Virus record (IMG/VR): IMGVR_UViG_3300044834_000020
Location: 1 to 44,276 of that record
DNA length: 44,276 nt
DNA from: a virus
Reading direction: 5' to 3' (one strand)
In this document: positions 1-44,276 of the stretch, one piece after another
Layout: the number at the start of each line of letters is the position of its first letter
Position numbering within the stretch: the first letter of the stretch is position 1
The notes under the pieces: model-generated
What the model was told of the DNA's origin: nothing
What the model saw: only the letters and a program-made list of their open reading frames with translations
Databases searched by the model: none
Made by a program: the position numbers and the translations under genes

Positions 1-75
1 TTTCGCCCCCGGCCGGCGCCACCACTGCCGCTCGAACGCCAGCATCGCGCGTTGCTGCTCGGTCAGCTCAGCCAT
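1..75 (-). CDS. DUF3263-like protein, N-terminal part (cut by window edge)
   Basis: Only the first 25 codons are visible, from an ATG at 75-73. The peptide contains MLAFERQWW, the hallmark of the actinobacterial DUF3263 family (small proteins of unknown function, roughly 80-100 residues). The ATG overlaps the end of the K+ channel gene by 8 nt (ATGGCTGA), so it appears to be the fourth gene of the repressor operon. That it is phage rather than host DNA is inferred from this coupling. Confidence 0.6.
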   Translation of the reverse strand, partial: MAELTEQQRAMLAFERQWWRRPGAK

Positions 76-802
76 GCCCCTCACGGTAGGCGGGGGGTCC
101 GACAACAACGGCGTGGATCTCAGCGAGCCGGCGCTCAAGGCCTGCGATCCGCTCCTCGAGAGCTCCCGTCTCCTCCTCGGCCGCCTGTGTGGTGCGGGCG
201 ATGAACCAGGCCGCCACGGTCGCCGTGACGATGCCGAGCAGGGAGATGCCCACCAGCATGAGCGCGAACGCGACGGCCCGGCCGGTTCCAGTTACAGGGA
301 ACCGGTCGCCGTAGCCGACCGTCGTCACGGTGGTCCCGGCCCACCAGATGGCGTCCCCGAAGTCAGTGATGTTGGCGTCCTTGGCGCCTCGCTCGGCGTC
401 GAGGACTGCCAGCGCGCTGATGAACATCAGCATGCCCGCGGACACTGCGATGGCCTGGGTCGTCCGCAGCAACGGTATGCCCGCCCCGCGGGTGAACAGG
501 GCCTGGCCGGCGGAGAACACTCGAAGCACCCGCAGGGGGCGCAGCGCAGGCAACAGCACCGTGATGACGTCGATGGGATGGGTCGCGAGGTAGCGCCAGC
601 GCTGCTCGGCGAACCACAGGCGGGCAGCCAGGTCTAGGGCGAACAGCGCCCAGATCACGAGGTTGCCGGCCTCGCACACCGAGAGCAGGCGGTCCGGGGC
701 GTCGGGCCACAGGATCGGTAGGGCGTAGACCACGATGAAGCCCAGAGCCAGCGCCATGACCGCATTGCCTGTGCGCTGCTCGTAGCGCTCGACGCGGGTC
801 AC
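68..802 (-). CDS. Voltage-gated potassium channel (6-TM, Kv-like)
   Basis: A 244-residue integral membrane protein expected to pass K+ through the cytoplasmic membrane. The selectivity filter TVGYGD is at residues 161-166. Six membrane segments can be read: S1 about 14-32, S2 about 42-62, S3 about 72-86, S4 with arginines at every third position (R88, R91, R94), S5 about 111-135 and S6 about 175-202. A short C-terminal coiled coil (about 208-232) may set the tetramer. The GTG start at 802 is chosen because it overlaps the ImmA stop by 4 nt (GTGA), and homology-like sequence begins there; the open frame extends further upstream but inside the ImmA gene. Translational coupling to the repressor cassette means it should be made in the lysogen. 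A lysogenic-conversion or exclusion role is inference. Confidence 0.88.
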   Translation of the reverse strand: MTRVERYEQRTGNAVMALALGFIVVYALPILWPDAPDRLLSVCEAGNLVIWALFALDLAARLWFAEQRWRYLATHPIDVITVLLPALRPLRVLRVFSAGQALFTRGAGIPLLRTTQAIAVSAGMLMFISALAVLDAERGAKDANITDFGDAIWWAGTTVTTVGYGDRFPVTGTGRAVAFALMLVGISLLGIVTATVAAWFIARTTQAAEEETGALEERIAGLERRLAEIHAVVVGPPAYREGHG

Positions 803-1224
803 GCTGCGTCCTCGCGTGCCGCCAGCCGGCGATGGATCGCGCCGCGCTCGGCCGGGTGCAGCCAGGCGGTCCGCACGTCCAACAGCTCCTCCGTGGTCTT
901 CAGCTGGTCCGCCAGCTCCGACCGGTCGAGCGACCAGTCCAGCGCAGCCAAGATGGCCTGCAAGGGGATCGCCCGCCGCGCCGCCTGCCGCCAACACCAC
1001 GACTCGGTCTTCCCGGCGATGGGCGTATCACCGCAGGGCCGGTCCCGGTTCTCGGCGTGGACAATCTCGTGCCAGAGGATCGCCCGCTCCTCCACGATGC
1101 GCAGCCCCCGCCGCACCACGATCACGTGCTGCCGGTGGTAGTAGCGGCCCCGCTCAGGGATCCGCCCGCGCACGAGCACCACGTCCAGCTCATCGAGGTG
1201 GTCCCAGGGGTTCGGCACCTCCAC
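799..1224 (-). CDS. ImmA/IrrE-family zinc metallopeptidase
   Basis: The protein carries a zinc-peptidase motif, HEIVHAE (HExxH), followed by a Cys/Arg-rich helix and the C-terminal pattern (ARRAIPL...LHPAERGAI) usual for actinophage ImmA-like proteins. In ICEBs1 and related elements such peptidases cleave the neighbouring repressor to trigger induction, and the gene here lies directly downstream of an XRE repressor and overlaps its 3' end. The start is uncertain: GTG at 1224 or 1218 gives the family-typical N-terminus (PNPWDHLDELDV), while the frame stays open to a GTG at 1311 deep inside the repressor gene. About 141 residues, cytoplasmic. Confidence 0.8.
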   Translation of the reverse strand: MEVPNPWDHLDELDVVLVRGRIPERGRYYHRQHVIVVRRGLRIVEERAILWHEIVHAENRDRPCGDTPIAGKTESWCWRQAARRAIPLQAILAALDWSLDRSELADQLKTTEELLDVRTAWLHPAERGAIHRRLAAREDAA

Positions 1225-1606
1225 GACCCTGCAGCCGTTCGACCTCGTCGGCGAGGCGGCGTGCGGTACGGACGAGCTCGGTGATGACGTCTTCTGGGTC
1301 ACTTGGTGCACTCGCCTCTCCGCCCGTTACGTGCTCGGCATCCTGTGCGGCGGGTCCGACAGGGAGCGGCAACGGGGTCGGGTCACCGCCGTCCAGGACC
1401 GCCTGCACCGACCCGTTCGCCCAGACCATTGCCTTCTCCAGCCCCGCCCGGGTAAGCGGTCGGATCGTTCCCCCGCCGCCCCGGATCTGCCGCAGCGTCT
1501 CCGTGGTGACGCCAGCGATCTCCGCCACGTCCTTCCAGCGCAGACCACGCTCTTCTCGGCGCTGGGCCATGAGGGAAGCGAGGCGCTGACGGTTCCGGTC
1601 TGTCAC
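1190..1606 (-). CDS. XRE-family HTH repressor (CI-like)
   Basis: A 138-residue protein with a helix-turn-helix near residues 22-45 (WKDVAEIAGVTTETLRQI) and a Pro/Ala-rich middle leading to an acidic C-terminal helix. It starts at a GTG (1606) facing the Cro-like gene across a 179-nt control region, the classic layout of a lysogeny switch. It should bind the repeats at 1619-1743 to hold the early operon off. It lacks the S24/LexA peptidase domain, so RecA-driven self-cleavage is unlikely; the adjoining ImmA-like peptidase would provide induction instead (inference from family knowledge). Confidence 0.8.
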   Translation of the reverse strand: MTDRNRQRLASLMAQRREERGLRWKDVAEIAGVTTETLRQIRGGGGTIRPLTRAGLEKAMVWANGSVQAVLDGGDPTPLPLPVGPAAQDAEHVTGGEASAPSDPEDVITELVRTARRLADEVERLQGRGGAEPLGPPR

Positions 1607-1785
1607 GTCCGTCAGTGTGCAGACAAAGTTGCGACAGGTCTAGGCAGACAGCGACAGGTAGGGACGCAGGTCAGGCCAGAAGAGGACTACTCACACCACT
1701 GTCTTTCCGCAGGTCAGAGCAGACAGAGGCAGAAAGTTGTGACTACCTGCTAGACATCTGCCTCAACCTGTCCTAGTCTGCGGTC
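1607..1785. promoter_or_regulatory. Divergent lysogeny control region with repeated operator-like motifs
   Basis: No gene here. Direct repeats: GCGACAGGT at 1631-1639 and 1651-1659 (exactly 20 bp apart, two helical turns); GCAGACA at 1619-1625, 1644-1650 and 1719-1725; AAAGTTGYGAC at 1625-1635 and 1733-1743; GCAGGTCAG at 1666-1674 and 1709-1717. Reverse complements of the GACAGG and GCAGAC words occur at 1767-1772 and 1776-1781. The words sit near both gene starts and are the natural binding sites for the XRE repressor and the Cro-like protein. Confidence 0.65.
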
Positions 1786-1786
1786 A
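1751..1786 (+). promoter_or_regulatory. Predicted early rightward promoter, probably leaderless
   Basis: A -35 box TAGACA (1751-1756, 5/6 to TTGACA) and a -10 box TAGTCT (1774-1779, fits the actinobacterial TANNNT) are separated by 17 bp. The -10 ends 6 nt before the ATG at 1786, and there is no Shine-Dalgarno sequence before that ATG, so transcription probably starts at the ATG. The GTCTGC word overlaps the -10 region, so a bound regulator could block it. Confidence 0.5.
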
Positions 1787-2031
1787 TGGGAAAAGCGAAG
1801 GCCAACGGGGCGGCCATCCGGGTGATCCGTGAACGCAGCGACCTCTCGGTCTCCGACGTCGTGGCAGCTATGGGTGCCGAAGGCGTCGAGATCCACGCGG
1901 ATCACCTGCGGAACATCGAACTCGGGTACCGCCAGCCCTCACCGAAGGTGCTCGGCGCCCTCGCCCGGGCCCTGCGTGTGCCCAAGGTTGCCATTCTCGC
2001 GGCCGTGCCGGATGAGCAGGTCCCGGCATGA
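1786..2031 (+). CDS. Cro-like small HTH regulator
   Basis: An 81-residue protein that is nearly all one XRE helix-turn-helix domain (IRVIRERSDLSVSDVVAAMG followed by a recognition helix around HADHLRNIELG, residues about 36-46). It is the first rightward gene opposite the repressor, the position of Cro. No ribosome-binding site precedes the ATG, which fits the leaderless promoter proposed here. Its stop overlaps the next ATG (ATGA). Confidence 0.75.
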   Translation: MGKAKANGAAIRVIRERSDLSVSDVVAAMGAEGVEIHADHLRNIELGYRQPSPKVLGALARALRVPKVAILAAVPDEQVPA

Positions 2032-2240
2032 CCGACGACCAGGAACTCGCCCTCCCGCCGCTTCTGGTGAAGCCGGCGGACGCCTGCCGCCTCCTCGGCG
2101 TCGGCGAGACCACGCTGCGCGAGCTGGCGGCCACCGGCCGGGTCAAGGTCCGCTACCTGGGGACGAAGCGGCGCTTCGTCTACGCCTCGCTCGTCGCCTA
2201 CGCCGAGAGCCTCCCGACCGACCCGGCAGGTGCGGCATGA
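2028..2240 (+). CDS. Excisionase-like HTH protein
   Basis: A 70-residue protein with a MerR/excisionase-type winged helix (HTH_17): KPADACRLLGVGETTLREL, then a basic wing TGRVKVRYLGTKRRFVYA. Proteins of this type bind DNA, and in phages often act as the recombination directionality factor with an integrase. The integrase partner is not in the window. A role as an ordinary transcription factor is also possible. ATGA overlaps on both sides. Confidence 0.7.
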   Translation: MTDDQELALPPLLVKPADACRLLGVGETTLRELAATGRVKVRYLGTKRRFVYASLVAYAESLPTDPAGAA

Positions 2241-3007
2241 CCACCCCGACCGGCGTCCGAGCTGACGACCTACTGCCCGTCGTGGCCAGTCCTACGGACA
2301 TCGAGACGGCGCCCGACGCGCTGGCCGCGGAGATGGTTACCGCTGCGTTGGTCGAGTCGAAGGCGTGGCTGACCAAGGCGATGGAGGGCACGGACCCGAC
2401 GCCGATCGCGGAATTCAAGGCGTGGGCCGCCACCGTGGAGGAGGCGACCAAGCAGAAGAACCTGGGCCGCGAGATCGAGCTCGACGCCGCCGAGATGGTG
2501 CGGCGCGCCGAGCGCGGTATCGGTGTGGCGATTCGCAGGGGCCAGGAGGCTGGCGAGATCAAGCGCCAGGCTTGGCATGGAGTACGGGACCAGGACGCCA
2601 TCTCTCCTCGTGCGTACTTCGGCAACTCCCAGGAGATGACCGAGTCGTACGCCGTTACCGACGGCGTCACCGACGAGGTGTTCGACGAGGCCATCACCGA
2701 AGCCAAGGCCGAGGGCAACCTGTCTCGCGCGAACGTCGTCCGCAAGGTCAAGGGCGAGAAGCCGAAGCCGGCTGGTCGCCCGGAGATCCTGCGCAGGACG
2801 CGGCACATCGACTCGAACCGAGTCATCGAGGCGACGATCAACGCCGCCAACCCGGACGCCGGTGGCGTCCTCGCCGAGGTGGACTTTTCCGCCCTCGACC
2901 ACGCACGTCTGGAGACGTGGATCAGCTCCCTCTCCAGCCACATCAGGGGCCTGCGAAGCCTGCGCTCACAACTGGAGAAGGAGCTGAGCCGACGTGTCTC
3001 AGAGTAA
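2237..3007 (+). CDS. Uncharacterised helical protein next to ParB-like gene
   Basis: A 256-residue mostly alpha-helical, charged protein. The ATG at 2237 overlaps the Xis-like stop (ATGA). The middle (AAEMVRRAERGIGVAIRRGQ, about residues 78-97) resembles helical segments of phage and ICE proteins that sit beside ParB-like genes, and the C-terminus (SLSSHIRGLRSLRSQLEKEL) looks like a coiled coil. No catalytic motif was seen. It overlaps the ParB-like gene by 14 nt, so the two are likely partners in a DNA transaction, perhaps replication or partition; that is inference. Confidence 0.7.
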   Translation: MTTPTGVRADDLLPVVASPTDIETAPDALAAEMVTAALVESKAWLTKAMEGTDPTPIAEFKAWAATVEEATKQKNLGREIELDAAEMVRRAERGIGVAIRRGQEAGEIKRQAWHGVRDQDAISPRAYFGNSQEMTESYAVTDGVTDEVFDEAITEAKAEGNLSRANVVRKVKGEKPKPAGRPEILRRTRHIDSNRVIEATINAANPDAGGVLAEVDFSALDHARLETWISSLSSHIRGLRSLRSQLEKELSRRVSE

Positions 3008-3800
3008 CGGAAGGAACCGCGTCGTACGAGACGCGCAACTCAAGTGGGAGTCGATCGCTTTGATGCGGGTCTCCCCGCTGGCGCAGCGCGAGCTGAACCA
3101 GGCCCGCGTCGACCACCTCGTGGCGAACTTCAACGTCGAGGAGATCGGCACGCCGACCGTCAACCGGCGCGGCGGAAGCCTGTTCATCATCGACGGCCAG
3201 CACCGCATCCAGGCGATGCGGGACATCGGCTGGGATGACCAGCAGGTGCAGTGCTGGGTCTACGAAGGGCTGACCGAGGAGCAGGAGGCCGAGAAGTTCC
3301 TCCAGCTCAACGACACGCTGACCGTGAACGGGTTCGCCAAGTTCCGGGTCGGCGTGCGGGCCGGGCGCGACGACGAGTGCGCCATCGACGGCATCGTTCA
3401 GAAGACCGGGCTGTGCGTCTCCCAGGACAAGGTCGCCGGCGCGATCTCCGCCGTCGGCACCTTGCGCCGCGTCTACACGCGTTCCGACGGGCCGACGCTC
3501 GCACGGACACTCGGCATCATCCGTGACGCGTACGGCGACTCGGGTCTGGAGGCCGCCGTCATCGACGGCATCGGCCTGCTCTGCCAGCGCTACAACGGCG
3601 AGCTGGACGTGCCGGTCGCGGTGGAGCGGCTGAGCAAGGCCCACGGTGGCGTCAACGGTCTGCTCGGGGACGCCCAGAAGCTGCGGCTGAGCACCGGTAA
3701 CCAGAAGGGTCACTGCGTCGCCGCCGCTGCGGTGAACATCATCAACCGCGGCCGGGGTGGCAAGAAGCTGCCGTCGTGGTGGCGCGAGGACATGGCATGA
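2994..3800 (+). CDS. ParB/sulfiredoxin-fold protein (DUF6551-like)
   Basis: A 268-residue protein with the ParB-type motif FIIDGQHRIQAM (GQHR at residues 68-71) followed by YEGLTEEQEAEKFLQLND, as in the DUF6551 group of actinophage ParB-like proteins. The ParB fold binds CTP or acts as a nuclease in different families; which applies here cannot be read from sequence. GTG start at 2994 inside the end of the preceding gene; the stop overlaps the next ATG. No ParA is nearby, which argues against classical plasmid partition. Confidence 0.72.
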   Translation: MSQSNGRNRVVRDAQLKWESIALMRVSPLAQRELNQARVDHLVANFNVEEIGTPTVNRRGGSLFIIDGQHRIQAMRDIGWDDQQVQCWVYEGLTEEQEAEKFLQLNDTLTVNGFAKFRVGVRAGRDDECAIDGIVQKTGLCVSQDKVAGAISAVGTLRRVYTRSDGPTLARTLGIIRDAYGDSGLEAAVIDGIGLLCQRYNGELDVPVAVERLSKAHGGVNGLLGDAQKLRLSTGNQKGHCVAAAAVNIINRGRGGKKLPSWWREDMA

Positions 3801-3949
3801 CCCCGACCCTGTGCCTGCACTGCCAGCAGGCCATCACCTACCTCGGTGACGCCGGCGGCTGGGTGCACTCGTCGTCGAGCGCGGCGGTGTGCGCGTCGTC
3901 GACGGTGGCGACGCCGGCCCCGCCCCTGTCGTCCCCGTCCCGGACCTAG
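3797..3949 (+). CDS. Small Cys/His protein, zinc-ribbon-like
   Basis: A 50-residue ORF whose ATG overlaps the previous stop (ATGA). It begins TLCLHCQQAITYL with a CxxC, then GGWVH and a later Cys, the pattern C-x2-C-x(n)-GWxH-x(n)-C of many small actinophage proteins that may hold one zinc ion. The tail is Ser/Pro-rich and probably disordered. Function unknown. Confidence 0.55.
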   Translation: MTPTLCLHCQQAITYLGDAGGWVHSSSSAAVCASSTVATPAPPLSSPSRT

Positions 3950-4018
3950 AACCGCCAGCGGCCCCGCGCCCTCCCTCGAAGGCAGACGCGGAGCCACCGA
4001 CAACGAAGGAAGCACCCC

Positions 4019-4336
4019 ATGGCCTACAGCACTCCCACCATCACCCGCCCGGCGTTGCTGCTGCGGCTGGCCGCCAACGTGATCGATGCCCTGCCGGGCC
4101 TCGGCCGGACCGTCACCTGGACGTGGCCGACCGGCAAGGTCATGTTCCAGCCGGTCAACGGCCGCGACGAGGCCAACGTCGCCGACGTCGACCGCATCGC
4201 TGCCTACCTGGGACTGGACCCCGCGAAGGTCCTGGGGCCCGACGACTCCCCGCAGTACGTCACCGAGGGCACGCGCGCCGGGGTCCTGTTCGAGGTCCGC
4301 GCAGTGCTCGTCAAGGTGCCGGCGGTGGCGGCGTGA
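4019..4336 (+). CDS. Hypothetical phage protein
   Basis: A 105-residue soluble protein with no recognised family. A good ribosome-binding site (GAAGGAAG, 4004-4012) precedes the ATG. It contains a helical N-terminus (PALLLRLAANVIDALPGLG), a short beta hairpin (TVTWTWPTGKVMFQP) and a helix. It precedes the YqaJ/RecT recombination genes and is coupled to the next gene by GTGA. Confidence 0.7.
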   Translation: MAYSTPTITRPALLLRLAANVIDALPGLGRTVTWTWPTGKVMFQPVNGRDEANVADVDRIAAYLGLDPAKVLGPDDSPQYVTEGTRAGVLFEVRAVLVKVPAVAA

Positions 4337-4653
4337 TCACCCCGTCGCTGGCACCGGTCGAGGGCATCGTCGCCACCCTCGCCGAGGGCACCATCACCAC
4401 CGGGCAGGCCCTCGCGCAGCTGCGGGCCCGCGGCCTCAACGCCGACGCGATGCACCTCGCCGACGCCGTACGGGCTTTCAGCGACCGCGACGGGCTCGCC
4501 GGCGGACTCATCGACCCCCTCGACTACCTCGAGGCGGAGCCCATCGTCGGCGTCGACTGGCTGCAGCACGCCATCAACAAGGCCGAGGCCGACCTGGCGT
4601 TCGCACTCGGCCAGCTCGCCAAGCGCCCCGCCCAGGCAGGGGTGGTGGCGTGA
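4333..4653 (+). CDS. Hypothetical phage protein upstream of recombination genes
   Basis: A 106-residue helical protein. The GTG start (4333) overlaps the previous stop and its own stop overlaps the GTG of the YqaJ gene. No known domain. The sequence (TLAEGTITTGQALAQLRARG) suggests a helical bundle without membrane segments. Confidence 0.68.
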   Translation: MITPSLAPVEGIVATLAEGTITTGQALAQLRARGLNADAMHLADAVRAFSDRDGLAGGLIDPLDYLEAEPIVGVDWLQHAINKAEADLAFALGQLAKRPAQAGVVA

Positions 4654-5582
4654 GCACCACCACGGCCCGCAGGCCCGTCCTGCTCGGCACCTGGAAGCCG
4701 CTGTCCCCGCAGTGGCACGCCGCCCGCGCAGACGGACTCGGCGGCTCGGAGATCGCCGCGGTGCTGGGCCTGTCCAAGTGGGAGTCCCGCTTCTCGCTGT
4801 GGCACCGCAAGGCCGGGCGCATCGGGCCCCAGGCCGAGTCCCCGGAGATGGAGTGGGGCAAGCGCCTCGAGCCCGCGATCATCAGCAAGTTCTGGGACGA
4901 GCACCCCGAGTTTCACGTCCTGTCGACCGGCACCTGGCGGCACGCCGAACGGCCGTGGCAGATCGCGAACCCAGACGCGCTGGTCTACGACGTAGAGCTG
5001 GGCGTGAGTGAGGAACCGGTCGCGCTGTTCGAGGCCAAGTTCGCGCTCTACGACGACGAGTGGGGCGAGCCCGGCACCGACGAGATCCCGCCCTACTACC
5101 TCGCGCAGTGCCGTTGGTACCTCGACGTGCTCGGCCTGGACACCTGTCACGTCGCCGTCCTCATCGGCGGGCACGACTACCGCGAGTACGTCGTGCACCC
5201 CGACCCGGACGACACCGCCACCATGCTCGCCGCGGCCACCGAGTTCATCGCCTCCCTGCGCACCGGCCAGCGACCCGACATCGACGAGCACGGCGCCACC
5301 TACCAGGCGATCCGCGAGCTCCACCCGCTCATCGACCCAGTCGACGTCGACCTGCCCACCGACCTGGCCCGCGACTTCTGCCGCGCCAGGCACGCGCTCA
5401 AGGCCGCCGAAGCCGCCGCGCAGCAGCAGACATCCCTCGTCGCCGACGCCCTCGGCACCGGCCGGCGGGCCCGATTCCTCGACCAGACCATCGCCACCCG
5501 GCAAGCCCGCGGCGACGGCATCCCCTACCTCGTGGCCGGGCGCAGCCTGCCCACCTTCACCGAGCAGGAGCACCAGTCATGA
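4650..5582 (+). CDS. YqaJ-type viral recombinase exonuclease
   Basis: A 310-residue RecB-like nuclease of the YqaJ/lambda-Exo superfamily. Diagnostic parts: DGLGGSEIAAVLGLSKWES with LWHRKAG near the N-terminus, EWGKRLEPAI, the active-site aspartate in IANPDALVYD, the E-x-K in LFEAKFA, and the downstream Q in YYLAQCRWYL. It should resect double-stranded DNA ends so that the RecT protein encoded next can anneal the single strand. GTG start overlaps the previous stop; ATGA overlap with recT. Confidence 0.9.
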   Translation: MSTTTARRPVLLGTWKPLSPQWHAARADGLGGSEIAAVLGLSKWESRFSLWHRKAGRIGPQAESPEMEWGKRLEPAIISKFWDEHPEFHVLSTGTWRHAERPWQIANPDALVYDVELGVSEEPVALFEAKFALYDDEWGEPGTDEIPPYYLAQCRWYLDVLGLDTCHVAVLIGGHDYREYVVHPDPDDTATMLAAATEFIASLRTGQRPDIDEHGATYQAIRELHPLIDPVDVDLPTDLARDFCRARHALKAAEAAAQQQTSLVADALGTGRRARFLDQTIATRQARGDGIPYLVAGRSLPTFTEQEHQS

Positions 5583-6457
5583 GCGTCACCAACGCGGTCG
5601 CGACGCGCGATAACAGCCCGTCCAGCCTCATCCAGCAGTACAAGGCCGACTTCGCCACCGTCCTGCCGTCGCACGTCAAGCCCGACACCTGGGTGCGGCT
5701 CGCCACCGGCGCGCTGCGCCGCGACCCGAAGCTGCTCGAGGCAGCGACGAACAACCCGGCGTCACTCATGTCCGCGCTGCTGCACGCCGCTCGCCTCGGC
5801 CTCGAGCCGGGCACCGAGCAGTACTACCTGACCCCGCGGCGCAACAAGGACAGTGGACCCGAGGTACTCGGCATCGTCGGCTACCAGGGCGAGATCGAGC
5901 TCATGTACCGGGCCGGGGCCGTCTCGGCGATCATCGTCGAGGTCGTCCGCCAGGCCGACAGGTTCGAGTACTCCCCCGGCCGGCACGACCGCCCCGTCCA
6001 CGAGATCGACTGGGACGCCGACGACCGCGGTCCCCTGCGGCTGGTCTACGCCTACGCCGTCATGAAGGACGGTGCCACGTCCAAGGTCGTCGTCCTGAAC
6101 AAGCACCACATCGCGGCGGCCCGGGCGTCCTCACAGGGGTCGGACAAGCCGTACTCCCCGTGGCAGAAGCACGAGGAGGCGATGTGGCTGAAGACCGCTG
6201 CGCACCGGCTGCGGAAGTGGGTCCCGACCTCCGCGGAGTACCGCAGCACCGTGCAGGCGTCGGCCGCACAGGCACTCGACGTGGAGCAGCGCCGCGAACT
6301 GCCCGCGCCGGCGTCGGTCCGCGTCGACACCTCCACTGGTGAGGTCATCGACTCGGAGGTCGTCGCCGACCACCCGTTCGTCTACGACGAGGACGACCCG
6401 AGCGGGGCGTGCATGTCCTGCGGGCTGCCGGAGGACGCAGCGGAGCACGCGCCGTGA
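5579..6457 (+). CDS. recT: RecT-family single-strand annealing protein
   Basis: A 292-residue RecT homologue: LLHAARLGLEPG, YLTPRRNKDSGPEVLGIVGY and ELMYRAGAV are the family core, about residues 60-120. It anneals complementary single strands in phage recombination and pairs with the YqaJ exonuclease immediately upstream (ATGA overlap). The C-terminal tail ends with CMSCGLPEDAAEH, a CxxC plus His that may bind zinc; many actinophage RecT proteins carry such a tail. Confidence 0.92.
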   Translation: MSVTNAVATRDNSPSSLIQQYKADFATVLPSHVKPDTWVRLATGALRRDPKLLEAATNNPASLMSALLHAARLGLEPGTEQYYLTPRRNKDSGPEVLGIVGYQGEIELMYRAGAVSAIIVEVVRQADRFEYSPGRHDRPVHEIDWDADDRGPLRLVYAYAVMKDGATSKVVVLNKHHIAAARASSQGSDKPYSPWQKHEEAMWLKTAAHRLRKWVPTSAEYRSTVQASAAQALDVEQRRELPAPASVRVDTSTGEVIDSEVVADHPFVYDEDDPSGACMSCGLPEDAAEHAP

Positions 6458-7179
6458 CCGGCTGGCACCACGGCCGCCTCGCCGCGTTCGACACGGAGTC
6501 GACCGGCGTCGATGTCCACACCGACCGCATCGTCTCCGCGCACGTCGGGCTCGTCGGTGGCGGCAAGGCCACCGTGTCCCACTCCTGGCTGGTCAACCCC
6601 GGCATCCCCATCCCGGAGGCCGCCACCAAGGTCCACGGCATCACCGACGAACGCGCCGCCCACGGCCGGCCCGCACCCGAAGCCATCGACCTGATCGCCG
6701 GGGAGGTGTGCCTGGCGCTGGTCCGCGACATCCCTGTCGTCGGCTGGAACGCCGCGTTTGACCTGTCCCTGCTCGACGCCGAGTGCGCCCGGTACGGGCT
6801 GCCCACCCTGCAGGACCGGCTCGGCCGCCCGCCGTCGCCGGTCATCTGCGGGCTGGTGCTGGACAAGCACGTCGACCCCTACCGCAAGGGCTCCCGCAAG
6901 CTGGTCGACGTCGCCGTGCACTACGGCGTCGAGCTGCTCGCGGCCGACGCCCACGGCGCCGCCGCCGACGCGATGGCCGCGGTGCGCACCGTGTGGCACA
7001 TCGCGAACCGACACCCCGACGTCGCCGCCATGACCCTGGCCGACCTGCACACCGCGCAGCAGCAGTGGGCGGAGGAGCAGGCCGCGTCGCTGGAGACCTA
7101 CCTGCGGCGCAGCCTCCCCACCGCCGTCGTCGAACGCGGCTGGCCGCTGCGCCACATCCCCGCGGCGGTGCCTCAGTGA
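6454..7179 (+). CDS. DnaQ-like 3'-5' exonuclease (DEDDh)
   Basis: A 241-residue exonuclease of the DnaQ/DEDDh superfamily. Acidic residues: D13 and E15 in AAFDTESTG, D103 in NAAFDLSLLD, and H167-x4-D172 in DAHGAAADA. It also has VHGITDE. It hydrolyses single strands 3' to 5' and probably takes part in phage recombination or repair, since it is coupled to recT by GTGA. The last 60 residues form a helical tail outside the core domain. Confidence 0.9.
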   Translation: MTGWHHGRLAAFDTESTGVDVHTDRIVSAHVGLVGGGKATVSHSWLVNPGIPIPEAATKVHGITDERAAHGRPAPEAIDLIAGEVCLALVRDIPVVGWNAAFDLSLLDAECARYGLPTLQDRLGRPPSPVICGLVLDKHVDPYRKGSRKLVDVAVHYGVELLAADAHGAAADAMAAVRTVWHIANRHPDVAAMTLADLHTAQQQWAEEQAASLETYLRRSLPTAVVERGWPLRHIPAAVPQ

Positions 7180-7205
7180 CCGCCCCACACCCCCCAGGAG
7201 ACCCC

Positions 7206-7496
7206 GTGACCAACCCCATCGAGGACATCAGGGCCCGGCTGGACGGCGGGCGGAAGTGGTGCAAGGGGAAGGGGTGGGACGGCGACAAGATCTGTCTGGT
7301 TGAGGCGGTGGCCGCGAAGGGGCACGCGGGGTTGCTCTACCTCCTCGGGGGCGTGATCCAAGAGCGGCACCCTCATCGAGCGCGCGGCAGCATCGTCGCC
7401 TTCAACGACCACCCCGACACCACGTACGCCGACATCGACGCCGTCCTCGACGAGATGTCGCAGCGTTGGGAAGAGACCTACGGCGGTGCGGCGTGA
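7206..7496 (+). CDS. DUF6197-like phage protein
   Basis: A 96-residue protein with features of the actinophage DUF6197 group: an N-terminal helix (IEDIRARLDGGRKWCKGKGW), a central Cys and the C-terminal SIVAFNDHPDTTYADIDAVL. The GTG at 7206 is preferred over GTG 7176 because CAGGAG (7195-7200) sits at ideal spacing. Function unknown. Confidence 0.7.
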   Translation: MTNPIEDIRARLDGGRKWCKGKGWDGDKICLVEAVAAKGHAGLLYLLGGVIQERHPHRARGSIVAFNDHPDTTYADIDAVLDEMSQRWEETYGGAA

Positions 7497-7648
7497 AGCC
7501 GGGCGGCGAGTCGGCGCTCATCTGGCTAGCCGCTGCCCTGCTGTGCGTCTTTGCCTACAAAGGCACCGACAACGGCTGGCTCATCGTCGCGGCCCTTGCC
7601 TTCTTCGTCGGCTTCTTGCTCGACCTTCTCGCCCGGACCCGGCCATGA
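7493..7648 (+). CDS. Small two-helix membrane protein
   Basis: A 51-residue protein with two predicted membrane helices (LIWLAAALLCVFAYK and WLIVAALAFFVGFLLDLLA). GTG overlaps the previous stop. Its role is unknown. Confidence 0.6.
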   Translation: MKPGGESALIWLAAALLCVFAYKGTDNGWLIVAALAFFVGFLLDLLARTRP

Positions 7649-7740
7649 CCCGCCTCTCCGCTGCCCTTGCCCGGGTAGCGCACTGGTGGCTGTCGGGTCC
7701 CCCGCTGGCGGTCTGGAGCGAAGGACCGGTGCAGCGGTGA
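7645..7740 (+). CDS. Possible 31-residue protein
   Basis: A tiny ORF joined to both neighbours by 4-nt overlaps (ATGA then GTGA), which is the main reason for calling it. The peptide is amphipathic (RLSAALARVAHWWL). It may merely be a translational bridge between genes. Confidence 0.35.
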   Translation: MTRLSAALARVAHWWLSGPPLAVWSEGPVQR

Positions 7741-8183
7741 GCGCCCCGAGCGTCCTCGTGCCCATATGGGTGTTGGAGGACGACCCCGACTGGCGGTCCT
7801 ACCCGTCGCCGGAGTTGCGTCGGCGCTGCCGCTGGACTCTGCCGAACCGCAAGGCGTGCGGCAAGCCCGGAGTAGCCGACCTCAAGCGCGGACGAACCCA
7901 GCGTTGGCCGTACTGCGGGGACCACCTGTACGGCCGCGAGTGGCGCGATGGGCTGCTCTGGCACACCCGGTGGCTCCCCGTGTCACAGGCGGCAAACTTG
8001 ATCCCGGTTGCCCTCCTCGAACTCCGGCTTAGCGACGCGGACCGCTGCCGTGCGTACTCGATCAGGGGTTATGTCTGCACCCTCCCGGAGGGTCACTCCG
8101 GGCAGCACGAGGCGTGGGGCGTCGGCAAGCACCGCTGCTATGAGGCATGGACTGACCTCCCTGCCACCGAGGCCACCCCGTGA
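7737..8183 (+). CDS. Hypothetical Cys/His-containing phage protein
   Basis: A 148-residue protein with two halves each holding Cys/His clusters: RRRCRWTLPNRKACGKPG...YCGDHLY and RCRAYSIRGYVCTLPEGHSGQHE. The second half matches the 'C-x3-G-x(n)-C-x3-GHxGxH' small-protein pattern common in actinophages, possibly a zinc site. GTGA overlap at both ends. Function unknown. Confidence 0.65.
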   Translation: MSAPSVLVPIWVLEDDPDWRSYPSPELRRRCRWTLPNRKACGKPGVADLKRGRTQRWPYCGDHLYGREWRDGLLWHTRWLPVSQAANLIPVALLELRLSDADRCRAYSIRGYVCTLPEGHSGQHEAWGVGKHRCYEAWTDLPATEATP

Positions 8184-8317
8184 CCCCCCTGCGTCGCACC
8201 GTGGCCCTCGCCCTGCTGCCCCTGGCCGCCCTGCTCGCGTGGGCACTCGGGGACGGACTGGCCCGGACCCGACGCAACCGACGCCGACCCGGCCTCTGGC
8301 TAGAGGAGGCAGCGTGA
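8180..8317 (+). CDS. Small single-pass membrane protein
   Basis: A 45-residue ORF with one hydrophobic helix (TVALALLPLAALLAWALG, residues about 7-24) and a strongly basic C-terminal stretch (RTRRNRRRP), fitting a positive-inside membrane protein. Both ends overlap neighbours by 4 nt. Function unknown. Confidence 0.5.
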   Translation: MTPLRRTVALALLPLAALLAWALGDGLARTRRNRRRPGLWLEEAA

Positions 8318-8610
8318 ACGAGCGAACGAACGCGGGCCCGCTCGGTCGCATCATCGAGGAGGCGGCGATCCACTCCACCGTGAGTCGGTTGACCCGTGAC
8401 CCGGATCCGGCCCCTCGGCATCCGTACGCGCCTGATCCGCAGTCCGGGGCAGGAAACTGCACCTGCGGCATGGCCGAGGCACACCGTCACCACCCACACG
8501 TGTTCACTCCCGCCCGCTCTGACCCCACATCCTGCGTCTGCGCCCTGCCGGAGACAGGGCGCTGTCATGTCTCTGATCCGGGCACTGTCCCCCCGGACGG
8601 CACCCCGTGA
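8314..8610 (+). CDS. Small protein with two Cys/His motifs
   Basis: A 98-residue protein with two related motifs, NCTCGMAEAHRHHPH and SCVCALPETGRCH, each a CxC followed by His, suggestive of metal binding. The N-terminal third is helical. Coupled by GTGA to both neighbours. Function unknown. Confidence 0.55.
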   Translation: MNERTNAGPLGRIIEEAAIHSTVSRLTRDPDPAPRHPYAPDPQSGAGNCTCGMAEAHRHHPHVFTPARSDPTSCVCALPETGRCHVSDPGTVPPDGTP

Positions 8611-8834
8611 CCGCCGCTCACACCGGCCCGCTGTTCTGGGCGTTCGGGAAGGACTCGGCGGCGCTGCTGATCGTCCGTACGTCCTGGCCGTTCGAGGCCG
8701 ACGAAAACCGCCAGTCCTGGTCGAAGCGCCTCACCGACCCCTCCGACCGGGCCTTGCTTGACACGGAGTACCGACAGGCACGCGACCGGCTAGACGCCGC
8801 GTACGCCGCCCTCACCAGGGACGGTGCGGAATGA
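8607..8834 (+). CDS. Hypothetical phage protein
   Basis: A 75-residue soluble protein ending in a helix (ALLDTEYRQARDRLDAAYAA). No family recognised. GTG start overlaps the previous stop and its stop overlaps the nuclease ATG. Confidence 0.6.
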   Translation: MTAAHTGPLFWAFGKDSAALLIVRTSWPFEADENRQSWSKRLTDPSDRALLDTEYRQARDRLDAAYAALTRDGAE

Positions 8835-9301
8835 CCGCCGCTCACACTGCCCGCGGCAAGGAGACCGAACGCATGGCCGCCCGCTGGTTCCGCGCCAACG
8901 GCTACCCCGGCTGCGAACGCACCGTCCGCACCGGCTACCGCACTCCCGCCCGGGAACTCGCCGACCACGCCGACCTCGACCTGTGCCCCGGCCTCATCGC
9001 CCAGGTGAAGTCCCTGCGCCCCGCCAACCGCGCCGAACGCGCCGTCACCGGGTGGATGCGCGAGACGGAGGTACAGCGCGATGTCTGCGGTGCGGACGTA
9101 GGGCTGTTGGTCGTCCGACGGGAGGGCACGGCCGATGTCGGCGAGTGGTGGGCGTGGCTGTGGCTTGACGACGCCGCGGCGCTGCACACGGGGGGGCTTT
9201 ACACCTCCCTGTACCAGATCCCCGTCCGCCTGCTGCTCTCCGACGCCGTCACCCTCCTCCGCCACGCCGGGTACGGCACGCCCCCGGACGGTGCGGCGTG
9301 A
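8831..9301 (+). CDS. PD-(D/E)XK nuclease-like protein, possible Holliday junction resolvase
   Basis: A 156-residue protein with the fold signature of small phage and archaeal resolvases: GKETERMAARWFRANGY (E13), ADHADLDL with the acidic D48/D50, and LIAQVKSL where Q58-V-K60 fills the E-x-K position. In the family this site cuts branched DNA. The replacement of the usual Glu by Gln is seen in some resolvases. It lies in the recombination part of the early operon, which suits branch resolution before packaging. Confidence 0.65.
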   Translation: MTAAHTARGKETERMAARWFRANGYPGCERTVRTGYRTPARELADHADLDLCPGLIAQVKSLRPANRAERAVTGWMRETEVQRDVCGADVGLLVVRREGTADVGEWWAWLWLDDAAALHTGGLYTSLYQIPVRLLLSDAVTLLRHAGYGTPPDGAA

Positions 9302-9597
9302 GGCCCGACCACGTCGGCGAGCAGTGCCCTGTGTGTGGCACGCGCGCTGCAGACGACATGCACATAGCGCGTTGCAGGTACCGCGACGCGCTACGGGTAG
9401 ACCTACGGTCGAGGGCCGGCCGGAGCGGCATCCCGGCAGTGTCGGCAGACGACCTGTTCGCCCACCTCGCGAACATCTACGAGGACTCGAGCCTGGCCCA
9501 CCGGGCAGCCGCGAACGCCATCGACTTGGGCTGGCGACCCGTCGTCGGTAGCAACCCTGACCGGCTCTGGACCGCACCCACCGAGGCCACCCCGTGA
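9298..9597 (+). CDS. Hypothetical protein with CxxC motif
   Basis: A 99-residue protein starting at GTG 9298. The N-terminus has QCPVCGTRAADDMHIARC, which could hold zinc with the later Cys and His. The remainder is helical (VSADDLFAHLANIYEDSS). Position 70-90 ends with GWRPVVGSNPDRLW. No family recognised. Confidence 0.6.
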   Translation: MRPDHVGEQCPVCGTRAADDMHIARCRYRDALRVDLRSRAGRSGIPAVSADDLFAHLANIYEDSSLAHRAAANAIDLGWRPVVGSNPDRLWTAPTEATP

Positions 9598-10163
9598 CCC
9601 GCCTCGCCGCCGTCCTGGCCGCCGTCCTGCTGCTGATGCTGGCCGCACCGAAGCCCGCCCGCGCCGACACCCCCACCGGTGTGCACCCGACGCTGGGGCC
9701 GGTGGTGTGGGGCAAGGCCGGGGTCCCCACGACGGTGGAGCCGATCTTCGTCGCCTACACCGAGGAGGAGGTCGGGTCGTGGCGGCTGGACAGGGCGATC
9801 GACGGCTGGAACGCCAGCCCCGCGGTGAACCTCGTCGGGGTCCTGGAGTGTCACCCGGACTACCACCTGTGCGTCACCGTCCACACCTACCGCGCTGAAG
9901 GCATCGAGACCCGCCCCGGATGGGGCGACTCGGCCGGGGTGCCGATCCCGGTGTACGCCGCCGGCTGGTACCTCCCCGGCCGGATCGAGCTGAACACCGC
10001 GGCATGGGAGGACAACCCGCGAGCCCGCCAAGCGGTCGCGTGCCACGAGCTCGGGCACGCCCTCGGCCTCGACCACCACCCCGGACAGGGCTGCATGGAC
10101 ACCTACGCCGGGGACCCCACCACACCTCTCTGGCTACTGCCAGCGAAGGAGACAACGCCGTGA
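9594..10163 (+). CDS. Secreted metzincin-type zinc protease
   Basis: A 189-residue protein with a clear Sec signal peptide (residues 1-25, hydrophobic core AAVLAAVLLLMLAA, cleavage probably after ARA). The catalytic motif is HELGHALGLDH (H151, E152, H155, H161 as zinc ligands and base) with a Met-turn in GCMDT (M168), so it belongs with matrixin/reprolysin-like metzincins. It would act outside the cell or at the wall. The gene is embedded in a cytoplasmic early operon with GTGA couplings, which is unexpected. Cysteines C86, C93 and C150 may form disulfides. Confidence 0.85.
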   Translation: MTRLAAVLAAVLLLMLAAPKPARADTPTGVHPTLGPVVWGKAGVPTTVEPIFVAYTEEEVGSWRLDRAIDGWNASPAVNLVGVLECHPDYHLCVTVHTYRAEGIETRPGWGDSAGVPIPVYAAGWYLPGRIELNTAAWEDNPRARQAVACHELGHALGLDHHPGQGCMDTYAGDPTTPLWLLPAKETTP

Positions 10164-10576
10164 GACCGGACCCGAGGCGACCTTCTGCAGGACTCCAACG
10201 AGCCAAAGACGCCGAACATTTCCGTGAAACATGGCCTGCCTTCCAGGGGCCTGTGGATCTCAGTTACATCGACACGGAGAACTTCCGAATCGGTTGGCCC
10301 AAGCCCACCATCTACCGCGAGCACGAGGTAATCCACCTCATGGCCAACGCCCTCGACGAGGCACTCAAGCAAATCAAGAGCTTGCGTCAGTCGTTGTGGG
10401 ACGTCTATGAGGCGCTTGGCTTCGACACCGACGGCGACCCGACGCCCGACGCTGTTGTCAACCTCGGTCAGGTGGTTGTCGAGGCGGCCAGGGAGCACCG
10501 CCAGGACTCCAATGACGCCCGCACCCCACCCGACCGGGACGACGAGCCGACCCTGCCAGCGAAGGAGACGACGTGA
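10160..10576 (+). CDS. Hypothetical phage protein
   Basis: A 138-residue soluble protein, start GTG 10160 preceded by GAAGGAGA (10145-10152) as well as overlapping the protease stop. The central helix (HLMANALDEALKQIKSLRQS) may be a coiled coil. The C-terminal coding end (ccagcgaaggagac) repeats the end of the protease gene (PAKETTP versus PAKETT), suggesting a small duplication that carries the ribosome-binding site. Confidence 0.6.
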   Translation: MRPDPRRPSAGLQRAKDAEHFRETWPAFQGPVDLSYIDTENFRIGWPKPTIYREHEVIHLMANALDEALKQIKSLRQSLWDVYEALGFDTDGDPTPDAVVNLGQVVVEAAREHRQDSNDARTPPDRDDEPTLPAKETT

Positions 10577-10863
10577 GCGAGACGACCCCAGTCCGCTACC
10601 GCAAGAGGCCCGTCGTGATCGAAGCGGTCCGGTTTGATCGGTCGAACGGAGGGCCGCTGGCGAAATGGTGTCGCGGCAGGAATGGCCTTGTGTCCAATCC
10701 GAGCGATCCCACCGATGTTTTCGAGTGGATCGACATCCCGACCGTCAAAGGCGTCAGGCGTGCCGTCCTCGGTGACTACGTCACCAAGGACGAGCACGGC
10801 GAGTTCTACCCCTGCAAGCCCGACATCTTCGAGGCGACGTACGAGCGGGTGGAGGACCAGTGA
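10573..10863 (+). CDS. Conserved phage protein (YRKRPVVIEA family)
   Basis: A 96-residue protein with the strongly conserved ends of a very widespread phage family: VRYRKRPVVIEAVRF at the N-terminus and EFYPCKPDIFEATYERV at the C-terminus. The biochemical role of the family is unknown. It is coupled by GTGA at both ends. Confidence 0.8.
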   Translation: MSETTPVRYRKRPVVIEAVRFDRSNGGPLAKWCRGRNGLVSNPSDPTDVFEWIDIPTVKGVRRAVLGDYVTKDEHGEFYPCKPDIFEATYERVEDQ

Positions 10864-11216
10864 CCCCGAACGTTGCGCTGCTGCGCCAGACGATGGACCA
10901 CATCCTCGCCCACCCCGAACTGCACCGGCAGGACAGGTACGCGGTGCCGACCGAGTGCGGAACGGCCCACTGCTTCGCCGGGTTCGCCTGTGTGCTCAGT
11001 GGGCTACGGGTGGACGAGGGTGATATCCGGATTCACGGGAGTGGTCTGTACCTGGCGGACGGGCGGTCGATCCCCAACGTCGCCAGAGACCTTCTCGGCG
11101 TCGACCGAACCACCGCGTTTGAGCTGTTCGACCCCGACAACACCACCGCCGACCTCAAGCACTACGTCGACCAGATCGCTGAGCACGGCCGCATCGTGGA
11201 CCCGGTGACCCGGTGA
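10860..11216 (+). CDS. Hypothetical phage protein (CGTAHCFAG motif)
   Basis: A 118-residue protein containing ECGTAHCFAGFACVLSG (residues about 36-52), a motif found in many actinophage hypothetical proteins, followed by an ARDLLGVDRTTAFELFDP segment. No enzymatic function is known. The Cys/His arrangement might bind a metal. Confidence 0.7.
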   Translation: MTPNVALLRQTMDHILAHPELHRQDRYAVPTECGTAHCFAGFACVLSGLRVDEGDIRIHGSGLYLADGRSIPNVARDLLGVDRTTAFELFDPDNTTADLKHYVDQIAEHGRIVDPVTR

Positions 11217-11527
11217 GCGGGCCCCTCTCGCACGAGCAGCGAGCGAAGATCCAAGCCGTCGCCTGCTCGTGGCACGACGGTCCACCTTGCACGAGGTTTG
11301 AGGCGAGCAGTTGCTACAGCGCGGTGTCGGCGCTGGACGCCGCTGGGCTGTTGAACGACGACGACACCAGGGCACTGAAGGACGCCTTGGCCTCACTCGT
11401 GGGAGGCGTTGCTCTCTACGCCGGTGACGACGGCCGCAAAGCGCTGCAAGCCTGGCTGGAAGTCACACCCAAGGCCGTCCTGCGCGACGTGGTCGGAGCA
11501 CCCACCCCCGAAGGCGGCGAGTCGTGA
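11213..11527 (+). CDS. Hypothetical phage protein
   Basis: A 104-residue helical protein (GTG start overlapping the previous stop). It has three Cys in its first half (ACSWHDGPPCTRFEASSC) and a long helical second half. No family recognised. Confidence 0.58.
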   Translation: MSGPLSHEQRAKIQAVACSWHDGPPCTRFEASSCYSAVSALDAAGLLNDDDTRALKDALASLVGGVALYAGDDGRKALQAWLEVTPKAVLRDVVGAPTPEGGES

Positions 11528-11751
11528 GCGCCCTCCCCCCGGTCCCCGAAGAAGCGATCACGGCGCTCATGGCGAAGGTGGGCTGCGACCCGGATGACTT
11601 TCCCGGGCGGAAGTGGCTCAAGGGCGAACTCGAAGCCGCGTGGCCCCACATGTACGCGGCGGCCCTGCGGGATGCGGCTGAGCGGCTGGAGCCCATGCCG
11701 ATCTGCGACCTCCTGCGGCGGTGGGCTGACGAGGCGGTGAGGGGGTCGTGA
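11524..11751 (+). CDS. Hypothetical phage protein
   Basis: A 75-residue mostly helical protein (AITALMAKVGCDPDDFPGRK; AALRDAAERLEPMPICDLLR). GTGA overlaps on both sides; sits directly before the WhiB gene. No family recognised. Confidence 0.58.
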   Translation: MSALPPVPEEAITALMAKVGCDPDDFPGRKWLKGELEAAWPHMYAAALRDAAERLEPMPICDLLRRWADEAVRGS

Positions 11752-11996
11752 GCGACCAGATGCCCGACGACTGGAGGCGCGACGCCTTGTGCGCGCAGGT
11801 CGACCCCGTGCTGTTCTTCCCCGAGAGCGGAGAGTCCGTCCAACCGGCGAAGAAGGTCTGCGCCCAGTGCCCGGTCACCGCTGAATGCCTGGAGTACTCC
11901 CTGGCCCACCACGAGCGGTACGGCGTGTGGGGCGGCACCTCCGCGGACCAGCGCCGCGAGCTGGCCCGACGCACCCGAAGGCAGGCCAGCGCATGA
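11748..11996 (+). CDS. WhiB-family transcription factor
   Basis: An 82-residue Wbl protein. The four iron-sulfur cluster cysteines are C15, C38, C41 and C47 (KKVCAQCPVTAEC), followed by the GVWGG turn (59-63) and a basic C-terminal tail (RRELARRTRRQ) for DNA contact. Wbl proteins occur only in Actinobacteria and their phages; they bind sigma factor region 4 and redirect transcription. A phage copy may interfere with host WhiB regulation or serve early-to-late switching. GTG start overlaps the previous stop. Confidence 0.92.
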   Translation: MSDQMPDDWRRDALCAQVDPVLFFPESGESVQPAKKVCAQCPVTAECLEYSLAHHERYGVWGGTSADQRRELARRTRRQASA

Positions 11997-12280
11997 CGAT
12001 CAGCGCCAACGACGTGTGTGCCGCCACGGGGCTTACCTACCGCCCGCTCGACTACTGGATCCGCCGCGGACTGATCCGAGTCCCTGACGCCACTCCAGGG
12101 TCCGGCAACTACCGCCAGGTTCCCGCCAGCGAAGTCCTCGTCGTCCGCCGCATCGCCTTGCTGTGCCGCGCCGGTATGGCACTGGACGAGGCCGCCCACA
12201 TCGCCCGCACCACCGTCGAACACGGCGTACGCGCCGTCGACCTCCCAGGCGGACTGCGCCTGGTCTTCCCGGCCACCTAG
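11993..12280 (+). CDS. MerR-type HTH protein
   Basis: A 95-residue DNA-binding protein with a MerR-like winged helix: CAATGLTYRPLDYWIRRGLI, then a basic wing (GSGNYRQVPASEVLVVRRI). It lacks an effector or dimer coiled coil of normal MerR length. It is the last gene of the tightly overlapped early block and sits after whiB, so the two may control later transcription. Confidence 0.75.
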   Translation: MTISANDVCAATGLTYRPLDYWIRRGLIRVPDATPGSGNYRQVPASEVLVVRRIALLCRAGMALDEAAHIARTTVEHGVRAVDLPGGLRLVFPAT

Positions 12281-12311
12281 ACCCCACCGAACCGAGCAGA
12301 GGAGCCACCAC

Positions 12312-12644
12312 ATGACCGTCAAGATCGCAGGCAAGGCACCCGAAGGGGACGCCAACGGCCTCACCGCCATCGCGTCCGAGCTGATCGACGACCCCAGCCA
12401 GATGCACATCATCGTGGCCATCGTCGACTGCTCGAAGACGACCACCGACCACGACAAGGGCCAGGTCATCCCCACGGCCCGGATCCGACGCGCCGAGGTC
12501 ATCACCGAGGGATCCGACGGCAAACGGCTGCGCGACCTGATGCAGCGGGCGTTCGAGCGCCGCACCGGGAAGACCGTGCTCCCCCTGGAGCTCGAGGACG
12601 AGCTGCGCGCCGCGTTCGGTGAGGACGACGGGGGGGCGACGTGA
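12312..12644 (+). CDS. Conserved phage protein upstream of helicase
   Basis: A 110-residue protein (ATG 12312, GAGGAG ribosome site just upstream). The pattern VIPTARIRRAEVI...LRDLMQRAFERRTGKTVLPLEL is widespread in actinophages near replication genes. It has a beta N-terminal half and helical C-terminal half. Function unknown. Confidence 0.75.
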   Translation: MTVKIAGKAPEGDANGLTAIASELIDDPSQMHIIVAIVDCSKTTTDHDKGQVIPTARIRRAEVITEGSDGKRLRDLMQRAFERRTGKTVLPLELEDELRAAFGEDDGGAT

Positions 12645-12709
12645 CCATCTGCACCAGCTGCGGCGGCCCCGTCAACCCGCACACCGGGGAGTGCCGGTGC
12701 TCGAGCTAG
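12641..12709 (+). CDS. 22-residue zinc-ribbon miniprotein
   Basis: GTG start overlapping the preceding stop (GTGA). The peptide is TICTSCGGPVNPHTGECRC plus two Ser: a CxxC and a CxC with a His, enough for a single zinc knuckle. The Cys spacing is the main support; a chance ORF of this size cannot be excluded. Confidence 0.45.
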   Translation: MTICTSCGGPVNPHTGECRCSS

Positions 12710-12981
12710 GACCCCCCGCAAGCGACGACGCGACACTAACCGGGCCGCCGAGGGATGGTCACCCGGTGACGTCAACCTGCGGCTGCGCCGACCACCTCCA
12801 GGCCCTCGCCGCCCAACTGCTGGCCGACGCTGACCGCGCCAAACGGTCCCGCGACCGCCAGGAACGCGCCCGCGCCGAACGCACCCGCAACCGCGCCATG
12901 GGCTACGCCACCGCCGCCGGCGAGCTACGCCGCAAGGACCGCGCACCACCAGGCCCAGCGCACCAGCCGGCCACGACCTGA
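12697..12981 (+). CDS. Small basic protein, probably DNA-binding
   Basis: Up to 94 residues from GTG 12697, which overlaps the miniprotein stop; GTG 12766 with a GAGGGA upstream is an alternative start giving a 71-residue protein that begins TSTCGCADHLQ. The C-terminal two thirds is a long, very basic helix (RAKRSRDRQERARAERTRNR). No family recognised. Confidence 0.5.
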   Translation: MLELGPPASDDATLTGPPRDGHPVTSTCGCADHLQALAAQLLADADRAKRSRDRQERARAERTRNRAMGYATAAGELRRKDRAPPGPAHQPATT

Positions 12982-13008
12982 CAACCAGGCAGGAGAGCCA
13001 CACCCCCG

Positions 13009-14499
13009 GTGCCAGCACCACACGAGCCCACCACCACGGCCCGCCCCACCGCGACGAGCCGGGCGCCAGCAACGCCCGCGAACGGCTGGACCGACATCCC
13101 CCTGCCCCCCGAACCACCCGACGAGACCCGCAACGGCCACCGGCCACGCCACCCAGCCGACGAGCAGCCCCACGACAAGGACGCCGAGAAGGCGGTGCTC
13201 GGTGCCGCGCTACAGGCCCCCGACCTCATCCCCGAGCTCACCGCGATCCTGGAAGGCCACCACTTCCACCACCCCGCGCACACCGTCATCTGGCACACCA
13301 TCAGCGACCGGTACGCCGCCGGGGAACCCGTCGACGTCCTCAGCATCGCCCCCCTGATCGAGACCCACCGCACCCTGGCGGGCCTCGGCGGGCGCCTCTA
13401 CCTGCACGACCTCGCCGCCGACCCCTCCGTCATCCCGGCCAGCGCCACCTGGCACGCCCGCATCGTCGCCGCCCGGGCCGAGGAGCGCCGGGTCCTCGCG
13501 CTGGCCACCAAGCTCACCCAGACCGTGCACAGCGGCGCCGGCACTGAGGGCGTCGCGGAGATGCTGGGGCGCCACCTCGCGGAGCGCAATGTTGCCGAGC
13601 GGGCGCGGGTCGAGGTCCGCGACATCGACACCTTCCTGCACACCGACGACGACGGGTACGACTGGGTCGTACCCGGCTTGCTCGAGCGGCACGACCGGCT
13701 CATGCTCACCGGCCCCGAGGGGGGCGGCAAGAGCACGTTCTGCCGGCAGTTCGCGATCATGACCGCCGCTGGCATCCACCCCTTCAGCGGGGAGGTCATC
13801 ACCCCGGCCCGGGTGCTCTACCTCGACCTGGAGAACAGCGAGCGCCAGTCCCGCCGCAAGCTGCGCCCGCTGCGCCTGCAGGCCGGCAGCCTGCTCGACC
13901 CGGACCGGCTGCGCATCGAGGTCCGCCCCAGCGGCATCGACCTGCTCGACCCGGAGGACTCCACCTGGGTCCTCGCGCTGGTCGACGCCGCCCGCCCGGA
14001 CATCCTGATCACCGGTCCGATCTACAGAATGGCCTCCGGGGATCCCATCGAGGAGAAGACCGCCAAGCCGGTCAGCCAGACCCTCGACCGGGTCCGGGAA
14101 CGCGGCTGCGCAGTGGTCATCGAGACCCACACCCCGCACGCCGCCGGCGGGCAGCGCAAGCGGCCCCTGCGGCCCTACGGCGCCAGCCTGTGGCTGCGCT
14201 GGCCCGAGTTCGGGATCCACCTCTCCGCCGAAGGTGAGGTCGAGCACTGGCGCGGACCCCGCGACGAACGCGAGTGGCCCACCATGCTCGCCCGCGGCGG
14301 CCACTGGCCGTGGACACCGGTCGCCGACGAGGCCGCTCTGCGCTGGCACCACATCAAGTCCGCGCGAGAGAAGGCGGACGTCTACATGAGCGAGCGGGAC
14401 GTCGTAGAGGCCACCGGGATCGCCAAGACCACCGTCCACCGGGTGCTCGAGAAGTACCGATTCGACTGGCTCCAGCTCAACGGAAAGGACCCTTCGTGA
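13009..14499 (+). CDS. DnaB-N domain plus RepA-like helicase/ATPase
   Basis: A 496-residue replication protein. The Pro/Thr-rich leader is followed by a DnaB N-terminal-like domain (DKDAEKAVLGAALQAPDL, residues about 56-165), then a RecA-fold ATPase: Walker A GPEGGGKST (235-243), DLEN (273-276), a Walker B-like strand PDILITGP (330-337) and VVIETHTPHA. The C-terminal SERDVVEATGIAKTTVHRVL is a helix-turn-helix. It probably opens or moves on phage DNA at the replication origin. Start GTG 13009 has AGGAGAG at 12991-12997. Confidence 0.88.
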   Translation: MPAPHEPTTTARPTATSRAPATPANGWTDIPLPPEPPDETRNGHRPRHPADEQPHDKDAEKAVLGAALQAPDLIPELTAILEGHHFHHPAHTVIWHTISDRYAAGEPVDVLSIAPLIETHRTLAGLGGRLYLHDLAADPSVIPASATWHARIVAARAEERRVLALATKLTQTVHSGAGTEGVAEMLGRHLAERNVAERARVEVRDIDTFLHTDDDGYDWVVPGLLERHDRLMLTGPEGGGKSTFCRQFAIMTAAGIHPFSGEVITPARVLYLDLENSERQSRRKLRPLRLQAGSLLDPDRLRIEVRPSGIDLLDPEDSTWVLALVDAARPDILITGPIYRMASGDPIEEKTAKPVSQTLDRVRERGCAVVIETHTPHAAGGQRKRPLRPYGASLWLRWPEFGIHLSAEGEVEHWRGPRDEREWPTMLARGGHWPWTPVADEAALRWHHIKSAREKADVYMSERDVVEATGIAKTTVHRVLEKYRFDWLQLNGKDPS

Positions 14500-14768
14500 C
14501 TGCCGGCGAAAACAGCCTGGTCCACCTGGTCCGGGGTGGTCCAAAACCTGCGGACCGGCCCCTGACCTGCGGAAACTCCAAAGTGGTCCAGACGAAACGG
14601 ACATTGGCTGGTCCACGCATGATCAACATCGCTCTGACCTGCAGTGGTCCGCTGGTCCACCCTGGTCCCCCTACGGGGGAGAGCGCCGTTGGACCGCGCG
14701 CTCTCCCTGGGGGTAGGGCCGCGGCAACCGGTCGGGTCCTGGCTCGCACGCGAGGGGGCCGGCGTTGA
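14496..14768 (+). CDS. Possible protein overlapping the TGGTCC repeat cluster
   Basis: A 90-codon frame linked by GTGA to the helicase and by TTGA to the next gene, so ribosomes can traverse it. However, the peptide is low in complexity (many Gly, Pro, Arg, Val), resembles no family, and its sequence is dictated by repeated TGGTCC words. It may be a spacer read by coupling while the DNA itself serves as an origin. Confidence 0.35.
   Translation: MTAGENSLVHLVRGGPKPADRPLTCGNSKVVQTKRTLAGPRMINIALTCSGPLVHPGPPTGESAVGPRALPGGRAAATGRVLARTRGGRR
14518..14668. repeat. Eight TGGTCC repeats, candidate replication origin
   Basis: TGGTCC begins at 14518, 14527, 14537, 14584, 14609, 14645, 14653 and 14663. 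Two triplets have 8-10 bp spacing (about one helical turn) with single copies between. CTGACCTGC also occurs twice (14562-14570 and 14634-14642). The cluster directly follows the helicase gene, as iteron origins often do. All copies lie on the same strand. Confidence 0.5.
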
Positions 14769-15679
14769 GAGAGATCCGCTGCTCCCGTTGCGACCAGCCG
14801 GTCGGCGACCAGGCCTACCTGTGCTCCCGTTGTGGAGAGCTCCTGGCCAAGGACCTCGGCGACGTGCCGGCGCTGGTCGAGGCGTGCGTGACGACGTACA
14901 CCCGCCGGGACCAGGTCGAGCGTCCGGGCGGGACGCCGGTGCGGACCGAGCCCGAGGAGCACTGGCCGCTGACGGCGAGGGTCCAGGCGCTGCCGTGGGA
15001 CGAGCGGGCGTCGGCCGCTGTTCGGGACCTGAGGGCGGTGCTGGTGTCTTGGGCGATGCTGGTGGTCGAGGAGCGCGGGGTCCTGGCGCCCGCGGATCGG
15101 CTACCCGTCATCGCGGGCTGGCTGTTGGGGCACGTCGAGTGGCTGCGGCACCACCCGGCCGGCCCGGACGCTTCCCGTGAGATGGGTGACGTGGTGCGGC
15201 GGCTGCGGTCGGCCGTGGACGCCCCGCCGGCGCTGTGGTTCGCGGGTCCATGCGACGGCAACGGGCTGGTCTCCGAGGTCGGCGAGGAGGCTTCAGGCCG
15301 GGACGCGGGCGGCTGTGGTCGTGACGTGTACGCCGCACCGGACCAGACCCAGGTCGCGTGCCGCTGGTGTGGTCTGACCTACGAGGTCGACAAGCGCCGA
15401 CAGTGGTTGCTCGACGCTGCGGAGGACCACCTGGCGCACGCCGAGCTGATCGGGCGCGCAGCCGCTGCCCTAGGGGTGGATGTCACGCCGTCCGCGATCC
15501 GCGGGTACGCGCACCGGGGCCGCATCGTGGAGCACGCCACCGACCGCGCCGGCCGGCCGCTGTACCGCATCGGTGACGTCCTCGACGTGGCCAGGGACGC
15601 GCTCGCTGCCCGGGAACGCAAGCGCTCCGAGGGCCGGGCGAAGGGCGCTCGGCACGCCGACCAGAGGCGCTCTGCTTGA
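14765..15679 (+). CDS. Zinc-ribbon and HTH protein
   Basis: A 304-residue protein starting at TTG 14765 (TTGA overlap). Domains: an N-terminal four-Cys ribbon (C6, C9, C20, C23: IRCSRCDQPV...LCSRCGELL), a helical middle of about 130 residues, a second CxxC (ACRWCGLTYEV) and a C-terminal helix-turn-helix (LGVDVTPSAIRGYAHRGRI) with a basic tail. Similar architecture is common in actinophages between helicase and HNH genes. It likely binds DNA; the job is unknown. Confidence 0.72.
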   Translation: MREIRCSRCDQPVGDQAYLCSRCGELLAKDLGDVPALVEACVTTYTRRDQVERPGGTPVRTEPEEHWPLTARVQALPWDERASAAVRDLRAVLVSWAMLVVEERGVLAPADRLPVIAGWLLGHVEWLRHHPAGPDASREMGDVVRRLRSAVDAPPALWFAGPCDGNGLVSEVGEEASGRDAGGCGRDVYAAPDQTQVACRWCGLTYEVDKRRQWLLDAAEDHLAHAELIGRAAAALGVDVTPSAIRGYAHRGRIVEHATDRAGRPLYRIGDVLDVARDALAARERKRSEGRAKGARHADQRRSA

Positions 15680-15735
15680 CATCTCGGGGCAGTGCGAACG
15701 ATGATCCTGCAGACGGAGAACGTGTGCCCGTCGCC

Positions 15736-15757
15736 AGCCCGCCCACCGTGGCGGGCT
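15736..15757 (+). terminator. Hairpin terminator after replication block
   Basis: Perfect 8-bp stem AGCCCGCC (15736-15743) and GGCGGGCT (15750-15757) with a 6-nt loop, followed by TCGTTGTT. It separates the zinc-ribbon/HTH gene from the packaging genes. Confidence 0.6.
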
Positions 15758-15800
15758 TCGTTGTTGGACGGCTCCGGTGACGTTCCTCGGGAGGCTGACC

Positions 15801-16004
15801 ATGCCCAGCCTCGACGTCGCCCACATCGACCAGGACCTGCGCCGAGCCCTCAACCTGCGCGGCACCATCCGCAACGACATCGCTGACCGGGCCCGCCGCA
15901 TCCAGTCCCTGCGCCAACAGGTCCTCGCCCTCATCGACGACGCCGACCACCTCGACCAGACCATCGACGCACTGCTCGACCTGCGAACGCTGGCCCGGAC
16001 GTGA
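15801..16004 (+). CDS. Small helical phage protein
   Basis: A 67-residue helical, probably coiled-coil protein (RRIQSLRQQVLALIDDADHL). ATG 15801 is chosen because GGGAGG (15789-15794) is well placed; GTG 15777 is further upstream. No family recognised. Confidence 0.6.
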   Translation: MPSLDVAHIDQDLRRALNLRGTIRNDIADRARRIQSLRQQVLALIDDADHLDQTIDALLDLRTLART

Positions 16005-16183
16005 GACTGCGCCTCACCCTCGACCGGCTGACCCTGCTCGACATCACCTTGCTCGAGCCCGACGATGCGGAGCCGACCGAACCCGACGCGGTGCACGACC
16101 TGTCCACCAGCCACGAGGTCGGCTTCAGCGCGGCACCAGGCTGGCGTGAACCCACTGAGGACTCGGATGCCGCGCGCCGGTAA
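16001..16183 (+). CDS. Hypothetical small protein
   Basis: A 60-residue acidic protein starting at GTG 16001, overlapping the previous stop (GTGA). The first 20 residues are Leu-rich strands (RLRLTLDRLTLLDITLLEPD). Its 3' end overlaps the HNH gene by 17 nt. No family recognised. Confidence 0.5.
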   Translation: MRLRLTLDRLTLLDITLLEPDDAEPTEPDAVHDLSTSHEVGFSAAPGWREPTEDSDAARR

Positions 16184-16508
16184 GCCCTGCGCCCGCACCA
16201 ACTGCCCCAACATCGTCCAACCCGGCACCACCTACTGCCCCACCTGCGCCCGCGCCCGCGACAAGGACCGCGGCACCAGGCAACGGCGCGGCTACGACCG
16301 GCGACACGACGCTGAACGCCGACGCTGGGCACCCCGCGTCGCGACCGGCGCGGTGCGGTGCGCACGCTGCGACGAGCCGATCACGGCGACCGAGCCGTGG
16401 GACCTCGGGCACACCGACGACCGCACCCGATGGACCGGCCCCGAGCACGCACGGTGCAACCGAGCCGCCGCTGGACGGTCCGCACACGCCCTGAGGGGTG
16501 GGGGGTGA
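16167..16508 (+). CDS. HNH endonuclease of the packaging module
   Basis: A 113-residue protein. The N-terminus is a Cys-rich zinc site (CARTNCPNIV...YCPTCARARD), followed by RCARCDEPI and the HNH active site with WDLGHTDD and a final HARCNRAAAGR (the H and N of the motif). HNH proteins next to terminase are needed with it for cos cleavage in HK97-type phages, and this gene is immediately before terS. ATG 16167 has GAGG at 16157-16160. Confidence 0.82.
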   Translation: MPRAGKPCARTNCPNIVQPGTTYCPTCARARDKDRGTRQRRGYDRRHDAERRRWAPRVATGAVRCARCDEPITATEPWDLGHTDDRTRWTGPEHARCNRAAAGRSAHALRGGG

Positions 16509-16587
16509 CCCCCTCCGGCCAGGGGTGCCCGGACCGCCGGGGAGGCGTTTCGCTGTCCAGAGGTCTGAATTGTCCAGGGAGGCTGCC
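16509..16587. other. Short intergenic segment before terS, possible cos/pac region
   Basis: 79 bp between HNH and the small terminase. It begins with the compact GGGGG-TGA-CCCCC inverted repeat spanning the HNH stop and contains TGTCCAGAG and TGTCCAGGG 19 bp apart. Cohesive-end sites often lie here in HK97-type actinophages, but nothing in the sequence proves it. Confidence 0.25.
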
Positions 16588-16995
16588 GTGACCGCACGCA
16601 CCCCGGTGGGTCTCGCGGCCGGCGGCCGGACCCTGTGGAAGGCGATCACCGACACCCACGAGCTCGACTGCGCCCAGGAGGTGCAGCTGCTCGAGGCGTG
16701 CCGGGCCAAGGACCGGCTGGACAAGCTGGACGAGCTGTTGCGCGGTGACGTCGACACTTGGGCGCGGCTGACTCACGACCTGCGGACGCAGGACTACGAG
16801 CTGCGTGTCGATGACGCGCTGACCAAGGCCAACGCCACGGCGAACCTGCTCAAGCAGCTGCTGGCCGCGCTTCGGTTGCCGGATGAGGCGGGGAAGAAGC
16901 CGCAGCGGCGTGGCGCCAGGGGCGCGTACCAGTCGAGGGGTGCCGGGTCGGTGTCCTCGCTGGACCGGGCTCGGCAGGCCAAGACCTCCTCCTGA
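16588..16995 (+). CDS. Terminase small subunit
   Basis: A 135-residue helical protein starting at GTG 16588 with AGGGAGG (16576-16582) upstream. GLAAGGRTLWKAITDTHELD and EVQLLEACRAKDRLDKLDEL are typical of P27-like actinophage small terminases, which recognise phage DNA for packaging. Its stop overlaps the terL start by one base (TGATG). Confidence 0.85.
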   Translation: MTARTPVGLAAGGRTLWKAITDTHELDCAQEVQLLEACRAKDRLDKLDELLRGDVDTWARLTHDLRTQDYELRVDDALTKANATANLLKQLLAALRLPDEAGKKPQRRGARGAYQSRGAGSVSSLDRARQAKTSS

Positions 16996-18608
16996 TGCCC
17001 TGGTCCGGGCCGTTGTTCGACGGGCACGTGTGTTCGCTTGGCTACGATGTGTTGGACTGGATCCACGCCTACTGTTGCCACGGCCCGGGCGACGTGCAGG
17101 GTGAGCCGCTGGACTACGACGACGAGATCCGTGACTTCATCGTCGAGTGCTACCGCCTGGACCCGGCGACGGGTCGGCGGGTGTACCGGGAGGCGATCTT
17201 CTCCCGCCCGAAGGGCCGCGCGAAGTCTGAGGTCGCGGGCATGGTCGTGGTGGCGGAGGCGCTGGCCCCGGTGCGGTTCTCGGGCTGGAACGCTGACGGG
17301 CAGCCGGTGGGCCGACCGGTGCGGTCCCCTCTGATCAAGTGCCTCGCCACGGAAGAAAGTCAGGCTGGCAACACGTTCGAGAACGCGGCGTTCGTGGCCG
17401 GCGAGTGGGGCCCGGACGCGCACCCGGATGTGTTCGGCGGCATCGGCGGGGTGCGCCGCTACCAGTCGGCGAGCGCGGTGTACCTGCCTGACGGTGGGGA
17501 GATCCGGGCCTGCACGGCGGGGTCGGCGTCCAAGGACGGCGGCAAGGAGACGTTCGTTGTCCCGGACGAGTCGCACCTGTACGTGCTGCGCGAGCTCAAG
17601 GGCATGTACGCGACGGTGATGCGCAACTTGGGCAAACGCAAGCTCGCGGACCCGTGGGCGCTGCAGACCACGACGGCCTACCGGCCGGGTGAGCAGTCGA
17701 TCGCCGAGGAGAAGCTGACCGCGTGGCGTAAGGGTCTGCTGGACCCCTCGGTGCTGGTCGACCACCGTGAGGCCAAGGGCCGGGTCGACATCGAGGACCG
17801 GGCGCACACCCTCGCGCAGTTGCGGGTGCTGTACGGCCCGGCGATGGACCCGGTGTCGGGCTGGATGGAGCCGGAGCGGGTCTACCAGGACATGCTGGAC
17901 CTGACGGTCTGTCCGGACGAGGCCACCGCTGCGCGCTACTACCTGAATCGGGCGATCGCCGGGCACGACGCGTGGATCCCGAAGGACGTCGTCGAGCGGC
18001 AGGTGCTGGCTTCGGTGGTGGCTGCTGGTGAGCCGATCGCGCTGGGCTTCGACGGGTCTCTGAACGAGGACACGACGGTGTTGCGTGGTTGCCGCATGTC
18101 GGACGGGTTCCTGTTCCGGATCGGTGCCTGGCCCAAGCCTGACGGGGCGGGCGGTGTCGGCTGGGAGGTCCCTCGGGCTGACGTGCTGGCCACGGTGCGT
18201 GAGGCGTTCGGCCGCTATGACGTGGTGCGGGGCTACTTCGACCCGCACGAGTGGCGTTCGGACATCGACGCGCTGGCCGGGGAGTTCGGTTCCGACCGGG
18301 TGGTGGCCTGGGAGACCCACCGGGCTGTGCAGATGGCTGCGGCGTTGGACCGGCTGCACGCCGGGCTGAAGACCGGGGACATCTGGCACGACGGGGACCT
18401 ACTGGCGGTCGAGCACTACGCCAACGCGTACGTGCGGATGAGGGCCTCCCACCGGCTGGTGCGCAAGGAGTACCCCGGGTCCCCGCGCAAGATCGACACG
18501 GTGGTCGGTGACGCGCTCGCGACGCAGGCCAGGGCCGATGCACTGGCGGATGGGTGGGGGCAGCGGAAGACGTCCGGAGTCTCGCACGTGATGTACGGCT
18601 TCAACTGA
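16995..18608 (+). CDS. Terminase large subunit
   Basis: A 537-residue packaging motor. The ATPase has a variant Walker A RPKGRAKSE (71-79) and a Walker B-like FVVPDESH; the nuclease half contains the RNase H-like strand LGFDGSLNEDTTVL and a later YFDPHEW. The length and order match actinophage terminases. It cuts and pumps phage DNA into the procapsid with the small subunit upstream and the portal downstream. Confidence 0.93.
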   Translation: MPWSGPLFDGHVCSLGYDVLDWIHAYCCHGPGDVQGEPLDYDDEIRDFIVECYRLDPATGRRVYREAIFSRPKGRAKSEVAGMVVVAEALAPVRFSGWNADGQPVGRPVRSPLIKCLATEESQAGNTFENAAFVAGEWGPDAHPDVFGGIGGVRRYQSASAVYLPDGGEIRACTAGSASKDGGKETFVVPDESHLYVLRELKGMYATVMRNLGKRKLADPWALQTTTAYRPGEQSIAEEKLTAWRKGLLDPSVLVDHREAKGRVDIEDRAHTLAQLRVLYGPAMDPVSGWMEPERVYQDMLDLTVCPDEATAARYYLNRAIAGHDAWIPKDVVERQVLASVVAAGEPIALGFDGSLNEDTTVLRGCRMSDGFLFRIGAWPKPDGAGGVGWEVPRADVLATVREAFGRYDVVRGYFDPHEWRSDIDALAGEFGSDRVVAWETHRAVQMAAALDRLHAGLKTGDIWHDGDLLAVEHYANAYVRMRASHRLVRKEYPGSPRKIDTVVGDALATQARADALADGWGQRKTSGVSHVMYGFN

Positions 18609-18625
18609 CCTTGGAGGGGCCGCGC

Positions 18626-20125
18626 GTGGACGAGCAGACCGCACGCGACTACCTCGCCCGAGGGTTGTGGGAGATCGGCAACAAGGACGCCGACTGGGTT
18701 CGCCGCGAGGACTACTACCGCGGCAAGCAGGATCTGCCGTTCGCCCCGGAAGGGGTGAATGCCGAGTACCTGGCGTTGCGCCATATGTCGATTGCGAACT
18801 GGCTGGCGCTGGCGATGGACACCCCGATCCAGCGGCTGCGCGCTGACGGGTTCCGCACCGGGCGCAAAGCTGACGCCGACGAGAACGCCTGGAACGAGGT
18901 GTGGCAGCCCAACAACCTCGACGCCCGCCAGCGGATCGTCTACACCCAGATGATGGTGCACGGCCGTGGCCTGATGTCGGTGTGGCCCAACGCTGCCAAC
19001 CCCCGTTCGCCAGTGATTCGCCCGGAGAACGTTCGCCGCGTCCATGTGCAGATGGACCCGGAGGACCCCTTCACGGCGGCTTGGGCGGTCAAGACGTTCA
19101 CCATCACGACCGGCCCGCCGTCACCGCTGTGGGTCCCCTCCACCGCCCCGTCACGTCAGACCGATGTGGCGGTGGTGTACGACCAGACCTCTTGGGTTCG
19201 GTTCGAGAAGTCTGGTGCACCAGGCACTCCAGGAGCGACGGCATTGCCGTCCACTGGGGGGCCGTGGCAGATGACCGACGGTAGGGGCCACCCGCTTGGC
19301 GCGGTCCCGTTCGTCCCGTTCGACAACAAGCTCGACGCCGACGGTGGCTACCAGGCCGGGATCGAGCCGTTGATCCCGGCACAGGACGCGATCAACACCA
19401 TCCGCTTCAACACGTTGCTCGCGATGCAGTTCTCGGCCTTCCGCCAGCGGGTGTTCGTCGGCTACGACCCAGTGGTCCGCGACGAAGCTGGCAAGGTCGT
19501 GTGGCAGAAGAACGCCGACGGCACCATCAGGACCGACAGCAACGGGCAGCCGATCCCGCTACTGAACTCGCCGGGCCGGGTCGGGGTGGACCGGGCGCTG
19601 GTGTTCCCGGGGGCCGACACCAGGGTGTTCGACCTGCCCGAGTCGAATCTGGACAACTACATCAAGGTGCTCGGTGAGTTCCTGACGGAGTTCTTCGCGA
19701 TTGGGCAGATCCCGCCGCAGTACCTGCTGTCCCGGATGGCGAACCTGTCCGGCGACGCCCTCGCCGGCGCAGAGTCGACGCTGGCGTCGCTGGTGTCGGA
19801 CCTGCAGCGGTGGACCGGGGAGTCGCTCGAGCAGGTGATGCGGCTCGCGAACCGGGCTCGCGGTGAATCCGCTGGTGACGTCGCCTCCGAGGTCATCTGG
19901 GGCGACGCCGAGGCCCGGTCCTTCGCACAGACCGTCGATGCCATCACCAAGCTGGTGTCGGTCACGTTCCCGCACGAGGCGGCGTTCGAGATGATCCCCG
20001 GCGCCACGCCGGGGAAGGTGAAGCGGTGGATGGGCATGCGGGACACCGAGCTCGCGGACCCGACGCTGGAGCGGATCGCCCGCGACCTTTCCGGTGGGGC
20101 CGGTGCTCCCGCAGTCGGCGGCTGA
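18626..20125 (+). CDS. Portal protein (SPP1 gp6-like)
   Basis: A 499-residue portal. GTG 18626 is chosen because GGAGGGG (18613-18619) precedes it; the frame is open further upstream inside terL. ARDYLARGLWEIGNKD at the start, YYRGKQDLPF, the central IPAQDAINTIRF and IPPQYLLSRMANLSGDAL (residues about 360-380) are the portal pattern. It forms the dodecameric ring at the head vertex through which DNA passes. Confidence 0.9.
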   Translation: MDEQTARDYLARGLWEIGNKDADWVRREDYYRGKQDLPFAPEGVNAEYLALRHMSIANWLALAMDTPIQRLRADGFRTGRKADADENAWNEVWQPNNLDARQRIVYTQMMVHGRGLMSVWPNAANPRSPVIRPENVRRVHVQMDPEDPFTAAWAVKTFTITTGPPSPLWVPSTAPSRQTDVAVVYDQTSWVRFEKSGAPGTPGATALPSTGGPWQMTDGRGHPLGAVPFVPFDNKLDADGGYQAGIEPLIPAQDAINTIRFNTLLAMQFSAFRQRVFVGYDPVVRDEAGKVVWQKNADGTIRTDSNGQPIPLLNSPGRVGVDRALVFPGADTRVFDLPESNLDNYIKVLGEFLTEFFAIGQIPPQYLLSRMANLSGDALAGAESTLASLVSDLQRWTGESLEQVMRLANRARGESAGDVASEVIWGDAEARSFAQTVDAITKLVSVTFPHEAAFEMIPGATPGKVKRWMGMRDTELADPTLERIARDLSGGAGAPAVGG

Positions 20126-21014
20126 GCACTACCGGCACCAGCAGCGCCTCGCGGTCCTCGCCGTCGCTTCGGCCCGCCGCGCGTGGTCCCGGATGGGTGT
20201 GGACTTCGACCGGTCCTGGACGACGGTCGCACCGAAGTTGGTCGTGCTCAGCTCGTCGGCGCAGCTCGCGTCGGCCCGAGCGGGCGCGGCGTCGGTGTCG
20301 GCCATCCTCGCGGAGACCGGGCAGCCGGACGAGCCGGCCGGTGAGGTGCAACCTCGAGCCTTTGTCGGGGTCGCGGCCGACGGTCGGACTCTGGATGGCC
20401 TGCTGTACGGCGCGGTGACGGAGGCGAAGACCGCGGTCGGGGGCGGGGCGACGCCGCCGCAGGCGCTTGCGGTGGCCGGCCGGTGGCTGGACATGGCGGT
20501 CCAGGCGATGGTGGCCGACGCTGGACGCGCCGCCGCCGGCGTGGCTGTGGCGGCCCGCCCGCACATGGGCTGGGTGCGCATGGTGAACGCGCCCTGCTGT
20601 TCGCGCTGCGCGATCCTCGCGGGGAAGCACTTCAAGTGGAACCAGGGGTTCCAGCGGCACCCGCACTGCGACTGCACCCACATACCGTCCCTTGAGGACC
20701 GGGCCGGCGACTTCCGCACCGATCCTCAGGCACTGGCACGGTCTGGGCAGATCACCGACCTGCGGGAAGCCGAGAAAAAGGCCATCGAGGACGGCGCGGA
20801 CCTCTCGCAGCTGGTGAACGCCCGCCGGGGGAAAGCCGGCCTGCGGGGCATGACCACGACGCAGGGCGCGACCCGCCGCGGCCTCGCCGGCAAGCGCCTC
20901 GGGGCAAGCCGTGGACAGCGCGCCGTACGGCTCACCCCGGAGGGCATCTACGCCCAAGCCGGCGATCAGGCGGAAGCCATCGAGCTGCTGTACCAACACG
21001 GCTACCTCATCTGA
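20094..21014 (+). CDS. MuF-like minor head protein
   Basis: A 306-residue protein encoded directly after the portal and overlapping it by 32 nt (GTG 20094; GTG 20103 is an alternative). The cysteine-rich PCCSRCAILAGKHF and QRHPHCDCTHIP (residues about 168-203) are the hallmark of the MuF/SPP1 gp7-like minor head proteins. It probably enters the procapsid bound to the portal. The C-terminal 100 residues are basic and may be disordered. Confidence 0.82.
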   Translation: MGPVLPQSAAEHYRHQQRLAVLAVASARRAWSRMGVDFDRSWTTVAPKLVVLSSSAQLASARAGAASVSAILAETGQPDEPAGEVQPRAFVGVAADGRTLDGLLYGAVTEAKTAVGGGATPPQALAVAGRWLDMAVQAMVADAGRAAAGVAVAARPHMGWVRMVNAPCCSRCAILAGKHFKWNQGFQRHPHCDCTHIPSLEDRAGDFRTDPQALARSGQITDLREAEKKAIEDGADLSQLVNARRGKAGLRGMTTTQGATRRGLAGKRLGASRGQRAVRLTPEGIYAQAGDQAEAIELLYQHGYLI

Positions 21015-21087
21015 CCACCCCGCGAGGGGGAAGCGTCACGTCCGCGCTCAAGGACGGTGCACGGCCGACGGGTTCACGGAGACAACC

Positions 21088-21753
21088 ATGCCGCGAGAGT
21101 TCGACATCGACACCCTGCTCGCCATCCACCGCGCCATCTTCGGCGGCGCCCGGATGGAGGACCCGCCTGCGCCCGCGGTACCCCCGGCGGCGCCTGCGGA
21201 GCCGCCGAAGCCCGCGGAGTACACGCCACCGGGGTCGCAGGCCGACCTGGACCGGATGATCAGCGAGCGGGTCGCCCGTGAACGCGCGAAATACGGCGAC
21301 TACAACGACCTGAAGGCCAAGGCCGCCCGCCTCGACCAGATCGAGCAGGCGAACGCGTCCGAGACGGAGAAGGCTGTCAAGGCGGCTCGCGAAGAGGGCA
21401 GGGCCGAAGTCCTGAAGACCGCGAACGAGCGGCTCGTCAACGCCGAGGTGCGTGCCCTGGCGGCCGCCGCGAAGTTCCGTGACCCGACCGATGCCATCGC
21501 GCAGCTCGCCGCGCGTCTGGGTGAGGTCAAGGTCGGCGACAGCGGCGAGGTCGATGGGACCGCGGTAAAGGCGCTCCTCGACGAGCTGGCGACGGCGAAG
21601 CCGTACCTGCTCAGCGACGGGACAACGCCCCCGCCCACTCCCGGTCAGGCCGGCATCGGCGTCATCGGCGGAACACCTCAGCCGACGGACCCCCGTGCCG
21701 CGGACATGGCACAGATCGAACGAGACGTAGCTGCCGGCGTTCGCCGGCGCTAA
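21088..21753 (+). CDS. Capsid scaffolding protein
   Basis: A 221-residue protein: Pro/Ala-rich N-terminal linker, a long charged coiled coil (RVARERAKYGDYNDLKAKAA and on to about residue 130) and a Gly/Pro tail. This composition and the place just before the capsid gene define phage scaffolding proteins, which template procapsid assembly and then leave. The 3' end encodes GVRRR after a tight GCCGGCG/CGCCGGC inverted repeat. Confidence 0.85.
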   Translation: MPREFDIDTLLAIHRAIFGGARMEDPPAPAVPPAAPAEPPKPAEYTPPGSQADLDRMISERVARERAKYGDYNDLKAKAARLDQIEQANASETEKAVKAAREEGRAEVLKTANERLVNAEVRALAAAAKFRDPTDAIAQLAARLGEVKVGDSGEVDGTAVKALLDELATAKPYLLSDGTTPPPTPGQAGIGVIGGTPQPTDPRAADMAQIERDVAAGVRRR

Positions 21754-21759
21754 CACACT

Positions 21760-21786
21760 CCCGCCCGGCCACCCCTGGCTGGCGGG
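21760..21786 (+). terminator. Hairpin before the capsid gene
   Basis: CCCGCC (21760-21765) pairs with GGCGGG (21781-21786); an inner GCCA/TGGC pair extends the stem. It is followed by TTGAGA. It may trim transcripts or act as a processing site that raises capsid mRNA stability. Confidence 0.4.
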
Positions 21787-21811
21787 TTGAGACGGCGAAA
21801 GGACCCGTCCC

Positions 21812-22894
21812 ATGCTCACCATCCTTATGGTGGCCGCGCTCATCGCGGCCGTGGCGATCACCGCCAACCTGCTCACTCGGCTGGCTCCCTTCGCGGGGTC
21901 GCTGCGAGCCCGACTGTCCGCCGTCCTCGCAACGGCCGACCTGGGCGCCGTGACCCTCGCGGACAGCCAGGTCGTCTCCCCCGACCCGCGACTGCCCGGG
22001 GTACTGCGTGTCCTGGAGACCTCCACCACGGTGCTCGACCGGCTCCCGTTCGAGTCGATCGCCGGCGGCGCGTTCACCTACAACCAGGACGCAACGCTGC
22101 CCGCTGCCGCGTTCCGGGCCGTCAACGCCGGCTACACCGAGTCGACCGGCACGTACACCACCGCGACCGAGTCACTGGTCATCCTCGGTGGCGAGTACGT
22201 GGTGGACCGGTTCCTCGAGCAGACCCGCAGCAACGGGGCGATCGCGTCGCTGATCGCGGACCAGCGGGACCTGAAGGTCCGCAGCATCAACGCGAAGTTT
22301 TCCGACGCGTTCATCAACGGTGACACCGCGGTCGACGCCAACTCGTTCAACGGGCTGAAGAAGCGGCTCACCGGCGCGCAGGTGCTGTCGTCGGGCACGA
22401 ACGGTGCCGCGATAAACACCGACCAGGCGACCCGATTCGCGTTCTTCGACCGGCTCAACACCCTCCTCGCGCTCGTGCCCGGCGTGGACGCGCTGTACAT
22501 GAACGCCTCCGTGCTGGCCACCATCCGGTCCGCCATGGTCCGCGAAACGATGATCAACACTCGGCTGGAGGACCTCGGGGCGCGCCGCGAGGTGCTCACC
22601 TGGAACGGCGTCCCGATGCTCGACATCGGCAACAAGGCCGACCAGACCCCGATCATCCCCCAGACCGAGACGCAGGGCTCGTCGTCCGTCGCGTCCTCGA
22701 TCTACGCGGTCAACTTCACCCAGAGCCTCGGCGAGCCCGGCGTCGTCGGCATCACCAACGGCGGCCTGCAGGTCGACCCGCCGGTGCAGCTGGAGACCAA
22801 GCCGTCCTGGATGGGCCGCGTCGAGTTCTACTGCGGCGTCGCTCTGCTCGGTGCCAAGCCGGCCGCGCGCCTGACCGGTGTCCTCGCCTCCTAA
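21812..22894 (+). CDS. Major capsid protein (HK97 fold)
   Basis: A 360-residue protein at the expected place after scaffold, with ribosome site GAAAGGA (21797-21803). Features of actinophage HK97-fold capsid proteins: PRLPGVLRVLETSTTVLDRL, YTESTGTYTTATESLVILGG (E-loop/P-domain), an N-to-C helix and the terminal RVEFYCGVALLGAKPAARLT. Unusually, residues 1-22 are strongly hydrophobic (LTILMVAALIAAVAITANLL), more like a membrane helix than a scaffold-binding region. Confidence 0.88.
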   Translation: MLTILMVAALIAAVAITANLLTRLAPFAGSLRARLSAVLATADLGAVTLADSQVVSPDPRLPGVLRVLETSTTVLDRLPFESIAGGAFTYNQDATLPAAAFRAVNAGYTESTGTYTTATESLVILGGEYVVDRFLEQTRSNGAIASLIADQRDLKVRSINAKFSDAFINGDTAVDANSFNGLKKRLTGAQVLSSGTNGAAINTDQATRFAFFDRLNTLLALVPGVDALYMNASVLATIRSAMVRETMINTRLEDLGARREVLTWNGVPMLDIGNKADQTPIIPQTETQGSSSVASSIYAVNFTQSLGEPGVVGITNGGLQVDPPVQLETKPSWMGRVEFYCGVALLGAKPAARLTGVLAS

Positions 22895-22914
22895 GCCCTG
22901 AAGGGGAAACGCAC

Positions 22915-23103
22915 ATGGCTCCTGCCACCGCCACCACGCCTCGTGTCTCGCACGAGGAGTTCTGCCTGCCGCGCCCCGAGCTCAGCGAGGTGCGCATGGA
23001 GTCCTACCCGGCCGTCGGTCTGGACAACAGGGGCCAGGAGCGGACGCTCATCGTCACCCGCTGCATCGAGTGCGGTGCGGCCACGTACCGGCCCAAGGAC
23101 TAG
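22915..23103 (+). CDS. Small protein after capsid with zinc-type CxxC
   Basis: A 62-residue protein (GAAGGGGAAACGC ribosome site). The end VTRCIECGAATYRPKD has a CxxC that may bind zinc with C17. Small genes here in related phages include head decoration or unknown proteins. Function unknown. Confidence 0.65.
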   Translation: MAPATATTPRVSHEEFCLPRPELSEVRMESYPAVGLDNRGQERTLIVTRCIECGAATYRPKD

Positions 23104-23114
23104 GGAGAACCGAG

Positions 23115-23453
23115 ATGGCCAAGGACGACAAGAACGCGAAGCACACCGAGGGTGGTGTCACCACCCGGGACGACGCTCTGGACTCCGGTGTCCCGATGCT
23201 GGCCGGCGACCCGGGCGAGCCGGTCGGCCCGGAGGACGCGCTGGGTGCGGGTCCGAAGCGGGGCGACTACTCCGAGGTGGTCGGCAACAAGCAGCACTAC
23301 TCGTCTGTGCCGAACCCCAACCGGGACCCGGCCGACCCGAGCTCGCCGGCGTACGTGCTGGTGCACCAGAACCCGCTGGTCGCCGACGTCGGGGACGAGA
23401 AGGGCGTCAAGGGCGGCTCGCACTCTCTGTCCGAGGTCGTCGACAAGAAGTAG
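23115..23453 (+). CDS. Hypothetical head-region protein
   Basis: A 112-residue, charged, Gly/Pro/Asp-rich, probably disordered protein (RNDPADPSS-like repeats of DP and DVGDE). ATG 23115 with GGGAGAACC upstream. It ends just before a strong hairpin. No family recognised; possibly a minor head component. Confidence 0.6.
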   Translation: MAKDDKNAKHTEGGVTTRDDALDSGVPMLAGDPGEPVGPEDALGAGPKRGDYSEVVGNKQHYSSVPNPNRDPADPSSPAYVLVHQNPLVADVGDEKGVKGGSHSLSEVVDKK

Positions 23454-23459
23454 CCCAGT

Positions 23460-23507
23460 CCCCCGGTCCCGCTGTTGGCCGGCACGATCGTCTGGCGGGA
23501 CCGGGGG
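23460..23507 (+). terminator. Long hairpin (13-bp perfect stem)
   Basis: CCCCCGGTCCCGC (23460-23472) pairs perfectly with GCGGGACCGGGGG (23495-23507), loop 22 nt, followed by TTCAAG. A strong rho-independent-like structure after the capsid group; likely limits read-through into the next head genes. Confidence 0.65.
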
Positions 23508-23559
23508 TTCAAGCAAGGCGGGGACCGGGAAGCGACCTAAGCGCCGCCCGGCCCCCTAA

Positions 23560-23578
23560 CAACCCGTGTAAGGGGTTG
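23560..23578 (+). promoter_or_regulatory. Hairpin overlapping the ribosome-binding site of the leader ORF
   Basis: CAACCC (23560-23565) pairs with GGGTTG (23573-23578). The second arm includes part of the AAGGGG Shine-Dalgarno (23570-23575) of the ATG at 23581, so this stem could hide the ribosome site. Short stem, so regulation is only a suggestion. Confidence 0.35.
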
Positions 23579-23580
23579 CT

Positions 23581-23628
23581 ATGTCCGACGTTAACCGCCT
23601 TCGTCCCGACGCTCTTGGCTGGGTCTAG
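23581..23628 (+). CDS. 15-codon leader ORF in frame with the next gene, ended by TAG
   Basis: ATG 23581 has an excellent ribosome site (AAGGGG, 23570-23575). The 15 codons end with an amber TAG at 23626-23628; the same frame continues GCC ATG into the next gene. ATG 23632 itself lacks a good ribosome site. So this is either a leader for reinitiation, an amber-interrupted N-terminus (TGG to TAG), or a read-through site. Confidence 0.5.
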   Translation: MSDVNRLRPDALGWV

Positions 23629-23631
23629 GCC

Positions 23632-24057
23632 ATGGGCTGGTGGACGAACGCCGGCAAGGCCGACCTCCTCGCCGGCGGGATCGCTGGGCGCGAGTTCCGT
23701 GCGCTGCTGGTTACCACCGCACCTGCGTCGGCGGCGGTGGCAGCTGACCTCAACACGGTCTCGCAGGTGACGGCCAACGAGATCGCGGGTCAGCGCCAGA
23801 CGTTGTCCGGGATGACGGTCATCGAGGACGACACCAACGACCGGGCGGCGCTGGACGCCAACGACCCGGCGCAGTACACCGGCATGAACGGCCCGGTGAT
23901 CGTCGGGCTGTGGGTGTACCGGCGGATCACCAACGGGGCGGACGCCGACGCGACGGACAAGCTGTGGGCGTTCCTGGCCCTGACCCCGAACATCACGACC
24001 AACAGCGGGCCGGTGAACATCACGTTCAGTGCGACCGGCATAGCCACGATCACCTGA
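23632..24057 (+). CDS. Hypothetical head/virion protein
   Basis: A 141-residue, beta-rich protein in the head completion region (GREFRALLVTTAPASAAVAA; VIVGLWVYRRITNGA; INITFSATGIATIT-like C-terminus). No family recognised. Translation probably depends on the upstream in-frame leader because the ATG at 23632 has no Shine-Dalgarno of its own. Confidence 0.65.
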   Translation: MGWWTNAGKADLLAGGIAGREFRALLVTTAPASAAVAADLNTVSQVTANEIAGQRQTLSGMTVIEDDTNDRAALDANDPAQYTGMNGPVIVGLWVYRRITNGADADATDKLWAFLALTPNITTNSGPVNITFSATGIATIT

Positions 24058-24058
24058 C

Positions 24059-24703
24059 ATGGCGCTGCCCAACGACAGTCATGTGTCCGGCGGCACCACG
24101 TTCGCCACCAGCCTCGTCGGCGGCAAGGAGTACCCGGTCGGCATGCTCGCCGACCAGGACGGCCACATCCAGGGGTCGTTGCCGGCGTGGGGCTTCGTCG
24201 TTCCGCCGGTCGCGGTGGGCGCGGCCAAGGTCTACTTCGACCTGTTCAACGCCCAGGCGGCGACGGTGCTGCGGTTGCGGAAGCTGTTCGCGATCGTCGC
24301 GACGGACGTGGCGGTCGCACCGACCGTGGGTGTCCGGCTCGACGTGATGCGCACCTCCGCGGTCGGCACCGCCGGCACCGCGTTCGCCGGCCCGACCTCG
24401 GCGTCGAAGACGGCGGCGGCATTCTGGCCCTTCGCCCGCGGCAACTCGCTGCCAATCGGGGTCACTGGTCGGGCCGTCCCAACGGGTGGGGCCACCGACC
24501 AGGCGTGGCTGTTCCCGTCCTACATCTTCACCGAGGAGACCGCGCCGGGCGCGCACCTGGCGCAGATGTTCAACCTGCTGCCCGACATGCCGATGGACCA
24601 GGCGATCGAGCTGGACAACGGAGCCGGCTTGAAGGTCGTGCAGGGCAGCGTCGCCTCGGTCGGGACCATCGGCTTCTTCGGCACCTTCACCATCGAGTCG
24701 TAG
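24059..24703 (+). CDS. Hypothetical virion protein
   Basis: A 214-residue beta-rich protein (TTFATSLVGGKEYPVGMLAD; a helix DLFNAQAATVLRLRKLFAIV; GTIGFFGTFTIES at the end). One base separates it from the preceding stop. It lies between capsid and connector genes, so a head decoration or fibre role is possible. No family recognised. Confidence 0.65.
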   Translation: MALPNDSHVSGGTTFATSLVGGKEYPVGMLADQDGHIQGSLPAWGFVVPPVAVGAAKVYFDLFNAQAATVLRLRKLFAIVATDVAVAPTVGVRLDVMRTSAVGTAGTAFAGPTSASKTAAAFWPFARGNSLPIGVTGRAVPTGGATDQAWLFPSYIFTEETAPGAHLAQMFNLLPDMPMDQAIELDNGAGLKVVQGSVASVGTIGFFGTFTIES

Positions 24704-24705
24704 CC

Positions 24706-25566
24706 GTGTGGCTGATCCCGGTCCTGGACGACCCGGGGCCCGCCGAGCAGTCCGGCACGCTGGACGTGGCAACCGTCGTGACGTCGGTGCTGGACGCCAG
24801 CGGCACCGCCGGAGCAGTCAGCCGGGCACTGGACGTCGCTGGGCTGTCCGCTGCCGGGCTGGATGCGTCTGCTGCAGCTGGTCCCGTCAGCGCGGCAGTC
24901 GATGTCGCCGGCGTGACGCTGGGGGCGCTGGACGGGACGCTGACCCCCGGGGCGGTCAGCGGCGGTCTGGACGTAGCGGCCTCGACTGCTGCGGTGCAGG
25001 ACGCCACCGGCAGCACCGTGCAGGCGCAGTCGGGCGTGCTGGACACCGCGACGTCGTTCGCCATCGTGGTGGATCCCACAGCCTCCCCTGGTGCGGTGAC
25101 CGGTGCCCTGGACACGGCCGGCGTCACCGTGGCCGTGATCGACCTCGGCGGCACACCGGGAGCGGCTGCCGGTGTTCTGGCAACCGCGACCCTGGCCAGC
25201 GGCGGGCTTGACGTCACTGGCGCGGCCGGGGCCGTGTCCGGTCAACTGGACGCCGCTGGTGCTACCGCGGACACCCTCGCCGCGGCCGGTTCGACCGCCG
25301 AGGAGCAGTGGGCCGTCCTGGACACCGCGACCGCGTCGACTGGGGGCATCGACGCCGTCCTGAACTTGGTGCCCGTCGAGACCCTGGCGGACATCGCTGC
25401 GCTGACGGTGCAGGCGCTAGGTGCCATGGCTTCGATCAGTGAGGGAGCTCCCGTGGTGACGCCGCGTCCATACCAGGGTGTCGTCGCTCACGCTCGCGTC
25501 CTGCATCCTCGACCGGCCGCCGGCGCGACCGTTCCGCCCGACGACGGGACTACTCCGAGACCATGA
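24706..25566 (+). CDS. Protein of tandem 23-residue repeats
   Basis: A 286-residue protein from GTG 24706. Residues 17 to about 217 form eight and a half tandem repeats of 23 (twice 24) residues with the consensus x-x-L-D-V/T-A-x5-x-V-x-D-x-S/T-G-T-x-G-A-V-S; the LD, A and GAVS positions recur almost every time (for example GTLDVATVVTSVLDAS, RALDVAGLSAAGLDAS, GALDTAGVTVAVID). Such short Gly/Ala/Val/Asp repeats often build beta solenoids. The last 65 residues are non-repetitive and Pro-rich. It sits between the head genes and connectors. No family recognised; a fibrous head or neck part is the simplest guess. Confidence 0.75.
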   Translation: MWLIPVLDDPGPAEQSGTLDVATVVTSVLDASGTAGAVSRALDVAGLSAAGLDASAAAGPVSAAVDVAGVTLGALDGTLTPGAVSGGLDVAASTAAVQDATGSTVQAQSGVLDTATSFAIVVDPTASPGAVTGALDTAGVTVAVIDLGGTPGAAAGVLATATLASGGLDVTGAAGAVSGQLDAAGATADTLAAAGSTAEEQWAVLDTATASTGGIDAVLNLVPVETLADIAALTVQALGAMASISEGAPVVTPRPYQGVVAHARVLHPRPAAGATVPPDDGTTPRP

Positions 25567-25576
25567 GGAGCGGTCG

Positions 25577-25918
25577 ATGCCTCTAGCCACACCCGCAGAG
25601 CTCGCGACCTACCTGCAGCAGGACGTTGACACTGCTTCGGCGACCCTCGCGTTGTCCCTGGTGGAGACAGAGGTGCTGGCCGCCGCGGATGTCGCCGCCG
25701 GTGATGTCCCGGCGTGGGTCAAGGGCATCGTGCTGGCCGCTGCTGCTCGCCTCTACGACAACCCCACGGGCATCCAGTCCGAGACGATCGACGACTACAC
25801 GCGGCGATACGTAGACGCCGCACAGACGGGTCTGCTGACGGCGGCCGAGATAGAGCGTCTCGCCCGGATCAGTGCCCCCAGCCTCGGCTCGGCGTTTGTC
25901 GTCGGGCTGGGCGGCTGA
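25577..25918 (+). CDS. Head-tail connector (HK97 gp6-like)
   Basis: A 113-residue all-helical protein: TPAELATYLQQDVDTASATL, LAAAARLYDNPTGIQSETI and a C-terminal helix, the layout of the gp6/gp15 adaptor family that docks under the portal. ATG 25577 with GAGGAG at 25564-25569. Confidence 0.8.
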   Translation: MPLATPAELATYLQQDVDTASATLALSLVETEVLAAADVAAGDVPAWVKGIVLAAAARLYDNPTGIQSETIDDYTRRYVDAAQTGLLTAAEIERLARISAPSLGSAFVVGLGG

Positions 25919-25919
25919 T

Positions 25920-26318
25920 ATGAGCGCCAGCTGCTTGACCGTGGCCGGCCGCCGGGCCGCCGCCGCTCTGATGGTCGACGCTTGCACCATCTCCCGGCCT
26001 GACGCCGAGGGCGCGCTGAACGAGACCACTGGGCAGCGGACACCGTCGGCGGGCGCGCAGGTCTACGCCGGTTCCTGCCGGGTCAAGGTGCAGGCCACCG
26101 CGGACCGGGTGGTGGAGGCGGCGGAGCGTCCGGTGTCGCTGCGCACCTACGACGTCTCCGTGCCGATCACCGTCACCGACGTGCACGTCGACGACGTGCT
26201 GCGGATCACCGCCAGTGTCCTGGACCAGGCGCTGGTCGGACTTCGGCTGCGGGTCGTGGACGTTGCGAAAGGAACGCATCTGACGGCCCGGCGACTGGTC
26301 TGCGAGGAGCAGTCATGA
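25920..26318 (+). CDS. DUF6093 head-tail stopper protein
   Basis: A 132-residue protein matching the actinophage DUF6093 pattern: AAALMVDACTISRPD, a CRVKVQAT strand, AAERPVSLRTYDVSVPI and VDDVLRITASVLDQALVGLR near the end. Proteins here close the head pore and join the tail. Starts one base after the connector stop (TGATATG). Confidence 0.82.
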   Translation: MSASCLTVAGRRAAAALMVDACTISRPDAEGALNETTGQRTPSAGAQVYAGSCRVKVQATADRVVEAAERPVSLRTYDVSVPITVTDVHVDDVLRITASVLDQALVGLRLRVVDVAKGTHLTARRLVCEEQS

Positions 26319-26695
26319 GCGACGGGTTCGAGGAGCTCGACAAGCTCGCCGCGACCCTGGAGGGGTCCGGCGCGAAGGCTTCAGTGGAGGCCCGCAGGAT
26401 CGTGCAGAAGGGGTCGCTGAACATCAAGAACGAGGCCCGCCAGTTCGCCAGCGGCATCGCTCACGCCCCCCAGTACCCCGACTCGATCACCTACGAGACC
26501 CACGACCGGCTGTGGGGCGCGGAGGGGATCATCGGCCCCGACAAGGGCCGCCCACAGGGAGCGCTGGGCAACATCCTCGAGTACGGCACCAGCAAGAACG
26601 CGCCCCTCACCCACCTCGCCCCCGCCTTGGATCGCGAGGAGCCGGGCTTCGTGAAGGCGCTCGAGGACGCCGCCGAGAAGGCGGTCGACCTGTGA
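26315..26695 (+). CDS. HK97 gp10-like tail-component protein
   Basis: A 126-residue protein of the HK97 gp10 family: EELDKLAATLEGSGAKASVE, VQKGSLNIKNEARQFASG and LEYGTSKNAPLTHLAPAL. It acts at the head-tail junction during tail attachment. ATGA overlap with the DUF6093 gene. Confidence 0.85.
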   Translation: MSDGFEELDKLAATLEGSGAKASVEARRIVQKGSLNIKNEARQFASGIAHAPQYPDSITYETHDRLWGAEGIIGPDKGRPQGALGNILEYGTSKNAPLTHLAPALDREEPGFVKALEDAAEKAVDL

Positions 26696-27084
26696 TCCGC
26701 GCCCACGTCGACGCTGTCCTCGGACTACTCAAAGCGGTGCCGAACCTCACCGTCTACGACGCCATGGTTCCCGACAGCCCGCAGGCGCCCTACGTGGTCG
26801 TCTACCCCGACCAGGGCGCCGCGCAGCCGACGTCGTTCACACTGGCGTCGGACCAGCGGCTGTTCCGGGTGCAGACCACCAGCGTCGGTAGCGACCCGCA
26901 GCAGGCCCGGTGGGTCGCCGAGAAGACCCAAGGTGCGCTCCTGGACGCAACTCCCGCTGTGGCGGGACGCACCACGTGGCCGATCCGGCACGAGCTGACT
27001 CGTCCGATCGAACGTGACGACGACGTCAGCCCGCCCATGTTCTACGCCGTGGACCTGTGGCGCGTGCTGACCGTGCCCGCCTGA
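26692..27084 (+). CDS. Tail terminator protein
   Basis: A 130-residue alpha/beta protein in the tail-terminator position (PYVVVYPDQGAAQPTSF; RLFRVQTTSVGSDPQQARWV; MFYAVDLWRVLTVPA), the pattern of gpU/gp17-like proteins in actinophages. It caps the tail tube at its head-proximal end. GTGA overlap. Confidence 0.8.
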   Translation: MIRAHVDAVLGLLKAVPNLTVYDAMVPDSPQAPYVVVYPDQGAAQPTSFTLASDQRLFRVQTTSVGSDPQQARWVAEKTQGALLDATPAVAGRTTWPIRHELTRPIERDDDVSPPMFYAVDLWRVLTVPA

Positions 27085-27149
27085 CTCACCCCCGCCGCCC
27101 AACCGGGCACCCGCCTGATTCCCACCACCCGCCCTGGAGGCGACCTGTC

Positions 27150-27320
27150 ATGTCCGAGACCGCACGCGAGGGCTTCGTCGTCCTCTACAACCCCGCGACG
27201 GGCGACCCCTGGGAGTGCCCCGAGGACGCCGTCGACATCTGGGCCGACAAGGGGTGGCGCAAGACCGCGCCCACCAAGAACGCTGCCGAGAAGGCGAAGG
27301 AGCTGACCGCGAATGGCTGA
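27150..27320 (+). CDS. Small protein before major tail gene
   Basis: A 56-residue protein (CTGGAGGCG ribosome site at 27133-27141). GFVVLYNPATGDPWECPEDA then a Lys/Ala-rich tail. Overlaps the next gene by 8 nt. Function unknown. Confidence 0.6.
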   Translation: MSETAREGFVVLYNPATGDPWECPEDAVDIWADKGWRKTAPTKNAAEKAKELTANG

Positions 27321-27801
27321 CATCGTCGTCGATGGCCAGACGAAGGTGTCCTTCGTCCCCACCATCGCCTCTGCGACCCTCGTGCCGACGTCGGCTGAAC
27401 TCACGGCCGGCACGTCGCTGGAGACCAACCTCATCGCCGCCGGCCTCGAGGGCTTCGACCCGTCGAACGCCGAGATCGACAACACGTCACTGGCGTCCAC
27501 GTTCGACACCAAGCTGCCGGGTCGCACCGGCTTCAGCGGGACCGGCCTGGTGCTGAAGAAGCAGACCGGCACCGACACCGTGCACACCACCCTGAAGACG
27601 CCGAACACGTCCGGCTACATCGTCATCCGTGACGGCACGCCGGCCTCGACCGCGTTCGCGGCAGCGCAGAAGGTCGCCGTGTACCCGGTGATGACGGGGC
27701 AGTGGGCGTTCCTGGGCCGGGGCGAGGCGAACTCGGTGCTGCGGTACCGCGTGCCGCTGTCCATCACGGCCGCGCCGAACCTCGACGCGACGGTGACCTG
27801 A
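27313..27801 (+). CDS. Major tail protein
   Basis: A 162-residue beta-rich protein at the major tail subunit position, between the tail terminator and the chaperone pair. IVVDGQTKVSFVPTIASATL, SAEIDNTSLASTFDTK-like strands and VAVYPVMTGQWAFLGRGEAN fit tube-forming proteins. A strong hairpin follows, as usual for a highly expressed virion gene. Confidence 0.82.
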   Translation: MADIVVDGQTKVSFVPTIASATLVPTSAELTAGTSLETNLIAAGLEGFDPSNAEIDNTSLASTFDTKLPGRTGFSGTGLVLKKQTGTDTVHTTLKTPNTSGYIVIRDGTPASTAFAAAQKVAVYPVMTGQWAFLGRGEANSVLRYRVPLSITAAPNLDATVT

Positions 27802-27816
27802 CCGCCGTCCTGAAGC

Positions 27817-27855
27817 GCGGACCGGCCCTGCTCCTGGCGGTCAGGGCCGGTCCGC
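27817..27855 (+). terminator. Hairpin with 14-bp perfect stem after major tail gene
   Basis: GCGGACCGGCCCTG (27817-27830) pairs perfectly with CAGGGCCGGTCCGC (27842-27855), loop 11 nt. No U-run follows, so partial termination or an mRNA 3'-end stabiliser is likely, keeping major tail protein output above that of the chaperones. Confidence 0.65.
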
Positions 27856-27905
27856 CACCTCCGTCACCCTCAACCGCCAGAACATCCCTACCGCCAGGAG
27901 ACCCG

Positions 27906-28442
27906 ATGATCGACCTCGACAGCGCGCTCGCCGATGCAAAGCGCCCGGAACGGACCGTGTCAATCTGCCTGCGCGGTGACCTCGTCGCGCAAATCGAAGA
28001 CCTCGAGCGGCAGCTCCACGACGCCATGCACGACAAGCCGGCGAACGACAGTCTCGCCGGCAATCAGACGGCCCGCGAGCTAGCACAGCAGATCGAGGCG
28101 GTCCGCGACCAGATGCGCGACGCCACGGTCGTGCTGCGGCTACGAGGACTGTCCAATCCGGAGTGGCACAAGCTTGTCGCCGCGCATGAGCCGCGCGATC
28201 GCAACGTCGGCGACAAGACGTTCGGCTACAACGTGGAGACCTTCTTCCCCGCGCTGATAAAGGCGTGCCTGGAGGATCGGGTCAGCGACGAGCAGTGGAC
28301 TCGGTTGCAGGACACCCTCTCCGCCGGCCAGTTCGACCAGCTCGCCACTGCGGCGCTGGCGGTGTCCCGCCGGCAGGTCGACATCCCAAAATCGCTCGCC
28401 GCCTCCGAGACGCTCCGGAGCTCCGGCGAGACGTCGAACTAG
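27906..28442 (+). CDS. Tail assembly chaperone, short form (gpG-like)
   Basis: A 178-residue protein with CCAGGAG (27894-27900) upstream. It lies between the major tail and tape measure genes and has the helical make-up of gpG-like chaperones that coat the tape measure protein during tail assembly. The slippery heptamer is at codons 160-162 (DIPK). Ribosomes that do not slip finish at the TAG at 28440-28442. Confidence 0.88.
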   Translation: MIDLDSALADAKRPERTVSICLRGDLVAQIEDLERQLHDAMHDKPANDSLAGNQTARELAQQIEAVRDQMRDATVVLRLRGLSNPEWHKLVAAHEPRDRNVGDKTFGYNVETFFPALIKACLEDRVSDEQWTRLQDTLSAGQFDQLATAALAVSRRQVDIPKSLAASETLRSSGETSN

Positions 28443-28819
28443 CCCGCACTCTTGGTGTCTCTCGCCGTCGACTCGACGGCTGGGAGCCGCGCCAGGTAAC
28501 CACGTATGAGTACGACCGGGCGGGTCGGCTGGCTCGGGCCGTCACCGAGGTCGAGCCCGAGTGGAGTGACCTGGACCGGGCCGAGATGCAAGCCCTGGCG
28601 CTCATCGAAGCCGAGGAGTGCTCCGGCTGCGGTGGATGGTTGCCGGAAACCACCGCGCCAGAGGCGACCGGAGAGTACGTCGCCAGAGGGACGCGGTGTC
28701 ACCGCTGCACCAGCATCGACGAAGCGATCGACCGGGTGCACCGCGACAAGGAACCACACCCGCGCGCCCTGCTGTGGGCCGCGGAGCGGCGCTACGTGAG
28801 CAACGTGCCTAGGCCATAG
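27906..28819 (+). CDS. Tail assembly chaperone, frameshift form (gpGT-like)
   Basis: Reads 27906-28391 in the first frame, slips back one base at CCCAAAA (28385-28391, read C CCA AAA) and continues from 28391 to 28819, giving 304 residues. After the slip: IARRLRDAPELRRDVELART, RRRLDGWEP, YEYDRAGRLARAVTEVEPEW and two CxxC pairs (ECSGCGGW, RCHRC), the typical actinophage T-domain. A strong GC-rich stretch follows the site. The -1 shift, the frame relation (0 to -1) and gene order match the lambda G/GT mechanism. Confidence 0.88.
28385..28391 (+). promoter_or_regulatory. -1 ribosomal frameshift site CCCAAAA
   Basis: Canonical X-XXY-YYZ heptamer with P-site CCA to CCC and A-site AAA to AAA slippage. 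It is the only such heptamer in the overlap between the two chaperone frames. Confidence 0.85.
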
Positions 28820-28998
28820 GCACCAGCGATAAGAGCGCCCACGTACGCGAGCTCGAAGCCCGTCACGACTGCGATCGCAACACATAGCAGGGCCAAAAGG
28901 ACAGCGAGCGCCACTTTCACCAGTTGGGTGATCGAGGTGTCGCGCCCGCCAAGACGAATGATCGTTCGGTCCCAGTCGTGCCGCCCCTGCTGGCTCAT
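28792..28998 (-). CDS. Small membrane protein on the opposite strand
   Basis: A 68-residue ORF from ATG 28998. Polar N-terminus (SQQGRHDWDRTIIRLGGRDT) followed by two hydrophobic helices (LVKVALAVLLALLCVAIAVV and ELAYVGALIAGAYGLGTLL). Its 3' end overlaps the last 28 nt of the chaperone gene. It occupies the whole 233-nt gap before the tape measure gene, a place that otherwise has nothing, and GC is lower than around it. No clear ribosome site. Its promoter and role are unknown; a membrane exclusion protein made in the lysogen is one possibility. Confidence 0.5.
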   Translation of the reverse strand: MSQQGRHDWDRTIIRLGGRDTSITQLVKVALAVLLALLCVAIAVVTGFELAYVGALIAGAYGLGTLLT

Positions 28999-29052
28999 GC
29001 CGTTCAGGATGCACCCGCCTTGCTCTCTTTGCCTACGGAATCGGGAGATGCC

Positions 29053-32000
29053 GTGACCGAACGGACTGTCTCCGTCCGGCTGAAGGCCGAGGTCGCCGGC
29101 TACATCGCCCCGATGAAGGAGGCGGGAGCGGCGACGCGAGGTCTCGCCGCAGATGTCGCCAAAGCATCCGCGGCGCAGAAGAGGGCCATGCAGGATGTCG
29201 GACGCGCGACCACCGTCGGCGGGCTGGCCATCGTGGGCGGCCTGGGCCTCGCGACGAAGGCCGCCATGTCCTGGGAGACAGCGTGGACAGGGGTCACTAA
29301 GACCGTCGACGGCTCCACCAAGCAGATGGCGGCGCTCGAAGAGGGGCTCCGCGGCCTGGCGACGACCCTGCCTGCCACGCACGAGGAGATCGCGGGGGTC
29401 GCGGAGGCCGCCGGTCAGTTGGGCGTAGCACGCAGCAGCATCGTCTCCTTCACCAAGACCATGATCGACCTGGGCGAGACGACAAACCTCACGGCCGACG
29501 AGGCCGCCACGTCCATCGCCCAGATGGCCAACGTGATGGGCACCGCCCCTGACGAGATCAGCCGTCTCGGCTCCACCCTGGTCGCGCTCGGCAACGACGG
29601 TGCGTCCACGGAGCGACAGATCATCCAGATGGCGCAGCGCATCTCCGGGGCAGCTGCTGTCGTGGGGCTGTCCGAGGGCGAGGTTCTCGCCTTCGCCAAC
29701 ACGGTCGCCTCCATGGGCATCGAGGTCGAGTCGGGCGGTACCTCGGTCTCCCGAGTGATCACGGACATGAGCAGGGCCGCTCAGAATGGCGGCAAGGAGC
29801 TCGACGTCTTCGCCAAGACGGCCGGCATGTCCGCGGAGCAGTTCGCGACCGCGTTCCAGGAAGCGCCCGCGGAGGCGTTCGCCTCGTTCATCGAGGGCTT
29901 GGCCGGCGTCAAGGAAGCCGGCGGGAACGTCTTCGCGGTGCTCGACGACCTCGGGCTGTCCGATGTTCGGGTCTCACAGGCCATCCTCGGCATGGCGTCC
30001 TCTGGTGACCTGCTCAGGGACTCCCTCGACCTTCAGGCCACCGCGTGGCGCGACAACACGGCCCTCGTCGAAGAGGCGACCAAGCGGTACGCCACCGCGG
30101 AATCCCGCATCCAGGTCGCACGGAATCAGATCAACGACGCCGCCATAGACATCGGTGGCACCCTGCTGCCGGCCGTCGCCGAAGGCGCGGAGTCTGTCGC
30201 CGGCCTGGCCTCAGCCTTCGCAGACCTCCCGGACCCGGTCAAGGAATCCGCCACCGCGTTCACCGCGATGGGTGGCGCTGCCGCGCTTGGCGTGGGTGGC
30301 TTGATGCTGATGCTTCCCCGAATCGCCGACACCCGCCAGGCGCTGAAGGATCTCGACAAGGCTGGCCTGTCGGCGTCCTCTCGTCTGCGCGGGCTCGGTG
30401 CCGCGGCAGGCGTCGCGGCCATCGGTGTGCCCATCGCGACCGGCGCGTTCGAGTCCCTGCACGAGGTGCTCGCCACCAAGCTCGGAAACGATGCGCCCAA
30501 GGTGACGGCGCTCACCGAGTCCCTGGTCGACTTCGCGCAACAGGGGCGAGTCACGGGCGAGCTGGCTGCGACGTTCGGCAGTGACATGTCCGGCTTCGAT
30601 GCGGCGCTCGGCGGGCTGACGGGTGCCTCCGGAAAGATCTCCGGTTTCGTCAACGGCCTGGACTCCATCGTCCTGCCTCTGAAGGCGCTGCCCGACCTGA
30701 ACGAGTCCGCGACGAACAGCTTCACCTCACTGGACCAGTCACTTGCCGCACTCGCGACGAGCGGGAACGGTGACGTCGCCGCGCAGCTCTTCGAGAAGTA
30801 CTCCGCGCGGGCCGAAGCCGCCGGCGTCAGCGTGGACGACCTGAAGGCGCAGCTCCCCGAGTACAGCACCGCACTGGCCGCTGCGTCGACCGAACAGAAG
30901 CTCGCCGGTGACACCGCAGCCACTGCAGCCGGCGCACTGAGCGGGCTCGGCGACGAGGCTGCTCTGACGGAGGAGGACGTCGACGCCCTCAAGAGGGCGT
31001 ACTCCGGCCTGAACGAGCTACTTAGCGACGACTCTGCGGAGATCAACTACCAGCAGGCGCTCGACGATCTGTCGGAGTCGTTCGAGGGGCTGAACCGCAA
31101 GCAGCGCGAGAGCGCTAAGGCCTTGAACACCCACACACAGTCGGGCCGCGACGCGAAGAACGCATTGATCGGGCTGATCACCTCAGCGAACGATCACGCG
31201 CAAGCGGTGCTCGACGAGTCCGGCAGCGTGGACAAGGCCAACGGAGTCCTCGGTCGCCACCGCAACGAGATCGCCGCGACCGCCAAGCGTTTGGGTCTGA
31301 ACCGCGAGCAGGTAGCCAGGCTCATGAAGGCCCTGCAGGACTTCGATGGAACTCACGCTCGGTCCTCCGTGGATGTGACCGGCGCGGCCTCCGCGATTCT
31401 CTCGCTCCAGACCCTCTCTGCCATGGTGCGCCAGCTCGACGGGAAGACGTTCCGGATCACCGGCACCTATTCGGCCGGCGCGGCGCTCAACCAGTACCTT
31501 GCCCAGAAGAAGGCCATCGGCGGTCACGTCGTTGGTCCAGGTGGCCCCACGTCTGACTCCATCCCGGCCTATCTGTCCAACGGCGAGTACGTGATGAAGA
31601 CGGCCGCCGTGGACAAGTACGGCGTAAAGTTCTTCGACGAACTGAATGCCATGCGGCTCGCTGCAGGTGGGCACGCGATCCCCGGCGCCAGTCATAGCTC
31701 TCTGTACCTCGCCGCCGGCGGGGCGCCGCGCGTGTCGGCGGCCGCCCGGCACGCCGCGTCCCTGGACGCCGAGGCCCGGTCGCTGGCCGCCCGCCTCGCC
31801 GACCAGTTGGGCGCGGAGCTCGCCAGCGGGATCACCGACGCCCTCGCCGGCTACCTGCGCGACGGTGTCGTCGACGCCCTGACCGGGTCCGCCGCGGACG
31901 TCACCGGCGCCGGGGAGCGTCACGCGGGGGTGCTCGACGACGCGGTCGCCAAGCGCACCGCCAACCGCGACGACCTGCTCGGGCGGCTGCAGGACGGCAA

Positions 32001-33483
32001 CGAGCGCATCACCGACCTGGTGGAGCGCCGCGCCGAGCAGGTCAAGAAGATCGGGGAGATCCAGCGGGAGGGCCGCGCCAAGCTCGCGGAGCTCGAGGAC
32101 GACCTCGGTGACGTCAAGGCCGGCAAGGGCAAGGGTGGCGCCGCGGCCGCGGCGAAGAAGCGCTCGGACATCCGCCGCGACATCGCCAAGACCAAGGCCG
32201 AGACCGCGAAGGACATCCGGGCCGCCCGCGCGGACCTCGCGGAGATCACCGGCGACCTGACCGACGCCCGCACCGCCGCGGCCAAGGTGCGCGACGCGAT
32301 CGACGTGCTGGACCGGATGCCCGATGCGGTGCGCGACGCCTCCGCGATGAGCACCTTGAAGGCCAGCCTCGCGGAGCAGGCCACGGTCCTGGAGGGGCTC
32401 GCGGCCCAGCGGAGCGACCTCGCGGAGCAGATCAAGGACGCCACCACCGACCTGGCCGACGCGGTGCGGCTGCGCGACGACTTCGCCCGGTCGGTGTCCT
32501 CCTCCCTGCTGACGTTCGGCTCCCTGACCAGCGCCCAGGGTGGTGTGGTCAACCAGGCGCAGGTGAGCGCGCTGACCGCGCGCCTGGACCAGGCGAAGGC
32601 CGCCGAGGCGGACGCGGAGCGCCGGTTCCAGCTCATCGAGGCGTCCTCCCTGGTAGTCACCGGGGACCTGGTCGACGCGCAGAACAAGCTGGCCGCCGCC
32701 AAGCGAGCCACCGCGGCCGCGAGCGACGACCTGACTGAGGCCCAGAAGGGGGAGGCGCTGTCCTCGGCGCTGATCGTGCGCACCCGGCGCGAGCGCCTCG
32801 CCGCCGCTCAGGACTTCCTGGCCAACGTGAAGACCCTGCGCGCGATGGGCCTGAACCCCGCGGACCTGCAGGACATCGTAAGCAAGGGCGCGGAAGGTGG
32901 CGGGGCCTACGCCGCGTCCCTAGTCGCCGGCGGCGCGAACGACATCGCCGCACTCAACGACTTGCAGGTTTACCTGTCCCAGACCGCCGGCGAGCTGGGG
33001 GCGACGACCAGCGGCTGGTTCTACCAGGCCGGCGTCGACTCCAAGCAGGCCCTGCTCAACGGCCTGACCGCCCAGGACTCCACCCTGGCGGCGGCCGCGC
33101 AGACGTTCGCGGCCGCGCTGATCCACGAGATGCAGACCGCGCTGGAGATCCGCTCCCCGTCGCACCGGGTGTACCGGGAGGTCGCGCAGTACGTCCCGGC
33201 GGCGTTCGGTCAGGCCTTCCGCGACGCTGCGCCGGCCCTGAGCGCCCAGCTGCAGGCGCTGGTCGCGATGCCCACCGTGCCCCGTTACGCCCCGATGCGG
33301 GCGTCCGCGTACAGCGGCGGCGGCGCGCAAGCACAGGGGGCCGGCGGGATGCCCTCGACGCTGGTCGTGGTCGACGCCGACGGGGCGCTGATCGGGCGGA
33401 TGCGAGTGGAGGCCGACCGGGCGGTGGACGGCCAGCACCAGCTGGTCGCCGACTCCCTGGTGTACGGCCGGACGGAGGTCTAG
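29053..33483 (+). CDS. Tape measure protein
   Basis: A 1476-residue protein, the longest in the window, setting tail length. GTG 29053 is chosen for GGGAG at 29043-29047 and the typical beginning TERTVSVRLKAEVAGYIAPM; the frame is open upstream. It has a TP901-type N-terminal domain (AAMSWETAWTGVTKTVDGST), hydrophobic helices about residues 55-70 and 410-425 (MGGAAALGVGGLMLMLP), the GGHVVGPGGPTSDSIPAYLS motif near 825, long charged coiled coils (about 960-1250) and a C-terminal EIRSPSHRVYREVAQYVP, common to many siphophages. No peptidase motif was seen. Confidence 0.93.
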   Translation: MTERTVSVRLKAEVAGYIAPMKEAGAATRGLAADVAKASAAQKRAMQDVGRATTVGGLAIVGGLGLATKAAMSWETAWTGVTKTVDGSTKQMAALEEGLRGLATTLPATHEEIAGVAEAAGQLGVARSSIVSFTKTMIDLGETTNLTADEAATSIAQMANVMGTAPDEISRLGSTLVALGNDGASTERQIIQMAQRISGAAAVVGLSEGEVLAFANTVASMGIEVESGGTSVSRVITDMSRAAQNGGKELDVFAKTAGMSAEQFATAFQEAPAEAFASFIEGLAGVKEAGGNVFAVLDDLGLSDVRVSQAILGMASSGDLLRDSLDLQATAWRDNTALVEEATKRYATAESRIQVARNQINDAAIDIGGTLLPAVAEGAESVAGLASAFADLPDPVKESATAFTAMGGAAALGVGGLMLMLPRIADTRQALKDLDKAGLSASSRLRGLGAAAGVAAIGVPIATGAFESLHEVLATKLGNDAPKVTALTESLVDFAQQGRVTGELAATFGSDMSGFDAALGGLTGASGKISGFVNGLDSIVLPLKALPDLNESATNSFTSLDQSLAALATSGNGDVAAQLFEKYSARAEAAGVSVDDLKAQLPEYSTALAAASTEQKLAGDTAATAAGALSGLGDEAALTEEDVDALKRAYSGLNELLSDDSAEINYQQALDDLSESFEGLNRKQRESAKALNTHTQSGRDAKNALIGLITSANDHAQAVLDESGSVDKANGVLGRHRNEIAATAKRLGLNREQVARLMKALQDFDGTHARSSVDVTGAASAILSLQTLSAMVRQLDGKTFRITGTYSAGAALNQYLAQKKAIGGHVVGPGGPTSDSIPAYLSNGEYVMKTAAVDKYGVKFFDELNAMRLAAGGHAIPGASHSSLYLAAGGAPRVSAAARHAASLDAEARSLAARLADQLGAELASGITDALAGYLRDGVVDALTGSAADVTGAGERHAGVLDDAVAKRTANRDDLLGRLQDGNERITDLVERRAEQVKKIGEIQREGRAKLAELEDDLGDVKAGKGKGGAAAAAKKRSDIRRDIAKTKAETAKDIRAARADLAEITGDLTDARTAAAKVRDAIDVLDRMPDAVRDASAMSTLKASLAEQATVLEGLAAQRSDLAEQIKDATTDLADAVRLRDDFARSVSSSLLTFGSLTSAQGGVVNQAQVSALTARLDQAKAAEADAERRFQLIEASSLVVTGDLVDAQNKLAAAKRATAAASDDLTEAQKGEALSSALIVRTRRERLAAAQDFLANVKTLRAMGLNPADLQDIVSKGAEGGGAYAASLVAGGANDIAALNDLQVYLSQTAGELGATTSGWFYQAGVDSKQALLNGLTAQDSTLAAAAQTFAAALIHEMQTALEIRSPSHRVYREVAQYVPAAFGQAFRDAAPALSAQLQALVAMPTVPRYAPMRASAYSGGGAQAQGAGGMPSTLVVVDADGALIGRMRVEADRAVDGQHQLVADSLVYGRTEV

Positions 33484-34284
33484 GTGTCCAGCCTGACCGC
33501 CACCCCCGAGCCCGCCAACGTTCCACCACGGGTGCTGCTGAACCTCAACGTCGCCGACCTGGGGCCAGTGCCGACCACCGCGACGATCCAGCGCCGCGAC
33601 CCCGACGGGCGGACCCGGCTGGTGCGCGCCGCCGACCCGGCCACCCTGACCGCTGGGGTGTGGCAGGGTTACGACTACGAGGCCCCCTTCGGTGCGGCCG
33701 TCACCTACGAAGCCACCGCCGGCGCTGCCGTGGTCGTCTCCGGCGCAGTCACCCTGGACGTGCAGACGGTGTGGCTGGTGCACCCCGGAGTCCCGGAGAT
33801 CTCGGTCCAGCTGCTGTCGGACAACGTGCGCGCCCTCTCGTTCGCGACCCGCGCGCGCCCCACCTCCCGCTCGGTGTTCACCCCGCTGGGACGCACCTAC
33901 CCGCTCGTGGTGACCAGCGGTGCCCGGCAGGCCCCGCAGACCGAGCTCGTGGTGCGCAGCCTGACCCTCGAGCAGCTCGACGCGCTCGTTCAGATCCTCG
34001 CCGACGAGTCCGTGTTGCTGCTGAACGTGCCGCCGTCGCTGCGCTGGGGCATCGACCACGAGTACATCTCCGTGGGCGACCTCACCGAGAACCGGCTCGG
34101 CCTGTGGGGCAGCCACGAAGCCCGCGACGTGGTCCTGCCGTACCTGGTGGTCGACCGCCCCGCCGGCGGCCTGCAGGCCCAGTTCACCTACGCCGACGTG
34201 CTGGCCAACCACGCCAGCTACTCCGAGGTGTACAGCCGGTACGCGTCCTACTCCGCGTTGCTCGCCGGCAGCGCGAACCCCTGA
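33484..34284 (+). CDS. Distal tail / minor tail protein
   Basis: A 266-residue protein directly abutting the tape measure stop (GTG 33484). N-terminal beta region (VLLNLNVADLGPVPTTATIQ), then ELVVRSLTLEQLDALVQILA and VGDLTENRLGLWGSHEARDV, typical of actinophage Dit-like minor tail proteins. Tyr/Ser/Ala repeats (SYSEVYSRYASYS) near the C-terminus are also seen in relatives. It joins the tube to the tip. Confidence 0.8.
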   Translation: MSSLTATPEPANVPPRVLLNLNVADLGPVPTTATIQRRDPDGRTRLVRAADPATLTAGVWQGYDYEAPFGAAVTYEATAGAAVVVSGAVTLDVQTVWLVHPGVPEISVQLLSDNVRALSFATRARPTSRSVFTPLGRTYPLVVTSGARQAPQTELVVRSLTLEQLDALVQILADESVLLLNVPPSLRWGIDHEYISVGDLTENRLGLWGSHEARDVVLPYLVVDRPAGGLQAQFTYADVLANHASYSEVYSRYASYSALLAGSANP

Positions 34285-35402
34285 TGTACCCGGTCACCGC
34301 TACGTTCCAGCAGGCGCTGCGAGCCAGCCACACCGCGCTGGTCAAGCTCGACGCGTGGCGCAGCGGCGTCCTGGTGGCCGGGGACCTGCCGATCGTGGAC
34401 GGCGCGGTCACCGTGGACGCCCGGTCCAAAGTGCGGCGCGTCCTGTCCGTCAGCCTCACCGCCGAGGCGGGCCTGTGGGACACGCTGGCCCCCGTCGGCA
34501 CCGAGCTGCGACCCAAGCGCGGCATCCGCTACCCCAACGGCAGCATCGAATGGGTCCCGCTGGGCGTCTTCGACGTCGACGTGCAGGCCATGGCCTACGG
34601 GCCCGGTGGGCGCCTGGACCTCACCGCGCCGGACCGGTGGGCGCAGGTGCAGCGCGCCAAGTTCGAGGTCCCCGTCAACTCGGTCGGTGGGGCGCTGGTG
34701 ACCACCGAGATGGCGCGCCTGATCACCGAGGCGGTGCCTGGTGTCTCGGTAACCGTGACCGCGACATCGACGGCGGTGCTGCGCCAGGTGGTGTGGGAAC
34801 GCGACCGCGACGCTGCGGTCGAGGACATGGGTCGGGCGATCGGCGCGGAGGCGTTCTTCGGCAACGACGGCAACGTCGTCATCCGGGACGTGCCGCAGCT
34901 GGCGTCCGGCGCGGCCGCGTGGATGGTTGACGCGTCGGAGTCCGGGGTGATGTTGGATGCCAAGCGGGAACGCAACCGGCAGCGCACCTACAACGTCGTG
35001 GTCGTCTCGACCTCCGTGGTGGACGGGCGCACTCCGTTCGCGCCGGTCACCGTGCAGGACACCGACCCCAACTCCCCGACCCGGGTCAGCGGCCCGTTCG
35101 GGCGGGTGCCGCACTTCTACACCTCCCCGCTGCTCACCACCACCGCGCAGGCACAGGCAGCCGGCGTCGGCCTGCTCGCGAAGGTGACCGGGCTGGCCGC
35201 GCAGCTCACCCTGGACGTCACCGTCAACCCGGCTCTGGATTCCGGGGACAGCATCGACGTGCTGCTCCCGCGCGAGCAGATCGACATGGCGCGCCCCGTC
35301 GAGCGGCACGTCGTGGACTCGGTGACCATCCCGCTGACCGTGGCCGGCACTCAGGCGATCACCACCCGGTCGACCAGGCCCACCGACACCCTGGAGGAGT
35401 AG
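34284..35402 (+). CDS. Minor tail protein (DUF5047-like)
   Basis: A 372-residue tail-tip protein. ATG 34284 overlaps the previous stop by one base (TGATG). The start HTALVKLDAWRSGVLVAGDL and later VNSVGGALVTTEMARLITEA, GAEAFFGNDGNVVIRDVPQL and SLLLPREQIDMARPVE-like strands match the actinophage DUF5047 tail proteins. Probably forms the tip hub with the Dit-like protein. Confidence 0.82.
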   Translation: MYPVTATFQQALRASHTALVKLDAWRSGVLVAGDLPIVDGAVTVDARSKVRRVLSVSLTAEAGLWDTLAPVGTELRPKRGIRYPNGSIEWVPLGVFDVDVQAMAYGPGGRLDLTAPDRWAQVQRAKFEVPVNSVGGALVTTEMARLITEAVPGVSVTVTATSTAVLRQVVWERDRDAAVEDMGRAIGAEAFFGNDGNVVIRDVPQLASGAAAWMVDASESGVMLDAKRERNRQRTYNVVVVSTSVVDGRTPFAPVTVQDTDPNSPTRVSGPFGRVPHFYTSPLLTTTAQAQAAGVGLLAKVTGLAAQLTLDVTVNPALDSGDSIDVLLPREQIDMARPVERHVVDSVTIPLTVAGTQAITTRSTRPTDTLEE

Positions 35403-35666
35403 ATGGGCTCCGGGTCCGCGCGCCTCGCCGACCAGCTCGCCGTGACCCCAGGCGGTGACCTGCGGATCGAGACCGGCGTCATCGCGTCAGTCGCGGCGGG
35501 GGCCGCGGTCGACGGCAACGCGCTGGTCACCGTCACCTGGCGCGGCACCAACGTCGCGTGCCCCTACCTCGCCGGCTACGCCCCCACCGTCGGGCACAAC
35601 GTGCTGCTGCTGGTGCAGCCACCGCAGCTCGTGATCCTCGGTCGCCTCATCGGCACCCCGAGCTAA
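35403..35666 (+). CDS. Small beta-rich tail protein
   Basis: An 87-residue protein abutting the previous gene. TVTWRGTNVACPYLAGYAPT then HNVLLLVQPPQLVILGRLIG suggests an OB-like beta barrel as found in tail-tip proteins. Function inferred from position only. Confidence 0.65.
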   Translation: MGSGSARLADQLAVTPGGDLRIETGVIASVAAGAAVDGNALVTVTWRGTNVACPYLAGYAPTVGHNVLLLVQPPQLVILGRLIGTPS

Positions 35667-35682
35667 CAGCCAGGGAGACGCC

Positions 35683-36597
35683 TTGCCCACCACCGCCCTG
35701 TTCGCGCTGCCCTACCCCGCGCTGGCCGACGCGCCCAACGTGCCGGCATCAATCCAGGCCCTCGCGGACCGGCTCGCGGTGGTGCTGAACTCCCAGAGCG
35801 GCTACCGCAACAAGGTCTTCAACGGGGACTTTCGGGTCAACCAGCGGGCGTACGCCTCCGCGGCCTCCCTGGCGTTGAACGCCTATGGCTTCGACCGGTG
35901 GAAGGCCACCACCGCCAGCACCACCCTGACGTTCACCGCTGCACCCAACGGCCAGCTCGTCACGATCAACTCCGGCGGCAGCATCGCCCAGGTCATCGAG
36001 CGCGCCAACATGCCGGCCGGCACCTACGTCCTGTCCTGGACCGGGACCGCGACCGGTCGGGTCTACAAGTCCGGCGCCGCGGCCCCGGCCTACGCTGCGT
36101 CACCGGTCACGGTGACCCTGGACGGCCTGGCGGACGTCGTCGTGGAGTTCACGGCCGCCGGTGGCACGCGCACCGTCGGGGAGATCCAGCTCGAGCTGGG
36201 GTCCTCACCGACCGACTTCGAGCAGCGCCCTATCGGTGCCGAGACGGCGCTGTGCCAGCGGTACTTCCTGCGTCTGGGCCAGACCGGCACCGGTTTCCGG
36301 CGCCTTGGTGTCGGCTGGGACACCTCCACCACCGTCGCGCAGATCGACGTCGTGTTCCCCGTGGAGATGCGAGCCGACCCAACGTTCGCGATGCCCACCG
36401 CCGCGGCGAACGTTGCCGTCTACACCTCCACCGGCACCTTCACGTCGCTGTCCGCGCTGGCGCTGAACTCCGGCAGTCAAGGACCGCGAGGCGTCGCCCT
36501 GCTGGCCACCACCTCCGCCGTGCTCACCGTCGGCGCGGGCACCCAGATGGTGTGCAACAACGCCGCCGTGTCCCTCGACTTCTCCGCCGAGCTGTAG
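35683..36597 (+). CDS. Tail fibre / receptor-binding candidate
   Basis: A 304-residue protein from TTG 35683, a rare start supported by CAGGGAGA (35671-35678). The N-terminus has PYPALADAPNVPASIQALAD, as in proteins that anchor to the tail tip. YRNKVFNGDFRVNQRA is typical of carbohydrate-binding-like fibre domains; EIQLELGSSPTDFEQRPIGA closes a jelly-roll-like domain. It likely contacts the host surface. The C-terminal 90 residues form a second beta domain. Confidence 0.75.
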   Translation: MPTTALFALPYPALADAPNVPASIQALADRLAVVLNSQSGYRNKVFNGDFRVNQRAYASAASLALNAYGFDRWKATTASTTLTFTAAPNGQLVTINSGGSIAQVIERANMPAGTYVLSWTGTATGRVYKSGAAAPAYAASPVTVTLDGLADVVVEFTAAGGTRTVGEIQLELGSSPTDFEQRPIGAETALCQRYFLRLGQTGTGFRRLGVGWDTSTTVAQIDVVFPVEMRADPTFAMPTAAANVAVYTSTGTFTSLSALALNSGSQGPRGVALLATTSAVLTVGAGTQMVCNNAAVSLDFSAEL

Positions 36598-36608
36598 AGG
36601 GAGGCACT

Positions 36609-37550
36609 GTGACGACCACCACCCGTCGCCGCTTCCTCGCCCGCGTCGGGGCCGGGGCAGTCGGCCTGTTCGCGGCGGTGGCGGCGGCCCCTCGCGCCGC
36701 CGCGGTGGCGTTCTACGACACGGTGCGCTCTCAGTTCGTCAACGGCAACCTCGGTGTCGGCGCCTCGCCGTACGAGGACGACCGGTTCAAGCTCGGCCTG
36801 TTCAACGCATTGAACATGGTCGTGCAGGTCATGAAGACCGGCGGGGACTCCAACGACCTGAACCTCGACGGCGCGGTCAACGTCAAGCATGCCAAGGACT
36901 ACACGCAGACCCCTGGCTACGCGCACACCTACCAGGTGTACGCCGAGGCCGGGATGAACGGGGTGATCCTCGGCAACAACGACTACGTCGGGCTGGACCC
37001 CACCAAGCCCTACGCGCCCACCCCGGCCGCGGTGCCCGACGGGTTCATCCGCTTCGAGCTCGGCCCGCTGTGGCCGTACTCGGAGAAGATGCGGCTGAAC
37101 AACGCCGGAGACCTGATCGTGGGCTGGGAGCTGGTGCGCAAGCACGTCGCGTCCCAGGCCGGAACCACGGTCACCGCCACGACTGGGCTGTTCGACGCCT
37201 CCGACGTGGGCCGGTTCTTCGCCTGGGGCGACTACGAGTGGCGGGGCCGGGACGCCCACGCCGACCGCATCCTCGAGGTCATCGACGCCACCCGGGTCCG
37301 GGTGGAGACTCCGCGCAGCGTCCCCGCGCAGGCGGGCCGGGTGTGCACCGCTCGGGCCATGGTGCGCCGCGGAGCGCTGCACCTGGCGGACACCCCGGAG
37401 CCCGACGTTGCTCCCGGGACCGTCGCCGTGTGGGTCTCCGGTGGGCAGCTGCGGGCGAAGACCGACGACGGCACCGTCACCGCCCTCGCCGGCCGCGCTC
37501 CCACACCCACACCCACCCACACCGACGCCGGGCCCGTGATGAGCCGATGA
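36609..37550 (+). CDS. Tail-region protein with Tat signal peptide
   Basis: A 313-residue protein from GTG 36609 (AGGGAGGC just upstream). The N-terminus is a textbook twin-arginine signal: RRR at 6-8 in TTRRRFLARVG, then a hydrophobic stretch (GAVGLFAAVAAA) and a cleavage-like PRAAA. The rest is beta-rich with a GNNDYVG... and RFELGPLWPYSEKMRLNNAG domain, as in phage fibre appendages, and ends in Thr/Pro repeats (PTPTPTHTD). Tat export would place it outside the cell, unlike ordinary virion assembly. Misfit between signal and tail position is real. Confidence 0.75.
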   Translation: MTTTTRRRFLARVGAGAVGLFAAVAAAPRAAAVAFYDTVRSQFVNGNLGVGASPYEDDRFKLGLFNALNMVVQVMKTGGDSNDLNLDGAVNVKHAKDYTQTPGYAHTYQVYAEAGMNGVILGNNDYVGLDPTKPYAPTPAAVPDGFIRFELGPLWPYSEKMRLNNAGDLIVGWELVRKHVASQAGTTVTATTGLFDASDVGRFFAWGDYEWRGRDAHADRILEVIDATRVRVETPRSVPAQAGRVCTARAMVRRGALHLADTPEPDVAPGTVAVWVSGGQLRAKTDDGTVTALAGRAPTPTPTHTDAGPVMSR

Positions 37551-37771
37551 CCCCTCGCCTCTACCAGGGGATCGTCGTCCTGGTCACCGCGGTGTGGGTC
37601 GCGAACCTCGTCGCCGGTGTGCTGCCAATCGGCTACGACCCCGACCCCGCGATCAACGGCATCTTCGGCGTCATCGTCGGCGGGGCGATGGTGCTGCACC
37701 GCAACGGCCACAAGCCGAACCAGGACAAGCAGGACTCCACGGGGGACTCGGAAGGCCGGCGGTCGCCGTGA
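37547..37771 (+). CDS. Holin-like small membrane protein
   Basis: A 74-residue protein with two membrane helices (QGIVVLVTAVWVANLVAGVL, and GIFGVIVGGAMVL) and a polar basic tail. ATGA overlap. This topology at the start of a lysis region is typical of actinophage holins or of small fibre-associated membrane proteins. Confidence 0.65.
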   Translation: MTPRLYQGIVVLVTAVWVANLVAGVLPIGYDPDPAINGIFGVIVGGAMVLHRNGHKPNQDKQDSTGDSEGRRSP

Positions 37772-38310
37772 GGATCTTCATCTACATCGTGCTCTCGGTC
37801 GCCTGGTTCGGCCTCGGGGTCGCCGTCGGGCAGTGGCTGTGCCGCATGAGCAACGACGTCCACCAGATCAAGGAGAAGCTCGTGGGTGAGCCCGACGACG
37901 GTGCAAGCGAGGCCGAGGCCGAGGAGAAGCGGGCCCGAGCGGACCTGCTCGGGCGCATCCTCGGGCTGGTCGTGGTGCTCGCCGCCGTCGCGTCGGTGCT
38001 GGTCAGCCTGGACGCTTCCCGCGAGACCACCGCCGCGACCCGCCGGCTGGCCGCGATCACCGCCTGCCAGCGGGACTACAACCAGCGGTTCACGGTGGCC
38101 CTGCAGGCCCGCCAGGCGATCACGGACGAGGACCGGGCCGCGCTGGACGAGCTCGTCGTCTCGGTGTTCTCCGCCACCACCCGGGACGCGAGCCGGGACG
38201 CGCTGGCGCACTACATCGACCGCCGCCGCCAAGCCGACGCGGCACGGCGGGCGCACCCGCTGCCGGCCCCGGCGGACGGCAACTGCGGGACCGAGAAGGC
38301 ACGCCGGTGA
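37768..38310 (+). CDS. Membrane protein of the lysis region
   Basis: A 180-residue protein: N-terminal helix (IFIYIVLSVAWFGLGVAVGQ), an acidic charged stretch, a second helix (LGLVVVLAAVASVLVSL) and a long cytoplasmic or exported helical tail with one Cys pair. GTGA overlap with the holin-like gene. Might be a second holin or spanin-like helper; not assigned to a family. Confidence 0.6.
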   Translation: MRIFIYIVLSVAWFGLGVAVGQWLCRMSNDVHQIKEKLVGEPDDGASEAEAEEKRARADLLGRILGLVVVLAAVASVLVSLDASRETTAATRRLAAITACQRDYNQRFTVALQARQAITDEDRAALDELVVSVFSATTRDASRDALAHYIDRRRQADAARRAHPLPAPADGNCGTEKARR

Positions 38311-38642
38311 GCCTGTACGAGTACCGCTGCCGGGTCCTGCGGGTCATCGACGCCGACACCCTGCACGTGCAGGTCAGCCTCGGCCTGGACGCCTACCAGA
38401 ACCTCACGCTGCGCCTGCACGGCCTCGACGCGCCCGAGCGTGGGACCGAGGCGGGCACCGCGGCCACCGACTACGTCATCGCGTGGATCACCGCGCACGC
38501 CGACACCGACGGCTCGCTGCCGCTGGCGACGGTGAAGGACCGCCGCGAGAAGTACGGCCGCTACCTCGGGGTCATCGGCACCCTGAACGCGGACCTGCTG
38601 GCCGCCGGCCACGCCCGCCCGTACGGAGGTGGTGCGCGGTGA
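38307..38642 (+). CDS. Staphylococcal nuclease-like (SNase/TNase) protein
   Basis: A 111-residue SNase-fold protein: VLRVIDADTLHVQV, LRLHGLDAPERG (Arg and Glu of the active site, about R36 and E44) and DRREKYGRYLGV (R85). These are the catalytic positions of Ca2+-dependent nucleases. It lacks a signal peptide. Encoded between membrane genes and the endolysin, it could degrade host DNA late in infection. GTGA overlaps at both ends. Confidence 0.85.
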   Translation: MSLYEYRCRVLRVIDADTLHVQVSLGLDAYQNLTLRLHGLDAPERGTEAGTAATDYVIAWITAHADTDGSLPLATVKDRREKYGRYLGVIGTLNADLLAAGHARPYGGGAR

Positions 38643-38662
38643 GCGCGAAGGGAGGAGTGGTC

Positions 38663-38962
38663 GTGCCCACTTTCACATTCGCCATCGACCTGAACATGCT
38701 CCGCGGCGACGTGGTGGCCACACATCTCGAGATGCTTCTGGCACCGGTAGCGAGGATCCGGGACCCCGAGCCGGGCGACAGGGTCATCGCCGTTGACGAG
38801 GATGACGCCAGGCATGAGGCCGTCGTTGAGTCGCTCGACGGGGACTGGCTCATCCTCCGCCTAAACCCCAGCGGCGGCACTAGGCTCAATCCACCGTTCC
38901 CCGGCTCCTTGACGTGGGCCTCAGGTGAGCGTCCTCCCCGCCTGTGCGGTGGTGCCAGGTGA
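38663..38962 (+). CDS. Hypothetical protein upstream of endolysin
   Basis: A 99-residue protein. GTG 38663 has GGGAGGAG at 38650-38657; a GTG at 38639 overlapping the nuclease stop is the alternative. It has acidic segments (VARIRDPEPGDRVIAVDEDD) and beta strands. Function unknown; coupled to the endolysin by GTGA. Confidence 0.55.
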   Translation: MPTFTFAIDLNMLRGDVVATHLEMLLAPVARIRDPEPGDRVIAVDEDDARHEAVVESLDGDWLILRLNPSGGTRLNPPFPGSLTWASGERPPRLCGGAR

Positions 38963-39870
38963 AGGACCAGACCTACCCTCGCGCGGACACCAAGGCGCAG
39001 TGGTTCGAGGACAACTACCCCGGCGCGGTGATGGACGCCAACTGCGGGGTCATCCACACCACGGAGACCATCGGCTGGCCGGGGTACGAGGGCGGCGCGA
39101 CCGCCCCGAACCTGACCGGCCGCCCGGTCATGGCAGAGAAGCGCATCGCGTGGCGGCAGCACTTCCCGATCGACCGCTCCAGCCGGGCCCTGCGCAACAC
39201 CGCCGGCGGGGTCCAGACCAACACTCTGAACGTCGCGCAGGTGGAGCTCGTCGGGTCCTGCGACCCCAAGCACAAGGACACGTGGAAGGTCGGCAGCCGC
39301 ACCCTGCGCGCCGGCGTGGACTACGTGTACTGGCCCGACGCACCGGACTGGGCGCTGCGCGACCTCGGTCACCTGCTGGCCTGGTGCCAGAGCGAGCACG
39401 GCATCCCCGCGACGTCCCCGATCCGGGGCCGCTGGACCCCCTATCCCGAGTCCTACGGCCCGGGCGGGCAGCGGCTCAGCAACGACGCGTGGCGGGGACT
39501 GTCCGGTTGGGTCGGTCACCAGCACGTGCCCGAGAACCTGCACGGCGACCCCGGCGCGCTGAACTTCCCCCGCGCCGTCATGTGGGCCACCGAGTACCTC
39601 AAGCCCACCGCGAAGAAGCCCGCCGCCAAGAAGGCCAGCGCCGTCGTCCAGATCCCCGCCGCCACCCTCACCGCCCTCGCCGATGGAGGCGACATGTTCC
39701 AGCCGATGTTCGTGCGCGTGAAGGGCAAGTCCGCGGTCTACGTGGTCACCCTCGCCGGCGCCCGCCACGTCAAGAACCAGACCGAGAAGCGCTTCCTCGA
39801 GCAGGGCGGGGTCACCCGCACCGTCGAGGTCACCGCCACCGAGCTCGCCCAGCTGCTGGAGAAGGAGTGA
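38959..39870 (+). CDS. Endolysin, N-acetylmuramoyl-L-alanine amidase type
   Basis: A 303-residue protein from GTG 38959. The amidase_2-type domain includes H33 in GVIHTTET, E96 in VAQVELVG, and H187/H189 with D197 in GWVGHQHVPENLHGDPG (zinc ligands and active-site residues). After residue about 215 a Lys/Ala/Pro linker (KPAAKKASA) leads to a small C-terminal domain with no clear family, likely the wall-binding part. It would cut peptidoglycan crossbridges at lysis. Confidence 0.88.
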   Translation: MKDQTYPRADTKAQWFEDNYPGAVMDANCGVIHTTETIGWPGYEGGATAPNLTGRPVMAEKRIAWRQHFPIDRSSRALRNTAGGVQTNTLNVAQVELVGSCDPKHKDTWKVGSRTLRAGVDYVYWPDAPDWALRDLGHLLAWCQSEHGIPATSPIRGRWTPYPESYGPGGQRLSNDAWRGLSGWVGHQHVPENLHGDPGALNFPRAVMWATEYLKPTAKKPAAKKASAVVQIPAATLTALADGGDMFQPMFVRVKGKSAVYVVTLAGARHVKNQTEKRFLEQGGVTRTVEVTATELAQLLEKE

Positions 39871-39872
39871 AC

Positions 39873-40151
39873 ATGCAGCGCTTCCTCACCAAGATCCCGC
39901 GCTACTGGAAGGCCGTCGTCGGCGCGATCACGCCCGGAGTCGTCGCCCTCGGCACCGCGGTCGTCGACTCCTCCGACGGGGGCAGCACCGTCACCCGCAC
40001 CGAGTGGGTCGGCATCGTCCTGGCGATGCTGCTCACCGGCGGCGCCGTCGCCGCGAAGCGCAACCTGCAGCCCGCCGGCGAGCCCTACGATCCGACGGTC
40101 AGCGAGGCCGAGGTCACGCCGCCGCCACCCGACCCCGACGGGCTGCGGTGA
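39873..40151 (+). CDS. Putative holin
   Basis: A 92-residue membrane protein downstream of the endolysin. GAAGGAG sits two codons before ATG 39873. Two membrane helices (AVVGAITPGVVALGTAVV and GIVLAMLLTGGAVAAKRN) are followed by a Pro/Glu-rich tail, the design of actinophage holins. The two candidates at 37547 and here may form a holin pair. Confidence 0.75.
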   Translation: MQRFLTKIPRYWKAVVGAITPGVVALGTAVVDSSDGGSTVTRTEWVGIVLAMLLTGGAVAAKRNLQPAGEPYDPTVSEAEVTPPPPDPDGLR

Positions 40152-40507
40152 CCAAGCCGCCGCCGACCTCCGTTGAGCTGGCGTTGCTTGCACTGACGGC
40201 CGCCCATAGCAAGCAGACGGGCAAACCGGCGCACCGAGCGGACCTCCAGGTCTACCTCCACGTCGCTCTGGAAGAGTCTCCTGATGCCGCGTTCGTGGCG
40301 GCGGCGCTGCGCGGCGGCGTTCACCACAACGTCGCGCTTGGCCTGGCCGAGCTCGGCGGCGGGGGCCACATGAGAGTCGTAGACGGTGGCTACGTTCTCA
40401 CCGACGCGGGCCAGTTGACCCTGGCGACTGCGGAAGCCGATGAGGACCTCCTCCGTACCACTGGGAGAGCAGTGTCAAAGACGCTGGAAGGGTGCTCCAC
40501 CGGGTAG
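40148..40507 (+). CDS. Hypothetical protein at the end of the lysis operon
   Basis: A 119-residue soluble protein. ALLALTAAHSKQTGKPAHRA and ELGGGGHMRVVDGGYVLTDA resemble a winged-helix fold. It is coupled to the holin gene by GTGA and is the last gene before the operon terminator. Confidence 0.6.
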   Translation: MTKPPPTSVELALLALTAAHSKQTGKPAHRADLQVYLHVALEESPDAAFVAAALRGGVHHNVALGLAELGGGGHMRVVDGGYVLTDAGQLTLATAEADEDLLRTTGRAVSKTLEGCSTG

Positions 40508-40533
40508 ACTCGAATCACGCTGGAAGGGTGCTC
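40481..40533 (+). repeat. 17-bp direct repeat before the late terminator
   Basis: ACGCTGGAAGGGTGCTC occurs at 40481-40497 and 40517-40533, 36 bp apart. The first copy ends the coding region of the preceding gene; the second is intergenic. Confidence 0.7.
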
Positions 40534-40537
40534 AACG

Positions 40538-40580
40538 AACCGCCCCGCTCCTGGCCTAACGGCTGGGGGCGGGGCGGTTT
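40538..40580 (+). terminator. Strong terminator of the late operon
   Basis: AACCGCCCCGC (40538-40548) pairs perfectly with GCGGGGCGGTT (40569-40579), loop 20 nt, and T follows. It ends the transcript of the virion and lysis genes. Confidence 0.8.
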
Positions 40581-40630
40581 CGTGCGTGTCGGTCCTTGCT
40601 TTTCGCTCCACTAGACACTGCCCTGGGAAG

Positions 40631-40822
40631 ATGACACGCATCAGCCAAGCTCGACTGGACCGGTTTCGGGAGGCGTACCTGACGGTGCGCCGCGAGTGCT
40701 TCGCCGCTGAGGCGGCGCACGCCAACTTCAGTGGACGCAACCTCGCAGAGTGGGACCGCCTCTGGACCGAGGCGAAGGAGAAGCGTGCCGCCCTTCGGCG
40801 GGTCCTCTTCAAGGGTCCCTAG
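40631..40822 (+). CDS. Small helical protein
   Basis: A 63-residue helical protein (RISQARLDRFREAYLTVRRE) after the late terminator. ATG 40631; a GTG at 40586 in frame is the alternative. It converges with the minus-strand genes, overlapping their last gene by 4 nt. No family recognised. Confidence 0.5.
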   Translation: MTRISQARLDRFREAYLTVRRECFAAEAAHANFSGRNLAEWDRLWTEAKEKRAALRRVLFKGP

Positions 40823-41052
40823 TCCGTCGCTGGCACTTCCCTACGCCCGGTCGGAGCGCGTCGGGTTTGTGCGTCCTGGGCCCACTCCTCCCGGTAGTCG
40901 GGGTGGTCGGAGTACATCGACGCGAGGGCGCGGAGAGTCACGCTCTCGGCACCAACCTCTCGCAGGACGCTGGCGACCGCAGCCCTCGCCATGGCTTCGT
41001 CCTCGGCGAGCCGGGTCGCGACGAAGTCGGCCAGCGTCACCCTGGTGGTCAT
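40819..41052 (-). CDS. DUF6221-like protein
   Basis: A 77-residue protein with LADFVATRLAEDEAMARAA near the start and ALASMYSDHPDYREEWAQ, the conserved ends of actinophage and actinobacterial DUF6221 proteins. Function unknown. ATG at 1052-1050 overlaps the RHH gene's stop (ATGA). Confidence 0.8.
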   Translation of the reverse strand: MTTRVTLADFVATRLAEDEAMARAAVASVLREVGAESVTLRALASMYSDHPDYREEWAQDAQTRRAPTGRREVPATD

Positions 41053-41216
41053 CGCTTCACGTACCTCTCCAGCGCCTTGCGGATCACGTCGCTCAACGTC
41101 TCACCCCGCGCCGCCGCCTTCGCCTGCGCCGCGGCCCACAGGTCGTCGGGGACACGCAGCGACCGCAGCGGTGTCTTCGGCTGGTTCGGCACGGCACCGA
41201 GTCTGGCAGGTGTCAT
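41049..41216 (-). CDS. Ribbon-helix-helix (CopG-like) regulator
   Basis: A 55-residue protein: PLRSLRVPDDLWAAAQAKAA (beta strand and first helix) and GETLSDVIRKALERYVKR (second helix). This is a complete RHH fold, which binds DNA as a dimer to palindromic half-sites. Its ATG (41216-41214) lies inside a near-palindrome GGTGTCATGACAGG, and two copies of the same site lie upstream at 41797 and 41821, so it probably controls these minus-strand genes and itself. Confidence 0.85.
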   Translation of the reverse strand: MTPARLGAVPNQPKTPLRSLRVPDDLWAAAQAKAAARGETLSDVIRKALERYVKR

Positions 41217-41222
41217 GACAGG
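41209..41222. promoter_or_regulatory. RHH operator candidate at the RHH start codon
   Basis: GGTGTCATGACAGG contains the palindromic core GTCATGAC; 12 of 14 bases match GGTGTCATGACACC found at 41797-41810. The ATG of the RHH gene lies in its centre. Confidence 0.55.
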
Positions 41223-41647
41223 CCCGCCGTGAGGGCGCGCTGCTCGTTGTCCTTGAACGCCTCGTACATGGTGGTCTCGCCGTTGACGTGCAGGTAGGGC
41301 AACATCACCTGGTCCAGCGTCGCCATCTGCGCCTCGATGATCGCCAACTGCGCGGCGAGCCAGTCCTTGAGGACGCGCCAGGCCACACGCGCCGCCTGCT
41401 CCTCGGAACTGCCCTTCCTGCCCGAGCCGAGCTGCTTGACCAGCACGCGGTGCACCGCTGCGGTGTCGACCGGCAGGGTGAAGCCGCGCTGCCCGTGCGG
41501 CGTGGGAAGGGTGAACGACAGGCCGACGATCTGTCCGCCGTCGTACCGCATCACGACGGCATCCGCACCGTGCTTGACGAGCATCGCCTGGATCTCGGTC
41601 ACGGTGCGGCCGACCGGCACGCTAGTCGTGTAGTTGAGAGTCGGCAC
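41213..41647 (-). CDS. Conserved phage protein of unknown function
   Basis: A 144-residue protein (GTG at 41647). YTTSVPVGRTVTEIQAMLVK, RVAWRVLKDWLAAQLAII and MATLDQVMLPYLHVNGETTM form a pattern found in many phages. Function unknown. Its stop overlaps the RHH ATG, so the two are co-translated. Confidence 0.78.
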   Translation of the reverse strand: MPTLNYTTSVPVGRTVTEIQAMLVKHGADAVVMRYDGGQIVGLSFTLPTPHGQRGFTLPVDTAAVHRVLVKQLGSGRKGSSEEQAARVAWRVLKDWLAAQLAIIEAQMATLDQVMLPYLHVNGETTMYEAFKDNEQRALTAGLS

Positions 41648-41648
41648 G

Positions 41649-41804
41649 TCACACTCCTCTGCGGCGGATCAGCACGATCCAGCCCTCACCGTCGATCGTC
41701 ACCGCCCGAGCCACCTGCCCAGGGTCGGCATAGTCCAGCGGGTCCGGCGTCGTCGCTTCCGCCTCACCGGCCAACAGGGCTTCCCATGCCGCAAGCGGTG
41801 TCAT
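41649..41804 (-). CDS. Small hypothetical protein
   Basis: A 51-residue protein from ATG 41804. TPLAAWEALLAGEAEATTPD then VTIDGEGWIVLIRRRG. Its start codon lies inside the palindrome GGTGTCATGACACC. One base separates it from the next gene. Confidence 0.6.
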   Translation of the reverse strand: MTPLAAWEALLAGEAEATTPDPLDYADPGQVARAVTIDGEGWIVLIRRRGV

Positions 41805-41810
41805 GACACC
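41797..41810. promoter_or_regulatory. RHH operator candidate, perfect palindrome
   Basis: GGTGTCATGACACC is a perfect 14-bp palindrome covering the ATG of the 51-residue gene. The second copy is GGTGTAATGACACC (41821-41834, one mismatch), 24 bp further upstream, suggesting a cooperative double site. Confidence 0.6.
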
Positions 41811-41820
41811 TATCCTGCCC

Positions 41821-41834
41821 GGTGTAATGACACC
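41821..41834. promoter_or_regulatory. Second upstream operator-like site
   Basis: GGTGTAATGACACC differs by one base from the palindrome at 41797 and lies between the 51-residue gene and the 62-residue gene upstream of it. Confidence 0.5.
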
Positions 41835-41836
41835 TG

Positions 41837-42025
41837 TCAATACACCTCGTCCACCCGCCGTAGCTCGTCGGCCCACACCGCCCGGCTGTACTGCTCCCCC
41901 ACCCCCACGTAGTACATGATCGAACACCGCCACCGCCCGTCCGCCGCGCGCCACTGGCCGAGCAGCTCCGCCCGGTACCAGGCGCCGTCGTCGTGGCGGG
42001 TCAGGACGTACTTGGCGGGGGCCAC
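41837..42025 (-). CDS. Small conserved actinobacterial protein
   Basis: A 62-residue protein from GTG 42025. GRWRCSIMYYVGVGEQYSRA and ELRRVDEVY recur in many actinophage accessory proteins. Function unknown. It is the first minus-strand gene after the tRNA. Confidence 0.65.
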   Translation of the reverse strand: MAPAKYVLTRHDDGAWYRAELLGQWRAADGRWRCSIMYYVGVGEQYSRAVWADELRRVDEVY

Positions 42026-42080
42026 CTGACCACTCTGCCCTGTCGCCGGCGAAGGCGCGTCCAGGGCGCTTCTCGGACCA

Positions 42081-42104
42081 CTTTGGCTACACCTTTGGCA
42101 ACAC
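42081..42104. repeat. Tandem 12-bp repeat, possible integrase arm sites
   Basis: CTTTGGCTACAC (42081-42092) and CTTTGGCAACAC (42093-42104) are directly adjacent. They lie about 52 bp from the tRNA 3' end on the phage side, the usual place for tyrosine integrase arm-type sites. Confidence 0.4.
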
Positions 42105-42109
42105 TGCGA

Positions 42110-42127
42110 CCTGGCACCGGAGCCAGG
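42110..42127. terminator. Short hairpin downstream of tRNA-Met
   Basis: CCTGGC (42110-42115) and GCCAGG (42122-42127), loop 6 nt. It lies just after the tRNA gene on its transcribed strand and may end the tRNA transcript. No U-run, so support is weak. Confidence 0.3.
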
Positions 42128-42155
42128 GAGTGGTATCGTCGCAGTTCAGAAGGGG

Positions 42156-42229
42156 TGGGGCGGCTGGGACTCGAACCCAGGACCCAGGGATTATGAGTCC
42201 CTTGCTCTAACCGGCTGAGCTACCGCCCC
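42156..42229 (-). tRNA. tRNA-Met (CAT), complete, at the phage boundary
   Basis: A 74-nt cloverleaf: acceptor GGGGCGG/CCGCCCC, D-arm GCTC...GAGC, anticodon stem AGGGA/TCCCT with loop CTCATAA (anticodon CAT), and TTCGAGT loop. CC follows the discriminator A but the final A is not encoded. It is taken as attR because the phage genes end beside it, and a partial copy of its 5' half occurs at 43868. Confidence 0.92.
42195..42214. other. Attachment-site core candidate, copy 1
   Basis: GAGTCCCTTGCTCTAACCGG in the tRNA-Met gene, from the anticodon edge into the D-arm. The identical 20 bp occur at 43868-43887. The end of identity at the anticodon fits strand exchange in the anticodon loop. Confidence 0.6.
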
Positions 42230-42609
42230 CCAAAGGACATTCATACATTCCAGCAGATCGTGGATCTCGAACGGCCACGCGCGGCAACTCTAGGAGCCTA
42301 GCGGTGACCCCAGTCCGCACCCAGTCCGCATGAACGGCGAGCGCGACCTCCCTTGGCGGCCGTGAGCTGGCGGGCCTTGCCAACCGTCCGCCAAGACCGC
42401 TTGCACTCGACGAGGGCCTCCTCGACTGACTGCCCACGACGAACCTCGTCGACTAATCTCTATGACCTTGGCATCTGGCTGAGTTGGAGTCGGGGCACCG
42501 TCGTTGCCCTGCCTTCTCCGTCGGCAGCGCTAGGTAGGTAGCCTTCAGAGCGGGGTCGGTCGGGCGCAGGCGCTTCGAAGCAACCACACCGCGACAGACA
42601 GTTCATGGC
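42230..42609. other. Gene-poor stretch between tRNA-Met and membrane gene
   Basis: 380 bp without a convincing gene. CCAGTCCGCA occurs twice, 11 bp apart (42310-42319, 42321-42330), possible arm-type integrase sites. A minus-strand frame without a start codon (42298-42459; LVDEVRRGQSVEEALVECK) reads like a protein remnant, but no family was recognised. Confidence 0.4.
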
Positions 42610-43449
42610 CTAGAGGGCAATGAGGCCTAGGACGACTCCGGCAACGCTGAGAAGCAGTGAGACAGCTGCGCCGACGTAGCCGAAAGTGCGGCGACCCCTC
42701 GCGGTGCTTCCAGACTTGACAACCTCGAGGCCCGGGAAGAGAACACCGAACAACGGCGTGAGAAGCAGTCCGCCTGACATCGCGCCGAGGAACAGGGAAA
42801 GAATCGCTGCCGTAACGAGGTCCTCGGAGTTCGCCCTACCGGTGGCTATGAGGACGCCTGCGATCCCCAGGGCGATAGCAACTCCCACAAGAACAGCGAA
42901 CAGCGGCGAGCGCATGACCGCCCACCGAGGCACCGCCTTCTGCAGCTCCGCCGCGAGCACGTCGTAGGCGCCGCCGACCCACTGCCGATCGCTTCCAGTC
43001 ACCTTCACCCGAACGGATCGGAAGTTGTTGTCTGAGTCGCGGCGCATGGTCAACGAGATTTCAGGAAACCCGCCATCCGACTCGTTGCCCATCGTGATCT
43101 TCTCGATGTCGCGCAGGTCCATCTCCGCCAGGATCGCGGTCATGGAGCCGGTCCGAGTGAGCCGTCCGTTGTTGGCAGTGACGTTGCTGCGGAGACGGAG
43201 GTTCTTGATTAATGCATTCGCCGCGCCGGGGTGCTGATCGGACGCGACGAGCTTGGCGAGGTGCTGATCGTACTCCGCCTTGAGCGCCTTCTCGATCTCG
43301 ACCTCGAGTGCAGCAAGCCGCTCCGGCGGACCGACCCATGCTCGGAACGAGGCCTCACGAGTGAGCCGAACAGCGTGCCCTGAGCCGCCGAACGGAAACT
43401 CAGGATAATTATCCTCTGGGTATTCGCGCTCTTTCTCCCCCCTCACCAT
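42610..43449 (-). CDS. Lone membrane protein in the tRNA integration site
   Basis: A 279-residue protein from ATG 43449. Residues about 1-180 are soluble: an N-terminal acidic stretch, a coiled coil (LAALEVEIEKALKAEYDQHL), a helix and a beta segment (GFPEISLTMRRDSDNNFRSV). Then four membrane helices in two hairpins (about 183-205, 213-245 and 254-279; FAVLVGVAIALGIAGVLI). It stands alone between two tRNA pieces with base composition less GC-rich than the phage. A 14-bp palindrome AGGATAATTATCCT lies in its 5' end (43402-43415). No family recognised; soluble sensor plus membrane part would fit a defence effector, which is speculation. Confidence 0.75.
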   Translation of the reverse strand: MVRGEKEREYPEDNYPEFPFGGSGHAVRLTREASFRAWVGPPERLAALEVEIEKALKAEYDQHLAKLVASDQHPGAANALIKNLRLRSNVTANNGRLTRTGSMTAILAEMDLRDIEKITMGNESDGGFPEISLTMRRDSDNNFRSVRVKVTGSDRQWVGGAYDVLAAELQKAVPRWAVMRSPLFAVLVGVAIALGIAGVLIATGRANSEDLVTAAILSLFLGAMSGGLLLTPLFGVLFPGLEVVKSGSTARGRRTFGYVGAAVSLLLSVAGVVLGLIAL

Positions 43450-43563
43450 CTGCGGAGGCTATCGCCGAACTCGGCCCGGCAGAAGTCGGCGCCGGGCTAA
43501 ACGAACCGGCCTGCGCGTGGTGGCTTCGGTGCAAGGTCGCCGGCACTTTTGGACCTGACCCCC
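43450..43563. other. Short segment without a clear gene
   Basis: 114 bp between the membrane gene and the nuclease remnant. No feature could be supported. Confidence 0.3.
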
Positions 43564-43816
43564 TTAGATTCGGGCCGCGGCCGCGAGGGGACCAGCAATG
43601 TCCGGACTTTGCGTCGGCAATCTCCCGTAGTCGAGGAGCTTGCCGGACGGCCGCGCGCACGCGTAACGCCGCCCTTGGCTTCGGTCAGTTCTTGCGCGTG
43701 ACGTCCCAAAGGTCGCTATCAAGCGGCGCGGACTCTCCCGCCGGGATGACGCGCAGGCGACTGACGTCATGCCCCTGGCGCAACAGATGGTCACGATAGC
43801 GATGGACCAGTTCAGC
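43564..43816 (-). pseudogene. Frameshifted remnant of a PD-(D/E)XK nuclease-like protein
   Basis: Three frames in a row read as pieces of one protein on the minus strand: ELVHRYRDHLLRQGHDVSRL then VIPAGESAPLDSDLWDVTRK (43685-43816), next ELTEAKGGVTR in a second frame, then GKLLDYGRL in a third, ending at a stop at 43564. Together they give the sequence of actinobacterial nuclease-like proteins in which SDLWD supplies the D and EAKG the E-x-K. At least two frameshifts and no start codon, so it is broken. It begins 50 bp from the tRNA fragment, so recombination probably cut its 5' end. Confidence 0.65.
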
Positions 43817-43867
43817 TTACCGGCGCTCGGACTCGTAAGGCTGAGGGTCCGGGGGTCACGAAGGCCG

Positions 43868-43903
43868 GAGTCCCTTGCTCTAACCGGGTTGAGCTACCGC
43901 CCC
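43868..43903 (-). other. Truncated tRNA-Met copy (5' half), attachment-site remnant
   Basis: 20 bp identical to tRNA positions 42195-42214, then GTTGAGCTACCGCCCC against CTGAGCTACCGCCCC in the intact gene. It holds the 5' acceptor strand, D-arm and half of the anticodon stem, so it makes no tRNA. It marks the site where an integrated element recombined. Confidence 0.85.
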
Positions 43904-43957
43904 TCGCGCCTGCACGTCGGTGACCCCACACGAGGCGGCGCGAGCCTACCGAAGCGC

Positions 43958-43987
43958 GGAACCCCGAGGAGCGCCGATGCGGGTTCC
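43958..43987 (-). terminator. Hairpin downstream of tRNA-Asn
   Basis: GGAACCC (43958-43964) pairs with GGGTTCC (43981-43987), loop 16 nt. It lies downstream of tRNA-Asn on its transcribed strand. No U-run. Confidence 0.35.
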
Positions 43988-44009
43988 CGACGCTGGGCCG
44001 GGGTGAGGG

Positions 44010-44082
<73 letters not shown>

Positions 44083-44219
44083 TCGCCGACGGCGGGAGCC
44101 GACCGCAGCCACCAAGGTTATCGCAGGCGCCCGCGTGACAGCGCCAGGTGTCGCCCAGGACACTCCGGGTAGGGGATGCCCGCCCCGGCACGGCGGCGGG
44201 CAGACCGCGAGGAGGAGAC
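44083..44219. other. Host intergenic region
   Basis: 137 bp between divergent tRNA-Asn and the next host gene. It contains GAGGAGGAGA just before the ATG at 44220. No other feature supported. Confidence 0.4.
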
Positions 44220-44276
44220 ATGCGCACCAAGGCCACGTTCCTGGCCGGCTTCGCGACCGGCTACGTCCTCGGCGCC
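44220..44276 (+). CDS. YtxH-like host protein, N-terminus only
   Basis: 19 codons from ATG 44220, with GAGGAGGAG upstream. RTKATFLAGFATGYVLGA matches the start of small actinobacterial YtxH-domain membrane proteins (glycine-rich helix). The gene runs past the window end. Confidence 0.6.
   Translation, partial: MRTKATFLAGFATGYVLGA

What the first reader, a model, noticed from the sequence alone, without database searches (positions are those of the whole stretch)
24706..25566. Tandem 23-residue repeat protein of unknown family in the head region
Seen: about 8.5 repeats of 23 residues with a firm LD-x-A...G-A-V-S register over 200 residues, in a gene wedged between virion genes. The pattern does not match collagen, pentapeptide or known fibre repeats I can recall. 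Inference: a beta-solenoid rod, for example a head or neck whisker whose length depends on repeat number.
Basis: partly seen in the sequence, partly recalled or inferred. Interest (0 to 1): 0.6.

Follow-up and report, generated by a model that had tools for sequence, protein, structure and literature searches.

The report
Swappable-repeat rod protein of phages
This phage gene encodes a repeat-built, probably rod-like particle protein belonging to a scattered group whose two ends stay the same while the repeated middle is exchanged or lengthened between closely related phages, which suggests an interchangeable surface appendage.

Summary
The repeat is real. Window 24706-25566 (+, GTG start, 286 aa) holds eight full 23-24-residue units plus a partial ninth, far above shuffles. 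Codon-position conservation shows that this frame is the coding one.

No database named it, and the closest capsid relatives lack it. Its gene neighbours explain it. It is the third gene, C, of an inserted cassette A (23632-24057), B (24059-24703), C. B has relatives at 36-64% identity in uncultured phages; in seven of the nine B loci examined, this one included, a tandem-repeat protein is the next gene.

A wider set of 28 C-type proteins shares a hydrophobic start (M-x-LL-x-LL type) and a period of 19-23 residues, although most bodies are unrelated. Near-identical contigs show bodies replaced between constant ends, and the gain of exactly one 21-residue unit.

Best reading: a modular virion appendage, probably a beta rod, anchored by its N-terminus. 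The rod fold is not shown: single-sequence AlphaFold gave pLDDT 39. Placement on head, neck or tail is open. One relative is fused to a tail-terminator domain, and relatives of A match the Bxb1 'tail wing arm'.

The parts
24706..25566 (+). gene C: repeat protein, 286 aa, GTG start two bases after the stop of gene B
24706..24756 (+). N-terminal segment MWLIPVLDDPGPAEQSG; its hydrophobic start resembles the M-x-LL-x-LL anchor of the group (hydrophobicity of residues 2-7 in the top 2% of 151 background genes)
24757..25314 (+). eight tandem units of 23-24 residues (residues 18-203), arranged as two super-units of 23+23+23+24
25315..25362 (+). partial ninth unit (VLDTATASTGGIDAVL)
25363..25563 (+). 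non-repeat, proline-rich C-terminal tail ending TTPRP (the L009 relative ends VTPRP)
24059..24703 (+). gene B: all-beta protein, 214 aa, conserved neighbour (36-64% identity to relatives)
23632..24057 (+). gene A: probable distant relative of phrog_644 (E 0.001), the family that contains the Bxb1 gp31 'tail wing arm'

Best explanation
Gene C encodes a rod-like virion appendage, the third part of a mobile three-gene cassette (A, B, C) inserted between the capsid and adaptor genes of this siphophage. The short hydrophobic N-terminus docks to a conserved partner (B is the likely one). The repeats, one structural turn each (most likely a beta-solenoid or similar beta rod), set the length. The non-repeat C-terminal tail caps the rod or binds. 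Selection keeps the period and the ends, not the repeat sequence, so whole bodies can be exchanged and units added or lost. Shown: the repeat, the coding frame, the cassette, the constant period in relatives, body swaps and a one-unit gain in relatives. Inferred: virion location, docking to B, beta-rod fold, surface or host-contact role.
For: B relatives sit directly upstream of a repeat protein in the window, L009, L010, L011, L016, L018 and L019. 28 C-type proteins, including the window's, all have a base period of 19-23. In an unrestricted 8-60 scan 29 of 31 repeat ORFs fall at 19-24, while blastp links only small clusters of them. The hydrophobic start is seen in 24 of 26 C proteins against 10 of 151 background genes. 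L077 and L078 are 98% identical for 3156 bp up to about codon 109 of C, then have unrelated bodies. L074 and L078 share roughly the first 10-13 and last ~38 codons of C plus flanks, with the middle replaced. L076 has exactly one more 21-aa unit than L077. Other C proteins carry virion domains: L085 minor tail phrog_553 (1.6e-8), L107 tail protein phrog_5939 (9e-20), L069 tail terminator phrog_4204 (8e-33). The A-family profile hits Bxb1 tail wing arm gp31 in PDB 9d93, E 1.5e-11. Hydrophobic moment of the window's repeats is beta-like rather than helix-like (z 3.2 at 160 degrees, 0.6 at 100).
Against: No experimental particle data. AlphaFold of C from a single sequence has pLDDT 38.8 with scattered low-confidence helices, and the hydrophobic-moment test is inconsistent across relatives. 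The window's C shares no significant sequence with any other C; its membership rests on the B neighbour, its place after B, the period and a weak N-terminal likeness. The N-terminal pattern was drawn from the same proteins that it was tested on. Gene A of the window is only a marginal match. B also occurs without A and C in podovirus-like loci L029-L035, and some C-like starts have no repeats (L051, L079, L081, L088, L089).
Confidence: 0.6

Rival explanations
1. C is a tail-tip or tail-side appendage (a minor tail protein, such as a part of a wing or side fibre), not a head or neck whisker; its place among head genes only reflects where the cassette was inserted.
For: Gene A family contains the Bxb1 gp31 'tail wing arm'. 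Relatives of C hit minor tail or tail families. phiT46-1 gene 23, next to an A gene, is a 23-residue-period repeat protein annotated minor tail protein. The cassette lies by tail genes in L044 and Pam2.
Against: L069 joins C to a tail terminator, a neck protein. In the window, L010, L016 and L101 the cassette lies among terminase, portal, scaffold and capsid genes. The A of the window is a marginal member.
Confidence: 0.35
2. C is a flexible, largely disordered low-complexity linker or brush on the virion rather than a folded rod.
For: Low AlphaFold confidence; composition rich in Ala, Gly, Thr, Val; repeats tolerate almost any sequence across relatives.
Against: A fixed 19-23 residue period across unrelated sequences, with conserved hydrophobic and Asp positions inside units, is what a folded coil of fixed circumference would need; disordered linkers have no reason to hold a period.
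Confidence: 0.2
3. C is not a virion protein but an intracellular assembly factor or a non-structural passenger gene.
For: No proteomic data; the gene is dispensable in related phages, since close capsid relatives lack it.
Against: Virion domains fused to C in relatives; always near structural genes; B has an all-beta model with phage structural neighbours.
Confidence: 0.1
4. The repeat ORF is a non-coding frame artefact, and the real gene lies on the other strand or in another frame.
For: GC3 contrast is weak in this gene, and antisense ORFs of 241 and 176 aa exist.
Against: Units are conserved at codon positions 1 and 2 but not 3; the lag-23 signal is strongest in this frame; tight coupling to B and the same gene order in relatives.
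Confidence: 0.02

Closest known systems
Mycobacteriophage Bxb1 tail wing (PDB 9d93, gp31 arm)
   Same: The A-family profile matches gp31 (E 1.5e-11), so one cassette partner has a solved virion relative.
   Different: No match to C or B; the Bxb1 genes lie in the tail module; the window's A is only a marginal family member.
phrog_553 / phrog_8501 'minor tail protein' repeat proteins (e.g. phiT46-1 gene 23)
   Same: A 23-residue period repeat next to an A-type gene; L011, L020 and L085 C proteins hit these families.
   Different: The window's C has no hit to them; phiT46-1 gene 23 precedes A and does not begin with the M-x-LL-x-LL start.
Anabaena phage A-1(L) neck fibre gp82-gp81-gp80 (PMC10966104)
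   Same: A three-gene operon builds a long thin appendage from an anchor, repeated beads and a distal unit; it works alike in principle.
   Different: Repetition there comes from many copies of gp81, not from tandem repeats inside one protein; no homology was shown here.
TP901-1 neck passage structure (PMC4493119)
   Same: A dispensable fibre-like appendage at the head-tail junction of a siphophage.
   Different: Encoded after the baseplate genes, with a baseplate-like N-terminus; no homology was shown here.
L008 repeat protein (IMG/VR, 9121-10128)
   Same: A repeat protein with a period of about 20 residues (by eye) in the same slot between a capsid gene 50% identical and the adaptor region.
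   Different: No M-x-LL-x-LL start, no B gene, ends in KWxxGEP motifs, unrelated sequence.

Membership tests
A-B-C cassette repeat proteins (grouping defined here) | encoded directly after a B-type gene | tested here: met
   B at 24059-24703 is 36-64% identical to relatives; C starts at 24706
A-B-C cassette repeat proteins (grouping defined here) | tandem period of 19-24 residues | tested here: met
   period 23, z 8.6
A-B-C cassette repeat proteins (grouping defined here) | hydrophobic start of the type M-x-LL-x-LL | tested here: inconclusive
   MWLIPVL fits the loose pattern and is in the top 2% for hydrophobicity, but lacks the run of leucines
A-B-C cassette repeat proteins (grouping defined here) | A-type (phrog_644) gene upstream of B | tested here: inconclusive
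   window A: phrog_644 E 0.001; hhalign E 1.6e-4, probability 50%
phrog_8501 / phrog_553 minor tail protein | profile match | tested here: not met
   no family at E <= 1 for the window's C
Beta-solenoid fold | confident model or structure with coils of about 20-30 residues | tested here: inconclusive
   AlphaFold2 single sequence, pLDDT 38.8; the period length fits
Head or neck whisker | located at the head or neck of the particle | not testable with these tools
   needs EM or proteomics; L069 fusion to a tail terminator is suggestive only
Collagen-like or pentapeptide repeats | Gly-X-Y or five-residue period; Pfam match | tested here: not met
   period 23, no Pfam family above its cut-off

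The most novel reading that the evidence does not exclude
A widespread, so far unnamed class of phage appendage proteins works as a period-constrained, sequence-free rod: a short constant N-terminal anchor and a constant tail hold a body that can be replaced wholesale by any sequence with a 19-23 residue beta period, giving phages rapid change of adhesive surface and of rod length.
Probability: 0.45. Interest if true: 0.7.

Novelty: new variant of a known kind. Interest (0 to 1): 0.5.

Why it matters
Phage appendage genes are often unrecognisable by sequence. A rule based on neighbour gene, short anchor and fixed period finds such proteins where homology fails. The pairs L077/L078, L074/L078 and L076/L077 are ready natural experiments for asking what is exchanged on the particle surface and whether rod length follows repeat number, which can be measured by EM. 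If the body is free in sequence but fixed in period, it would also be a natural scaffold for fibres of chosen length.

Tried and rejected
Direct homology searches with C in viral contigs, phage records and PDB, and scans against Pfam and PHROGs, found nothing. The closest capsid relatives (Nyceirae, Rowa, Sleepyhead, Nesbitt) lack the cassette, so the gene is not part of the ancestral head module. The AlphaFold model of C was too poor to use and was not sent to fold search. The B model gave only weak viral-capsid-like jelly-roll matches in PDB (best E 0.027), so no function was read from them; matches to uncharacterised phage proteins in BFVD were significant. Searches of phage records with B and A of the window and with B of L010 were negative. 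The Bxb1 structure paper is not held, so the geometry of the tail wing was not checked. Literature searches on repeat-containing virion rods gave no description of this group, within an open-access library only.

Full report
OBSERVATION. Window 24706-25566 encodes a 286-aa protein from a GTG two bases after the stop of the preceding gene. Eight units of 23-24 residues and part of a ninth lie in strict register. Lag-23 similarity is 158 against a shuffle mean of -116 (SD 33); the best value at any lag in 3000 shuffles was 59. A four-unit super-period of 93 (23+23+23+24) is also present, and each unit has two L-D half-motifs ten residues apart. The DNA of the units is diverged: Tandem Repeats Finder does not see them, and identity by codon position is 0.59/0.55/0.40. 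The pattern is therefore old and kept at protein level, in this frame. The gene also has lower synonymous GC3 than ten other virion genes of the window, 0.79 against 0.89 expected (z -5.5). This may reflect a foreign origin of the body, or avoidance of identical DNA between units; I could not tell which.

SURROUNDINGS. The order is terminase, portal, protease, scaffold, capsid (21812-22894), two small genes, A (23632-24057), B (24059-24703), C, adaptor (25577), then other connector genes, tail tube and tape measure (terminase, portal and the later connector genes are placed by gene order, not by a profile match). In the nearest capsid relatives (41-51% identity) the capsid is followed by one small gene and the adaptor, with no A, B or C. 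So A-B-C is an insert. Another capsid relative, L008, has a different repeat protein in the same slot.

RELATIVES THROUGH THE NEIGHBOUR. C itself finds nothing. B finds relatives in uncultured phages and two MAG contigs. Directly after B stands a repeat protein in the window, L009, L010, L011, L016, L018 and L019; L012 and L017 lack one. A-type genes stand before B in L010, L011 and L016. The cyanophage Pam2 has A, a short B-like N-terminal domain and, three genes on, a C with a 23-residue period. A search with the B of L016 brought 80 loci, most sharing only its N-terminal domain. Of 47 of these with at least 3.5 kb downstream, 24 carry a C with hydrophobic start and repeats, and 8 carry a similar start with weak or no repeats (my count; some contigs are near-duplicates).

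WHAT IS CONSTANT AND WHAT IS NOT. Across 28 C proteins the base period is 19-23. In a scan not restricted by period, 29 of 31 repeat ORFs lie at 19-24. The starts are M-x-LL-x-LL-like: 24 of 26 fit, against 10 of 151 background genes, with the caveat that the pattern was drawn from these proteins. The bodies mostly have no detectable similarity to each other.

NATURAL EXPERIMENTS. L077 and L078 have 98% identical DNA for 3156 bp, up to about codon 109 of C, then unrelated repeat bodies. L074 and L078 share DNA up to roughly codons 10-13 of C, and again from the last ~38 codons onward (96%), with unrelated middles. L076 and L077 carry the same body, but L076 has 7 units to 6, a clean 63-bp (21-aa) difference. 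So ends are kept, bodies are swapped and units are gained or lost singly. These events are seen in relatives, not in the window's own lineage, for which no close relative exists.

PARTICLE LINKS. C of L085 contains a region like minor tail phrog_553, C of L107 one like tail protein phrog_5939, and C of L069 ends in a tail-terminator domain, phrog_4204. The A family matches the Bxb1 'tail wing arm' in PDB 9d93; the window's A is a marginal member. B is modelled as all-beta with moderate confidence (pLDDT 68, pTM 0.66). These support a virion appendage but pull in two directions on its place: neck (L069) or tail (A, minor tail). Cassettes occur near terminase and portal (L016), portal and protease (L010), scaffold and coat (L101), terminator and tail tube (L069) and after tail genes (L044) (gene names in these loci are mostly read by eye from the sequences), so gene position does not decide.

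STRUCTURE. AlphaFold2 of C without an alignment has pLDDT 38.8 and is uninformative. Neither the solenoid nor disorder is shown. A fixed period with free sequence is the main argument for a folded coil.

VERDICT. I file the gene as a probable member of a grouping defined here, with neighbour and period met and start and A gene inconclusive. It works like known phage fibres and whiskers; membership in any named family was not met.

Noticed in passing
L008:9121-10128: A 335-aa repeat protein with a period of about 20 residues (by eye; GSAIGVAAG type) sits in the same slot after a 50% identical capsid gene, and ends in KWxxGEP-type motifs; unrelated in sequence to the window's C.
   Followed up: partly
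L069:6056-7687: Repeat protein fused in frame to a tail-terminator domain (phrog_4204), although a separate terminator-like gene lies upstream at 3173-3586.
   Followed up: partly
L029-L035: Short B proteins occur without A or C in podovirus-like loci; in L031-L035 the next gene resembles a P22 gp10-like protein (by eye).
   Followed up: no
24706-25566: Synonymous GC3 of this gene is 0.79 against 0.89 expected from other virion genes (z -5.5); cause unknown.
   Followed up: partly
21812-22894: The listed capsid ORF has about 45 residues before the part that aligns with relatives; the true start may lie further downstream.
   Followed up: no
42154-42229 and 44008-44082: tRNA-Met and tRNA-Asn genes on the minus strand at the right end of the window; whether they mark an integration site was not tested.
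   Followed up: no
39601-39642: A 15-bp tandem repeat (AAGCCCACCGCCAAG) overlapping ORF 38944-39870, which has weak endolysin matches in its first 240 residues; possibly a linker.
   Followed up: no
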